Assembly (NCBI RefSeq): GCF_042453785.1
Contig: NC_091677.1
Coordinates: 32,905,001-32,969,000, forward strand
Length of the DNA stretch: 64,000 bases
Reading direction: 5' to 3'
From: Malus domestica
Lineage: Eukaryota; Streptophyta; Magnoliopsida; Rosales; Rosaceae
Shown here in pieces: positions 1-64,000 of the stretch. Made by a program: the position numbers and the translations under genes. Numbering within the stretch: the first letter of the stretch is position 1; the number at the start of each line of letters is the position of its first letter. The notes under the pieces are model-generated. The model did no database searches and had not been told where the DNA came from. It saw only the letters and a program-made list of their open reading frames with translations.

Positions 1-1194
1 TTTTATATTTAGTTAAAAAACACTACTTAGCACGTGGTATAACAACTTTCACATTAGTAAATTTAAATCAAATTAATTGAACTTACCTTACATGAGATAC
101 ACTTACAGCCCAAATTTTACCCACATAGCCACTTCACTTATTGCACACAGAGTTTTAGAAAAAAGAAAAAAAATTACAAATTCGTTACATTTTGATTAAA
201 TGGTAAAACTTTTTGCAATTGCACTCTGACTGCAGCAGCAACAATAGGCAGCTGCAGAAAGTTGCATTGGCAGCTTGTTTCACATTTGTGTTGTGCCGGA
301 TATTGCAAAAAACTGGGGAAAAAAACCTTCAGACCTTACTAACCTTCAGATCTTACTAACTTCCCATAGTTTCTATAGGTTGGAAGTGTACACCCTGGTT
401 TCAGCCGACATCTCTTCCATTTGTGGCTCAGAGTTACAAACATAAAATAAAAATAAAGGCTTAACTATCAAAATGCCCCCTGAACTATCAGGGAATTATC
501 ACTTTGCAATTACTTTCCAACCTGGACTTTCACTCCTGTTAAATTTTGCTTATCGACATGATATCTGGATGACATATTGATGAAATATCGAGTATCTGAC
601 AATTGAAAGTTAACGAGTCAATGGACAAAGTTGACGAACAGGGGTAATGCAAGACACAACAAAGTAAAACTCCTAGGAGAAAGTGATTCAACTGCAAAAG
701 CAGGGGGTAAAGTGATATCTGGGGTATTGTTCAGGAGGCATTTTTGATTAATAACATACCTAACCAGATGTCATCCTTTTAATTCATAAAGGATGCAAGA
801 AGCACCCCTTTTATTGGGTAAATAATATCCAAGAGGCATTTAGCAAATTGGGACAATATCTACTATGGCATTCTAATTATATTTTTCACACCATTATATC
901 TTTTAATGAGAAGATGAAGCACTCCTTCAGATTAGAGATGTAAAAGGCCATGAATCTAGGTCAAACAGTAATTCCTCTTATGATTTAACAGGGATTAAAA
1001 GATTATCTAGGTCAAACAATAGTACAACTTGTGATATTATGAAAAGTAATAAAGTAACGAGAACAACCATAAGCAATTATGTCTATTGGACTCAACATTT
1101 TAGCCTGTTAAGCCATCTCACATATCAAAGTAAATAGTATGACATTTAGCCAGGGCCACATATGGTACTGTAAACTTTTAAGAACTTGCATTAC
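1..1194. other. Non-coding DNA, probably nicastrin intron 6
   Basis: No coding exon could be recognised here on either strand. The last nicastrin exon seen ends at 1195 with a clean donor, so this stretch should be the following intron, with the next exon lying beyond the left edge. It contains one miniature inverted-repeat element at about 458-754. A weak candidate exon around 120-160 on the minus strand (donor-like GTAAGTG) did not match what is expected next in nicastrin and was not used. Confidence 0.55.
458..754. mobile_element. MITE, probably Mutator-like, in a nicastrin intron
   Basis: The two ends are imperfect inverted repeats: the left end reads TTAACTATCAAAATGCCCCC and the right end, reversed, reads TTATTAATCAAAAATGCCTC, followed on both sides by a CCTGAAC block. 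The same 'GCCCCCTGAACTATCA' end motif is found in the element at 54585-55080, which has a 9-bp target duplication typical of Mutator-like elements. No clear target duplication was found for this copy, so the borders are approximate. There is no coding capacity. Confidence 0.5.
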
Positions 1195-4100
1195 CTCCTG
1201 CATGGTCAATGTGCTAGTCTGCGAGAGTAAGAATACAGGAAAGTTATATGGGTTCCACATTATACCAGAGCCCTGCAAATTTGAAACATTGGTGCCTCAG
1301 TTTATCAGGGGAAAAAAAACAAGTCAAAATTTACATCCTCTGATTCTAATTTTATCAACTCTAATCTTGAGAGTCTAGTTGACACAAAAAGTAAATCTTT
1401 AAATGCTAAGTTTGTACGTGGTCTCCTTAAATGATATATTTTATCTTTGGAATTGATCATCAACTAGCATCTTGCATTTTAAAGAAAACCAAGCACTTGC
1501 TTGGGTACAATATATTATCCGTTGTCAAATTATTGATCCATTAAGACATTTTTTAGCAGCAAGCATTCAATTATTAGCAGCGTATATAAAGGTAAATAAT
1601 AAAGACTATAAAAGAACTTACAGTTGGGTTCCATTCATAGTTGATGCTAGTGTAAGGAGCAAATTCAGATTGTGGGAACTTTTGAGCTGGAGAGAATCCT
1701 ACACGCAAGACCAGAAGCACTGTCAACAATGCCATAAAGAATGCCTATGGTTAACACTTAACCTATTAGCTTTCTTGAAAGAGAAAAAAACAGACAATGA
1801 CAAGTAGATGATTGCACCTTTACATTTTTGAACATTTCGGTACTCAAGTCCTGATTCAATGAAAATTCTAGGAACGCTACTATGAAAATAAAAAAGTAAA
1901 CACAAAAAAGAATGACTAGTAGATAAATGCATCTTTACCTTTCAACTGATTTTGCAACTCAGGTCTGGATTCAACCAAGACACCAGCAACATTTTTAGCA
2001 AAATTTGAATCATTCAACATTCTGCAACGCAGATAACTTACAAGTAAGCAATTCTTCATGGTCAAAGAATTAAATTAGAAACAAAAAATAGATTACTACA
2101 AGCATCATCCTCAAATTAACCATCAAATCCTAGGCTGTTACGCGATCCAAACAATTGGTTATATATTACACATTGAAACATCAGTACAGACACCTTCTAC
2201 TTATATAATCCACCAAGTCCAAAACATAGCAATACATGTTGAATCATGGACATCATCAGAAAAGCACTAAATCCTAGTATTATTACCAAATTAAACACTA
2301 ATTCGGCAATAGACCTAGCAGAAAAAAAATTACTAATTTCTATCACAAATTCACAATTGAAACTGAAACAGATTACTATAGTTCTTGATAAAATTAACTT
2401 ACTTCAATCTGTTAGAACACCAGACAATATTAGAATTTGGAATTATAGAAATGACTTTTTGAAATTGATGTGAGCCTATTTGGTAGCCCTTTGATATGGG
2501 CCTGTTTGTTAACCATTTTGACATGGGCCTGTTTTTTATAATTAAGGAAAGAGAGGATAGAGAAAGAAGTGAAGATAGATGAAAGACTTGACGGCAAAAA
2601 GGGAAATATTTCATAAATCTCAGTTGAAAATATGAACTAAAAACAATTTTACATAGTTTTTAATTTTTTTAGTTTTGTACAGTAGCTACAGCTTGGATAG
2701 AAAAGAACTATAACCTTTGGAAGCAACAGAAATCATTGGACCAACTCTAAAACTAAAGGCTTTTGCGTCTAGAGGGAAATGACCAAATGACCATGGTGTG
2801 TGAACTTTGCTTATTTCTTTTGTTTGAGGATCGACGAATCAAATGACTTTTTTTTTTTCCAATTTTTGTCTCTTCTTCTCCCACTGAATCAAACTTTTTC
2901 TTGATGTTGCCATCTTGTTTCTTAAAATAATATATTTTTCTTCAATAATCATCACTAGATATTAGATACGCTACCACATAACATTGTTAAAAGCATACAA
3001 TATCAGAGCCCTAACAAAGCGCATAATATACAAATAACACACAAAAAAAGTTAGATGAATGCATATATGAAATTGAAAGCTTATAGGCATACCTGGCAAG
3101 AAAACTTTGAATTTCATCCACTGACAACAGAACTGCAGATAACTGAGACAACTCAGTAGCATTGGTCAATCTTATAATCGGAGCGACAACCTTCTCTCTT
3201 CCAGGATCTTGGAGTGCAATAAAAAGAGAAGAGAATTCACCGACAGTTAATTATAAGGACGGTTGGCTACATATAAAATCATACAGATAAGCTATACAAA
3301 AGACTACTGTAGCACTTACTTGAACAACCAATCTCCCCAGAAAGATTGAGTAGCCGTACACAAGGATATCCATCAAGTGTCATATACATTGAACTCTGAA
3401 GATCAGGAACTGACTCCATCTTGCTTGTATGTCCTAAAATTTCTAAAGATAATAAAGTTATAACTCAAGCCAACCAAATTAGCAATATAAAGTTGCACAG
3501 CAAAAAAAGAAATCAAAATAAAATAGATTATAAAGGTTTCCATAATGATGACTCGGCGAATCAGCATTTCTAAATGCTAAACAAGGCCTTAATATCATTT
3601 ACACTTGTGTCTACTATTTTAGTGAAGGAAGATGTTTGAAATGCTGTTTTACAACTACTTGCCATGCACAATGTAAAAGACATTTATGTAATACATATTT
3701 TCTAGCCCAAAAACATTGGTAGTATCCTTGCCCCTAGTAAAATCATTTTTCCAAATTATGGCACGCAAAAGAAATGCAGACGGTTGACAAAGAAGAGAGA
3801 GAGAGACTCTCACAATAAATTAAAAACAATTCAGTACGTGGAAGTGGAACCAGTTAAAAACAAGACAGCACATTTCCCATGAGCGCTCAGATTCTTGAAT
3901 GCAACGATGTCAAAAACTCCATTCAAATAGTTACATTCAATCAGGAAATGGTCAGAGACAGATAAGTTTCGTGTTTTCTTCAAGTAACAGGGTAGAGGGG
4001 GTGTTATCCATGTCCAGCAGCACAGCCAACCACCCTATCCTTTTGTATACACAAAAATGAAGGGTAAGATTCATAATTAGCAATCCTTGCACCTATAAAA

Positions 4101-4988
4101 CATATCCACTCTGGTCAAACCCTTCCCATCCACCTTTCTCGAATTATGTGTCTATTCTCATGGGGAGTGTTTAAACATCCTGAAGAGCACTAGTTTTCTT
4201 CCTTGTCCTCTCTATTTCCAATCCCAAAACAAGGCTTTCTCTAGCCAATAAGACTTCAAAACCCTAATTTCAAGTCTTAAAGTCCCCACATACATAAATC
4301 CTATAGCATAGCTTGTCAATACAGAAACCCATCATTGAACTCTGTCAGTGAATTTGGAGTGTTTCGGGTAACTGACAGACCGACAGTGTATATTCAACAA
4401 TAACTGTAGCACACTTTCAAATAGCATTCTTAGCTTTTAATCCATTACGAGAATTCATCCATTACTAATGATAGTTATTGCATTATGAGCGCATTGAATT
4501 CAGTAATAACTATAACTACATTATGCAAATTTCGAAAGTAGAATATACCGATAATACGACCATTTCTATTGTTTGAGAATTGAGAGACATCCAAATTTTC
4601 ATATCACTCAATCTCATTCTCCTTCTAATTCTTAAACTGAAAATAAGAACCACCTCATGACATGCCTGTAATTGTACTCGTACGATGCTATCACTATCCT
4701 CAAGGATAACACAATGAATCAGATCAGAAACTCAATGACTCGAAAACCGCAGTGGCAATCCAGATGAGAATTAAGTTAAAAGTTACCATTTTTACTCCTT
4801 GTGATTCTAAGCAACCAAACATAGTGTAACTAAAATCGTAGACATCGAAAAGCTAGCGTAAATTTGAAAGAGATTGAAGTAGTTGCACAGAGAGAGAAAG
4901 GGAATTGGAAGAAAGAACGCTCACCAGAGAACGAGAGACGAAGCTGAAAGCTGAGCAAGAAAAGCAGTTGAAGGAATTTCATGACCAT
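1195..4988 (-). CDS. Nicastrin, subunit of gamma-secretase (first six coding exons, partial)
   Basis: Coding exons on the minus strand are 4925-4988, 3320-3433, 3093-3207, 1939-2021, 1622-1719 and 1195-1272. The phases fit exactly and give 184 codons. Exon 1 encodes a signal peptide (MVMKFLQLLFLLSFQLRLSF). Later exons give nicastrin hallmarks: ESVPDLQSSMYMTLDGYPC, VRLLNLSGEIGCSN, PGREKVVAPIIR, FPQSEFAPYTSINYEWNP and GSGIMWNPYNFPVFLLSQ. Nicastrin is the large glycoprotein of the gamma-secretase intramembrane protease complex (with presenilin, APH-1 and PEN-2). It has a lumenal peptidase-like domain and a C-terminal membrane anchor, which lie off the left edge here. Family length is roughly 670 residues, so about a quarter is present. 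The start was chosen as the first ATG before the signal peptide, in a CACCATGG context. The upstream neighbour is transcribed divergently. A decayed copy of exon 4 lies in intron 4. Confidence 0.9.
1799..1872 (-). pseudogene. Decayed duplicate of nicastrin exon 4 end plus donor region
   Basis: The sequence at about 1799-1851 lines up with 1913-1970, the 3' half of exon 4 and the start of its intron: both share a GTAGAT...TGCA.CTTTAC block followed by similar sequence. In the reverse reading the exon gives VLVESRPELQNQLKG and the copy gives IFIESGLEYRNVQKCKG. The copy is about 115 bp downstream in the gene and looks like a local tandem duplication that has drifted. It is not needed for the reading phase of the gene. 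Confidence 0.4.
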
Positions 4989-5698
4989 GGTGCTTCCGCA
5001 GCTGAGCTACTGCTCTTGCTCACCGAAACCCTAGACCATCGTCGACTGCAAGCAACCAAATTTGGGGACTGACCTAAAGATTGCCTCCAAATTTGGGACT
5101 CTTTCTTTGGGAATGTCTATAATTTTGAATTTTCATAGGACAAATAACAATTTCACACCATTTACAACAATTAATTTCAAAATCAGCCACAGTGTTTCCA
5201 TTTTCTCAAAATACACCCCAAAATTTTGAAATATATTCAATTCGCACCTTTCGTTGAATTGACAATCTGAAGTCTGACCGTCAGGTGTTATATCCACCTT
5301 CATCGCACGTGCCTGTGTTTCTTCTGCTCAAAACCGAAAAAAAAAAAAAAAACTTGTTTGAAAACTTTGAATTTTAACGATAAGAACAAAATAAATAGTA
5401 AAATTAATAATACCAGGATTGAGCTTTTAATGTAAAAATGTAATTTTTCGTTAAACTGAATAGGACCGAAAATTTTTTGTTAAAATACCTTACGTGTCAC
5501 CATGCTGGGCCCACCCCAAACTTGAGTTTCCCTTGGGCTCTAGAATACAAATGGGCCTTAAATGGGCCTCCTCTTTCTTCCATTTTTTTGGGAAGAGCTT
5601 TCGCTTGCAAGGTCGCAACGCAACCTTCTCTCACTCTTCGTGGCTCACAGAGCTTCTGAAAACAACAAAATCGAAAGCGAGAGGTATCATCGACAGCA
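4989..5698. promoter_or_regulatory. Shared promoter region between two divergent genes
   Basis: The 710 bp between the nicastrin start (4988, minus) and the complex I subunit start (5699, plus) must hold both 5' untranslated regions and both promoters. No convincing TATA box stands out on either side, as is common for plant housekeeping genes. About 130 bp (5345-5480) are a MITE fragment. TGGGCC/GGCCCA-type motifs (site II-like elements common upstream of plant mitochondrial protein genes) occur at about 5505-5575. Confidence 0.5.
5345..5480. mobile_element. MITE fragment (family also at 62.3 and 62.7 kb)
   Basis: This segment contains TTTGAATTTTAACGATAA, then TACCAGGATTGAGCTTTTAA and TGTAAAAATGTAATTTTTCG, in the same order as two copies at 62320-62480 and 62725-62885. 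It has no coding capacity. It lies inside the divergent promoter, so it may contribute sequence to the 5' region of one of the two genes. Confidence 0.5.
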
Positions 5699-8600
5699 AT
5701 GGGGTTGGGATCGCTTGCTTCGAGGGCCATGAGGCCCACAGCATCAAGGCTCCTCAGCTCCCAGAACCCTAGACCCTTCTTCTCCTTCCACAGAGCGGTC
5801 TCAACCACGCCGGAGCTCCAGAACGCCGATCAATCAGCGTCGGCGGCCCAGCCGGACCCCCCCGCAGATCTCCCTCCTCGGACCCCTGTGGGCGGGGCCC
5901 GTGTCCACTTCCCGAATCCCGAAGATGCCATCGAAGTCTTCGTCGATGGATACCCCGTCAAAATCCCCAAGGGATTTACTGTATTGCAGGCCTGTGAGGT
6001 CGCCGGCGTTGATATCCCTAGATTCTGCTACCACAGCCGGTTGTCGATCGCCGGTAATTGCCGTATGTGCCTTGTTGAGGTTGAGAAGTCGCCGAAGCCC
6101 GTCGCCTCCTGCGCCATGCCTGCCATGCCTGGTTAGGTTCCCCTCTATCCTCCATTTTCGGCTTCTATTAGTTGTTTGTAGCTTCAAAGTTCCGACTTTG
6201 GGACTCTTCTTTTTGGGTTTTGGCTCTACTATTTGGGCATGTTTCGAATATCTTGGGGTATGATTAAGGCCCATAATTTGTAGCTTATGATTTGTCTAAC
6301 CTTAATTTTGAATATTGGGACGATGCATATGTATAATAGTTTTTTGTTGGACGTAGATTCCGTTCCGTTTTCCTTTGGTAAAAGTATGAATTATGATGCT
6401 TTCCTTCTTTTTCAGCCCAGGATTTTCTGTAATGCTCAATAACATTTTGATTTTGATATGATATTTTGTTAATTGAGCAATGCATTGTTTGTCTATGACA
6501 TGTTTTGGTTTTGGTTACAGTGGAATTAATTTTGTTTTATCTTTTTGTGCAAAAAGTTGTGATCTTTTGACAAAAGCTTCTTCTTAGGCATGAAAATTAA
6601 GACTGATACTCCAATAGCAAAGAAGGCTCGAGAAGGGGTGATGGAGTTTTTGCTGATGAATCATCCCTTGGATTGTCCAATTTGCGATCAGGGAGGAGAA
6701 TGTGATCTGCAGGATCAGTCTATGGCATTTGGATCTGACCGCGGCCGTTTCACTGAGGTTAAGAGATCCGTAGTTGATAAGAATCTTGGACCTTTGGTGA
6801 AGACTGTAATGACTCGGTGTATTCAATGTACAAGGTTAGAATCCAGCATTACCTCTTCTTATACACCACATATTCACTACAGTTCTAGTGAATTGTATGA
6901 TGTTTTGGTAAAACTTTCTTCTAGTAGATCATTTTATAGTAAAAAAATCACTTATATTATTCTTCCATGCCTTGGTTAAAACATGAGTTATTGAATGATT
7001 GATTTTGTTGTTGTTGTCGGTGTTAGTGGAATTTAGTGATGCAAAGTATTGTCGCATTTTAACCTCTAAAGTGCACAACCTCTAGGAGTTGTTAGTCCAT
7101 CCCTAGTGTTTTGTGTAGTCCATGATGTGTCATCTAGGTGTGGTAGAGTAAGTTTTCAAATTAACAACCATACATCACATATTTGATACGCTTTAAGTTT
7201 AGTCACCTGATTGTAAATATTTACTTGGTTTGGCTGTTGTGAAACAGGTGAAAATGAATTCCCTCAATTGAATTATCTATAGTTTACTAATTGAAAATAA
7301 TTTTACATTTGAATAAAGTGTGTGAGTGAGATACTTGTAGCCCTCTGCATCTCAATCACCACATGTTTAAATTAATAACTTTCTTTGTTTGAGAAAATTT
7401 ATCCAACATAGTTTTTTCCTTAACTAAAAGATGTGGAGTCCTCCCCAGTTTCCTCACATCAACTGTTCTAGAAACCATGAGGACATAATTGGTCTCAAGC
7501 ATATTCGAGTTCTCTTTTTTGTATTCTATATGTTAGTTAGCATTTGAAACAGAAAAGTTAGGCTTTGTCAATTTCTGCTTCTTATTTTTTCCTGGTAAGA
7601 AACATAATTTTGAAATGTGGCTTTGTCTTATCAGAATCTTTATTTAGTTCATTAGGAGATTTTTTTTATTTTTTTACTTGTGTTTTTCATGGTGCTGCTT
7701 TTTAGAAAGCGGGTTTTGATATTTGAAAATTGAAAATGTAGGCATTGAGTTTTTGATGTATCAGAAAACAGTTACATCATTCACCTTGGCTTGGATGGCA
7801 CTCGTCTTTTTAATTGTAGTTACAAGCTTCTGATGTATAGAGCTCTTTTGATTGAACAGGTGTGTCAGATTTGCAACAGAGGTTGCTGGGGTTCAGGACC
7901 TTGGCATGTTAGGTCGTGGCAGCGGAGAGGAAATTGGGACTTATGTCGAAAAACTTATGACAAGTGAGCTTTCTGGAAATGTGATAGATATCTGTCCTGT
8001 GGGAGCCCTAACCTCAAAACCGTTTGCATTTAAAGCCCGAAATTGGGAATTAAAGGGAACAGAGACCATTGATATTACTGATGCCGTTGGATCCAACATT
8101 CGAATTGATAGCCGAGGTCCAGAGGTCTTGCGCATTGTCCCACGATTAAATGAGGTAGTTTTTGTTAGACTACTGCTGATGATTATTATCCCTGAGACTA
8201 GCTTTCTTTTCCGCAATACTAATATATGCCAAAGATGCTTTAACATAACTTTAAAACTTACATACACTAACATTTTTAGCATACAATGTAAGGGCTGATG
8301 GTACTCATTTTTAATTTCTCAAATACGTGTTTCTTCAAATAAAAAATGTATAATAAGTAAAGTTGTCCCAAGTGTTTCTGTTAAAAAAGAAGTTTTTTGA
8401 GGGACTTTTTATGGTTATTAAGGATACAAATTGTTTGATACAACTAAATTGCTACGAGTTACTTGATGGACCGTGCATACCTAAATTTTTTACCCATAAA
8501 TGCAAGAACACTATCCATAACATTTTAATTGCAACCTAATCTTAAGTCCTGATAATTCAATAGAGCTACCTTTGGACTACCCAAAACATTTTAATTGCAA

Positions 8601-10416
8601 CCTAACCTTAAGTCCGGGTGAAGAAATTTATCCTAGTTTGATCTTAGTGTTAACCTTGAATGCCTGCACCTGTCATGTTTCAATCTGGTCTCGGTTATTT
8701 AAATCTATCTCCACCATCTTGAGTCCATATATTTTGTTTTAATTTTGCCTTCTGCTAATAAATCTGCAAGTCGCCCATATTTTTAAATTCTTCTTTAACA
8801 CCAATTGAGATATCAAATTACATGCACGTCATAAAATTTGCCAATCTACTTGAGTGCACTAGCACCTCTTATGAATAGACACTGAAGTTTAAAATGTGTG
8901 GGTGTTGTCCTCCACCCTTTTATAGTAATCCTTCCTTTGTATAATATATTTGCTTACCACCACTTGCAGGACATAAATGAAGAATGGATATCAGACAAGA
9001 CTCGATTCTGTTATGATGGTTTGAAGAGGCAGAGGTTAAATGACCCTATGATTCGTGGTGCTGATGGGCGCTTTAAGCCTGTGAGCTGGCGTGATGCACT
9101 TGCTGTAGTTGCCGAGATGGCTCATCAAGTTAAACCAGAGGAGATCGTTGGGGTTGCTGGTCAGCTATCTGATGCTGAGTCTATGATGGCACTGAAAGAC
9201 TTCTTAAATAAAATGGGGTCAAACAATGTCTGGTGTGAAGCAAATGGTTCGAACTGTGATGCTGATCTTCGATCCGGATATATTATGAATAGTACCATTG
9301 CTGGTCTTGAGAAAGCAGATGCTTTTCTGTTGGTTGGTACCCAGGTATGTTTCTAGCCATCTAATCTTAGTTTCTGCAGTCCTGTGCAAGTGATTTGCAC
9401 CTGTCTCTTACATGTTTGTATGACATGCTAAAGATTTGTGGATGCGTGAGTGGATTAATTGTGTTTTTAAGTATAATCGCGTAGAGTAATTCATACTTTC
9501 ATATTATGTTTACCAGCCAAGGGTAGAAGCTGCTATTGTAAATGCTAGAATCCGGAAGACGGTGCAAGCTAATCACGCCAAGGTTGGGTACGTTGGCCCT
9601 CCAGCTGATTTCAACTACGATCATGAGCATCTCGGCACAGGCCCTCAGACACTTCTAGAAATTGCTGAACGTCGTCACCCATTTTCCTCGGTCCTCACAA
9701 ATGCTAAAAACCCTGCCATCGTTGTTGGTGCTGGGGTCTTTGAGAGAAAAGACAAGGATGCAATTTTTTCTGCTGTTGAAGCCATGGGAAAATACGCTAA
9801 TGTTGTAAGGCCTGATTGGAATGGATTCAATGTACTGCTTCTCAAAGCCGCCCAGGCTGCAGCACTTGACCTTGGGCTTGTGCCAGAATCTGAAAACAGC
9901 ATCGAGTCTGCAAAGTTTGTTTACCTGATGGGCGCTGATGATACCAACTTGGAGAAGGTTCCAAGTGATGCATTTGTGGTTTATCAAGGGCATCATGGAG
10001 ACCGAGGTGTGTATCGTGCTAACGTCATCCTTCCTGCAGCAGCATTCAGTGAAAAGGAAGGAACATACGTAAACACTGAAGGGTGCTCACAGCAAACAGT
10101 ACCTGCAGTTCCGACTGTCGGTGATGCCAGGGATGACTGGAAGATAATTCGGGCTCTATCTGAGGTGGCAGGCGTGCGGCTGCCATATGATACGCTTGGG
10201 GCAATCCGATCCCGGATCAGGACAGTGGCACCAAACATTTTGCAAGTAGACGAGAGAGAGCCAGCTACCTTTTCATTATCGATTAAGCCCAAATCCACTC
10301 AGAAAGTGGATACCACTCCATTTGGGACTGCAGTTGAGAATTTCTACATGACCGATTCGATCACCAGGGCTTCGAAGATAATGGCACAATGCAGTTCGTT
10401 GCTCCTGAAGAAGTGA
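5699..10416 (+). CDS. NDUFS1: NADH-ubiquinone oxidoreductase 75-kDa subunit, mitochondrial
   Basis: Five coding exons at 5699-6131, 6588-6834, 7860-8154, 8970-9344 and 9517-10416 join in phase to 749 residues, the usual plant length. This is the iron-sulfur subunit at the tip of the matrix arm of respiratory complex I, which passes electrons from NADH toward ubiquinone. The N-terminal 70 or so residues are rich in Ser, Arg and Ala, as in a mitochondrial presequence. Cluster ligands are visible: C110, C121, C124, C138 ([2Fe-2S]); H170, C174, C177, C183 (His-Cys [4Fe-4S]); C222, C225, C228 and C272 (in CPVGAL) ([4Fe-4S]). The molybdopterin-oxidoreductase-like domain follows ([18 protein letters not shown] onward). 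It ends in VAPEE-type plant sequence altered to LLLKK. The start ATG follows a long open leader and is the only one that gives the presequence. Upstream it shares a promoter region with nicastrin. Confidence 0.96.
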
Positions 10417-10437
10417 TGAGTGGATTTTTGTTATTTG

Positions 10438-10443
10438 AATAAA
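10438..10443 (+). terminator. Polyadenylation signal for the complex I gene
   Basis: A canonical AATAAA lies 22 bp after the stop codon of the complex I subunit gene, in a T-rich context, with further T-rich sequence downstream (10460-10490). It may instead be an upstream signal in a longer 3' untranslated region, since plant signals are loose. Confidence 0.45.
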
Positions 10444-10793
10444 GTCGCAGATTCACATGTTTTTCTCCTGTTATGTTTATTGGGTTTTGTAAGGCCCTGT
10501 TCGGCCAGAGTTGGAAGTACTTCCAATAAAACTACTTTTAGGCTTCTGTTTCATTGTAATTCAAATGAGATGTAATAGCATTTTCTCTGTACAACTGTTT
10601 GCATATATAATTTGGGATTTTTCATTCCATTTTTGTTTCATGTTTATTGAATATACGCAACTGAAATTCCTCACCACCTTCACCGGCTCAAAGTTGAAGA
10701 ATAAACAAAAACAATGCCAGCTAAACTCAAAAGTTTTTGATGCGGCTAAGTTGGCTAAAACAGTGTGCTCCGTAGAGAGTTTCAGCTATTGCT

Positions 10794-10928
10794 ATGGAGG
10801 CTGTCGAAGAGATAGAACAAATGATCTCTTGCAGTTCTATCGATATAGGTGAAGATCAGTTTGGTCACCAAAATCACACCTTTCCGAAACCAATTTTTGA
10901 TGCAATTGAAAAGGAAGTTCTCAATTGA
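10794..10928 (+). CDS. Possible short open frame, 44 residues, unknown
   Basis: The frame runs from ATG at 10794 to TGA at 10926-10928. The protein is acidic at the start (EAVEEIEQ) and contains DIGEDQFGHQNH and KPIFDAIEKEVLN. The amino-acid mix looks like real coding sequence rather than AT-rich noise, but no family was recognised and no flanking exon could be joined with confidence. It could be a fragment of a lost gene, since the duplication border follows closely. Confidence 0.15.
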   Translation: MEAVEEIEQMISCSSIDIGEDQFGHQNHTFPKPIFDAIEKEVLN

Positions 10929-11624
10929 AAGAAAGAAAAATTGATTTCCCCCTTACAATGATTAAAACAATGAATGAATCTGAATAGGTTGAAACAGGAT
11001 TGCACACTTGTCGTGGGATTGTAACTCAAATGACTAATATCACGTACGTAACTCCGTGACAATGCGTACGCACATGATTGCTCGATTGTCGATGACATGG
11101 ACCTAGGAACTCACCCCTTAGGTTCATAGATTAGTAGTTATGTAAAACCGACTAGGTTAAGAAAAAAAGAGTAATGCTAGATAAGCCAACTTTTAAGATC
11201 AAATTTGTAAACCATGTGATATATCACCAAATTCCCATTTATTCTTTCCCGACCGCTTAGGGTTATAGAGTTTGGCACCAATTGTGCTTGGATCAAATCG
11301 TATACGAGACTACTGACAGATCCGCATAGGAGCCAATATATGCAATTGCCCCCCTCACCACTTGTTTCTGGTTCTGGCCTGCTGGCCATGCCTTGATTTG
11401 GTCTTGTATGTTAGTGATTGTCTCTCTTAATAAATTTAATAAATTTGGTCTTTCATAAGGACACCACAGAAGAGACCAATTGGGCTTGATGGTCGTGAAT
11501 TTTTAGATTGGCCATGTTACAAACTATTGACAAGATCATGTTATAAACTATTCTTGCTTATTAGAGAGGCCGACTCGAACTCAACTGCAAATAGTAAACA
11601 GTGGAAATATTCTTCTGACTAAAC

Positions 11625-11817
11625 GCTCGTTTGAAAGTGTTTATTAAATAATGTGAAACACTCTTGGTGAAATTGTCTTTGGCCTCCAAAAGCGTTATGT
11701 AGGAATCACTTTAATTGTTTTTCCAATATCTACTTGCTTTTTTTAGTAAAGATCAATTCCAAAAACACTTTCTTCAAAAGTGATTTCGATCATTTTAAAA
11801 ATACTTCCAAACGAGTC
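11625..11817. mobile_element. MITE of the 'GCTCGTTTG' family, unit 1 copy a
   Basis: About 190 bp with inverted ends GCTCGTTTGAAAGTG and (reversed) GACTCGTTTGGAAGT, and the internal signature CACTCTTGGTGAAATTG. The paralogous copy in unit 2 is at 25238-25430, so insertion predates the duplication. Related copies are at 14739-14937, 29559-29755 and 38729-42738 (the last one interrupted). Confidence 0.6.
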
Positions 11818-12102
11818 ATAACTGACATAAAATTAACCTGATGATTAACCATATGAAAATCATGTAACTCATATATCTTAAACAATTACATACATAAAAC
11901 ATCAAAAGTAGGCCTACAAATCGCAACAGACACACTCCGTCCCTCCTATCTCTTGCACTTTATTACTTATTCAAAAGTCAACACTATAAACAAAGGGAAA
12001 ACTGCAATACCTGTTAGCAGCGCATATGAAACAGCAATAGTAAGCAAGCAAGCCCTCCCCCCGCATAAGAGTATGAGATGAGAGTTTCGTTCAGCTTTTT
12101 CT

Positions 12103-13830
12103 TTATCCTCGAAGAAGAAGACTGACCCCAAACGAAATTGTGCACCCTATAAGCCCGAATATAGCCAAGAACCCGTATTTCCTATCATTTTACAATAACA
12201 ATGTGTAAATTAAGTGTGATATGTTATGGTGCTGGTCACATAATAAAAATTTGTATTTTTGATAAATGAAATCTTATTGATCTGAATATATTATCGGTCA
12301 ATATTTACAATCTAATAACATAAAATATCATGCGAGATAGATATTATCAAAAGAATATGGCTTAAAATTGCGCATATATATATATATGCTAAACAAACCC
12401 TAAGGCCTCGTTTAGTGAGAGGATGTACATTGTAGGATTATTCACACTAAAATGACAAACTTTTCTTTACAAGTAACTTTAAATTTGGACAAAACGAAAA
12501 AAATTGTCATCTACTTCTTCATTCAAAATACATTCAATATAGTAAATAATTCCAAAATAAATCCCTTTTTAACAGACGAGGACTAATAGTTCATCTACAC
12601 TCCCATCTCAAATTTCTCGATACCTCCATTTCTCTATTATGAAAATGAGGTGAGTGCATAATGAGTACCAATTAAAATCCATTTAGTTTGATTTCACCTT
12701 ACAACATTATTATCACTACGAATCGCACCCCTTTATCATGATGCTTTTATATTAAATGGTAAATTTTTTTTCTATTTTGTTGAGTTCCAAATTAAACGGA
12801 TCTTTACCGATATCCAATAGCAACCTAATAAATTGATTTACCACGTCTACATACGACTATTCTAAAATACGAATGACAAATATACCCGATGGCGAGGCGG
12901 TTTATGGGGTCACCGGTGGCGTAGCCCTTGAAGTAGAAATAGCGAGTGAAAGTGAAGAGGAAACCAAGCGCGGCGGAGATGCAAGGATGCTTAAGACCTC
13001 CCAACACCAGAAGCACAAACAACATAGGCATCATTTCGAGAGAGTTCTGATGGCCTCTCTGCACACAGTTGAACACTTTTGCATCTTTGTTCTCCGATTC
13101 CGACGCATACATGGTCGGATACGGCACCTTGTACCTGCGGCGGTGGTGACCATTTCCAATTAATTGACGATAAACGATAATCAATTTGACAAACGATAAT
13201 GGTAATTATGCTGACGAGAGAGAGATTCGAACGTAGCTACAAAGGCTACAAAGGTGAATCACTCAGCTCTAACCAACTCGATTAACTCGATTCCAAACAA
13301 ATAAAGATGGAATAATTACGCTAAATTCATTTACACTGTAGGAGAGATATTCAAACATAACTACACAGGTAGATCACACAACTTTAGCCAACTCAACTAA
13401 CTCAATTTCAAAAAACTAACAATAGATGATAATAAATTTGACTAAATAGGATAATTATGCTAAATTTAAGTACACTCCGAGAGAGAGAGAAAGATTCGAA
13501 CTCAGCTACAAATGCAGATCACACGATTTTAACCAACTCACTAACTCAATTCCAAATAGTTAACAATAAATTTGACAAACGATATAATAACTACGCTAAA
13601 TTCATCTGAAATACGACAAAAGAGTTTCAAATTAAACACAAAACTCAAACTAAAATCGTGCTAATTTAGTCAACTCGACTAAACTGAGGAAAGGAAGAAA
13701 AGATTTATGCATACCTTTTTCTGGCCCTGCCAACTTTGGCGGCCATGCAGAAATTGAGAAAAGTGTAGAGAACGACGGCGAGGACTACATAGCCGTATTC
13801 TTTGGGCAGCAATTCGACTGCAGAAGCCAT
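12103..13830 (-). CDS. MGST3: Microsomal glutathione S-transferase 3 (MAPEG family), copy 1
   Basis: Three exons on the minus strand, 13715-13830, 12886-13134 and 12103-12181, join in phase to 147 residues, the normal length for plant MGST3. The protein begins MASAVELLPKEYGYVVLAVV and contains the MAPEG core (KVFNCVQRGHQNSLEMMPM), then GLKHPCISAALG, FTRYFYFKGYATGDP and a last hydrophobic helix (YGFLAIFGLIGCTISFGV), so four membrane segments are expected. MAPEG proteins are trimeric membrane enzymes of the endoplasmic reticulum; MGST3 types act as glutathione-dependent peroxidases and transferases on lipid hydroperoxides. Donor and acceptor sites are canonical at every border. Intron 1 holds a tandem repeat of about 130 bp. 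A paralogue with a broken first exon lies at 25712-27580, so this is probably the only working copy here. Confidence 0.92.
13195..13600. repeat. Imperfect tandem repeats (about 130 bp x 3) in MGST3 intron 1
   Basis: Three degenerate units each contain GAGAGA..GATTCGAAC, then TAGCTACAAA.G, a CTAACCAACTC..TAACTC block, and an AATTTGACAAACGATA..AATTATGCTAAATT block. The array is shared with the other MGST3 copy (about 27030-27450) and is therefore older than the duplication. The unit-2 array differs by short indels. Confidence 0.7.
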
Positions 13831-14738
13831 TTTTTCTTCTTCTCTTCTTCACATGGGTTTAATTTGGACATTGGGGTATCCACCTTTACCAGTCTTATAC
13901 TTGTTTGCCGACTTTTTCTCCAAGACAACTCTAGAGTTTAATATTTCTACAGTCTAATACAGAGGGCTACTTTGCTCACTGCTGATGCTCACTTTCATTG
14001 ATGTTGTTAGATTCGTTTGATATAATTGTTTTAACAAAATTGTTATTTTTCCTTAAAAAAATATCATCATTTATTATTATTTTTTCACGAGACCGTATAT
14101 GTTGGTGAGTTCTATTTTTATTAGAGAGATGATACACATAATAGTACAAATAGAAGTGTAGCACTACTCTTAATTTAATACACAAAACTTAAGATCTAAA
14201 CTAGAGATTTAACGGTGGTGCATTTTTGCTCATCACCCTAAAGAATGGTAGTGCTCATCACCTATTTAGATGAATATAAATTTTGACTTCTGTTTATTTA
14301 CTGTACAAATATCAAAATTTAAATTTATCTAACGATAATAAATATGGTGTTGAACATCGCCATCACTTGAATTAGTGAGCAAAAATATTCCCATAAGGGT
14401 TGAGGAAAAATGCACTCACCAAGTGGGTTGACCCCAAACAACAAAATAAAAAGATAAAAATACATGCTTGTGTAACAAGTACATTAATTTTTTAGAGTAG
14501 GAGTGGTTGGTTTTCGTGATCGACTTTTCCTCCATGCCATCCCTTTATCTTTGACATTTTTTATTTCAATCTTTATCTTTGACATTAACTCCAATCAATT
14601 TTCCAAAGAGTAATATTTTATGCAACTCTAAAACGGCCACACACGTGCCTTTCACGTGCTAATTCCATTGAAAAAGTAGCAGAACTACATTATTGATTGT
14701 CTTCAAATTCTAACAATTTCTAAATTACATGATTTAAT
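13831..14738. other. Intergenic sequence in duplicated unit 1
   Basis: No gene seen. It is AT-rich and aligns with 27581-29558 of unit 2, apart from three insertions found only in unit 2 (a SINE-like element, a small MITE at 27949 and a larger element at 28708). It includes the upstream region of MGST3 copy 1. Confidence 0.6.
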
Positions 14739-14937
14739 GACTCATTTGAAGTATTTTTAAAATAATTGAAAATATTATAAAGACATGATTTTTAAGTTCC
14801 AAAAGTTAAAATGCATCATGTAAGAAACATCGGTTATGTGTTTATTTCACAAAACAATTTAAGTATTTTTCTAGAACTTACATACATTTTTATTAAAGAT
14901 TGATTATAAAAAGATTTTCACAAATCCAAATGGGCTC
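14739..14937. mobile_element. MITE of the 'GCTCGTTTG' family, unit 1 copy b
   Basis: Begins GACTCATTTGAAGTATTTTT and ends, reversed, as GAGCCCATTTGGATTTG, about 200 bp. The paralogous copy in unit 2 is at 29559-29755. Non-coding. Confidence 0.5.
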
Positions 14938-15143
14938 TAAATTGCAACAATTGTAACTACAAGGACGAAAGTAGACGTTTTCTACAAGTACCAAAATCAT
15001 ACATTTGGCCAAAACAAAAGGAACAAGAGAACAAAACAAAAGGGGAGACGAAAACAACACAAGAAAGTAGCCATTACATACAAAGATACAAGCCATAAAA
15101 TTCCACATAAACATTGTAAAATCCCTAGAGGCAGAGGGCCTAA

Positions 15144-15712
15144 GAGCAACTCTACCGTTGCAAAGGCCCTCTAGGGCAAGTCACTATTGAATAGCCTATA
15201 ATGAACAGTAACTGTCTTAATGAACAGTAACTGTCTTTTGCATCTCCACCCCTTCACTGAATAGCCCTGACAATAGGCAATAAAATATTAGTATTTTTTT
15301 ATTTTATAAAATAATACAAAATAATTTTATTTGTAATTTCGGATATGATTTTTAATAGGTCTCGTTGTACCACGTGTCATTAAATAAAAAATTACAACCC
15401 AAAGTATTTAAGAAAATATAAAATTATGGTGTAAGTTGGAAGATAATGATAACATACTTATAGAAAATTAAATCAATTTATTTTTTTTGGATTTTTTTAA
15501 TTAAAATTTTACTTTTTTTTTAATTAATTTTTTATATTGTGGCTGACATCACCATGACATTAGCCTTGCATCACATGGCCTTTGGGCTGGCAACTCGTGT
15601 CGGGCCTCTCCCTCTAGCCTGCTCGCCAGCACATGCTAGATCAAGTTGCTTGGGCTTTCTGGTCCTGTTTGAGAGCCAGTCCATCGGGCTATTGCCCACG
15701 GTGAAACTGCTC
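15144..15712. mobile_element. PIF/Harbinger-type MITE, only in unit 1
   Basis: The left end GAGCAACTCTACCG and the reversed right end GAGCAGTTTCACCG are terminal inverted repeats flanked by a 3-bp duplication TAA (15141-15143 and 15713-15715). Unit 2 carries the empty site as a single copy within GACCTAAACG near 29950. A related element is at 61858-62259. TSD size and ends point to the PIF/Harbinger superfamily. No transposase is encoded. Confidence 0.8.
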
Positions 15713-15790
15713 TAAACGTACGATGACGACTTAGCCTATGTTTTGCAGAGTTTGCACTTCTGACTGCGACGCAATTCCTGATTGATTGTG

Positions 15791-16159
15791 TTAGACTTCC
15801 CAATTTTTCCCGTCGAAATACTTAATCTCAACGCAAGTGAGTGTTCCAGGATCAACACACCTAAACGTGATTGTGACCCCATCAGGGTTCTCGCGTTGAT
15901 AATAGAATGAAGTTATCCCACAAACTTTACAGAACATGTGCTTTGTAGTATGAGTACCGAAGGTGTTGGTTGTAAGAAACTGCTCAGAATCACCCCAAAG
16001 TTTAAATCTTTCAGCAGGGACAACGAAAGCGATGGTACCCCTTATAGAGCAATTCGAGCAGTTGCAACTCGTAGCCACAACACTGCTAGGTGCCTTCACT
16101 CGCCATCTTACATTCTTGCAGTGGCACCCGCCTTCATGTACTACCATTGTAGAGTCCAT
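15791..16159 (-). CDS. CENP-V/GFA-domain protein, copy 1
   Basis: An intronless frame of 122 residues starts MDSTMVVHEGGCHCKNVRWR and ends KYFDGKNWEV. The zinc-binding cysteines of the glutathione-dependent formaldehyde-activating (GFA)/CENP-V fold are present: GGCHCKNV, SCNCSNC and MFCKVCGITSF. Bacterial members help condense formaldehyde with glutathione; the activity of plant members is not established. The paralogue at 30034-30402 is about 90 percent identical by eye. An in-frame stop directly follows NWEV in both copies, while a neighbouring frame stays open for about 20 codons, so the C-terminus may be shortened. A retrotransposon LTR sits exactly upstream: the target duplication CCATG includes the start codon, so no original 5' leader remains attached and the open frame now extends into the LTR (MIIRDGLSH). 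Expression is therefore doubtful. Confidence 0.8.
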   Translation of the reverse strand: MDSTMVVHEGGCHCKNVRWRVKAPSSVVATSCNCSNCSIRGTIAFVVPAERFKLWGDSEQFLTTNTFGTHTTKHMFCKVCGITSFYYQRENPDGVTITFRCVDPGTLTCVEIKYFDGKNWEV

Positions 16160-16160
16160 G

Positions 16161-18245
16161 TGTGACAGCCCGTCCCGTATTATCATTTTCGAAAGTGTGA
16201 AATTACTAAATACCCTTAAACGTTTTAAAGAATTAGAACTTTAGGGTTTGTTTAATTACCCTAGTTTTTAAGCGTGGATGATTTTTGTACGTTTTGTTTG
16301 CTCGTGTTTGAAAGATTGTGGCTTGTGGACCACATACACTCATGGGATACAGAGAAACCATCCCTTTTTCTTCTTCTTTCCCGTGATTCCCTCAAACACT
16401 CACTCTCACTCTCTCTCTCTCCCTTCGAACACTCTCTCTCTCTCTCTTCATACGGACCATCATCAAAGTTCATCAAAACTTCACAGATCGAAGAAACAAA
16501 GATCACCATCGTCTTCGTCTCGTCGATACGAGTTCATCCATACCTATTTCAGGTAAGAACTTCAACGTTTTCACGTCCAACCACTCACCTCCGAGTTTGA
16601 CACTATTCATCAACTTTGTATTGGTTGATTTTTAGGAGTTTTCAAGCTTGTAGGAAGCTTCTTGAGGTCCTTAGGAGGCTCGGCGTAGTTCGTTGGAGGT
16701 TTTTGGACGTAAGAATATCGAGATCGAAAAGTTCAAGTTTGACCCGTGCCTTTCGAGTCGTTTTCCGGCCAAACCACGGAGAGTTAGACGTCGTGCGAGG
16801 TACCATTCTCTTCGTCTCTTCGAGAAATACAACTTTCGTTTTTGTTTCACCCAATTTCGTTGAGTATTAAAGAAGTTATACTCATTTGAATCTTACCCAG
16901 TTTCCGGCGAGTCCGACGGCTTTCGAGGCTTTTTACGGTGAATTATCGGCGATTTAAGGGTCGAGAAGGGTATAGATATGTTTGTCTCGTCAATATCTTC
17001 AGTTTGATATAAAGTACGTTGAAAATGGTGAAGAAATGACAAAGTTATGGCAATTTGAAAAACTGCCCAGAAACCGGCGAAACCAGTCCGGCGAGCCGAG
17101 GAAGAAGACGCGCGTGGGCGCGCGTGGACCGCCACTTTGGGCGGCGCGTGGGGGCGCGTCCGGCATCCGACCGGCGCGTGGTTTGTACGTACGCGTTAGT
17201 GTCGTCGAGTAGATCGATTTCATATATTTATACCCTAGGTTTGAGCAAATTATGAGCGTTTTATTTAGGTTTCCGTTATGTGCTTTAATTAATGTTATTT
17301 AGTTATTTCATATATAGGGGAAACTTATTCCGAGGATTTTCGAGGCCAAGCTAGGCTCGGGGGCTACGATTTAACGACGTACTTGTGAGTGGGTAGTTGT
17401 TTATACCTATATATATTTATAGTTTCCATAAATGCGTATTTACTTCATTTTTACGCCTATATTGCCTAGTATCATTATTATGATATAAATTGTGATAAAT
17501 GCTGCTATATGGTTGTGATATTACTGTCATGGCATTCATACATACTTGTGTACATGCTCATCTTGCTGCACCTGGTGTTAGTACTCGCCCCAGGGCCAGG
17601 GCCAGTCCTTCACGTGTATGTTCACATCCGCACCGTTCGCTCACCTTGGATCCAAGTTTAGGTGCCAGTCTTGTCGGGTAGATTGCATTAGGCGATCTGA
17701 CTTGTATGTGATGTGCTTTTGCACCAGTTTTCACGTGATCGTAGTACTAGAGCATATTGATTACACCCAGTCCTGTTCGTGTCAGAAACCATCTGTCCAA
17801 ACTTGTGTGTCAGCTTAGATGGATGAGCACTTAGTTGTATTGATTATCACTTGATTATTATTGTGGCATATGATACATCATTGACTTGGCATAATTCTGG
17901 TTATATGGTTTATATATATTGGATTTCATACTTACGTAGTATGTTTTGAGGAAATTATACTTGTTTTACGGCGAGGGGTTAGTATATTCAAAGATAAAGG
18001 TTTTCTTATAAGCATTGTTTTACTGACCCACTCAATTTTGTTTTGCGCCCCTCCATGTATAAGATAACAGAGCTTTGGTGGCCACGAGGAATCCAACGAT
18101 GTTCTGATAGAATTCATAAAAGTAGGACTCACCCTCGGGTGTTTCATCTTAGTAATTGTATTCTTTAAAGCTTTCGAAATGTGTAAATGGTTACGTCACT
18201 CTCACGTGACGGCCAACATGCCCTCCTTCGGGATGGGGTGTGCCA
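16161..18245 (+). mobile_element. Solo LTR of a Ty3/gypsy element, inserted at the GFA start codon
   Basis: The segment starts TGTGACAGCCCGTCCCG and ends GGATGGGGTGTGCCA, with TG..CA ends, and is flanked by the 5-bp duplication CCATG (16156-16160 and 18246-18250). Unit 2 has the empty site GTCCATGCCTCACG near 30400. Its ends match the LTR of the rearranged gypsy element at 21970-24162 (reverse orientation), of similar length (2085 versus 2193 bp). No internal region is present, so it is a solo LTR left by LTR-LTR recombination. Confidence 0.9.
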
Positions 18246-18318
18246 CCATGCCTCACGATTTTAAGTCTTCAACAGCGCTAATGAACAGGATTATTTCTTC
18301 GAATTTCTAAATGCACAC

Positions 18319-18900
18319 TGACACACCCCGATCCTAAAATCAAGGCGTGATGGCCATCAAGTGAGCGTGACGTAGCCAAAAGTGCGACACGGAAGCAAGA
18401 GATAATAGAAATATGAAGGAATTTAAACCAACCACTAGCAGTAATAACCTACTAGCATAAAAGAGTGAGTTCTAAAGTAAAACACACGAATTCAGGGCGT
18501 AGGTATCAAGTGCAGTCTAGTAGGACTATAATTAAAAGTACAACACCTGCAGGTGAGTCCTACATGCAGAACGTCTATCAGAACGCCGAAAAAGACCTCG
18601 TGAGCAACCAACTGCTAACTAGAACCTGGAGGGGCCCAAAACAAAGATGAGTGGGTCAGTAAAATCAAAGATTTTCCAAAACATTTCCTTTAAAACATTT
18701 CTAACCCCTCACCGTAAAACCTATATACTTTTCCAGAAATTTATTATAAAACATATATACATATATCATCAAACTCAGCTCACAATCTTTCAAAGCTTTT
18801 CAGAAAGAATATGCCATGCCATGCCATGCCAAAATATAATATGAATGCATTGATATAAATCAGGTGAAATAATAAATCAACCGGAGACTCTACAATGGTC
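18319..18900 (-). repeat. Truncated LTR (3' end only) at left border of the gypsy element
   Basis: It matches 21970-22539 nearly base for base in the same orientation, including ATGCCATGCCATGCCATGCC, and then stops abruptly after CTACAATGGTC, where a forward LTR end begins. Confidence 0.85.
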
Positions 18901-19120
18901 CTTTTAATTATAGTCCTACTAGACTGCACTTGATACCTACGCTTTGAATTCGTGTGTTTTACTTTAGAACTCACTCTTTTATGCTAGTAGGTTATTACTG
19001 CTAGTGGTTGGTTTAAATTCCTTCATATTTCTATCATCTCTTGCTTCCGTGTCGCACTTTTGGCTACGTCACGCTCACGTGACGGCCAACACGCCTTGAT
19101 TCTAGGATCGGGGTGTGTCA
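18901..19120 (+). repeat. LTR 3' end, forward orientation
   Basis: It is the reverse complement of about 21970-22190 and ends GGATCGGGGTGTGTCA directly before the primer binding site. Only the last 220 bp of the LTR are present. Confidence 0.85.
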
Positions 19121-19121
19121 G

Positions 19122-19137
19122 TTTGGTATCAGAGCCT
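19122..19137 (+). other. Primer binding site (tRNA-Met type), forward arm
   Basis: TTTGGTATCAGAGCC follows the LTR end by one base and contains the TGGTATCAGAGC core complementary to initiator tRNA-Met. The mirror copy is at about 21953-21968 on the minus strand. Confidence 0.85.
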
Positions 19138-19199
19138 AGGTTGCAGTCCTGTATAATTGTTAATGCTCTAATGATCTTTTGATGTTTTCTGTCAGAATT

Positions 19200-20210
19200 A
19201 TGCCGCCTCGTAGGGAACGTATGGAATCCCGCCGTAGTTCTGAACCTAATTTCCCTGATATCACTCAGTTAGGGGAAGCAATGGCCTAGGCTTTTCAGAA
19301 TGCAATTTGTCCTCCTCCCCCTCCTCAGAGGACACCTCTGGAGACTATGTACAATTTGAAATTGGATCGTTTTATGGGTAATGAGGGTCACGAAGGGGCA
19401 GAGAAATGGCTAGACCATATTGAGAAGACGTTTCAGGTGATGCAAAGTCAGGGGAACTTTCCTGCTGATAGGTGGGTTGAGACCACTACCTGGTTTTTGG
19501 GTCGAGAGCCGGCAGGTTGGTGGAGGAATCAAACTCAGTTTATGTCCCCAGAAATGGCAGCTGATTGGGAAGTATTTAAAGAGAATTTCAAGAAAAGATT
19601 TGTCCCTCCAAAGTACATCGATCGCAAGAAACAGGAGTTTACTCGTTTGAAGCAAAGGAATATGTCAGTGCACGAGTACTACAGAAAGTTTACTGATTTG
19701 TCTCGTTATGACCCTGATACAGCTGGTAATCAGGTAGAGATGCTTCGACGTTTCAAGTTGGGAACTAAGAGAAAATGGCGGACTTTTGCCAGTGCACTTC
19801 CCTGCGCTGATTATCATGAGTTTTTCGAAATTTTGGTTCGGATGGAGGACTCCGACAATCTTCCTAGTGACAGTGAGGATGACGAGGACGAGAATGATGG
19901 TCAGAAGAAGGATGATAAAGGTAAGGGTATCTCCATTCCGGGACCTCGTAAGACGCAGAATTTTAAGAAGAGTGAAGCGAGTTCGAGTTCTTCTAGTGGA
20001 GGATATAGTATTACTGGCCCGAGGAGAGGTGGTGGAAGATTTTCTGGTGGACCCAGATTTCAGAAGCAGAGGGATTCCGGTGGTGCTAGTGGTTCTGGTG
20101 CTCCGTGGTGCCGCCGTTGTAATTTTCGTCATCATGGTGAGTGCATGAATGGTGGTGGTGCTTGTTATAATTGTGGACAAATGGGACATCGGGCTTCTCA
20201 GTGTCCCTAG
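19200..20210 (+). pseudogene. Gypsy gag, forward arm, with stop codons
   Basis: Reading from ATG at 19200, the frame meets TAG at 19287-19289 and then runs open to TAG at 20208. It encodes a retrotransposon gag domain (ETMYNLKLDRFMGNEGHEGA, then WWRNQTQF and RFVPPKYIDRKKQEFTRLKQ), an acidic and serine-rich linker, and a CCHC zinc knuckle (CYNCGQMGHRASQC). Both stops are TAG where the mirror copy has CAG, the change expected from deamination of methylated C in CHG context. Gag forms the particle that packages element RNA. Confidence 0.88.
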
Positions 20211-20644
20211 GTCAACAGAGACCTCAGCAGACCACTATGCCACCTCCAGCGCCGATTCAGCAGAGCTTTGGACCAGGCAGTTATGGCCAGTCGAGTCGTG
20301 GTGGTGCTTACCACTACCAGGGTGATGCTGCTCCTTATGCTTCCGGATCGTATCAGTATCCCCAGGATCCTTATTCTCAGACTTGGTATTCCCAAGACCT
20401 TGGGGGTTATTCTTCTTATTCTTCCATGCCAGCTGGTGGATCTCAGTGGCATCAGGGAGGTCAACCCCGTTAGGGGGAAGTTGCTGCTAGTGGTGTAGGA
20501 TCATCTAGGTAGTCTAGTCAGTCAGGCCAGGGACGTACTTCTCAGGGGCGAGGTAATCAAGGCAACAGAGGTCGTGGTGGACGACAGCAAGCTCAGGGAC
20601 GTGTTAATCACATCTCACTGCAAGATGCTCAGAACCATCCAGAT

Positions 20645-20851
20645 TTGATCATGGGTACGTTAAATGTTCTTGGTCATTTTGCTAGAGTTTTGATTGATTG
20701 TGGTGCTACGCATTCTGTGATTTCTCATACGTTTGCTCAAATGACTCAACCTCACCCTTCACCTCTAGGATTTGATTTAGAGTTTGCCATGCCTAAAGGA
20801 GATAAATGTTATGTTGATAGTGTGTATCTTGGGAGTCCAGTGATGGTAGAG
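20645..20851 (+). pseudogene. Retroviral-type aspartic protease fragment (loop of the inverted repeat)
   Basis: The frame contains VLIDCGATHSVISHTFA, the active-site segment of a Ty3/gypsy protease (D-C-G in place of D-S-G, a known variant), then FDLEFAMPKGDKCYVDSVYL. It stops at the inversion junction near 20852, before the rest of the polyprotein. A stop codon at about 20471 separates it from gag. Confidence 0.8.
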
Positions 20852-20852
20852 G

Positions 20853-21897
20853 GCATAGTGGTCTGCTAAGGTCTCTGCTGACCCTGGGGACACTGAGAAG
20901 CCCGATGTCCCATTTGTCCACAAGTATAACAAGCACTACCACCTCTCCTGCACTCACCATGATGACGAAAATTACAACGGCGGCACCACGGAGCACCAAA
21001 ACCACCAGCACCACCGGAATCCCTCTGCCTCTGAAATCTGGGTCCATCAGAAAATCCTCCACCACCTCTCCTCGAGCCAGTAATACTATATCATCCACTA
21101 GAAGAACTCGAACTCGCTCCATTCTTCTTAAAATTCTGCGTCTTACGAGGTCCCGGAATGGAGATACCCTTACCTTTATCATCCTTCTTCTGACCATCAT
21201 TCTTGTCCTCGTCATCCTCACTGTCACTAGGAAGATTGTCGGAGTCCTCCATCCGAACCAAAATTTCGAAAAACTCATGATAATCGGCGCAGGGAAGTGC
21301 ACTGGCAAAAGTCCACCATTTTCTCTTAGTTCCCAACTTGAAACGTCGAAGCATCTCTACCTGATTACCAGCTGTATCAGGGTCATAACGAGACAAATCA
21401 GTAAACTTTCTGTAGTACTCGTGCGCTGACATATTCCTTTGCTTCAAACGAGTAAACTCCTGTTTCTTGCGATCGATGTACTCTGGAGGGACAAATCTTT
21501 TCTTGACTCTTTAAATACTTCCCAATCAGCTACCATTTCTGGGGACATAAACTGAGTTTGATTCCTCCACCAACCTGCCGGCTCTCGACCCAAAAACCAG
21601 GTAGTGGTCTCAACCCACCTATCAGCAGGAAAGTTCCCCTGACTTTGCATCACCTGAAACGTCTTCTCAATATGGTCTAGCCATTTCTCTGCCCCTTTGT
21701 GACCCTCATTACCCATAAAACGATCCAATTTCAAATTGTACATAGTCTCCAGGGGTGTCATCTGAGGAGGGGGAGGAGGACGAATTGCATTCTGAAAAGC
21801 CTGGGCCATTGCTTCCCCTAACTGAGTGATATCAGGGAAATTAGGTTCAGAAGTACGGCGGGATTCCCTACGTTCCCTACAAGGCGACATAATTCTG
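20853..21897 (-). pseudogene. Gypsy gag, inverted arm, frameshifted
   Basis: It mirrors the forward gag (19200-20242) on the minus strand. It keeps CAG where the forward arm has TAG, but has a small deletion near 21505 that shifts the frame, so the protein breaks after MVADWEVFKES. The start is MSPCRERRESRRTSEPN. The two gag copies point toward each other. Confidence 0.85.
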
Positions 21898-21969
21898 ACA
21901 GAAAACATCAAAAGATCATTAGAGCATTAACAATTATACAGGACTGCAACCTAGGCTCTGATACCAAAC

Positions 21970-24162
21970 TGACACACCCCGATCCTAGAATCAAAGCGTG
22001 TTGGCCGTCACGTGAGCGTGACGTAGCCAAAAGTGCGACACGGAAGCAAGAGATAATAGAAATATGAAGGAATTTAAACCAACCACTAGCAGTAATAACC
22101 TACTAGCATAAAAGAGTGAGTTCTAAAGTAAAACACACGAATTCAAAGCGTAGGTATCAAGTGCAGTCTAGTAGGACTATAATTAAAAGTACAACACCCG
22201 CAGGTGAGTCCTACATGCAGAACGCCGAAAAAGACCTTGTGAGCCACCAACTACTAACTAGAACCTGGAGGGGCGCAAAACAAAGATGAGTGGGTCAGTA
22301 AAATCAAAGATTTTCCAAAACATTTCCTTTAAAACATTTCTAACCCCTCACCGTAAAACCTGTATACTTTCCCAGAAATTTATTATAAAACATATATACA
22401 TATATCATCAAACTCAGCTCACAATCTTTCAACGCTTTTCAGAAAGAATATGCCATGCCATGCCATGCCAAAATATAATATGAATGCATCGATATAAATC
22501 AGGTGAAATAATAAATCAACCGGAGACCCTACAATGGTCATGACGGCTGATTTTATAGCTCAATATCCCACTCAGCCGGAGTCACCACAGTGACCTATAC
22601 GGCCATACTCTGCACGTCACTCGGAACTACGTAAGGTAGTCTGTACGATGAAAGGTGTAAGAATACGCTCTAGTGCTTCTCTCATCAATCATGGCGCGCA
22701 TAACTAAGGTCACCCACTAGTCGGAATCACATCTAGTGATCTATACGACTAGCATGTCGAAACCCTCACATGGTCTGTACGACAGTCACCTACTTGGATC
22801 CAAGGCGAGCCTGCGGTGTGGTGAATAATATAAGCACTAACACCTAGGGTGCAGGTTATGAGCTTTCAATGCAATTCACATAAATAAATCGTATGAATAA
22901 TGTAAAAACTCACTTGTGCGTCCACAACGTCAATTCATATATATATGCATCAATTATCAATTCAAATATCTCATCAATTGCATGCATGGCATTTTAAAAC
23001 ATATTTTCATATAAATGCATTTTCTGGGAAAAACAGTAGTATATAGGTAATACGAAAACAAAGCTGCCCACTCACTGGTAAGTCGATGGGTCGTAACCCC
23101 CGTGACGTCCCTGGATGCGCTCGTCCTCGGGATAGGTGTCACCTATATGCGAAACAATTATAAAAACGTTAATTAAAACACATAACCAATAATTCGAAAT
23201 AACTTTTCATACGGTGCTCAATTTGGGTATGTGAATATACCACAACGACCTACTCGACGTCACGAACGACGAGGAATTTTTAGAAAATTTTTTGGAAGCC
23301 CCACGCGCCGTCATGCGCCGGCCAAGGCACGGCCAGACGCGCGGTTACGCGCAGGCCACGTGTCGCGCGTGTTGTCTCCTACCCTGGGCTCGTCGGACTG
23401 GTTTTTCCGGTGGCCAGATTCCGACGAATTTTGTAATTGCTTGTTCTCCTTCGTTTCTCAACCGTTTTCTTCGAATTTTATATCAATTTGAAGCCCTCAA
23501 CATGTAGAATCACGATAGACTAGTTTCAAGGTCTAAAATTCACTAGATTTTACCTGGGGAAGCACGATAATTCGAAAATTTTGAGAAACTCCGTTCTCGG
23601 TCCTCCGACGTCCAAATGTTACCAACGAAGTACCCCGAAGCTCGTGAGGATGTCCTTAAGCTCACTGTGAGCTTGAAATTCCCTGAAATGTAAGATTTCA
23701 CGTGTGCATGAACAGTGCACATTTTCGGGGTTAGGGTTCCACGACGATTCCGAGGGTTTCACTTCCTAAAACTAGTACCATTCAACTCAGAATATCAAAA
23801 GGATGAAGAATCATACCTTATTTGCTTCGATCCGCAAAGTTTTGAAGGGTTTTGGTCTTGTCCGTACTATTTCGAGAGGGAGAGAGTGAGAGAGAGTCGT
23901 GAGGGAAGAGAGAGAGAAAGCACGGGGGAAGGGAGAGAGAGCAGGGAGTGCGTGTGTGTGTTTGTGTGGTCCAACGCAAATCCACATCATCAATTTCTCA
24001 TCCTAGCTCCCTAACCACACACAAAAAATATCCCACATAAGCAAAGTCCAAGGTTAAGAATTTAAGTCTAAATAATGCCACACACACATACCTTAATACC
24101 CGTCAAGGGTAATTCCGTCATTTCACGTCCCCGATATAAAAATCCCGGGACAGGCTGTGACA
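21970..24162 (-). repeat. Full LTR of the rearranged gypsy element
   Basis: 2193 bp, on the minus strand starting TGTCACAGCCTGTCCCGGG and ending GGATCGGGGTGTGTCA, followed by the primer site. It is the only complete LTR in the element and is placed to drive transcription leftward into the inverted repeat. It is homologous to the solo LTR at 16161-18245. Confidence 0.88.
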
Positions 24163-24316
24163 CACACGCTCTGACCTGTCAATAAACAGCACATCATAAC
24201 AATTTGTTGCAGTAAATGAAACCCAAATATACAATTGCAATTCCAGTTCATTCAAGTCGATCCTATTCTAGTTTAATGGTAAGTCAGTACGGAACCGAGA
24301 TTTAGATTACAACCTC

Positions 24317-25711
24317 ACCAAAATACAAACCTACACTTAAGCAGAATAAAATACAAGAAATAAAGACACCGAGAAATTTACGAGATTCGACAAAATTATG
24401 CTTACGACCTTAGAGAGATACTGCTCTTCACTATTAGGATAACGAGTACAAGATACACTTGAGTTAAATCGACTTAACCCATTAGGTTCACAAATGATTA
24501 GTTATGTAAAATCGCCTTGGTTAAGAAAAAGAATAATGCTTAGACCAACTTTTAAGATTAAATTTACAAATCATGTGACATGTCACCAAATTCCCATTTA
24601 TTCTTTCACGACCGCTTAGGGTTATAGAGTTTGGCACCAATTTTGCTTGGATCAAATTGTATACGAGCCTACTGATGGATCCACATAGGAGCCAATATAT
24701 GCAATTGCCCCCCTCACCACTTTTCCTACACATGAAATTGACAAAAATTCATTTGTTATTCTTCTTGAACCCAAATACCATTCAAGCATGATGCCTGACA
24801 AAATATCTCAAATGACTCAAAGAGGCTGAAGCATGGTTGGTAGCAAGGGGCAACTTGCCAAAGTGGTGTGCGGGTTTCATCTCGGCCTCGGAAGAAAGAG
24901 AATCTTCCATTCCCCACTAATTTGTAATTATTGTGTTCCTTTAACTTCTACCAAATTCTTTCTATGCTCGTCTCTTTTAATTCTTGTTTCTGGTTCTGGC
25001 CTGCTGGCCATTGCCTTGCTTTGGTCTTGTATGTTAATGTTTGTCTCTCTTAACAAATTTGGTCTTTCATAAAGATACCAGAAAGAAACCAATTGGACTT
25101 GATGGTCGTGAATTTTTGGATTGGCCATGTTACAAACTATTGACAATATCATGTTATAAACTATTCTTGCTTATTAGAGAGGCCGACTCGAACTCAACTG
25201 CAAACAGTAAACAATGAATATATTCTTCTGACTAAGCGCTCGTTTGAAAGTGTTTTTAAAATAACTTGAAACACTCTTGGTGAAATTGTTTTTGGCCTCC
25301 AAAAGCATTATGTAGGAAGCACATGTGTTTTTCTAAGATTCACTTGCATTTTTAGTAAGGATTAGTTCCATAAAAAAACTTTCATCAAAATGATTTCGGT
25401 TATTTTAAAAGTACACTTTCCAAACGAGTCCTAACTGGCATAAAATTAACCTGATGTTTAACCATATGAAAATCATGTATCTTAAACAATTATATGCATA
25501 AAACATCAAAAGTAGGCCTACAAAGCGCAACAGACACACTCCGTCCTTCCTATATCTTGCACTTTCTTTCTTATTCAAAAGCCAACACTACAAACAAAAG
25601 GAAAACTGCAGGACCTTTGCAGCAGCGCATATGAGACAGCAATAGTAAGCAAGCAAGCAAGCTCTCCCCCGCCATAAGAGTCTGAGATGAGAGCTTCGTT
25701 CAGCTTTTTCT
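24317..25711. other. Intergenic sequence at junction between the duplicated units
   Basis: The first 160 bp (24317-24477) lie between the end of unit 1 and the start of unit 2. About 260 bp at 24724-24984 are absent from unit 1 (between CCACCACTT and CTTGTTTCTGG), most simply a deletion in unit 1 at a short CTT match. No gene is seen. Confidence 0.55.
25238..25430. mobile_element. MITE of the 'GCTCGTTTG' family, unit 2 copy a
   Basis: Paralogue of 11625-11817, with inverted ends GCTCGTTTGAAAGTG and (reversed) GACTCGTTTGGAAAG. Non-coding. Confidence 0.6.
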
Positions 25712-26031
25712 TTATCCTAGAAGAAGAAGACTGACCCCAAACGAAATTGTGCACCCTATAAGCCCGATTATAGCCAAGAACCCGTATTTCCTGTCATTTT
25801 ACAATAACGAAGTGTAAATTAAGTCTGACATGTTATGGTGCTTGTCACATAAAAATTTGTATCATTGATAAGTGAAATCTTATTGATCTGAATATATTAT
25901 CGGTCAATATTTACAGTCTTATAACATAAGACTATGGCTTAAAATTGCATATAAGAATATGGTGTTGGTCGCATAACATATCATGCGAGATAGATATTAA
26001 CAAAAGAATATGGCTTAAAATTGCATATATA

Positions 26032-26236
26032 GGAAAGAGATCCTATTCGGATCTCTTCCTCCAAAACCACCAAATCAAGTGATCTGGGCCCTTGAAATTT
26101 AATCCAATTGCTAAAAACAGAGAAGTTAGTAAAAACTTTTAAAAGTTGTAATAATTTTTAACCGTTATATCAAATTTCAAAGGTCCGAATCACTTGATTT
26201 GATGGCTTTAGAGGAAAAAGATCCGGATCTCTTTCC
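26032..26236. mobile_element. Mutator-like MITE, only in unit 2
   Basis: 205 bp with inverted ends GGAAAGAGATCC and (reversed) GGAAAGAGATCC, a further inverted TCGGATCTCTTCCT / AAAGATCCGGATC region and inverted AATCAAGTGAT / ATCACTTGATT blocks. It is flanked by 9-bp duplications GCATATATA (26023-26031, 26237-26245). The unit-1 site near 12375 is empty. Confidence 0.85.
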
Positions 26237-27029
26237 GCATATATATATAAACAAAACCCTAATGCCTCGTTTATTGAGAGCATGTACTTTGTAGGATTAT
26301 TCACACTAAAAAAGACAACTTTTAAACTTAGACAAAAGAAAAAAAATTGTCATCCATTTCTTCATTCAAAATGACTTCAATATGGTAAATAATTCCAAAA
26401 TAAATCCCTTCTAACAGACGAGGACTAATAGCTCATCTACACTCCCATCTCAAATTTCTTGATATCTCCATTTCTCTATTATGAAAATGAGGCGAGTGCA
26501 TAATGGGTATCAATTAAAATTCATTTAGTTTAATTTCATCTTACAATATCATTATCACTACTAATCGCACCCTTATATCATGGTGCTTTTATATTAAATA
26601 GGTTTTTTTTTTTTTTGTTGAGTTCCAAATTAAACGGATCTTTGCCGATATCCAATAGCAACCTAATAAATTGATTTACCACATCTACATATGACTATTC
26701 TAAAATTCGAATGACAAATATACCCGATGGCAAGGCGGTTCATGGGGTCACCGGTGGCGTAGCCTTTGAAGTAGAAATAGCGAGTGAAAGTGAAGAGGAA
26801 ACCAAGGGTGGCGGAGATGCAAGGATGCTTAAGACCTCCCAATACCAGAAGCACAAAGAACATTGGCATCATTTCGAGAGAGTTCTGATGCCCTCTCTGC
26901 ACACAGTTGAACACTTTTGCATCTTTGTTCTCCGATTCCGACACATACATGGTCGGATATGGCACCTTGTACCTGCGGCGGTGGTGACCATTTCCAATTA
27001 ATTGACGATAAACGATAATCAATTTGACA

Positions 27030-27450
27030 AACGATAATGGTAATTGTGCTGAAACTACGAGAGAGAGAGAGAGATTCAAACTTAGCTACAAAGGTTACAA
27101 AGGTGAATCATACAGCTATAACCAACTCGACTAACTCAATTCCAAACAAACAAAGATCATATAATTACACTAAATTCATTTACAATGTAGGAAAGAGATT
27201 TGAACATATAGCTACAGAGGTAGATCACACAGCTCTAGCCAACTCAACTAACTCAATTTCAAACAATTAACAATAGATGACAATAAATTTGACGATCGAT
27301 ATGATAATTGCGCTAAATTTATGTACACTACGAGAGAGAGAGATTCGAACTTAGCTACAGATGCAAATCACATGACTCTGGCCAACTCACTAACTCAATT
27401 CCAAATAATTAACAATAAATTTGACAAACGATATATATGATAACTATGCT
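27030..27450. repeat. Tandem repeats in intron 1 of the MGST3 pseudogene
   Basis: Paralogue of the array at 13195-13600, with the same GAGAGAGATTC.AAC, CTAACTCAATTCCAAA and AATTTGAC..ACGATA blocks repeated three times. Confidence 0.65.
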
Positions 27451-27756
27451 AAATTCATCTGAAATATGACGAAGGAGTTTCAAATTAAACACAAAACTCA
27501 AACTAAACTCAAGTGTAGAGAACGACGGCGAGGACTACATAGCCGTATTCTTTGGGCAGCAATTCGACTGCAGAAGTCATTTTCTCTTCTTCTCTTCTTT
27601 ACGTGGGTTTAATCTGGGCATTGGGGTATCGACCTTTACTAGTCTTATACTTGTTTCCCGACTTTTTCTCCAAGACAACTCTAGAGTTTAATATTTCAAC
27701 TGTCATGTACAGAGGGCCAATTTGCTCACTGCTGATGCTCACCTTCATTGATTACT

Positions 27757-27907
27757 GTTTTTTTTTTTTTTTAACAAACGATATTATTTATATTAAGAAA
27801 TAGAAATGAACTTAGTCTCATAATAAATTAAACAATAATGTAGTTCAAGCTCGTCCTTGGCAAGAATCGAATCTAAGACCTCTTACTTACAAGTGAAGAG
27901 GAATACA
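27757..27907 (-). mobile_element. SINE-like insertion, only in unit 2
   Basis: Unit 1 lacks this stretch: there TTCATTGATG... runs directly into ATTCGTTTGATATAATTG. On the minus strand it starts near GTATTCCTCTTCACTTG, has a box-B-like AGATTCGATTCTTG and ends in a run of about 15 A. These are features of a tRNA-derived SINE. Borders and target duplication are not sharp. Confidence 0.55.
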
Positions 27908-27948
27908 TTCGTTTGATATAATTGTTTTAACAAAATTGTTATTTTTAT

Positions 27949-28119
27949 GAGTAATGGTAAGGATGCTAAATTTTTTAAACCAAATTTGCAAACTAAATGG
28001 TGTGGTTGTAGATGATTGGATTATTAATTAAGTATCAATTAACGTGCTTGTTTCTTATTGATGACACATAATTTGATTTGCAATTTGGTTTAAAAAATTT
28101 AATTTCTCTAACATTACTC
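27949..28119. mobile_element. Small Mutator-like MITE, family M1
   Basis: 171 bp, from GAGTAATGGTAAGGATGC to TCTAACATTACTC, flanked by 9-bp duplications TATTTTTAT. It shares the internal GATGATTG.ATTATTA.TTAAGT and GATGACACAT signature with copies at 52679, 59895 and 62895. It is absent from unit 1. Confidence 0.85.
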
Positions 28120-28707
28120 TATTTTTATTATCTATTTATATCATCATTTATGATTATTTTCTCACGAGACCGTATGTGTTGGTGGGTCCTATTTGTATTA
28201 GAGAGATGATACACATGATATTACAAATAGATGATAAGTGCAGAACTACTATTTTTTTTTTTTTTGAAACGCACTACTCTTGATTTAATACATTAACGGT
28301 GGTGCATTTTTGCTCATTAACTAAAGGGTGATAGTGCTCACCACCTATTTAGATGAGTATATATTTTAAAATTTGTATCTATCCACTACACAAATGTCTA
28401 AATTTAAATTTATATAATGATAATAAATAAGATGATTAGCATCATCATCACTTGAGTTGATGAGCAAAAATATTTTACATAGGGGTTAAGGAAAAATGCA
28501 CTCATCAATACGTTGACCCAAAACAACAAAATAAAAAGATAAAAATACATGTTTGCGTAACAAGTACATTAATTTTTTAGAGTAGGAGTGGTTGGTTTTC
28601 GTGATCGACTTTTACTCCATGCAATGCATCCCTTTATCTTTGACATTTTTTTTTTCAATCTTTATCTTTGACTTTAACTCCAATCAATTTTCCAAAGATA
28701 ATATTTT

Positions 28708-29429
28708 GGGAAATTTTATTCAAATCCATTTATCTTATTTTTACACCTAATTTTAGTTTTTAATCTTAAAATTTCGAATCTGCCTAACAATATTATTTCT
28801 ACACATCATAATTAAAAAGAACAAAAAAATAAAATATAAAATTCCAACACTAGAAAACCCGGGCCATGCTATCACTCCAAACCCTAACCACCCCCAATTT
28901 ATACCCCTCCCCAACCCCCAACCGCTATCTTTTTATCACCCACAATGAAATCCCCAAAGATCTCAGTCATCAATGTCCCTTTCCCGACCTTTCGCCGGCC
29001 ACACAATAACTCTCTCTTCCATACAGTTCTTCTAACATGTCCGAATTATGCCGAAATTGTCGACGTGTCAAATCTAATTGTGTTTGGACCATATGTTAAT
29101 AATACCATTAATTTTTCCAAAATAAAAAATAAAAAAAATATTGACATGTTTCTTTTGGGTTTTTTAATCGTGGGTTGTTGGAAATAATGTTCTAATTTCC
29201 AAATTGTTGTGGGCAGTAAGAGAGGTGGCAGTGGGGAGTTGGGGAGGTCAGAAATTGGGTGGTTGAGGTTTGAAGAGATAGGATGGTTGCCTATTGCTAA
29301 ATTATTATTATTTTCTTTTTGTGCATGTTGGGTGTAGAAAGAGAATTATTTGGCACGTTTGAAATTTCAAAATAAAAAATAAAAAATTGAATATAGAAAG
29401 AGGATAAATGAGTCTAAATAAAATGTCCC
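28708..29429. mobile_element. Mutator-like non-autonomous element (722 bp), only in unit 2
   Basis: Ends GGGAAATTTTATTCAAATCC and (reversed) GGGACATTTTATTTAGACTC are inverted repeats, flanked by 9-bp duplications TAATATTTT (28699-28707, 29430-29438). Unit 1 has the single-copy empty site GAGTAATATTTTATGC near 14610. An 80-codon open frame inside (28945-29187) does not resemble a transposase. Confidence 0.85.
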
Positions 29430-29558
29430 TAATATTTTATGCAACTCTAAAACGGCCACACACGTGCCTTTCACATGCTAATTCCATTGAAAAAGTAGCA
29501 GAACTACATTATTGATTGTCCTCAAATTCCAACAATTCTTAAACTACATGAGTTAATG

Positions 29559-29755
29559 GCTCATTCGGAGTATTTTAAAATAACCGAAATATTATAAAGA
29601 CATGCTTTTGAGTTTCAAAAGCAATTGAAATGTTTCAGGTAAGAAGCATGGTTATGTGTTTATTTCACAAAACAATTTAAGTATTTTCTTAAAACTTATA
29701 TGAATTTTTACTAGAGATTGATTAGAAAACGATTTTCACACATCCAAACGGATTC
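29559..29755. mobile_element. MITE of the 'GCTCGTTTG' family, unit 2 copy b
   Basis: Paralogue of 14739-14937, with inverted ends GGCTCATTCGGAGTATTTT and (reversed) GAATCCGTTTGGATGTG. Confidence 0.5.
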
Positions 29756-30033
29756 TAAATTGCAACAATTGTAACTACAAGGACAAAAGTGGACGTTTTC
29801 TACAAGTACCAAAATCATACATTTGGCCAAAACAAAAGGAACACGAGAACAAAACATAAGGGGAGACGAAAACAACACAAGAAAGTAGCCATTACATACA
29901 ATGATACAAGCCATAACATTCCACATAAACATTTTAAAATCCCCAGAGGACCTAAACGCACGACGACGACGACTTAGCCTATATTTTGCAGAGTTTGCAC
30001 TTCTGACTGCGACACAATGCCTGATTGACTGTG

Positions 30034-30402
30034 TCAAACTTCCCAATTTTTCCCGTCGAAATACTTAATCTCAACGCAGGTGAGTGTTCCAGGATCAACA
30101 CACCTAAACGTGATTGCGACCCCATCAGGGTTCTCGCGTTGATAGTAGAAGGAAGTTATCCCACAAACTTTACAGAACGTGTGCTTTGCCGTATGAGTAC
30201 CGAAGGTGTAAGTTGTAATAAACTGCTCAGAATCACCCAAAAGTTCAAATCTTTCGGCAGGGACAACGAAAGCGGTGGTACCCCTCATAGAGCAATTCGA
30301 GCAGTTGCAACTCGTAGCCACGACACTGCTAGGCGCCTTCACTCGCCATCTTACCTTCTTGCAGTGGCACCCGCCTTCATGGACTACCATCTCAGAGTCC
30401 AT
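30034..30402 (-). CDS. CENP-V/GFA-domain protein, copy 2
   Basis: An intronless 122-residue frame starts MDSEMVVHEGGCHCKKVRWR and ends KYFDGKNWEV. It has the same zinc-ligand cysteines as copy 1 (GGCHCKKV, SCNCSNC, TFCKVCGITSF). Substitutions from copy 1 are scattered, as expected for two copies that were both coding for some time. Unlike copy 1, no transposon separates the start codon from upstream DNA, so this copy is the better candidate for an active gene. About 100 bp of the upstream region present beside copy 1 (24163-24260) is missing here. A role in glutathione-linked formaldehyde handling is inferred from bacterial relatives only. Confidence 0.82.
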   Translation of the reverse strand: MDSEMVVHEGGCHCKKVRWRVKAPSSVVATSCNCSNCSMRGTTAFVVPAERFELLGDSEQFITTYTFGTHTAKHTFCKVCGITSFYYQRENPDGVAITFRCVDPGTLTCVEIKYFDGKNWEV

Positions 30403-32320
30403 GCCTCACGATTCTAAGTCTTCAACAGTACCGCTAATGAACAGGATTTTTTCTTCAAGTCGATCTAGTGCGGAATCAAGATTTAGATTAACACCCACTT
30501 ACAGAATTTCCCGAGCGCTCATTCTACCCCCAAGAGTTTCTCACTCTGACTTCTATTTTCTCTCCTCTGTATTCTCCTTCAAATGCACTTACAGTTCATG
30601 AATATTGTCTTCCCTTTTAGCCATACACTAGCAACTATGCCAACAACCACGACCAGAAAGTCTCAAGTTCACATATTCGACACCTAGCCTATCCAGTCGA
30701 CAACTTGCAATATTTTCCTCCACCAAGCCGAAAGCATTGAAGAAGGATTTGGAGAACATAATACTAAATAGGCAGCTGCCGGCGGCGGCGGCTTCGGTGG
30801 GGGGCTCTTTAAGGGACGGGACAGCCCACGGCTGAAGTAGCAGGCCCCCATTCGCAGGCCACTTATAGCCCATACTTCATTTTAGGGTCAAATTAAAAAA
30901 AAAGAAAAAAAAACTTTACTGAATCAGCCAAAACAGTCCCGACATCCCTACCTTCGCAGCAGTCCAGCCTCCACCTCCTCCTCCTCCTCCTCTGCTCTCA
31001 CTCTGTAAGTCCTTCTTCTTATTCTTCCTTAAAATTAGGGGCTGAGTTAATGTCCTAATTATGTTTTAGGGAGCCGATTAACTTAGGAGCTAATGAATTG
31101 TTTCAGTTAATACTCTGTGTATGTATAGTTTCATATTTCAGGAGCTTCCAGTTTCAGTGGCCTAACAGGATAGATAAAATGACTTGTTTAATTCTCATAA
31201 TTTTTTGTTTGACTGACTGACATGGTTGTTGTGATTTGTTGCTTTAGTAAACTACAACTTAAACTAGTTTTATATTATTTTTCAATTACATGGATGTTTG
31301 TTGTTGATGTTTTTTTGTTTTTCTTTTAAGTTTTTGCTAATAGGCCCGTTTAAAGTATCTACGAGATTGTCGATACTTTAAATATTCGAAAAATCAAGAA
31401 TGAATATTGAAATTGGGTGAAATTTAAACTCCACTGTATTTCGGCAAGATATAGGAAAATCAATGAATATCAATGATGCTTTCACCACATAAATTTTGCC
31501 GGAGCACATTGCAGATTTCGAACTTTTGATTTTTTTTTTTTGAGAATTTTTTCTTTAATTTTGACTAAATCTGAATGAGTTGATATACCCACCCATTGCA
31601 AATTTCCATAATTTCCGTTGAAGGCAACCGATATCAATATATCCATCGATATTTCAATAAATTTGCATATCGATATTTTAAGCACTGTATAAGTATGCAT
31701 TTTGAGGTGTAAGGCTCATTACGCTCCCTAGAGTAGGCGTATCTTTCTTAAATTTATTGTTTCCTGCTTGTCAATGAAATTCACTCGTGCGTGTTATAAT
31801 ACCGTTGGATTTCTATCGGGGAAATGATTAACGAAATAGTCTTGTTCATGTCCCATGTGGCAAGTAAATTATTATGAATATGATGGACAATGATCAATGA
31901 GACGATCTTATTTGTTGCCCTTGTGGAAGCTTTAAAAGTAACAATTATCAACGAGTTATGAGTGTTTCATCAGCATCGGGAAACAGTTCCCTTTTGAATT
32001 GGCAGTAGCCATCATGTGTGAAAATAAGTTTTGAGTAGTGAAGTACTGTATGTTGGGTGATTTATCCATTACGTTTACTACTTTACGAAAACAATTTATA
32101 ACTTTCTCTAATGACAAATTTGGAACTCTTGTATATGCTTTTTCTTCATAAGAATATAGTGGTCTTTACTATGTGGATATGCATGTATATAATGTATATA
32201 TATGTGTGTGCGCGCGCGCGCGCGCGCATTCATATCATTTGTATGTTAAACTTGTGCTGACTGCCAAGAGTTTCTGTAGAATCTGTAGGAAGCTTTTAAG
32301 GTATAGATTTGGAAGTAAAG
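30403..32320. promoter_or_regulatory. SHMT3 promoter and probable 5' UTR intron
   Basis: A CT-rich leader-like stretch (30960-31003, with CCTCCTCCTCCTCCTCC) ends in CACTCTGTAAGTCC, a good donor. Acceptor-like TAG sites occur at about 32280-32289, 30-40 bp before the SHMT start codon. A 5' UTR intron of roughly 1.3 kb is therefore likely. The T-rich 31010-32280 stretch has no coding signal. A run of alternating CG (32213-32226) is a microsatellite. Confidence 0.45.
32205..32228. repeat. GT/GC dinucleotide microsatellite
   Basis: TGTGTGTGCGCGCGCGCGCG-type alternating purine-pyrimidine run upstream of SHMT3. Such runs are length-variable and can adopt Z-DNA. Confidence 0.85.
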
Positions 32321-35300
32321 ATGCAGGCTTGTGGAGGAGCTGCAGTGATGGGTTCTCTTCAACAACCCTCTTGGACCAAAGGAACAATTTTTTCAAACAA
32401 GGGGCTTACTGGCAGTGGATTTTCCCATCAACTAAAGCTCAAATGTGTGAAGCCCATTAGATCATCTTCTTACATAGAAGGAAGCTTGGTTACTGGAAGA
32501 CCATCCTCTTCTGTCACTGTACCTTTGCCTGAAATTGGTGGTAATTCTACTCCAACCTGTGAACTGATATCGATAATTTCTATTTACTTTTGGTTCTATT
32601 TGTAAATTTTATTAAAATGCATGTCAAATTTTTGTTCTGAGATTTCTACAGCAGGAATAGTTCTGGTTTTTCAAATTTTATGGTGTTATAATATAATTTT
32701 GATTTCAGTTTCTCTTAAGAAATACAAAAATCGAAACAACCATCAATTTGCTCAGCATCTGCCAGAATGGTATTCCATTATATTGCTTGGATTTGATGCT
32801 CTGTGTATTTATTTTCTTAATATCTACTTAGCATAACTACAGAATTTCATTACTCAATTCTATCACGAAACCATCCTTATGAATAAACATCTTTAATAGA
32901 ACCATATGTTCCGGCTGTATTTTCCCAACTTCTGATGTAGTATGAAAGGAATCATTGGTTAATAGCAGGAGTTATGTCTGACTTGTTCATGAATTGTATA
33001 ATTTGGTTTACAGGTAATGGAAGCAGTTTTGTAGACAACGGATTAAGTGAGGCTGACCCTGAGGTGCGTGCTATTATTGATATGGAGAAGCAGCGACAGT
33101 TCAAGAGTCTTGAGCTTATTGCCTCAGAAAATTTTACTTATAGAGCAGTGATGGAGGCAGTTGGCTCATGTCTAACAAACAAGTATTCAGAAGGTTTACC
33201 AGGTAAAAGGTACAGATACAGACTCAGAGTAATGTGAGTTCAATATGGACCTTCCATTAAAATTATTTTTCTTGTTTAGCTCATCATTTGATTGTACATT
33301 TCAGGTACTATGGTGGCAATGAGCATATTGATGAGCTTGAAACACTTTGCCAAAAGAGGGCTCTTGATGCGTTTCACTTAGATGGAAAGAAGTGGGGTGT
33401 TAATGTTCAACCATTATCTGGTTCTCCTGCTAATTTCGAGGTTTATACCGCAATTCTTAAACCTCATGATCGTCTCATGGTAAGTTTTCCTCCTGGATTT
33501 GGTTTACTCTTTATTGGTGGCTACTAGCTACTAACATGTGCATGCAACTCAGGGTTTGGACTTGTCTCACGGAGGACATTTGTCTCATGGTTTCATGACT
33601 CCTAAAAGACGGGTGTCAGGCACGTCCATTTATTTTGAGTCCATGTCATATCGACTCAATGAATCCACAGGTGCTGCATTTGTTTCCGGATAAGACTATG
33701 CTGCCTTTCAGATTTATTAAGGGTGTAATTGTTATTCTTTGGAATGATGTTGGTTATTTCGTAACAAAAACAAAATGCAGGTCTGGTTGATTACGACAAG
33801 CTTGAGGAAATGGCTGACCGATTTAAACCAAAACTCATTATTGCCGGGGCTAGTGCTTATCCTCGAGATTTTGACTATCCTCGCATGAGGAAGGTTAGTA
33901 TTTATGTATTCATTCCATATAAATAAATTTAATTCGCGTAATGGATATGGAATTCATTATCATTTATAAACAGTGTGTTTTTCCTTGGCAACTAATGAAT
34001 TACATCTAATTTGCATTGGAAGATTGCGGATTCGGTCGGTGCTTTTCTTATGATGGATATGGCTCACATAAGTGGGCTTGTTGCTGCTTCTGTGCTTGCA
34101 AATCCCTTTGACTACTGCGACATTGTGACAACAACAACACACAAGGTATTGTTCAAACTCATATATTTATATTTTACTAAATTTTTCCAAATTAAAACAT
34201 TTCACTTGAATGGACTCTAAGACATGCTAAAACGCAAATACTTCATCAGTAGTCTCATCTCGTGCTTCCTTGTTGTAATCCACATTTGGATGATCTCACA
34301 AATTTAAGACACTTCTTTTCAGTCTTTAAGAGGTCCAAGAGGTGGGATGATCTTCTTCAAGAAGGAGACGGTTCTCGGGGTTGATTTAGAAACTGCCATC
34401 AACAATGCTGTTTTCCCAGGTTTACAGGTTAGTTGTACTTGTTTCATGACAACAAATCTCATCGATGCAATGCCTAATTATTTATTTATTCTTCTATAAA
34501 TTAAACATTTATTTTGAATTTTGATGTACAAAGGATAAAGGCTTGAGTTCTTTATGCAGGGTGGTCCTCATAACCACACTATTGGGGGCCTTGCAGTTTG
34601 CTTGAAGTATGCACAGTCCCCAGAATTTAAGGCTTACCAGAACCAGGTACTGCAATATTTTGTCCTCATGTAAAAATGGTCAAAGACATGCCCTAAGTTA
34701 GTGTGGATACTCTACCTTGTAGGTGGTGTCTAATTGCAGGGCTCTTGCTAGCCGATTAACTGAACTTGGATACAAACTAGTTTCTGGTGGAAGTGATAAC
34801 CATCTGGTTCTTGTGGATCTCCGGCCTTTAGTAAGTTCCTAGTCCTAGATTGTTAATTAATTTACTTGTTTGGATTGATACTAATTTCTAATTGCTGCTT
34901 ATATGAGAACTTGTCCTGAGATGTGGACGTTTAAATGGCTATTTTTATTTTTTTTTTGCGTTTTCTCATTTGTGAATGAAATTATAGGATATTAGTTAAG
35001 GATTAAAGTTATTATTTGGTCCTGTGCATTAGGTTATATACCCAAATCTAATTTTCCAATGTTATTGGTCATTTCCTTTATCGATAGGGTATCGATGGAG
35101 CTCGAGTGGAGAAAATTCTTGACATGGCTTCTATCACCCTTAACAAGAACTCAGTACCTGGTGAGTGTACAGGTCAATTTGGTTGAAAAAATTGAAGAGA
35201 ACTTTTGGATTTCAGAATAAGGCTAATTTAGTTCTTGAATGCTATGAAGTTTTACATGATCCGTATTTGAAATAGTTATATGCAAGTAATCATACGAAAT

Positions 35301-35840
35301 GGACGTGTTTTCTTTAGTTCAAATGTAGGAAGATATGTATATCCTGATAGTTTAATCAAGCCGTTCACATAATTTCACCCGATAAGCTAAGGGTTCCAGA
35401 TCTTTACTTCTGGTTTCAGCGCTATTTGGCCCTACTGGGTACTTGCCTAGTTTTGAAGGTCTTTATCTTTGAGCTATTTTGTTTGTGTAGTTCTGGTTTT
35501 TATTTGTCTCTGAGCTATATTTTGTTTTCCTCTTGATCTTACACCTGCGATGTTTGATGAAATAGGTGATAAAAGTGCTGTAGTGCCCGGTGGCATTCGC
35601 ATTGGATCACCTGCCATGACGACAAGAGGATTCACTGAGAAAGAATTTGTAGCTGTTGCAGACTACATTCATGAGGGTGTGCAGATAACGATTGATGCTA
35701 AACGCGCAGCCTCAGGATCAAAGCTCCAAGATTTTATGAAGTTTGTAGCTTCCCCTGAATTCTCCCTAAAGGACCGAGTGTCAGATCTGCAGAGAAGAGT
35801 TGAGGCCCTTACCACCCAGTTCCCATTGCCTGGAGTATAA
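32321..35840 (+). CDS. SHMT3: Serine hydroxymethyltransferase, plastid type
   Basis: Eleven coding exons (32321-32540, 33014-33209, 33305-33479, 33553-33670, 33781-33893, 34023-34145, 34323-34427, 34560-34646, 34723-34830, 35088-35160, 35566-35840) join in phase to 530 residues. The enzyme interconverts serine plus tetrahydrofolate with glycine plus 5,10-methylene-tetrahydrofolate, using pyridoxal phosphate. The first 75 residues ([18 protein letters not shown]..) are basic and serine-rich, as in a plastid transit peptide, and resemble the start of the Arabidopsis plastid isoform SHMT3. Conserved blocks follow: [68 protein letters not shown] and [14 protein letters not shown], in which Lys315 should form the internal aldimine, then [17 protein letters not shown] and [14 protein letters not shown]. 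No frame damage was seen. A 5' UTR intron is likely. Confidence 0.96.
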
Positions 35841-36211
35841 CTCAGTGGTTAATGTTAATCATAAGGAAATACAAGGTTATTACTTCTGTTGTAACGTAAG
35901 TTAGCATGCTCTTTTCGGTGGATACTAGATATTCATCTTCGGTTTTGTTCCTGTGCGAAGGTGAGGAAACGAGAGCTAAATGATTTGCGTAAGTGAACCG
36001 TTTGAACTTACTATATCAATGGCAAGTGATAGGTTACTCAGAGTTGATGCTCGTTTGGTAAATATAGAGTAGAGCCTAAGGTTGCAAATTCTGCAGAACA
36101 TGAAATGGCCAAGAGAGAATGCCGTGTATATCAACCAATTCATGGCCAAGAGAGAATGCCGTGTATATCAACCAATGTATTAAAAGCATGAGGCGTGGGT
36201 GGGGTGTATAA

Positions 36212-36536
36212 GGGTGCGTTTGGTACGCAGACGGGACGGAACGGGACGGGACGGGACGGGACGGAACGGGACGGGACGGGACGGAACGGGACGGGACGGG
36301 ACGGAACGAAGGTGTAATTTTTGAAAAATACATGGGGTATATTTGTCTTAAAATGGTAAAACAGTGTGTTCCACAGACGTGAAACAAACCCGTTCCAGGG
36401 GGGGAAGGTGGGACGCAAAAACACCCAAAATCTGTCCCGTGGAACAGCCCGTTCCACCCATTTTTGGCGTACCAAACGCGGGACTGAACGCCTCGTTCCG
36501 TTCCGTCCCGTCCCGTCCCACGTACCATACGCACCC
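36212..36536. mobile_element. PIF/Harbinger-type MITE with GGGAC repeats, copy 1
   Basis: Inverted ends GGGTGCGTTTGGTACG and (reversed) GGGTGCGTATGGTACG are flanked by the 3-bp duplication TAA (36209-36211, 36537-36539). The left arm carries a run of (GGGAC)n/GGAAC pentamers. It lies about 370 bp past the SHMT3 stop codon. A sister copy is at 57766-58053. Confidence 0.85.
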
Positions 36537-36647
36537 TAAGGGATAGCTTAGCCTAGGCGTGAGGCAAAGCCTCACGGGCTCTAAATTTTTTAATATATAC
36601 ATTGAGCGTCCACATATATTATATTAAAAAATGGAATATTAATCAAT

Positions 36648-36796
36648 TGGAGTGTGCTATCTACACATCTTATTTTACTTCTCACACTCCTTAATAATTT
36701 ATGTCCGTTGATATTCTTCAATTCATCCGATCCAACGGTCGAAAATTAAAAAGGTGTGTGAGAAGTAAAATAGGGTATGTGGATATCACACCCCTA
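36648..36796. mobile_element. MITE of the 'GTGTGATATCCACAC' family, copy 1
   Basis: Inverted ends GGAGTGTGCTATCTACAC and (reversed) GGGGTGTGATATCCACAT, with CATCCGATCCAACGGTCGAAAATTAAAA inside. A second copy with the same core is at 63709-63857. Non-coding, about 150 bp. Confidence 0.65.
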
Positions 36797-37175
36797 ATTA
36801 ATTATCACCATGAGCACACACATACATTATGAATATATATATATATATATAATAGATGATGAAAAGCACAATGAGCACACATATAACAATGCACGCAGAT
36901 AGCATATACATCCATTATATCAAATAAAAAAAATCAGAAAAAAGGCAAAGAAACGATAGGGTAAGGAAGAGGTATGAGACAGTTAAAATCCTACCCAAAT
37001 TTTGGGTTTGGGAGTATAAAAATAAAAAAATAAAAAAATAAAAAGAATCCCCAAAAGGTGCACCTAGGCGGCTCCAGCGGCGTCTTCCGCCGCCTTCCGC
37101 CCACTCCCTCAAAAAGAGGCGGCAACCCTCAAACCCAGCCTCACATGCGCTTAGGCGAGCCTTTTAAAACATTGT
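36797..37175. other. AT-rich intergenic sequence
   Basis: Contains an (AT)n run (36835-36852) and A-rich stretches at 37017-37045. The GC-richer 37055-37160 region has fragments with no recognised protein. No gene is supported. Confidence 0.5.
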
Positions 37176-37179
37176 TATC

Positions 37180-37790
37180 AACACACGCACTCGTGGCGGC
37201 AGAGAAACCAACGCTAACCAGCTCTGGCTGGCGGCAGCACATTCCTCAGATCGACTATGTATGAAAGACTACAATCTCCGGCGTTGTGGACCGGATTTTT
37301 AACACAAGTTAGCAAAACGCATAAGTTTTGGGTGGTGGGAGTTGTAGCTTACCCATGCATTTGCTACAGATCCTTTTTTATACTGCTTTTCAATGTGACA
37401 TTGGCTACTGAGGCAATGGAATTGGCATTGATCCCTACATGATTAAGACTCGGATCCCACATGTTTTTATAACTGTCGAACTCGACGGTGAGGAACTTGT
37501 TTCCAGAGGGTGTGAAAAGCCGAATCAGAGCTAAATAAACGAAAGTACCCGGGGATGTTTGACGACGGAGGATATGCCATCACTGGCTTACGCATCATTC
37601 AGGGCTTTCACGACGACGGAGAAATGGGTTGTAAAGTCGGTGAGCCTCTCCATGCCGGCATCCCAAAGGCTCTGCCAACACTTCTAGGAGGGGGAGGACC
37701 ATCAACTTGATTCGTAGTCCCCCAGAAGGGAGTGCATCACCTTGGAATGTCATTTTCTTTCAACAGTTCTGAGTCTAATGTTAAATCACA
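37180..37790 (-). pseudogene. Legume-lectin-domain pseudogene (L-type lectin receptor kinase type)
   Basis: Minus-strand translation in shifting frames gives, in the order of a legume lectin domain: MTFQGDALPSGGLRIK; SLWDAGMERLTDFTTHFSVV; GYFRLFSSDSAFHT; SGNKFLTVEFDSYKNMWDPS; LNHVGINANSIASVANVTLK; then CSLSYIVDLRNVLPPARASV and GFSAATSA. These match the beta-sandwich of legume lectins and L-type lectin receptor kinases, including the FDSY..WDP..HVGIN metal and sugar binding region. Several frameshifts and stop codons break it, and no kinase domain follows. Such receptor kinases act at the plasma membrane in defence and development; this copy cannot encode one. Confidence 0.8.
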
Positions 37791-38220
37791 CAATAACATG
37801 TTAACAAGCTTGATCAAGTTAATATACTCAGAAAATATGATTTCTCACTGCGTTGATGTTATCGAAAGCTAAAGGTAGCTGTCTTCTTTTCATTTGGATA
37901 GTGAATTTCGAACATTCATTTTCTCGCCTTTCACATTTTTGCTATAGTAAAACCTCTATACGGTGATAATCTTAGGACAAAATGAATTTTATTACTATAG
38001 GAAGGTTATTTTTTAACTTGGTTATTCTTAAGAAAAGTTGTATGGACACAAAAAAACTACATTAGTAGAAGTATCACTATAGAGAGATTGTACTGTAATT
38101 TATATCATCTCACAGTAGTTGTCTTTCTTTTCATTTGCGGGAGCATTCGATTAATGGGTCCCCTATTGGGCCTATTATGAAGATGCGAAAGTTTTTATGT
38201 CGAAGATCACTGCAATTATT

Positions 38221-38490
38221 TCAGCCTATGTTCGTCGTCAAACAAACGAGATGAGCAAACTGTTCATTTTCCCAGGCCTTTGTAAATACATTTGCCAACT
38301 GGAAACGAGTAGGAGCATGCAATGGACTAATTATTCCAGCTTGCAGTTTTTCGCAAACTATGGGACTGTTAATTTTAATGTGCTTTGTATGTTCGTGAAA
38401 AACAAGATTCGTTGCAATGTACAAAACTGCTTGATTATCACAATACAATGGTGTGGGAGCTGTTGAATGAAATTTTTTATGGTGTTTCAT
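38221..38490 (-). pseudogene. Ty1/copia RNase H fragment
   Basis: The 89-residue frame reads FHSTAPTPLYCDNQAVLYIA, then NLVFHEHTKHIKINSPIV and QLANVFTKAWENEQF. This matches the C-terminal RNase H region of copia polyproteins (LYCDN.AA.HIA.NPVFHERTKHIEIDCHFV, LAD.FTKAL) with several changed residues. No LTRs or other domains were found beside it, so it is a scrap of an old element. Confidence 0.8.
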
Positions 38491-38755
38491 CTGCTAGGTT
38501 TGGAAGGCTAGGTAATCAGGCATCGATGCTCCAAAACCACTTCTAATTAGTAATTTCCGACAATGAAATGTAAAATGCCAGCCAACGTCTGTATTTTTTG
38601 TTAGTAATTTCCGACAATGAAAAACACTTCTAATTAGGTTTGGAAGAAAATGGTTTGAGGCGATCACGGTCATATAGCCCTTGTTATACGCTTCTTCAAA
38701 AAGTACTTGGATTTTTAATGAAAATTTTGGGCTTGTTAGAAGTGATGTTAAAATG

Positions 38756-39116
38756 TGTTTATACCATATTTAGGGCCTCGTATTTAGACCTCGTATAAAT
38801 ACTCGGGGGACTTAAATGTAATTATGTGATAAAGGAATTGGCAAATATGTAATAAGTGATGAGTCCTTATTCTATAAAAGGACCCCTCACCCTCACAATT
38901 AGGGGAGACCAATTCCTAAGGCTCCTCACCCTCTCAACGCTCTCACTCTCAGAGCTCTCTCTCTCTCCCTCACTTCTCAGAGAAATACAATACAATTAGT
39001 GTGGACGTAGCCCAAACCTTGGGGTGAACCACGATACATCTTGTGTTATTTACATTTCATGCAGATTCACAATCAGATTTACGTTGTTCCAAGACCTCTG
39101 GTTTTGTGCATCAACA
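38756..39116 (+). repeat. 5' LTR of the LARD-like element
   Basis: 361 bp, with a promoter-like TTATTCTATAAAAGG at about 38868-38882 followed by a CT-rich leader. Confidence 0.88.
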
Positions 39117-39600
39117 TTTGATGCCGTCTGTGGGAAATGACACGAAAAGCTATGTCGATTCTCTTTCATTTTTTCATCTCACCACCGTGAGATCTCACAA
39201 CTGTCCACCGTAAATCTGCAAAACCCATTTCAAATCTCCAAACACCACTTAACACAACTCAAGAAAATCTCAACTCATCGTGGTTTATTTCACAATGAGC
39301 TTCTCTGCTGCTTCAATCTCTGTTGTCCATCACGACATCATCACGGTAATAAACACCAAAGCCCAACTAGTGGAGCTCAAAAAACCGTCATTTACCATTT
39401 TCTAGCAAATGGGTTATTTTCTGTAGCAAATGAGTGAGAAACACAATAATATTACGGAGGACATGAAGTAAGGTATTCTCTTCATCACGATCTGCCTCTT
39501 AACAACGGCAAGCACCTCAACCCCTCAGCGACGCCACTTCCGTCACAACCGAGAGAATGTTTGGAAGCGTTCCAAGTCTAATCCTCCTCTGAAAACAACA

Positions 39601-39999
39601 ATGAAAACAATGGAGAAAATCGTGGTTGGCGTTTTCAGCGGGCCCCACGACTTTGTGTCATTTCCGAGGTTGTTGTACAACGCGATCATGCTGAGCGGGT
39701 TGCTGGATTTACGGATCAGTGGGTTGAGAGATGACATCGTCTTGTTTACCAGGTGGGTGTCGTTGGCGTACTTGAAAGCTCCAACAGTCGTACTGGTAGA
39801 GCAACGCGGCGCTCATGGAGGCACATATGTTTTGGATCAGCCCTTGCTGCCCAACCGGATCTTTGAATGTAACCTATACTGCCACAATCCCGAAGTACTT
39901 GCTGAAAAATATGAGAAATATAGGATCGCGATGGAAGTCGCCCAAACAGGGCAGCTGAGGATGGATATTGGAAGGCGACTGGAGCTGACAAGGAAGTGA
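39601..39999 (+). CDS. Open frame inside the LARD-like element, 132 residues, unknown
   Basis: The frame begins [20 protein letters not shown] and contains [20 protein letters not shown]. It is GC-richer than its surroundings, so several frames are open on both strands; a minus-strand frame also reads like protein ([19 protein letters not shown]). It is not a retrotransposon protein I recognise. It may be a captured host gene fragment, in either orientation, or chance. No function is assigned. Confidence 0.2.
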
Positions 40000-40739
40000 A
40001 GTCATCTAATGGAGCTGTTGTTAGATGGAGAAAGACTCTGGTTTTCTATAAGGGCAAACCCCCAAAGGGTGACAAGACGGCTCAGCCCTAGAGCTATTCT
40101 TGTCTTTATTTCAAGAAAAGTTCACAAGCAATGGCTCAACCCGATACAGTGTTTACCCATAACCCTAGAGCTGTCATTATTTTAATCTGGTGAGTCTGAA
40201 GGCTTTAATCAACCACCCACATGGAAAAGCTAGCTATGGGTGTGTTTGCTATAAAGCAAGCATGCAAAATCTGCAAATGAGCATGCTTTGAAAAAGTGTA
40301 CCAGAAGATGTTTGGTGAGACTTTCATCATCACAGCCTCAACTTGATAATAATGGAGAAATGGCTTTTTTATAAAAGCCACAAGAAAAGCCACAGGAAGC
40401 CAAGGGTGTCGAACACCAAAGCAGAAGATGCCATCAACTTTTGAAAAAGAAAACTTTCATCATGCATGTTCCCATTTTTCTGAAGAAGCCACTGGAATGC
40501 GCACATGGAAAAAGATCTACAACAACCCGGTACGCACCAACGATCTGCAACTGTCGAAACATTTGTTTTTGAATGATGTAATTTATTATTCGTATCTTTC
40601 GGAGATATCTGTATAAACCCCATCAGAGGGTAATAATAGTACCAAAAAAAAAGCCCAAAATAATGGGCTGACATGTTGTGGAGAGCTAAGGCCCATAAGC
40701 CCAAAATAGCACCAACCAGGTCATCAAAAGTACGCCCAG

Positions 40740-40990
40740 TACTCCACAATTATTCGGCAACCCGCCGCTATTACCACCAACCGGGTGACCAAAAGTACGC
40801 CAGTACTCCACAATTATTCAGCAACCCGCCGCTATTACCACCAACCAGGTGACCAAAAGTACGCCCAGTACTCCAAAATTATTCGGCAACCCGCCGCTAT
40901 TACCACCAACCAGGTGATGAAATGTACAACCCATACTCTAATATCATTTGGCAACTAGCCATTCATGCCACCACCCAAGTGATCAAAAGT
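40740..40990. repeat. Tandem repeats, about 75 bp, in the LARD-like element
   Basis: Four degenerate units with GTACGCCCAGTACTCCACAA, TTATTCGGCAACCCGCC and GCTATTACCACCAACC..GTGA follow one another, with the last unit more diverged. Confidence 0.8.
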
Positions 40991-41024
40991 ACGCCCAGTA
41001 CTTCATATTATACATAAGCATTAC

Positions 41025-41510
41025 TCATATCAATCATACATAAACATTCATGAGCATCACTCATATCAATCATACATAAACATTCATGAGCATCACTTAT
41101 GTCAACATTCATGAGCATCACTCATGTTAACATCCATGAGCATCACTCATGTCAATCAAACATTCATGAGCATCACTCATGTCAATCAAACGTTCATGAG
41201 CATCACTCATGTCAATCAGCTTCAAAAGCTTCATTTACAAAAGCTCTACCTTCAAAAGCTTCATTTACAGAGTTACAGCTTCAAAAGCTTCATTTACAAA
41301 AGCTAGAAACGTTCATGAACATCACTCATGTCAATCAGCTTCAAAAGCTTCATTTACAAAAGCTTTAGCTTCAAAAGCTTCATTTACAGAGCTACAGCTT
41401 CAAAAGCTTCATTTACAAAAACTCTAGCTTCAAAAGCTTCATTTACAGAGCTCCAGCTTCAAAGCTTCACTTACAAAGCTTCAAAGCTTCACTTACAAAG
41501 CTTCAGTGCA
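41025..41510. repeat. Two short tandem repeat families in the LARD-like element
   Basis: First, units of about 28-30 bp built on CATTCATGAGCATCACTCAT (41040-41220). Then units of about 30 bp built on GCTTCAAAAGCTTCATTTAC (41217-41500), with one CATGAACATCACTCATGTC unit interleaved at about 41312. All encode open frames only because of the repeat period. Confidence 0.85.
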
Positions 41511-41599
41511 GGGTATACAAATATCGCTTCCGAACAACCGTCACTTCGGCCCATACATGGATTCAATTTGAAGTCTCCAGCCAACAGACTCTATTGACC

Positions 41600-41965
41600 G
41601 AAGACATGGGGGACTCTAGCCCATTATTTATGTATTAAGGAGCGAGCCCTTATTCTATAAAAGGGACTCTCTCACCACCATTAGAGAGCATCAACTCTAG
41701 CCCATATTTATGTATTGAGGAGCGAGCCCTTATTCTATAAAAGGGACTCCCTCACTACCATTAGAGAGCATCGCCGCCTACTAAGCAACCGCCTTACCGC
41801 GAGCATCAACTCTAGCCCATCATTTATGTATTGAGGAACGAGCCCTTATTCTATAAAAGGGACTTCTTCACTATCATTAGAGAGCATCAACTCTAGCCCA
41901 TCATTCATGTATTGAGGAGCGAGCCCTTATTCTATAAAATGGACTCCCTCACTTTCAAACGCCGC
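41600..41965 (+). repeat. Repeats resembling the LTR promoter segment
   Basis: Four copies of GAGCCCTTATTCTATAAAA, each followed by GGGACT and a CTC-rich stretch and three by an ATTAGAGAGCATC block, precede the 3' LTR. The same TTATTCTATAAAAGG TATA segment lies once in each LTR. The copies are separated by TCTAGCCCAT.ATTTATGTATT. Confidence 0.75.
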
Positions 41966-42170
41966 AAGCTGAGCCAACCAAGGCAACATAAGCCACGAGC
42001 CGAGCAGCCTCGCAGCGTGTGCTACTTCAAGTTGAGCGTTATTTCAGATTGAGCACTACATCATATCGAGCATCAATTCAAGACAGTATCTAGTTACTTC
42101 GGCCCACACATGGACTGAATTTCAAGTCTCCAGCCAAAAGACTCTCTTGATTGAAAACTTGGGAGACTAC

Positions 42171-42531
42171 TGTTTATACCATATTTAGGGCCTCGTATTT
42201 AGACCTCGTATAAATACTCGGGGGACTTAAATGTAATTATATGATAAAGAAATGGGCAAATATGTAATAAGTGATGAGTTCTTATTCTATAAAAGGACCC
42301 CTCACCCTCACAATTAGGGGAGGCCAATTCCTAAGGCTCCCCACCCTCTCAACGCTCTCACTCTCAGAGCTCTCTCTCTCTCCCTCACTTCTCAGAGAAA
42401 TACAATACAATTAGTGTGGACGTAGCCCAAACCTTGGGGTGAACCACGATAAATCTTGTGTTATTTACATTTCATGCAGATTCACGGTCGGATTTACGTT
42501 ATTCCAAGACCTCCGGTTTTGTGCATCAACA
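42171..42531 (+). repeat. 3' LTR of the LARD-like element
   Basis: 361 bp, preceded by the purine-rich GAAAACTTGGGAGACTAC. It is followed by the target duplication AAATG. Confidence 0.88.
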
Positions 42532-43093
42532 AAATGATTGAAAGCACTTTTGGTAAAATTGTTTTTGGGTTTTCAAAGTAGTTGAACTATTTTATTTAAG
42601 AAGCACCAGTTTTGTGTTTCTTGTAGAAAACACTTCAAGTGATTTTCTAGGATTTACTTGCATTTTTATTGAGGATTGGTTTTAAAAACGCTTCATCAAA
42701 AGTGTCTCGGTCATTTTGAATAAATTTCCAAATAAGCCCTTTGGCATGTTTATTTTAAACATAACTCACTCCACTCTTTCCAATTTTGAAATAAAATTCC
42801 CAAGTTGGGTACCCATCTAATTGATAAAAAATGACTGGATAATAAAACTATATATGCAACCAAGGTCGTTTGAAATCGTCTCTGCAATTATTTATATTGG
42901 GATTGTTTCCTGTGCAAGTTATTGAAATATCAAACAACTAATTAATTAAAGTGATCAGACAATGGCATTTTTTTTTTTTTTTTTTTTTTTTGTGGATGAT
43001 CTCCATTGATAAGGTTGAACCAACATACAAAAAAGAAAAGAGAGGAGCTGGTTTATATTAGTTGTTTTCCTTTTGGCCAGAGACATCACCAAT
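42532..43093. other. Right part of an interrupted MITE, then NLR upstream region
   Basis: 42537-42738 is the remainder of a MITE whose first 27 bp are at 38729-38755 (GGGCTTGTTAGAAGTG, reversed right end GGGCTTATTTGGAAATT). The LARD-like element split it. A run of about 28 T (42964-42991) precedes the NLR gene. No TATA box was singled out. Confidence 0.6.
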
Positions 43094-45957
43094 ATGGCTG
43101 AGGCTGTTGTTTCGTTTGTGGCTGTAAGGCTCGGATACTTCATTCAAGAAGCCAAATTCTTGTATGGAGTCGGGGATATCGTTGACTTTGCACAAACCGA
43201 GCTACAGTTTATGAGGAGCTTTCTGAAAGATGCAGATAAAAGACAAGAGCATGATGAAACACTACGTATCTGGATTGCTAAAATTGTAGATGCTGCTTAT
43301 GATCTCGAGGATGTCGTTGAAGCTTATACGTTGAAAGCGGTTTTAAAGAGGAGAGGGGGTATTACGATTACTCTGAAAAGGTTTTCTTGCATCTTGAAAG
43401 AAGGAGTTGACCTTCACAAGATTGGTACAGAAATTGAGAACATTACCACCAGAATTTCAAATTTGCGGTCGAGTTTGGAAACTTTCAACCTAAGAGAAAT
43501 AAGGGAGGACGGAGGTGCCGGTTCCTTGCAATTGTACGAGAGGCAACACCTACTGAGGCGAAGTTACTCTCATGTTATTGAACCTGATATCGTTGGGTTG
43601 GAGGACAGTGCGAAGGAAGTGATTATGCAATTGATGAAAGAAGACAAATGCCTTGTTGTTTCGATTTGGGGCAAGGGCGGCTTGGGAAAGACCACTCTTG
43701 CGAAACATGTCTATCATCATAGTGAAGTTCGGCACCACTTTGTTGGTTTCGCTTGGGTGTGCGTATCTCAAAGATGTCAAGTTAGAAGTGTTTGGGAAGC
43801 AATTTTATTTAAACTCATGTCTCCTACCACTGAGCAAAGAGAAGCAATTGCAAAATGGAGGGATGATGAAATAGCCCAAAAGATTTGTCTTACGCTTCAA
43901 GATTCGAGATGTTTGGTGGTCCTTGATGACATTTGGAGCATCGAGGCGTGGGAGTCTTTAAAAGCTGCATTTCCACACGGGGGAACAAAGAGCAGGATAT
44001 TACTCACCACTCGCAAAAAAGCAGTCGCTTTGTGTGCTGATAGAAATGGTTTCCTCTACCAACCCCGACCACTAAATGAGAACGAAAGTTGGGAACTGCT
44101 CAGTAAGATAGCAATTGCTGGAAAGGATGATACAAGTATTTCCTCACCAAACTCTTCTATGACTTTTTATTATTATCATTTTAGTTATCGCAAGAACTAA
44201 TTTCGGAAAATATATAGCTTTTCTAGTGCAACTTCGAACTCAAAACTTCACGTGTGAGGATTGATCATAGCTCAGGAAATGAAAATTGAACTTTAGAAAA
44301 CAAGATGCATTTGACATTCAGTTTTGTTAAAGATATCAATTGATACCGATTTTATTCTATTTAACTACTGTTAGATTGATTGTTTGATTGTTTATAATTA
44401 GGCTAATTGCTTGCAGTAAGCTATTATTTAATTTAATCCTAGTTTTTCAGATTTACTTGTACAAATTTCTCCAAGAAAATGCTATAAGAACTCTCCTGAT
44501 TCTAACTTTTTCTTTTCTCCTTTTTTGTGACCTGCTTTCTCGATCCGTATAACTTATAATAAGATCCAGAAAACAAAGTTCATAGTGTATTGTCATTTGT
44601 CAAAAATATTGTTAATTGTTTACTCTTTTTGTTTTTGTTTTCTACAATTAATTACTGATTTTCTAAGTGTTGTTAATTCAGTTTTTTATTTTTTCAGACT
44701 CTAGAAGCTATGCTAAGAAGAAAGAATTAGGAAAGAAGATGCTTCATCACTGTGGAGGTCTCCCATTAGCCATCACTGTGCTTGCAGGACTACTAGTTAG
44801 AAAAGACACGGAGAATGAATGGGATATGATGTTAAAAAATGCTGAAGAATACATAAGAAGAGGTGAAGGTCACGAAGAGGAATACGCTGGTTCATTGTGG
44901 ATCTTGAAATTGAGTTATGATGATTTACCGTATTACTTGAAACTATGCTTTCTATATTTGGCTCATTTTCCTGAGGATTCATCCATACCAGTGAAAAGAC
45001 TAACTCAGTTAGGCAGAAGGTCTTGTACCTTTCACACAGCTAAGACCTGCAGGTTCATTGGAAACAATGGAGATGTATCATACAGCTGCTTCAATGAATT
45101 GGTGGAAAGGTGTATGGTTCAAGTTGGAGATCAAGGTTCGATTAGAAAGATCAAAACTTGCCACCTTCATGATCTTTTGCGAGACTTGTGCTTGTTAAAG
45201 GCAGGTGAGGAAAACTTTCTCCAGATTGTGAATTTTTCGCACAGAAATGAGGCAATGTATCTTTTTTCTTCTTCCACGGTAACCAAAGTAGCATCAACGG
45301 ATAAAGTTAGAAGACTTGCAGTCTATTTGGAGGGGAGTGCTGATAAACTGGTTCCATCAAGAGATGAAAGTAATGTTCACATCAGGTCTTTGTCATACTT
45401 TACCCCGGTTGACTGGACACCAAGAAATATAAAGTTACTACGGCCAATTTTCAAGGACTTCAAACTGCTTAGAGTTTTAAAATTGGAAAACATGAAAAGA
45501 GTAGTAGAGCTATCGAGGGATATTGGGAGCCTAATCCACTTAAGGTTTTTAAGTTTATTCAACAGTGATATAAGACGGTTGCCATCATCCATAGGTAATC
45601 TGTTATGTTTGCAAACTCTAGATTTACGCTTATATGGCTCAACAGTTATCCCAAATGTTATATGGAAGATGGACCAACTGAGACACTTATATTTACCCTT
45701 AAACTACAGTATAAGTGATAATGATAAACTAAGATTGGCTCCTCTCCGCAATTTGCAGACGTTACAATATGTTTCAACTCGCTATTCTGATTTGAATGAA
45801 CTTGCTGATTTGATAAGTCTGAGGAAACTGTTTATAGATGTGTACGAATGTGATTTGAGAAATCTGGAGAAAATCTTCAAGTCTACAAGCCTCAAATTCA
45901 ACCTTCTTCAGTCCTTATCTGTGCGTAACTTGCGTGTGCAGGACTCGAGAGTTATAT

Positions 45958-46155
45958 TGTTGAGAAAGTCAAGGATCATCATCAAGATACTTGCCATATA
46001 TTGTAATTAATTATATTCCTATTTTGTATTATGAGCTGTCTATTAGTAGCTAGTTTGTAGGAATTGATTGAAAATATATGACTACATATAGTAGTATTGT
46101 AAAGAGATTATTCATTCAATAAGAATCAGTGAATTACTACCTTCCAAAATTTACA
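45958..46155 (+). repeat. 5' LTR of the copia element
   Basis: 198 bp, identical by eye to the 3' LTR. AT-rich, with CTACATATAGTAG and AATAAGAATC near its end. Confidence 0.95.
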
Positions 46156-46204
46156 TGGTACCAGAGCCCTTCCTGGGTTCTTAGTTCCTTTTTTTTCTTG
46201 GACT

Positions 46205-49200
46205 ATGGTGGAGGATTCAACGTCAGCAATGGCTAAACTTGAACCATCCAGTGATCCTGCTAGTCCTTTCTTCGTTCATCATTCTGATCACCCGGGAATG
46301 ATGCTCGTTTCAACCAAACTTACCGGTGAAAATTATGGCACTTGGTGTCGTTCCATGTCAATTGCACTCAGTGCAAAGAACAAATTAGGGTTTGTTGATG
46401 GAAGTGTTGAACAGCCATCTGCGAAGACAAAGCCCACAGAATCTGCTCTTTGGCAACGGTGCAACGACATGATCCTTATGTGGATTATCAATACACTTTC
46501 CAGCGACCTGGCCACCAGTGTGGTGTACATGACGACAGCCAAAGATGTTTGGGATGATATTCGAGAACGTTTTTCTCAACAAAACGTGTCTCGTCTCTTT
46601 GAAATCCAACGTGAACTTGCACGTCTTACACAGAGTCAACAACCTATCAACGTGTATTTCACCAAGCTTAAAGGTTTGTGGGATGAGATGGATTCCTACC
46701 AAACTTTAAAGCCGTGTTCTTGCGGGGCTGTTCAATCTAATAACGAACAGGTGGAGAGGACCAAGGTTTTGCAGATTTTAATGGGGTTAGACGACTCGTA
46801 TTCTGCGATTCGTGGGCAGATCTTACTTATTCAACCATTGCCTTCGATTCGATCTGTCTATTCCATGTTGACACAAGAAGAGAAGCAGAGAGGCATGGCT
46901 GTTGGGCCTGGCCTCGTTGAACCTGCAGCTATGGTTGTTCAAACGAACCGTGGCAACAATGGCAACCATGGAAAAGGAAGATCATCCGAGAGGAAGCCAC
47001 TGCATTGTTCATACTGCGATAAGGATCATCACGTTATTGAAACGTGTTGGAAGCTCCATGGCTATCCACCGGGACATCGTCTTCATGGTAAGTCAAACAG
47101 TTCGAGTGGTTCTGGTGGGCGCTCTACCGCTGCACCGAGCGGCAAACCAGCTGTCAACAACGTGGCCTCTCCCGCTGCACCGTCCATGCCCAACCTCACC
47201 ACCGACCAATTTCAGCAACTCTTATCCATAATGAGTCAAAAGATGGGTCTTGATTCTAAGGCTAATCTAGCAGGTGGGCCTTCTTCTTTCCAATGGGTTA
47301 TAGACAGTGGTGCCACTGACCACATATCTAGTCTCTCATTGACTAATGCAACCTCCAATCCTCCTCTACCACCTGTGGCATTACCTAATGGGACTCGGGT
47401 TCCCATCAATTCTATTGGCACCTACAATTTTGGTTCCCAAATATCTCTTTATAATGTGCTTGGCATAGCTTCTTTTTTGATCAACTTAATTTCCGTTAGT
47501 CGGATCACTCGATCATTGAGATGCTCAGTAACCTTTTATCCTGATTTTTGTATTTTACAGGACCTGGAGACGAGGACGATGATTGGTTGGGGGCGACAAC
47601 ATAATGGACTTTACTATTTGGTGGACTCCAAAGGGCGAACATCACCTACACCTCCCAAGGTTTTTTCCGTCACGTGGCACCAACGACTTGGTCATCCTTC
47701 ACCCTTGAGACTCCAACTTTTAGCTAAACATTTTCCTGAAATTTCCCTTTCTGAAAATAAACCTTGTGACATTTTCCCTTTGGCAAAACAAACTCGATTG
47801 TCTTTTGGATTAAGTCATATTAATACTAAGCATGCTTTTGAACTTATACATTGTGATATTTGGGGTCCCCATAGAGTAGCATCCCGTTCGGGTGCTCGTT
47901 ATTTCCTTACTATTGTTGATGATTTTACTCGTTGCACTTGGGTTTACCTCATGCGTCATAAATCAAACACTCAATCTTTGCTTAAATCTTTCATTGCCTA
48001 TGCCGAAACACAATTTCACCACAAAATTAAAACCATTAGAACTGACAATGGCGGTGAATTTGTTTCTATGCTTCCTTTCTTTAATGATCATGGCATACTT
48101 TTTCAACGCTCTTGTGTTTCCACCCCTCAACAAAATGGGGTTGTGGAGCGAAAGCATAGACATATTCTTCAAACTGCACGAGCTTTGCATTTTCAGTCAC
48201 ATATTCCCTTGCATTTTTGGGATGAATGCATTCTCACATCCATTTACCTCATTAATCGCATTCCCACCCTTCTCTTATCGGGTCTTACGCCTTATGAGAA
48301 ATTATTTGGTCACCCTCCTTCATATACCCATTTACGCACTTTTGGGTGTTTAGCATATGCCACTAATCTTCACCCCCAACATAAGTTTGATGCTCGGGCT
48401 AAAAAATGTGTTTTCATTGGGTATCCTTTTGGCCAAAAAGCTTACAAATTATATGATCTTCATTCCAAACAAATTTTTACTAGTCGAGATGTCACCTTTC
48501 ATGAGCATATTTTTCCATTCCACCCAAATCCTCACCCAAATCCGCACCCACATACTGACCCAAACACTGTCCCACACACCGACCCCTATACTGATCCCCA
48601 TGCCGACCCAGGCCCACTTCCCTCTCCACATGTTACCGTCCCCATCCCTTCCCACATAGACCACCACCCTACCGACCCGGGCCTTTCTCCTGGCCCAGCA
48701 CCAGTCCCCAAACTACCCACCTCTGCTACTGACGGGCTTGACCAAGTCTCGGTTCTTCCTGGTGGGCCTGCTCTCTCTCTGGACCCGTGTCCACCATCTG
48801 CCCAGCCTGCCGCTGCATCCCCTGCTCCTTTGCGCCATTCCAGTCGCATCCGAGTTCCGCCGACCAAGCTCCATGATTATGTTTGTCCGACTATTCCGTT
48901 GCCCCCCGCCAACTCCTCGCCTTCCGGTCCTCGTACAAGGTATCCTCTTTCTAATTATTTGTCCTATCAAGGGCTCTCTCCTAAGTATCAATCCTTCATT
49001 GCACAATTGTCTACTGTTTTGGAGCCTAACAGTTATACAGAAGCTGCCAAACATCCCCATTGGTGCAAGGCCATGGACGAGGAACTCCAGGCTCTTCAGG
49101 CCAATGACACTTGGACACTTTCTCCTCTCCCTTCCGGGAAGGTACCCATTGGTTGTCGGTGGGTTTATAAAATCAAAAGAAAATCTGATGGGAGTATTGA

Positions 49201-50557
49201 GCGTTACAAAGCTCGGTTGGTTGCTAAAGGTTACACCCAATTGGAAGGTATTGACTATCATGATACCTTTTCTCCCACTGCTAAACTTGTCACTTTCCGC
49301 TGCTTACTTGCTCTTGCTGCTACTCACTCCTGGTCACTTCATCACCTTGATGTCCATAACGCATTCCTTCATGGTGATCTCATGGAGGAAATCTACATGC
49401 TTCCCCCGCCTGGTCTTCGGCGACAGGGGGAGAATTTGGTGTGTCGCCTTCATAAGTCAATTTATGGGTTGAAGCAAGCTTCTCGGCAATGGTTTTTCAA
49501 GTTCTCACAAGCTATTCGATCAGCTGGTTATGTTCAATCTAAAGCAGACTACTCACTTTTCACTAAGAGAAGAGGGAAGTCATTTACTGTGCTTCTCATC
49601 TATGTGGATGACATACTGATAACGGGGAATGACTTGAAAGCAATTGATGATCTCAAATCTTTTTTTAATACCAAGTTTCGTATCAAAGATCTTGGTAATT
49701 TGAAATATTTTTTGGGAATTGAGGTGGCACGATCGAAACAAGGTATTTTCATTTCACAAAGAAAGTATTTATTGGATATCCTAAATGATGTTGGTTTTCT
49801 AGGATCACGGCCTGCAAGCTTTCCTATGGAACAAAATCTCAAATTACTCCCTGATGATGGGCATGCATTGGATGATCCAGTCAAGTACAGAAGATTGATT
49901 GGTCGGTTGATATATCTCACTATAACCCGACCGGATATTACATATTCAGTTCATTTATTGAGTAGATTCATGCAATCACCTCAAAAGTCTCATTATGAAG
50001 CTGCTTTACGCATCTTGAAGTATTTGAAAGGCACACCAGGGCAAGGCATGATGTTTCCATCTCAAAATTCATTGAAGTTAAAGGCATATTGTGATTCCGA
50101 TTGGGCAGGATGTCCTACCACTCGACGTTCCACTACTGGTTATTGCGTTTTCCTTGGAAATAGCCTTATTTCATGGAAAAGCAAACGACAGAAAACTGTA
50201 TCCTTATCTTCTGCTGAAGCAGAATATAGATCCATGGCAGCAGCATGTTGTGAGCTTGCATGGCTCCAAAGCCTTTTTCGAGATCTTCAAGTTCAAGACC
50301 AAGGGCCGGCTACCTTATTATGCGACAATCAAGCCGCTCTTCATATTGCGGCAAATCCGGTATTTCACGAGCGAACAAGGCACATTGAGATTGATTGTCA
50401 TTTTGTTCGAGATAAGATTATGGAAGGAAAAATTGTGACGGGATTTGTTCCTTCCATATCACAACTTGCTGATTTGTTCACTAAAGCTCTTGGGAAGGAA
50501 AGATTTCATTCTTTGCTAGGCAAGTTGGGAGTTCGAAACATTCACTCACCAACTTGA
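46205..50557 (+). CDS. Ty1/copia Gag-Pol polyprotein, 1450 residues
   Basis: The frame holds all copia domains in order: UBN2-type gag (about 30-250), a CX2CX4HX4C zinc knuckle (C268-C281), protease with WVIDSGATDH (Asp367), integrase, reverse transcriptase with YVDD (1133-1136) and RNase H (AYCDSDWAGCPTTRRSTTGY, SSAEAEYRSMA). Integrase core residues Asp551, Asp614 and Glu648 are present. One oddity is in the integrase N-terminal zinc site: H492 and H497 and C521 are there but the fourth ligand, normally Cys in a CxxC, is Phe524 (CDIF). A proline/histidine-rich variable linker (HPNPHPNPHPHTDPN) lies between integrase and reverse transcriptase. The product would be cleaved by its own protease and carry out reverse transcription and integration in cytoplasmic particles and nucleus. 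No stop or frameshift is present. Confidence 0.95.
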   Translation: MVEDSTSAMAKLEPSSDPASPFFVHHSDHPGMMLVSTKLTGENYGTWCRSMSIALSAKNKLGFVDGSVEQPSAKTKPTESALWQRCNDMILMWIINTLSSDLATSVVYMTTAKDVWDDIRERFSQQNVSRLFEIQRELARLTQSQQPINVYFTKLKGLWDEMDSYQTLKPCSCGAVQSNNEQVERTKVLQILMGLDDSYSAIRGQILLIQPLPSIRSVYSMLTQEEKQRGMAVGPGLVEPAAMVVQTNRGNNGNHGKGRSSERKPLHCSYCDKDHHVIETCWKLHGYPPGHRLHGKSNSSSGSGGRSTAAPSGKPAVNNVASPAAPSMPNLTTDQFQQLLSIMSQKMGLDSKANLAGGPSSFQWVIDSGATDHISSLSLTNATSNPPLPPVALPNGTRVPINSIGTYNFGSQISLYNVLGIASFLINLISVSRITRSLRCSVTFYPDFCILQDLETRTMIGWGRQHNGLYYLVDSKGRTSPTPPKVFSVTWHQRLGHPSPLRLQLLAKHFPEISLSENKPCDIFPLAKQTRLSFGLSHINTKHAFELIHCDIWGPHRVASRSGARYFLTIVDDFTRCTWVYLMRHKSNTQSLLKSFIAYAETQFHHKIKTIRTDNGGEFVSMLPFFNDHGILFQRSCVSTPQQNGVVERKHRHILQTARALHFQSHIPLHFWDECILTSIYLINRIPTLLLSGLTPYEKLFGHPPSYTHLRTFGCLAYATNLHPQHKFDARAKKCVFIGYPFGQKAYKLYDLHSKQIFTSRDVTFHEHIFPFHPNPHPNPHPHTDPNTVPHTDPYTDPHADPGPLPSPHVTVPIPSHIDHHPTDPGLSPGPAPVPKLPTSATDGLDQVSVLPGGPALSLDPCPPSAQPAAASPAPLRHSSRIRVPPTKLHDYVCPTIPLPPANSSPSGPRTRYPLSNYLSYQGLSPKYQSFIAQLSTVLEPNSYTEAAKHPHWCKAMDEELQALQANDTWTLSPLPSGKVPIGCRWVYKIKRKSDGSIERYKARLVAKGYTQLEGIDYHDTFSPTAKLVTFRCLLALAATHSWSLHHLDVHNAFLHGDLMEEIYMLPPPGLRRQGENLVCRLHKSIYGLKQASRQWFFKFSQAIRSAGYVQSKADYSLFTKRRGKSFTVLLIYVDDILITGNDLKAIDDLKSFFNTKFRIKDLGNLKYFLGIEVARSKQGIFISQRKYLLDILNDVGFLGSRPASFPMEQNLKLLPDDGHALDDPVKYRRLIGRLIYLTITRPDITYSVHLLSRFMQSPQKSHYEAALRILKYLKGTPGQGMMFPSQNSLKLKAYCDSDWAGCPTTRRSTTGYCVFLGNSLISWKSKRQKTVSLSSAEAEYRSMAAACCELAWLQSLFRDLQVQDQGPATLLCDNQAALHIAANPVFHERTRHIEIDCHFVRDKIMEGKIVTGFVPSISQLADLFTKALGKERFHSLLGKLGVRNIHSPT

Positions 50558-50564
50558 GGGGGAG

Positions 50565-50762
50565 TGTTGAGAAAGTCAAGGATCATCATCAAGATACTTG
50601 CCATATATTGTAATTAATTATATTCCTATTTTGTATTATGAGCTGTCTATTAGTAGCTAGTTTGTAGGAATTGATTGAAAATATATGACTACATATAGTA
50701 GTATTGTAAAGAGATTATTCATTCAATAAGAATCAGTGAATTACTACCTTCCAAAATTTACA
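50565..50762 (+). repeat. 3' LTR of the copia element
   Basis: 198 bp, identical by eye to the 5' LTR, directly after the polypurine tract. Confidence 0.95.
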
Positions 50763-51312
50763 TATATCAATGATAGTGTCAAGTTGTCGTCAGATATGCA
50801 AGTTGTGTCTGCAAGGGCTAACCACAGAGCTACCAAATGACCTCCAGTACTATCCAAACCTCATCAAGTTATCATTAATTGAAACTGATCTCAAGGAAGA
50901 CCAGATTACAATTCTGGAGAGGCTGAAAAACTTAAGAGTTCTACACCTTAGCTGGAGTGCTTTTGAGAAGAACTCAAAGACATTGAAATTCTCTGCTGGA
51001 GGCTTTCCTCGTCTTGAATTTCTTTCACTTTCCTGCATGGACGAAATAGAGGAGTGGATGGTGGATGAAGGAGCCATGCCTTGTCTTCGCCAATTGTATA
51101 TTGAGCACTGTGGAGGCATGAAGACAGTTCCCGATTGGCTGAGGTACATTACAACCCTCAGGGAATTAGCCATCACTGGGATGTCAAAAGCATTCTACAG
51201 TAGACTTGAGAAAGGAGGAGCAGACTTCTACAAAATCCAACATGTGCCTTCCCTTGATTTTGGGCCAGCCATTGAGGAGTTTCTCTCATCACGTACGTGG
51301 AATGTATCATAA

Positions 51313-52678
51313 CCAAGCCAACTTCTTCAATTAATTCATTTTTGTTCTTTATGTTTCAACATTACAGTACACTAGTTGATTTCTTTTGTTGTACAAATAT
51401 ATAGATCACTAATCTCAATGTACAGATAAAAAAATTCCGGTGAAGGGAAGCATGAATTTCAATTGTTGACACACGCCATGATGATAAGGTAATTAGAAGC
51501 CCAAGCAAATTTTTCATGTTCCACTCACGTCAACGTTGTTTGCTGATTCTATTGCGAATGGAAGAGTAAAGTTGATGCACTAGTACTTGTGATGTATGCT
51601 TTTTTTTCCTAAACATTTAGTTGGCCAAACCAATATGTCCACTTCGATTAATTTTTTCCATGGTTTGTGCTTTAGCTTATTGAGTTTACTGGATAGTTTT
51701 GTTACTGTCTTGCAGGAAAAATTGAACGAGGAAAAGCTCTGACCAAACCGCTTAGTGCTGAAAGCCTGAAGCTCTCAGAACCTGCATTGCTCGCTGCTCA
51801 AATCTGGTTAAAATTGTTGAAGGCTTGAACCTTGAAGTATGTTTTATATTTTACTTATCAAGTAAAAGTACTTCAGTTAAAGACATCATCTTCACGTTGA
51901 GTAATTTCTTCTGTATTAATTGACTCTGCATTTATAGCTTCTCAATTGGATAGCAAAAAACATTTATTTTTTAAGACTCTTTTGTTAAAAAGTATTTAGG
52001 TTTTGAACAAAAACATTCATGAAATGGACTGTTATTATACTCGACATGAGGTTACTCTCTCAAAGTGGGACTCTGTACGAACTCTTCGTCATCTCATGTT
52101 TTATGCACAATGTTTTATAATGTTGGCATGAAAGTTGTGCCAAAGACATAAAGTTGTGGAGAGTCCATGGATATATATAGTCCTACTCTTGAGACTTTTT
52201 TTTAATTCCTATAGTTTGTCAAATATTTGATTCTTGGAATGGAGTGTTTCTCAGTAACTTTAGTAACCAGGAGACTAGCTACGCTATAAATTTAACTTCG
52301 TTAAGCAGCATATGTACGTTCCTGTTTAACTAGCTACAGTTTGTCATATGTACGTTCCTGTTTAACCTTATCTAGTATAAATAATATCTGAATGAAAAAC
52401 TTGTCCAAATTTAAATGAACGTTATATTGTGATGTGATTTAGGGAACAAAATTTGATACGTAAGTTTGACGAGTGTAGTAATGTTGTGTGAAGAAATTTA
52501 AAAGTAACGGATAATTGAGTATCACCTTTGTTGCAGGTATGTTGTAAACTTGTAAACGATGGATGTTATTGTGAACCCACCATGAAGCTAATAAAGAGTT
52601 ACCATCGGAAGTCTTTGAATAACTAGTTCTTGAGTACACTAGAATTTTAAAGATATCCCAAAAGTTGTATTTGATTAA
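51313..52678. other. Intergenic sequence after the NLR gene
   Basis: No gene is supported. Sequence at 51720-51830 after a TTGCAGG acceptor-like site could be a spliced 3' untranslated exon of the NLR gene (GAAAAATTGAACGAGGAAAA), but no coding match was found. A short tandem repeat (CATATGTACGTTCCTGTTTAAC, two copies) is at about 52308-52365. Confidence 0.4.
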
Positions 52679-52849
52679 GGGTAATGTTAGAGAGACCAAG
52701 TTTTTAAACAAAATTATGTAAGCCAAATGATGTATTTGTTGATGATTGAATTATTACTTAAGTGTTGATTAACGTGTTTATTTCTTTTGGTGATACATCA
52801 TATGAGATTTGCAAATTTGGTTTAAAAATTAGTGTGCCTAGCATTATCC
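52679..52849. mobile_element. Small Mutator-like MITE, family M1
   Basis: 171 bp from GGGTAATGTTAGAGAGACC to GCCTAGCATTATCC, flanked by 9-bp duplications TTTGATTAA (52670-52678, 52850-52858). Same length and core as the copy at 27949-28119. Confidence 0.88.
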
Positions 52850-52858
52850 TTTGATTAA

Positions 52859-54575
52859 TTCTTGAGTGATGATTACAATGAAACAACCAATGATTTAAAT
52901 AAACAGATTACAACTTCCTGGAACAACTCAAAGGACTATGGTAATTAAAACGACATTAATGAAAATTAATCCAACGAAATTTGAAAGATTTAATTATTAC
53001 TATATAAATTAAACTGCATTTTGGAGGCTAAAATGACCTCATATGGCTAAAAATCATCTTATGTCACAACAAAGTAGTAAGTTTGAATCGTGGCGTTATT
53101 CCCTATTCGAAAAGGTATCAACAACCTAAATCTGAGCTCGGACGCGAAATCTGTAAATTCTCACTGCTTCTTTTTGTCTTTCTACGGTCAATTTTCTCTT
53201 CAATCTATTCAACCATTTGTTTTACATCATATTGGTGAACTATACTACATCAGCCCTAAGTATCAAATTGATGCAAAGAGCACAATTTTAATGATGATAG
53301 AGCAAATAGTTTATTAGGTATTGGTATGATGCCTAATCATGCACAATACTAATCAAATTGTTAAGGCGTTGCATTCGCCGTTCTATCATCTATTTGTTTA
53401 TTCTTAATCAGTGCTTTGGCTTGCCGGTTCCCCCATATGTATACATTTTCTTTTCTCCAACATTATTGTTGATTGCATCATAGAACTACTATATATTAAC
53501 ATATGGTATTAATATGGCACTATTGCGTTTAACAAGATAAGGCACATTGCTTAAACAAATATAGCCTCTAATATTCGATTTGACTTGACAATTGACACAG
53601 GTTAAGTAGACGCAAGGTTTTTCTATAATATACACCAGCAATGGCGGCTTCAAAATTCAAATATTTGGGGTCTTAATGTTAAAGGTCTAAATTTTTTAAT
53701 AGAAACAGAGTGCGAAGTGTATAAAAAAATTTCAATTTATTCACTGAGACATTTCGTCTAACACTTAATCTACTTTTTATTGTTAGTCAAATTATGTTGC
53801 GCACATATCAACAAATATTGACATTTGCCGAAGCAATTTTATGAGTACTATTGAGAGAATTTGTCGAGTGCTATCAACGCAACCTGACAAGTGTTGTCGA
53901 GATATGATTATTAGGCATTACATCAAACGCTTAGTGGGTACAAAAGGGACTCATACCAAACATTGGAAAATTCTTGAAAAATCTTCACATGTAGATCTCC
54001 CAAATTCTGGGAGTTCATGGAAACACTTTGGTCTCACTGTACATCTGCTTCAATGCACAAGCATGTGGAATGCACAAGTGCTTGAGCTGGTTGATTATAA
54101 TTGTCAAAATTCAACTATGTAAATTTAACCGTCCAATGCACCAATGCATCTCATACACCGACGCATTGTAGAATTTTGCATTTTTAGAGGCAGTAGATGA
54201 AATCTTATTCTATTTTTTAGGGTAGCTAGATGCAACATTATTATTAGCTCTCAGGTAAGCATATTTCTGTCTCTTAATTTCTTAAACCAATCTAATCCTA
54301 CACGCATAACCCGTGAGGCATGTAGTAATCTTGTTCCAGGAGTTCGATATGTTGAGATCCGACACCTACCATGCAACATTTTATTTTCTAATGGTTCAAT
54401 AGTAGGTTGATTAGTCATATGACAACGCCACGGCACCAGGTATTCTCATTCCCCTAGTAAATACAAAATAAATAATCGTCCTTCTGAGCTAGTTCAGTGT
54501 CCATCTACAATACATGGACACAATGGTATCTTCTCGTATTTTCGTGTTATGTCGTATTTTTTTATGGTCATATAA
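52859..54575. other. Intergenic sequence without recognised genes
   Basis: AT-rich. The 93-codon open frame at 53841-54122 and the 61-codon minus frame at 54251-54436 have no recognised domain and no supporting splice or regulatory context. They may be old transposon debris. Confidence 0.5.
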
Positions 54576-54584
54576 TAATTATTT

Positions 54585-55080
54585 GAGTAAACTGCCGATT
54601 TGCCCCCTGAACTATCACCCAACTTTCGATTTGCCCCCTGAACTTTTTAATTGGAAAATTAAGGACTTAAACTAATTTTTTTGGCCAATTTGCTCCCTTC
54701 TATTAATTTTTCATTCATTCCATCCAAATTTCTGTTAAATGGAAGCATATGCACAACATGTGTGGGTAGTTCAGTCATTTCATTCTTTAAAATAATTGAA
54801 AACCTTAGATTTCTAAAATATAAACCTATGCAAATATGTGTGATTCTATAGCTTTTCTATCTGAAGGTCTAGTGAAATGACGCTTTTGTCCACAAATGAG
54901 AGTTACGTAGTTTGCACATGATGAGAGTTAACGTTAATTTGGATGAAATTTATGAAAAACTAACGGTAGGGGGAAATCGGCCAAAAAAATTAGTTTAAGT
55001 CCTTAATGTTCTAATTAAAAAGTTCAGGGGGCAAATCGAAAGTTGGGTGATAGTTCAGGGGGCAAATCGGCAATTTACTC
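54585..55080. mobile_element. Mutator-like MITE with about 100-bp inverted ends
   Basis: Left and right ends are inverted repeats of about 100 bp with only a few mismatches, starting GAGTAAACTGCCGATTTGCC and GAGTAAATTGCCGATTTGCC. Each end carries two CCCCCTGAACT blocks. Flanks are the 9-bp duplication TAATTATTT (54576-54584, 55081-55089), typical of the Mutator superfamily. The middle has no open frame of note. Confidence 0.92.
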
Positions 55081-55089
55081 TAATTATTT

Positions 55090-56072
55090 TTGTTAATTTG
55101 ATATTTTTCGTGTTCGTGTCGTATCCCTTGTGATCATATTTAAACCAATAATGATCTTAATATTATGTTTTAGAAGATAAACCCTTTTTTTAGAAGATAA
55201 ATCCAATTAAGAGACATATTTAACCCAATAATGTTCTTAATACTCTGTTTTAGAAGACAAAACGATATAAGTAATGATTTGTTCTTTCATTCAAATTCCT
55301 GACCTCTTAACTGCTTGAGACAAACACTTTGTCCTTCAAAAGTCACAAAAAATTAAAATTAAAAAAAAATTGTTGGGTTCACAGTTGCATCTTTAATTTT
55401 TTCGAGATCTTAAGGAAAACAGAAAAATATATTGAGGTGACTAGTTGATCTCATGTACTTACCTCGTTATGACTAAACAAGTGATAAGATTGAACCTATG
55501 TGAGCCACCCGGACAATCCAAGGGGATTTAACCATATACCTATAAGAAAGTTTTACTTGGTCCAAAGCATATGTTTCCATGGACACACTTTTTTAAAATA
55601 AAAAACGGTGTTGCTAGTTCTCACTCATCGTCATATTGTCTAAAATGATAATGTTAGGGAGATCATATTTAACTAATGAGGTTAATATTGGCTCGGAAGT
55701 TGATTGGTGATGGCTTAATTTTCATTCCCAAAACTCCACGTATCTTCTGCCTCTGATCACATCTCTCCGCACATTAGCAAATACATGGGAGTGGTGCAAA
55801 TAAAGGGCGCAAAAAAAAAAAAAAAAAAAAAAAACCTACTGTCACCACGTTATCATCCAAATTACTCCCCAAAGTAGTTAGAAAAAACGTTAACTAGTCA
55901 TCCAAATAATAGGATGTCCAGTAAAACCAAACGGTCACAAGTGGTAAATGCTCTGGTAATTAGGAGAAATTTTTCAGTGTGATGGGAATACGGTTTGATA
56001 CATCAAGCGTCATACCACAAGTGGTTGAATATTTGAAATCCAATAACTTGTATTCTGACACTTGATGTACTT
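55090..56072. other. Intergenic sequence with poly-A run
   Basis: No gene seen. Repeated TTTTAGAAGATAAA.CC units at 55168-55205 and 55248-55262, and a run of about 24 A at 55811-55834. Confidence 0.5.
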
Positions 56073-57285
56073 AGGGGAGGGTTCGGTACGGTTACCGTAC
56101 CAAAACCCTTGTACCAATTACCGTACCAAACTTTCGGTTTGGTAAAATCTATTACCATTACCGTACCAAACTTTCGGTATACCGAAGTTCGGTATTGCCA
56201 AAATTTTGGTTGGCATGGTATGGCAATGGTAATTGCCATTTTGTTTTGGGACAAAATATGTTTTTGTTTTTTTAACCCAATTCAAGGGCAAAACTTTTTT
56301 TTTTTGTACCTTTATCTCATACATTATAAATTAAATTCATCTATTATTCATCATTCACAATTCACACACATAATAATTCAAATGAAGCATTAAGATTCAT
56401 CATGAAAATTAAGCTTACAATCCAAATAGAAGTTACGAACCAAAACAAATAGAAATTAACAATCCAAATAGAAATTAAAGTTTCAAACCAATTGAAAATT
56501 GGAAGTAAACTTCAAAAAAGAGAATTCATTGATCAGTTATTCAAGCTTGAGATGTCGAAGCTTTTGGAGGAGACATTGAACTTGTAGAAGATTGAGTTTG
56601 TGTCAAGCTTACATTACAAACAAAGAAAACATATTAATTAGTAGCAAGAAGAATTAAAGTTGAAAACCATTTAATAACAAATTTACTAAAAAAATTAAAG
56701 CATATCTTTCTTGTTTTCTCTTCTTCTATTTTCTTGTAAAATTGAAGCATATCTTCTGTTGGTCCTTGTAGAAGTTTACTTCACCTGCCCTAAGCCAACC
56801 ACTAGTACACACTAGTGCCTCAATTATTTTAGGAGTCAAGAATACCCTAAAAGGGTTCACAACCCTCCTCCCTAGACTAAATGCATTTTCACTAGCAACA
56901 GTAGAAGTGGGGGTTACAAAGATATTTTGGCTATTTGTGAAAGAATTAGGAACTCTTTTGTGTTTGATTTCCACAATTTTAAGAGATCAAAATCACCAAC
57001 AACAATGCTAATATAAGTAGGGTTTTATTTTCAAATTATTGGAATATTATAAATATTAGTTATATAATTATGTATTATATAAATTATAAATTATAAATTA
57101 TATTATATTTTCGGTATGGTACGGTAATACCGTGGTAATGATATCAATTACCAATACCGTACCATGAAATTTCGGTACGGTACAATACCGTACCATTACC
57201 AATTGGTACAAAAAATTTGGCACAAAATCGGTATGGCACGGTTGGCAATTCGGTTGGCACGGCAATTTGGCAAAAAAATCCACCC
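56073..57285. mobile_element. Decayed hAT element
   Basis: Both ends are rich in short inverted motifs (GGTACGG, TTACCGTACC, TTCGGTA). A hAT transposase C-terminal fragment lies inside on the minus strand. Likely 8-bp target duplications are ATGTACTT (56065-56072) and ATGTATTA (57286-57293), matching at 6 of 8 positions, next to AGGGGAGGG and CCACCC. Borders are therefore tentative. Confidence 0.65.
56726..56974 (-). pseudogene. hAT transposase C-terminal dimerisation fragment
   Basis: The 82-residue frame includes VTPTSTVASENAFSLGRRVV and NPFRVFLTPKIIEALVCTSG followed by WLR, matching the hAT C-terminal (Ac-like) domain that mediates transposase dimerisation. The catalytic core upstream is missing or unrecognisable, so it is not functional on its own. 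Confidence 0.85.
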
Positions 57286-57765
57286 ATGTATTAAGCCGTG
57301 TTTCCAACACACTAAAAATCTCTCGGTAATTAGGGTTTTCTTCATGGTTTTCTAGATTCATACATTTCACTCTCCATATAATGTAAATTATTGTAGAATA
57401 TCGATTGTAATCAAGTAAAACCAACCCTCCCTCTGTCTCTTTCTCTAGTGTCACCAACGCGTGGTGCACCGGCCATTTGCATTGGTGGATGCATTGGTCA
57501 TCCGGCAAACGTTGTCATCCAATTTATCTAATATATATAAACAAGACAAAAAGCCTATATTTATGTACTGTAATTTCTGTGCAATACGTAAATGTGTGGA
57601 CATCTGGACACTTCCATCGATCGTTCCCCACTCACCATCACCCATGCCCCATTCAATTTTATACATCAAACAGTGGAATATGATCCCTACTCTTAACTAC
57701 TCTATTGACAAAAACGCGTTATCTTCTACGCTTTTGGCTTCTCCTATCTTTTGCTTGTTCCTTTA
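57286..57765. other. Upstream intergenic sequence of the aspartic protease gene
   Basis: No gene or clear element recognised. It lies between the hAT remnant and the Harbinger-type MITE. Confidence 0.5.
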
Positions 57766-58053
57766 GGGTGCGTTTGGTACGTGGGACGGGACGGGATGGA
57801 ACGGGACGAGACGTTCCGTCCCGCGTTTGGTGCGCCAAAAATGGGTGGAACGGGCTGTTCCACGGGACAGATTTTGGGTGTTTTTGCGTTCCACCTCTCC
57901 CCTGGAACGGGTTTGTTCCACGTATGTGGAACACAATGTTTTACCATTTTAAGACAAATATACCCCATGTCTTTTTCAAAAATTACACCTTCGTTCCGTC
58001 ATGTCCCGTCTCGTCCCGTTCCGTCCCGTCCCATCTGCGTACCAAACGCACCC
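57766..58053. mobile_element. PIF/Harbinger-type MITE with GGGAC repeats, copy 2, in a promoter
   Basis: 288 bp with inverted ends GGGTGCGTTTGGTACG and (reversed) the perfect match GGGTGCGTTTGGTACG, flanked by TTA (57763-57765, 58054-58056). It ends 52 bp before the TATA box of the aspartic protease gene and is the sister of 36212-36536. Confidence 0.9.
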
Positions 58054-58104
58054 TTACTTTTTTCCTTGCGTTTTTTTTCACTTTCCACCCTATAATTCCG
58101 ATGG

Positions 58105-58112
58105 TATAAATA
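58105..58112 (+). promoter_or_regulatory. TATA box of the aspartic protease gene
   Basis: TATAAATA lies 131 bp upstream of the start codon, followed by a C/T-rich leader, so transcription should begin near 58135-58145. Confidence 0.65.
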
Positions 58113-58235
58113 CTACCCCACCTCCACAACCCCACTGTACCTAGAAACCCACCCACCCATCCTCATTTCTCTCTTCTTTCTGTGTGTGCTTTTGTAAATC
58201 AATCACTAAGTAGCCTAGCTTGCTAGCTTGTAATA

Positions 58236-59657
58236 ATGTATCTCTCTCCCAAAACCATGTTCTTAAATCTTCTCATCTTCTTCTTTCTCGTCTCTCCTTC
58301 TCTTTCGGTTTCGATTCCGAAAGATCAGAACAAGCTCCAAAACAAGTTGAAGAACGACACTAGTGCCTTTTCTCTCTCTTTCCCTCTTACTACTTCTCCA
58401 CTTTCTCTCTCTGCAAATCCAAACACGTCCAAAACTTTCTCTGTCGTTTCAAACTACAAGCAAAACCCTAGATCAAGACCTACTACTACTGCTGCTACTG
58501 CTGGTGGTGCTACAACAAAAACACCATCGTACAACTACAAGCTTTCGTTCAAGTATTCGATGGCTCTCATCGTTTCTCTCCCCATCGGAACTCCTCCGCA
58601 GATCCAACAGATGGTTTTGGACACCGGAAGCCAACTCTCATGGATACAGTGCCACAGCACGACCCCCAAACCACGCCCACCACCTCCTCCCATGGCATCG
58701 TTTGACCCTTCTCTCTCTTCCACCTTCTCTGTTTTGCCTTGCACTCACCCTATTTGCAAACCCCGGGTTCCCGATTTCACCCTCCCGACCTCTTGTGACC
58801 AAAACAGCCTCTGCCACTACTCCTACTTCTATGCCGACGGTACTCTCGCTGAGGGCAATCTCGTCCGAGAAAAATTTACCTTTTCTCGTTCCATTAGTAC
58901 CCCTCCCTTGACTCTTGGTTGCGCTAAGGACACCAGTGACACCAAGGGTATTTTGGGTATGAATGTTGGAAGGCTATCATTTGCTTCCCAAGCTAAAATT
59001 ACCAAGTTCTCCTATTGCGTACCTAACCGACCGGCTCAAACCGGGTCCAATATGCCGACCGGCAGTTTTTACTTAGGCCATAACCCGAGCTCCGCGGGAT
59101 TCCAATATGTTGACCTTTTGACTTTTAGTCAAAGTCAGCGCATGCCGAATCTGGACCCCCTTGCCTATACAGTTGTAATGGTAGGGATAAGAGTTGGAGG
59201 GAAAATGTTGAAAATTCAACCCTCTGTGTTCCGACCCGATGCGAGCGGGGCGGGTCAGACCATGATTGATTCAGGGTCCGAGTTCACTTATTTTGTGGAC
59301 GAGGCGTATAGTAAGGTGAGGGAAGAGATTGTGAGATTGGCGGGACCAAAGTTAAAGAAGGGCTACATGTACGCAGGTGTGTCCGACATGTGTTTTGATG
59401 GCGATGGTGTGGAGATCGGACGATTGATAGGGGACATGGCGTTTGTGTTTGATAAAGGTGTGGAGATTGTGACGCCGAAAGAACAAATTCTTGCCGATGT
59501 AGGCGGCGGAGTCCGGTGCGTGGCAATCGGACAGTCCAACATGCTTGGTGCCGCGAGCAATATAATCGGGAATTTTCATCAGAGGAATCAATGGGTTGAG
59601 TTTGATCTGGCAAATCGTAGAGTTGGGTTCGGTAGGGCTGATTGTAGTAGATCATGA
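58236..59657 (+). CDS. Secreted aspartic protease, PCS1/nepenthesin-like (A1 family)
   Basis: A single exon encodes 473 residues. A hydrophobic signal peptide (MFLNLLIFFFLVSPSLSVS) begins at the second methionine; the first ATG (MYLSPKT) is 8 codons earlier. A Ser/Thr-rich pro-region leads to the peptidase: YSMALIVSLPIGTPPQ, first catalytic Asp129 in VLDTGSQLSWIQC, a cysteine-rich nepenthesin-type insert (CTHPICKPR, CDQNSLCHYSYFYADG), second catalytic Asp345 in MIDSGSEFTYF, and the end motif IIGNFHQRNQWVEFDLANRR. Plant members act in the apoplast, secretory pathway or cell survival (Arabidopsis PCS1 is a close type). The second motif is DSGS instead of the more usual DSGT, which occurs in active family members. 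The gene has a TATA box and a MITE just upstream. No damage was seen. Confidence 0.93.
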   Translation: MYLSPKTMFLNLLIFFFLVSPSLSVSIPKDQNKLQNKLKNDTSAFSLSFPLTTSPLSLSANPNTSKTFSVVSNYKQNPRSRPTTTAATAGGATTKTPSYNYKLSFKYSMALIVSLPIGTPPQIQQMVLDTGSQLSWIQCHSTTPKPRPPPPPMASFDPSLSSTFSVLPCTHPICKPRVPDFTLPTSCDQNSLCHYSYFYADGTLAEGNLVREKFTFSRSISTPPLTLGCAKDTSDTKGILGMNVGRLSFASQAKITKFSYCVPNRPAQTGSNMPTGSFYLGHNPSSAGFQYVDLLTFSQSQRMPNLDPLAYTVVMVGIRVGGKMLKIQPSVFRPDASGAGQTMIDSGSEFTYFVDEAYSKVREEIVRLAGPKLKKGYMYAGVSDMCFDGDGVEIGRLIGDMAFVFDKGVEIVTPKEQILADVGGGVRCVAIGQSNMLGAASNIIGNFHQRNQWVEFDLANRRVGFGRADCSRS

Positions 59658-59894
59658 GTCTGGATATATAGCGACGATATATATGATATGGTGGCTGCTG
59701 AGCAAGTTACTGCAAGGGTGTTTTAACACGTTAGAGGACAAAGAGGTCATTTACATGACGATGACCTAATACCAGAATCTAAACGAGTGAAGAGATGAAC
59801 TAGTTGCAACTTGCCATGCAGTGGTCAGTGGTATGTCTGGAGGGTTCGCAGTCTCTTGTATGTATATTATTGCATGTACTATATATAAATATAG

Positions 59895-60065
59895 GATACT
59901 GCTAGAGAAACTATCAGTTTAAAATTATATTTTGTAAATTATATGATGCGATTGTTGATGATTGAATTATTACTTAAGTATTTATTAACATGCTTATTTC
60001 TTATTAGTTACACATCACATAATTTACAAATGTGGACTACCAAATTGATTTACCTAAAATTACTC
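59895..60065. mobile_element. Small Mutator-like MITE, family M1
   Basis: 171 bp from GGATACTGCTAGAGAAAC to CTAAAATTACTC with the family core GATGATTGAATTATTACTTA. Target duplications are imperfect (ATAAATATA versus AAATATGTA). Confidence 0.7.
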
Positions 60066-61857
60066 AAATATGTATATGGTGAGACCAACGTATACACGGG
60101 ATGTGAAATAAATAATCCAGGCGCATCGCACTTCGGCTCTAGTCAAGGTTGCCACTCGGACCTAAGACGGATCAAAGAAGAGTGGGCAACCTCTCTCACT
60201 CTGGTAAAATGATCATCATCTCGCTTTGTTTTCCGGTTGGGATTAAACTCTGGACCTAACCTAATCCTAATTATCTTACTCCGCTTTTGTTCGTCACCTA
60301 AGCTAACAAGTGTTTGATGATAACTTTGCTCGGCTCACACTCTCTCTCTAATAATATTGTGTCCAAATCTAATGAAACAGTACTATAATCTTGAAAGGAA
60401 AGCATGGAAATGTGTCCCCCATCCCCATCAACAATAATGGAGTTGTTATAAGATATGAAGATTAGTTAAATGAATTCGAACTTTGAAGAATTTGGTTTGT
60501 TTTTTTTCCTTCTAAAATTAATCAATTACATTGAACATGGACATGCACCCTTTTAATCTAATAATTAATCCAACAAAGGAAGGAAGGGTCGAACCTCGGG
60601 TGTGTAAACTCCGAATCTCACTCATTACATAGTAATAGCCTTCTTTTTCATCATTTTGGGTGAGAGAAATTCGAACTCAAAATCTTTTTAAATACATAAA
60701 AGAGAAATTTAAACTCAAAATCTTTCTAAATATGTAAAAGATAAATATGTACCACCGAACCAGTATGCTTCATTTCATTTTTTACGTTTGGTTGATCATT
60801 TTTTGTAATACAAACGATATTACTACTTTAATTTGTACTAAAGGAGGGGGTTGAACTCAAGACGATGCAGTGAGTTAAAAAGAATTAACCTGGCGAATCC
60901 ACCCCTTGTTTGTATTTGATCATTAAAAAGAAGGAAAAAGAAGAAGATGCTCCATTCCATTCATGCCACTCAAACATTATCAATGTTTGAAATTTTTTTA
61001 ATACGGTCAATGTTTTAAACACTAGACATCATGAACCTGAATTAGAAAAATGGTGAATGGCATTGCATTACCACATAGGTCTAAAAGAAAGAAAGAAAAA
61101 CAAATCTATCTACACGTAAAGCTTTTTGTGTATATCGATTCTTTGTTGACAAGATATCAGGTGTTACCAGTGTGAGCCTGTGAACATCTTTTCTTTTTAT
61201 CTTTCGGTTTGTGTTTGTGTAAACATCCAAAAAAAAAAAAAAACACAAGCCATGGGATTAAAACCGGCAAATCACCGTGCCTAGGATTTAAGGAGGAAAA
61301 TGTGGGCTCTACCGAAGTTGGAAGCGTGCAGTGAAGTGGAGACACCTACTTGGGACTCTTCTGCCGACTCAATACTCCTCCTTCCACAAATATTCCCGAC
61401 AGCCATTGACATTTCCTTTTCTTTTCTTTTGTTTGTTTGTTTAAAAGTTAAAGGAGGGGGAGGGAGGCTACCTCATCTCAGGTCAAGGCCAATAGGATTT
61501 TCTCTCGGTTTTTTTTGTGAGGATCTAAAAAATTCATAAATTATGTTCGTTTATCGTAAATTGTACAGTCAGTTTTTGTCAACTACTGTTTATGTTTAAT
61601 TTTAAATAAAAAAATTAAAAATGATTTTTGACCACACAATATACTATAAATGGACACAATTTACAGATCCCCAAAATTCTCACAAAGAGGATCAGGAATG
61701 AATTCAGATTCAGGTCAGGTCATATCACAAGTTTTTATGAGAACGTATATAGATGGTTTTAGCATTTTATGAGTTTTTTACTAATCGTTCACCAAGTGGA
61801 ATTGTCGACAACGAAATTCGAATCTTTGATCTAACAAAGAGAATCCTTGCTCACTTA
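60066..61857. other. Intergenic sequence without recognised genes
   Basis: Contains repeat-like AT-rich stretches, including two similar GAAATT.(G/A)AACTCAAAATCTTT.TAAATA segments at about 60665-60740. The frames at 61157-61345 and 61300-61539 overlap antiparallel and show no domain. Nothing functional could be supported. Confidence 0.5.
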
Positions 61858-62259
61858 GAGCAACTCACCCATGGAGCTCTCCCCCTAGCAATCCACTATT
61901 CAATCCACCCTATTGAACAGTAACTGCCTTAAATGAATAGTAACTACCATTAATGAACAATAATTACCATTTACATCTCTACCCTTGGAACCCTCCCTCT
62001 GGCAATATGCAATTAAAATAATAGTTTTTTTTGTTTGTTTAAATAATAAAAAATTACAAAAGCTCTCTCTCTCTCTCTGACACAAAAAAAATAAAAAATT
62101 GCAAAGCCCTTGGGCCACAGGCTCGTCGACTCCCCACCCCACCTTCGCTCGGGCTCCCACCGTCGCTCGGCCTCCACACGGCTGGACCTCTCTCCACCGG
62201 CCCTCGGGCCTTTTGTCCTCGCCTGTCGCCCGAGCAACCAGCCTGCGCGGGAGTTGCTC
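61858..62259. mobile_element. PIF/Harbinger-type MITE, relative of 15144-15712
   Basis: 402 bp with inverted ends GAGCAACTCACCC and (reversed) GAGCAACTCCCGC, flanked by TTA (61855-61857, 62260-62262). Both this element and 15144-15712 carry ATGAACAGTAACT / ATGAATAGTAACT repeats near the left end. A CT run and GC-rich arm occupy the right half. Confidence 0.82.
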
Positions 62260-62319
62260 TTAACCAACGACTTTTTTTTTCTTTTCCTTTGACTCTGATT
62301 ATAGTGTAATGTTATTTTT

Positions 62320-62480
62320 AAAGGAAAACTAATAAAAATAGTTTGAAAATTTTAAGTTTTAACGATAAAGACAAAGTAAAGGGTAAAATGAATCGTACCA
62401 TGATTGACTTTTTAGTGTAAAAATATGATTTTTCGTTAAAATGAACAGTACCGAAAACTTTTCAATAAAATTTCCTATTT
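62320..62480. mobile_element. MITE (family also at 5345 and 62725)
   Basis: Carries GAAAACTAATAAAAATAGTTTG, AAGTTTTAACGATAAAGACA, TTTTTAGTGTAAAAATATGA and TTTTTCGTTAAAATGAACAG in order. The spacing matches the copy 400 bp downstream. Confidence 0.6.
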
Positions 62481-62724
62481 TTAAAAATAATTTATTTAAG
62501 ATTTTATTGAAAAAACATATCCTGTGATGTCTTTCTTCTTATCCTTTTTACCTTGTCACGTGGAACTTGTAAAAATGTTCCATCATTTCAATTGTGCATA
62601 TATTGACAAAAACATTGATGATATATGTCCACGTGGCGACAGGTCAGCCAAAACTATCTCTTTACGTATGTATATCAAATCATATATAAAGTTGCATGCA
62701 TAGCCATGAATGAATGAGATTAAT

Positions 62725-62885
62725 TTAAAGAAAAACTAATGAAATGTGTTTGAAAACTTTAAGTTTTAACGTTAAAGATAAAATGAAAGATAAAATGAAT
62801 AGTACCAGGATTAACTTTTTAGTGTAAAAATATGATTTTTTGTTAAAATGAATAGTACATAGAGCTTTTCGTTAAAGTTCTCCTA
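62725..62885. mobile_element. MITE (family also at 5345 and 62320)
   Basis: Carries GAAAAACTAATGAAATGTGT, TTTAAGTTTTAACGTTAAAG, AATAGTACCAGGATTAACTT and GTGTAAAAATATGATTTTTT. The ends AAAGAAAAACTAATGAAA and TTTCGTTAAAGTTCTCC are partly inverted. Confidence 0.6.
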
Positions 62886-62894
62886 ATTTAATTA

Positions 62895-63053
62895 GGGTAA
62901 TACTAAAAAGACCAACTATAAGAAATTAAATAAATCATGCGAGGTAATCTTTGATGATTGAATTATTATTTAAGTATAATTAAAGTGTTTATTTTTTATT
63001 GATGATACATCATATGTTTACAAATTTTGTCTAAAAAATTAGTCTACATAGTC
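62895..63053. mobile_element. Small Mutator-like MITE, family M1
   Basis: 159 bp from GGGTAATACTAAAAAGACC to CTACATAGTC with the family core TTTGATGATTGAATTATTAT, flanked by 9-bp duplications ATTTAATTA (62886-62894, 63054-63062). Confidence 0.8.
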
Positions 63054-63062
63054 ATTTAATTA

Positions 63063-63708
63063 ACTTTCAAAAGTTTAGACCACTTGTCATCCTATGCTTA
63101 ATCTGATCTAAAAAATGCATACATCATCTCGAATATAATGTGAAGCATTTGATTAAGAAACGTGATGGTTCACGAAAAGCAGACCTAATTACACCCTAGC
63201 TAAATCTAGAGAAAATGACCACAAGAGGCATGACTAATGCTCTCTCGTGAATTTGGTGAGTTATGATTGTGAATTTGGAAACTAAGTTCATGATAACATC
63301 GACATAAAGCAATCCAGTCTTTTTGTCCCAATCATAGTTAAAAAAAAATATGCAACGGATATAATACGTAAAAATTACGTATGTATATTATTTGACAATT
63401 TTGCAAAAAAATCAAAAAATCAAAAAATCAAAAAATGTGGCCATATTTATAAATTTTATTTATTTATTTATTCTTATTTCTTCTTTAAAGTATTTGCTAT
63501 ATTAAAAAGTGTATCAAAGTAACATGTATTAACTCTAAAAAATATGTATGTACGTGTATCATACTTTGGAGTTATAAAAATGTCCAAATTAACAAATCAA
63601 TCAAACGTGTACAAATCTAGCGTTTTCTCTTGTTTTTTCATCCTTTTACTTTGGTTTTTAGTCGTAATTTTGCACCCCCACAACAAAATCAAACACAACA
63701 ATATGAAG
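63063..63708. other. AT-rich intergenic sequence with a short tandem repeat
   Basis: Contains four tandem copies of CAAAAAAT (about 63403-63436) and (TTTA)n. No gene is supported. Confidence 0.5.
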
Positions 63709-63857
63709 GGATGTACTATCCACACACTCCTTTTTACTTCTCCCACATCTCTTGTTAATTTCTGTCATTTGATTTTTTTTAAATCATCCGATCCGACGGT
63801 AAAAAATTAAAAGGGCGTGAGAGAAATAAAAAAAAGGTATGTGGATATCACACCCCT
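63709..63857. mobile_element. MITE of the 'GTGTGATATCCACAC' family, copy 2
   Basis: Inverted ends GGGATGTACTATCCACACAC and (reversed) GGGGTGTGATATCCACATAC, with CATCCGATCCGACGGTAAAAAATTAAAA inside, as in 36648-36796. Confidence 0.65.
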
Positions 63858-64000
63858 AAAAACAATTATAACTATGTATCGAACTCATCACAAATTAATT
63901 AATATAGCATCTTATTCACTATTTTCTCGTCAAATTAATTTAGACTCACATCAGTCAAACATGATAGCTCATCCAACCAAGTGTAGACAGCAACCCCTAG

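Follow-up and report, generated by a model that had tools for sequence, protein, structure and literature searches.

Architecture of the rearranged element

The window, a stretch of 64,000 nucleotides of the Malus domestica genome (contig NC_091677.1) whose first letter is position 1 for all coordinates below, contains at 18319-24162, on the minus strand, a Ty3/Gypsy-type copy, a strand-inverted LTR element present at a single genomic site. It combines, in an LTR element, an architecture like that of maize Mu killer with an asymmetric LTR pair like that of some HIV-1 proviruses. Sequence reading and repeat search give correct LTR termini and a 5-bp duplication at the outer ends, and this single target-site duplication (TSD) encloses the whole rearranged element. 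On its own minus strand, the element is composed successively of a full 5' LTR, the primer site, gag, a jump (junction J1), an inverted series of protease, gag, primer site and LTR end, a further jump (junction J2) and the last 582 nt of the 3' LTR. The features are as follows (basis in brackets).

18314-18318, no strand: left target-site duplication CACAC (sequence)
18319-18900, minus strand: A, last 582 nt of the LTR, the truncated 3' LTR (alignment to 21970-22539, tree)
18900-18901, no strand: J2, LTR position -582 head to head with LTR position -220, counted from the LTR end (LTR alignment; single genomic site)
18901-19120, plus strand: B, inverted LTR end, last 220 nt (comparison with the full LTR)
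18901-20241, plus strand: left arm of the long inverted repeat (repeat search, alignment, folding)
19122-19136, plus strand: primer-binding site TTTGGTATCAGAGCC, inverted copy (sequence; LTR-primer-site pattern)
19200-20210, plus strand: B gag copy, broken, with a CCHC knuckle (PF03732, E 3.4e-13, and PF00098, E 4.1e-07, on 19347-20207)
20242-20851, plus strand: loop of 610 bp, single copy, end of gag and protease fragment (RVP_2, E 3e-14, on 20600-20848)
20852-20854, no strand: J1, microhomology GGC, protease (plus) to gag (minus) (comparison with relatives; single genomic site)
20852-22189, minus strand: right arm (D), with gag, primer site and LTR end (repeat search, alignment, folding)
21954-21968, minus strand: primer-binding site in the element's own orientation (sequence; LTR-primer-site pattern)
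21970-24162, minus strand: C, full 5' LTR of 2193 nt, TGTCACAG...GTGTGTCA (sequence, LTR starts of relatives)
24163-24167, no strand: right target-site duplication CACAC (sequence)

The relatives used for comparison are 21 fetched loci (L009 and L011 to L030), L010 having been omitted as a second fetch of the copy in L011. We take the primer-binding site TTTGGTATCAGAGCC to be initiator-tRNA-Met-like. The motif TGTCACAG opens LTR C and all of the 17 relative LTR starts that were read; the outside flanks differ in 16 of these 17, and the start in L009 belongs to a 3' LTR and follows internal sequence. An earlier, sequence-only reading of this DNA had proposed that the block integrated as a single molecule and that a full LTR at 21970-24162 is directed into the inverted repeat. 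The former is upheld by the CACAC duplication, the proper LTR termini and the like size of the divergences between the arms and between the LTRs, and the latter is confirmed by direct reading of the sequence. The same reading described the block and its inverted repeat correctly but lacked the second junction, at 18900/18901; to its account we also add the identification of the left LTR piece as the last 582 nt of the 3' LTR.

Inverted repeat and coding content

Repeat search resolved the inverted repeat into two segments, 18898-19583/21507-22192 (98%) and 19588-20211/20883-21506 (97%), with an arm-to-arm identity of 97%. With the loop at 20242-20851, this agrees with the proposal that LTR end, primer site and gag recur inverted around a loop of about 610 bp. 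A smaller inverted repeat, 18314-18541/18898-19125 (96%), is produced by J2.

Both gag copies are broken: that of the left arm (B) is interrupted by an in-frame TAG (19287) and has lost 1 nt close to its end, and that of the right arm has lost 4 nt. At E 0.01, no Pfam profile matched the open stretch of right-arm gag (21447-21911). In the Pfam profile search the protease fragment corresponds to PF08284 (RVP_2). Assignment to Ty3/Gypsy is based on TG...CA LTR ends with a 5-bp TSD and on a gag with a CCHC knuckle together with an aspartic protease (PF03732, PF00098 and PF08284 in the window); a Ty3_capsid match in the window lies below its cut-off. In one relative, L009, scanned in three pieces, RVT_1, RT_RNaseH and Integrase_H2C2 are followed by SH3_Tf2-1, which is the Ty3/Gypsy order of pol, with rve below cut-off. 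The window copy ends in the protease and its reverse transcriptase-RNase H-integrase part is absent. As read from its sequence, it should not transpose by itself, because everything after the protease is missing and both gag copies are broken.

Junctions J1 and J2

At the place in protease that corresponds to J1, 18 of the 21 relatives read GGGCGTAG and two read GGGTGTAG, L020 being unaligned through it; the reverse strand of gag at J1 reads GGTGGCATAGTGG in all eight relatives printed. Exact homology at J1 therefore amounts to GGC at most (3 bp, within a 7-of-8 match). A longer shared block, GGGCATAGTGG, had been claimed for this junction by the sequence-only reading, a claim that is not borne out: GGGCATAGTGG is the junction sequence itself, occurs in none of the 20 relatives readable at the J1 place in protease, and only GGC is common to the two sides in the relatives. 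Homology at J2 is 0 bp when LTR C is taken as the source and reaches at most 2 bp (CT) for a source carrying the family state. The sequence-only reading had called for a search for other copies with the same junction; run on the 651-Mb genome at up to 3 mismatches, the J1 and J2 patterns each gave one site, and their reversed controls 0.

Both junctions connect internal positions, with LTR termini and TSD at neither. Since both join internal sequence and not LTR termini, they are neither ends of an insertion nor products of autointegration, which would need an LTR terminus joined to internal sequence. A simple fold-back after a chromosome break was likewise rejected: neither junction lies at an LTR terminus, and a single minus-strand element with one TSD accounts for both outer ends, each of them a proper terminus.

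We also considered J2 as an RNA 5' end, as in self-primed minus strong-stop DNA, an aberrant retroviral cDNA of HIV-1 in which DNA of the LTR end is self-primed in reverse transcription (PMC4668388). In the window LTR, a TATAAAA begins 18 nt upstream of the place matching J2. This candidate was rejected because the spacing is short and the TATAAAA is not conserved in the relatives, which mostly have TATAGAAT or less at that position. Comparison of the window LTR with the relatives fixed no start site at J2, and no start-site evidence links J2 to the HIV-1 product.

Relatedness and age of the parts

The comparison sets comprised 20, 20, 21 and 22 other rows: L017, whose match is interrupted by a gap, is absent from the sets for gag and for the arms, L013, whose match is too short, is absent from the 582-nt LTR set, and L009 contributes two LTR rows. 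In the tree of arms, B groups with D among 20 other copies (support 0.990), and in the tree of the LTR end, A groups with C among 21 other rows (support 0.971). Consistent with these trees, B and D share 7 states absent from the 20 other copies, the highest value of 231 pairs (runner-up 6), and A and C share 4 states absent from the 21 other rows. When the genome was searched with arm D, arm B was the best other match (97%, next 96%) among the 40 matches scored of 1000 candidates.

The arms differ at 34 of 1331 sites (32 of 1115 in gag and 2 of 216 in the LTR end), and A differs from C (21970-22539) at 17 of 570 sites and by one 12-nt gap. The ratio of arm to LTR-pair divergence is 0.86 (95% CI 0.47-1.63, p 0.65). 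Because the two divergences match, the inversion appears to be about as old as the insertion, within wide error; the test permits an inversion as young as about half the insertion age. Substitution rates of 1.3e-8 or 4e-9 per site per year would place the event at about 1 My or 3-4 My, respectively.

At the 32 gag differences (gap and end columns excluded), the odd state is carried by B in 18 cases and by D in 14; 17 of these odd states occur in none of the 20 other copies, 13 in one or two and 2 in three or four. Over the 570 LTR sites shared by A and C (gap columns excluded), A has 13 odd states and C has 5, one site being odd in both, which is uneven for parts of equal age. Pairwise counts for the LTR end are 2 differences in 216 sites for B against C, 7 in 216 for A against B and 7 in 218 for A against C; a T at column 44 is common to B and C and missing from A and from all 22 other rows.

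Rarity in the genome and in the literature

At up to 3 mismatches, 613 LTR-primer-site junctions of the family group were found in the 651-Mb genome, including the two of the window. Among the 177 distinct junctions listed of these 613, the window's is the only opposite-orientation pair within 30 kb. Inspection by eye of the 40 gag matches scored of 1000 candidates showed no second opposite-orientation pair. The joined flanks, used as a pattern for the empty site, gave 0 sites at up to 3 mismatches in the one genome searched, a result that within a single genome carries no information. Among the titles and abstract openings listed by a full-text literature search, with subscription papers mostly outside it, none describes an LTR element inverted on itself within one TSD, which is weak evidence of absence.

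Origin of the rearrangement

The origin that we favour, with moderate confidence, is that of two strand switches during reverse transcription, before integration. The DNA of one defective Ty3/Gypsy copy would have been scrambled when the growing strand jumped, twice in one cycle, to the opposite-sense strand of the same or of a co-packaged genome, once at J1 (on GGC, between gag and protease) and once at J2, inside the LTR. Because such a product would have kept a proper U3 start and a proper U5 end, it could have been inserted normally by integrase with a 5-bp duplication, the outcome being an intact 5' LTR, a truncated 3' LTR and, between them, the inverted LTR end, primer site, gag and protease. 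We infer that the switching occurred in the particle, not in the chromosome, and likewise which strand was growing. Template switching or snap-back had already been suggested by the sequence-only reading, and it is the best fit to the single TSD, the termini, the common source of the parts and the similar ages, but most of the junction homology cited in its favour is absent, and repair of an early break would give the same kind of junction. Precedents are provided by HIV-1 proviruses (PMC9278108) and, for template-switched insertions within one TSD, by elements of grasses (PMC1950507).

Two features bear on the direction of synthesis. Both single-copy loops are attached on the left, which would suggest snap-back in one direction only, with synthesis starting at the left end; the 3'-end match at J1, in contrast, is better for the opposite direction.

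Repair after insertion is the main alternative, which we regard as possible, though rather unlikely. A normal element would have been broken, or have lost sequence, between gag and 3' LTR soon after its insertion; a stretch of about 1.95 kb (18901-20854), templated by the same element or by a sister element, would then have been copied in inverted orientation, and end joining would have closed the gap. The outer ends are indeed those of a normal minus-strand insertion, and microhomology of 0-3 bp is typical of break repair with end joining; the 0-3 bp at J1 and J2 also fit end-joining repair with a templated filler. The closeness of B to C in the LTR end (2 differences, against 7 of each to A) and the one derived state that they share to the exclusion of A also speak for this repair and against a simultaneous origin. 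That state, the T at column 44, would be expected if B had been copied from C after insertion; it is a single site, and gene conversion between the arms is possible. On the other hand, a filler is expected to be younger than the insertion, and the measured ages are equal within wide error; repair would in addition require that a second event followed early and that the templated patch was both long and inverted.

An assembly artefact uniting parts of different copies appears highly improbable. Repeats are regions prone to assembly error, but the TSD is intact, and the arms group together and yet lie about 3% apart, over half of their odd states being found in no other copy examined, so that a false duplication or a join of random copies fits poorly. 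Least probable, to the point of being scarcely credible, are two insertions of opposite orientation followed by deletions. A nested antisense insertion with a potential LTR hairpin is known for EVD in Arabidopsis (PMC11624286), but an LTR terminus and a TSD are missing at both junctions in the window, one TSD surrounds the whole and the halves group as one source. A nested insertion was rejected in the same way, with no LTR terminus at J1 or J2 and the outer ends and single TSD of one minus-strand element.

Comparison with known systems

Mu killer, derived from the maize MuDR, carries an inverted duplication of about 1300 bp of coding region, for which a long hairpin RNA has been proposed; short antisense transcripts, unable to form the large hairpin, have also been reported and proposed as a silencing route (PMC3440606). 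Like the window copy, it is a rearranged transposon with an inverted duplication of coding region. As described there, however, Mu killer is derived from a DNA transposon, a flanking gene is the proposed starting point of its hairpin, and its silencing effect is seen in crosses (PMC3440606), whereas the window copy is an LTR element with an LTR of its own, known here from sequence.

Among HIV-1 proviruses, an intact 5' LTR with a partial 3' LTR was reported in 24 of 88 and attributed to misalignment in reverse transcription, a few proviruses having inversions (PMC9278108). These proviruses resemble the window copy in their intact 5' LTR, in a 3' LTR truncated from the inside and in the single faulty cycle of reverse transcription invoked. 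The lesion in HIV-1 is usually a deletion (PMC9278108), whereas the gap in the plant retrotransposon is occupied by about 1.95 kb of inverted copy. Complex LTR elements of Triticeae, rice and maize are, like the window copy, rearranged within one TSD, and were ascribed to template switching; unlike it, those described are direct-orientation fusions with a third LTR and without strand inversion (PMC1950507). Work on EVD in Arabidopsis sought LTR hairpins as triggers and found one nested antisense insertion, in an rdr6 line, whose siRNA output was not assayed in that report (PMC11624286). Inverted LTR-element sequence is thus considered as a hairpin trigger in both cases, but the EVD case consists of two insertions, one inside the other (PMC11624286), and the window copy of one integration with an internal inversion.

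Predicted hairpin and possible silencing role

The sense strand of 4221 nt, which extends from the LTR site corresponding to J2 as far as the left end of the element, was folded; in the predicted structure (-3020 kcal/mol), 1319 of 1780 pairs lie between the arms. As a folding prediction, this bears out the suggestion that RNA driven by the LTR would form a very long double-stranded hairpin. Transcription from the 5' LTR, if it occurs, would yield a hairpin RNA with about 1.34 kb of paired gag and LTR-end sequence, which might then serve as a substrate for Dicer. Arm B contains 1321 21-mers, of which 767 have an identical counterpart in arm D; 653 of the 767 also occur exactly in at least one of the 21 fetched loci of other copies; predicted siRNAs would therefore match members of the family.

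That the copy is transcribed from its LTR at present, and that siRNAs from its hairpin silence the family in the way proposed for Mu killer, is an analogy and a question of function separate from that of origin. The copy has in common with Mu killer the inverted duplication of transposon coding region. The only full LTR, directed into the repeat, the predicted fold and the 21-mers shared with other copies are consistent with such an active silencer, but a conserved TATA is missing at the candidate start and the arms have diverged by about 3%, and we consider this role doubtful. Still bolder is the proposal that errors of reverse transcription alone make a self-promoted LTR-element hairpin in a single integration, and that this copy thus seeded the silencing of its family, to which we give little credence. 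The layout in such a reading would be a promoter LTR, inverted LTR-end and gag sequence, and an LTR end with a possible terminator. If it were true, the family's own replication machinery would seed its silencing trigger, without a nested insertion or the promoter of a neighbouring gene.

Conclusions

How plants first recognise active LTR retrotransposons is debated, and hairpins of rearranged copies are one proposed trigger. The window locus is a roughly dated candidate, whose copy-specific sites would allow small-RNA reads to be traced to it. Should the locus prove silent, it would still offer a clear example from nature of an LTR element with strand inversion within a single target duplication.

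Features surrounding the rearranged element

The open-frame scan of the window returned, besides frames at 8898-10416 with what we take to be a likeness to the NADH-ubiquinone oxidoreductase 75-kDa subunit, the following arrangement:
43073-46010, NBS-LRR-like open frames
46205-50557, open frame of 1450 aa, seemingly Copia-like when inspected by eye
50770-51312, NBS-LRR-like open frames
The two NBS-LRR-like segments, one on each side of the 1450-aa frame, look like pieces of an NBS-LRR gene.

Just left of the CACAC target site duplication of the rearranged Gypsy element lies the end of a second, related but more diverged LTR (17950-18245, + orientation), pieces of which match at 72-83%. No primer site was seen after this LTR end, which is perhaps an older solo LTR or a 3' LTR.

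LTR subtypes

An additional LTR block like GTGACTCCGGC...GGTCAC, located upstream of the conserved GGACCACTGTAGGG stretch, is present in 9 of the 20 aligned rows of relatives (family loci L011, L015, L019, L021, L022, L024, L027, L028 and L029) and absent from the LTR of the rearranged element. Judging from these sequences, its presence versus absence would define LTR subtypes.
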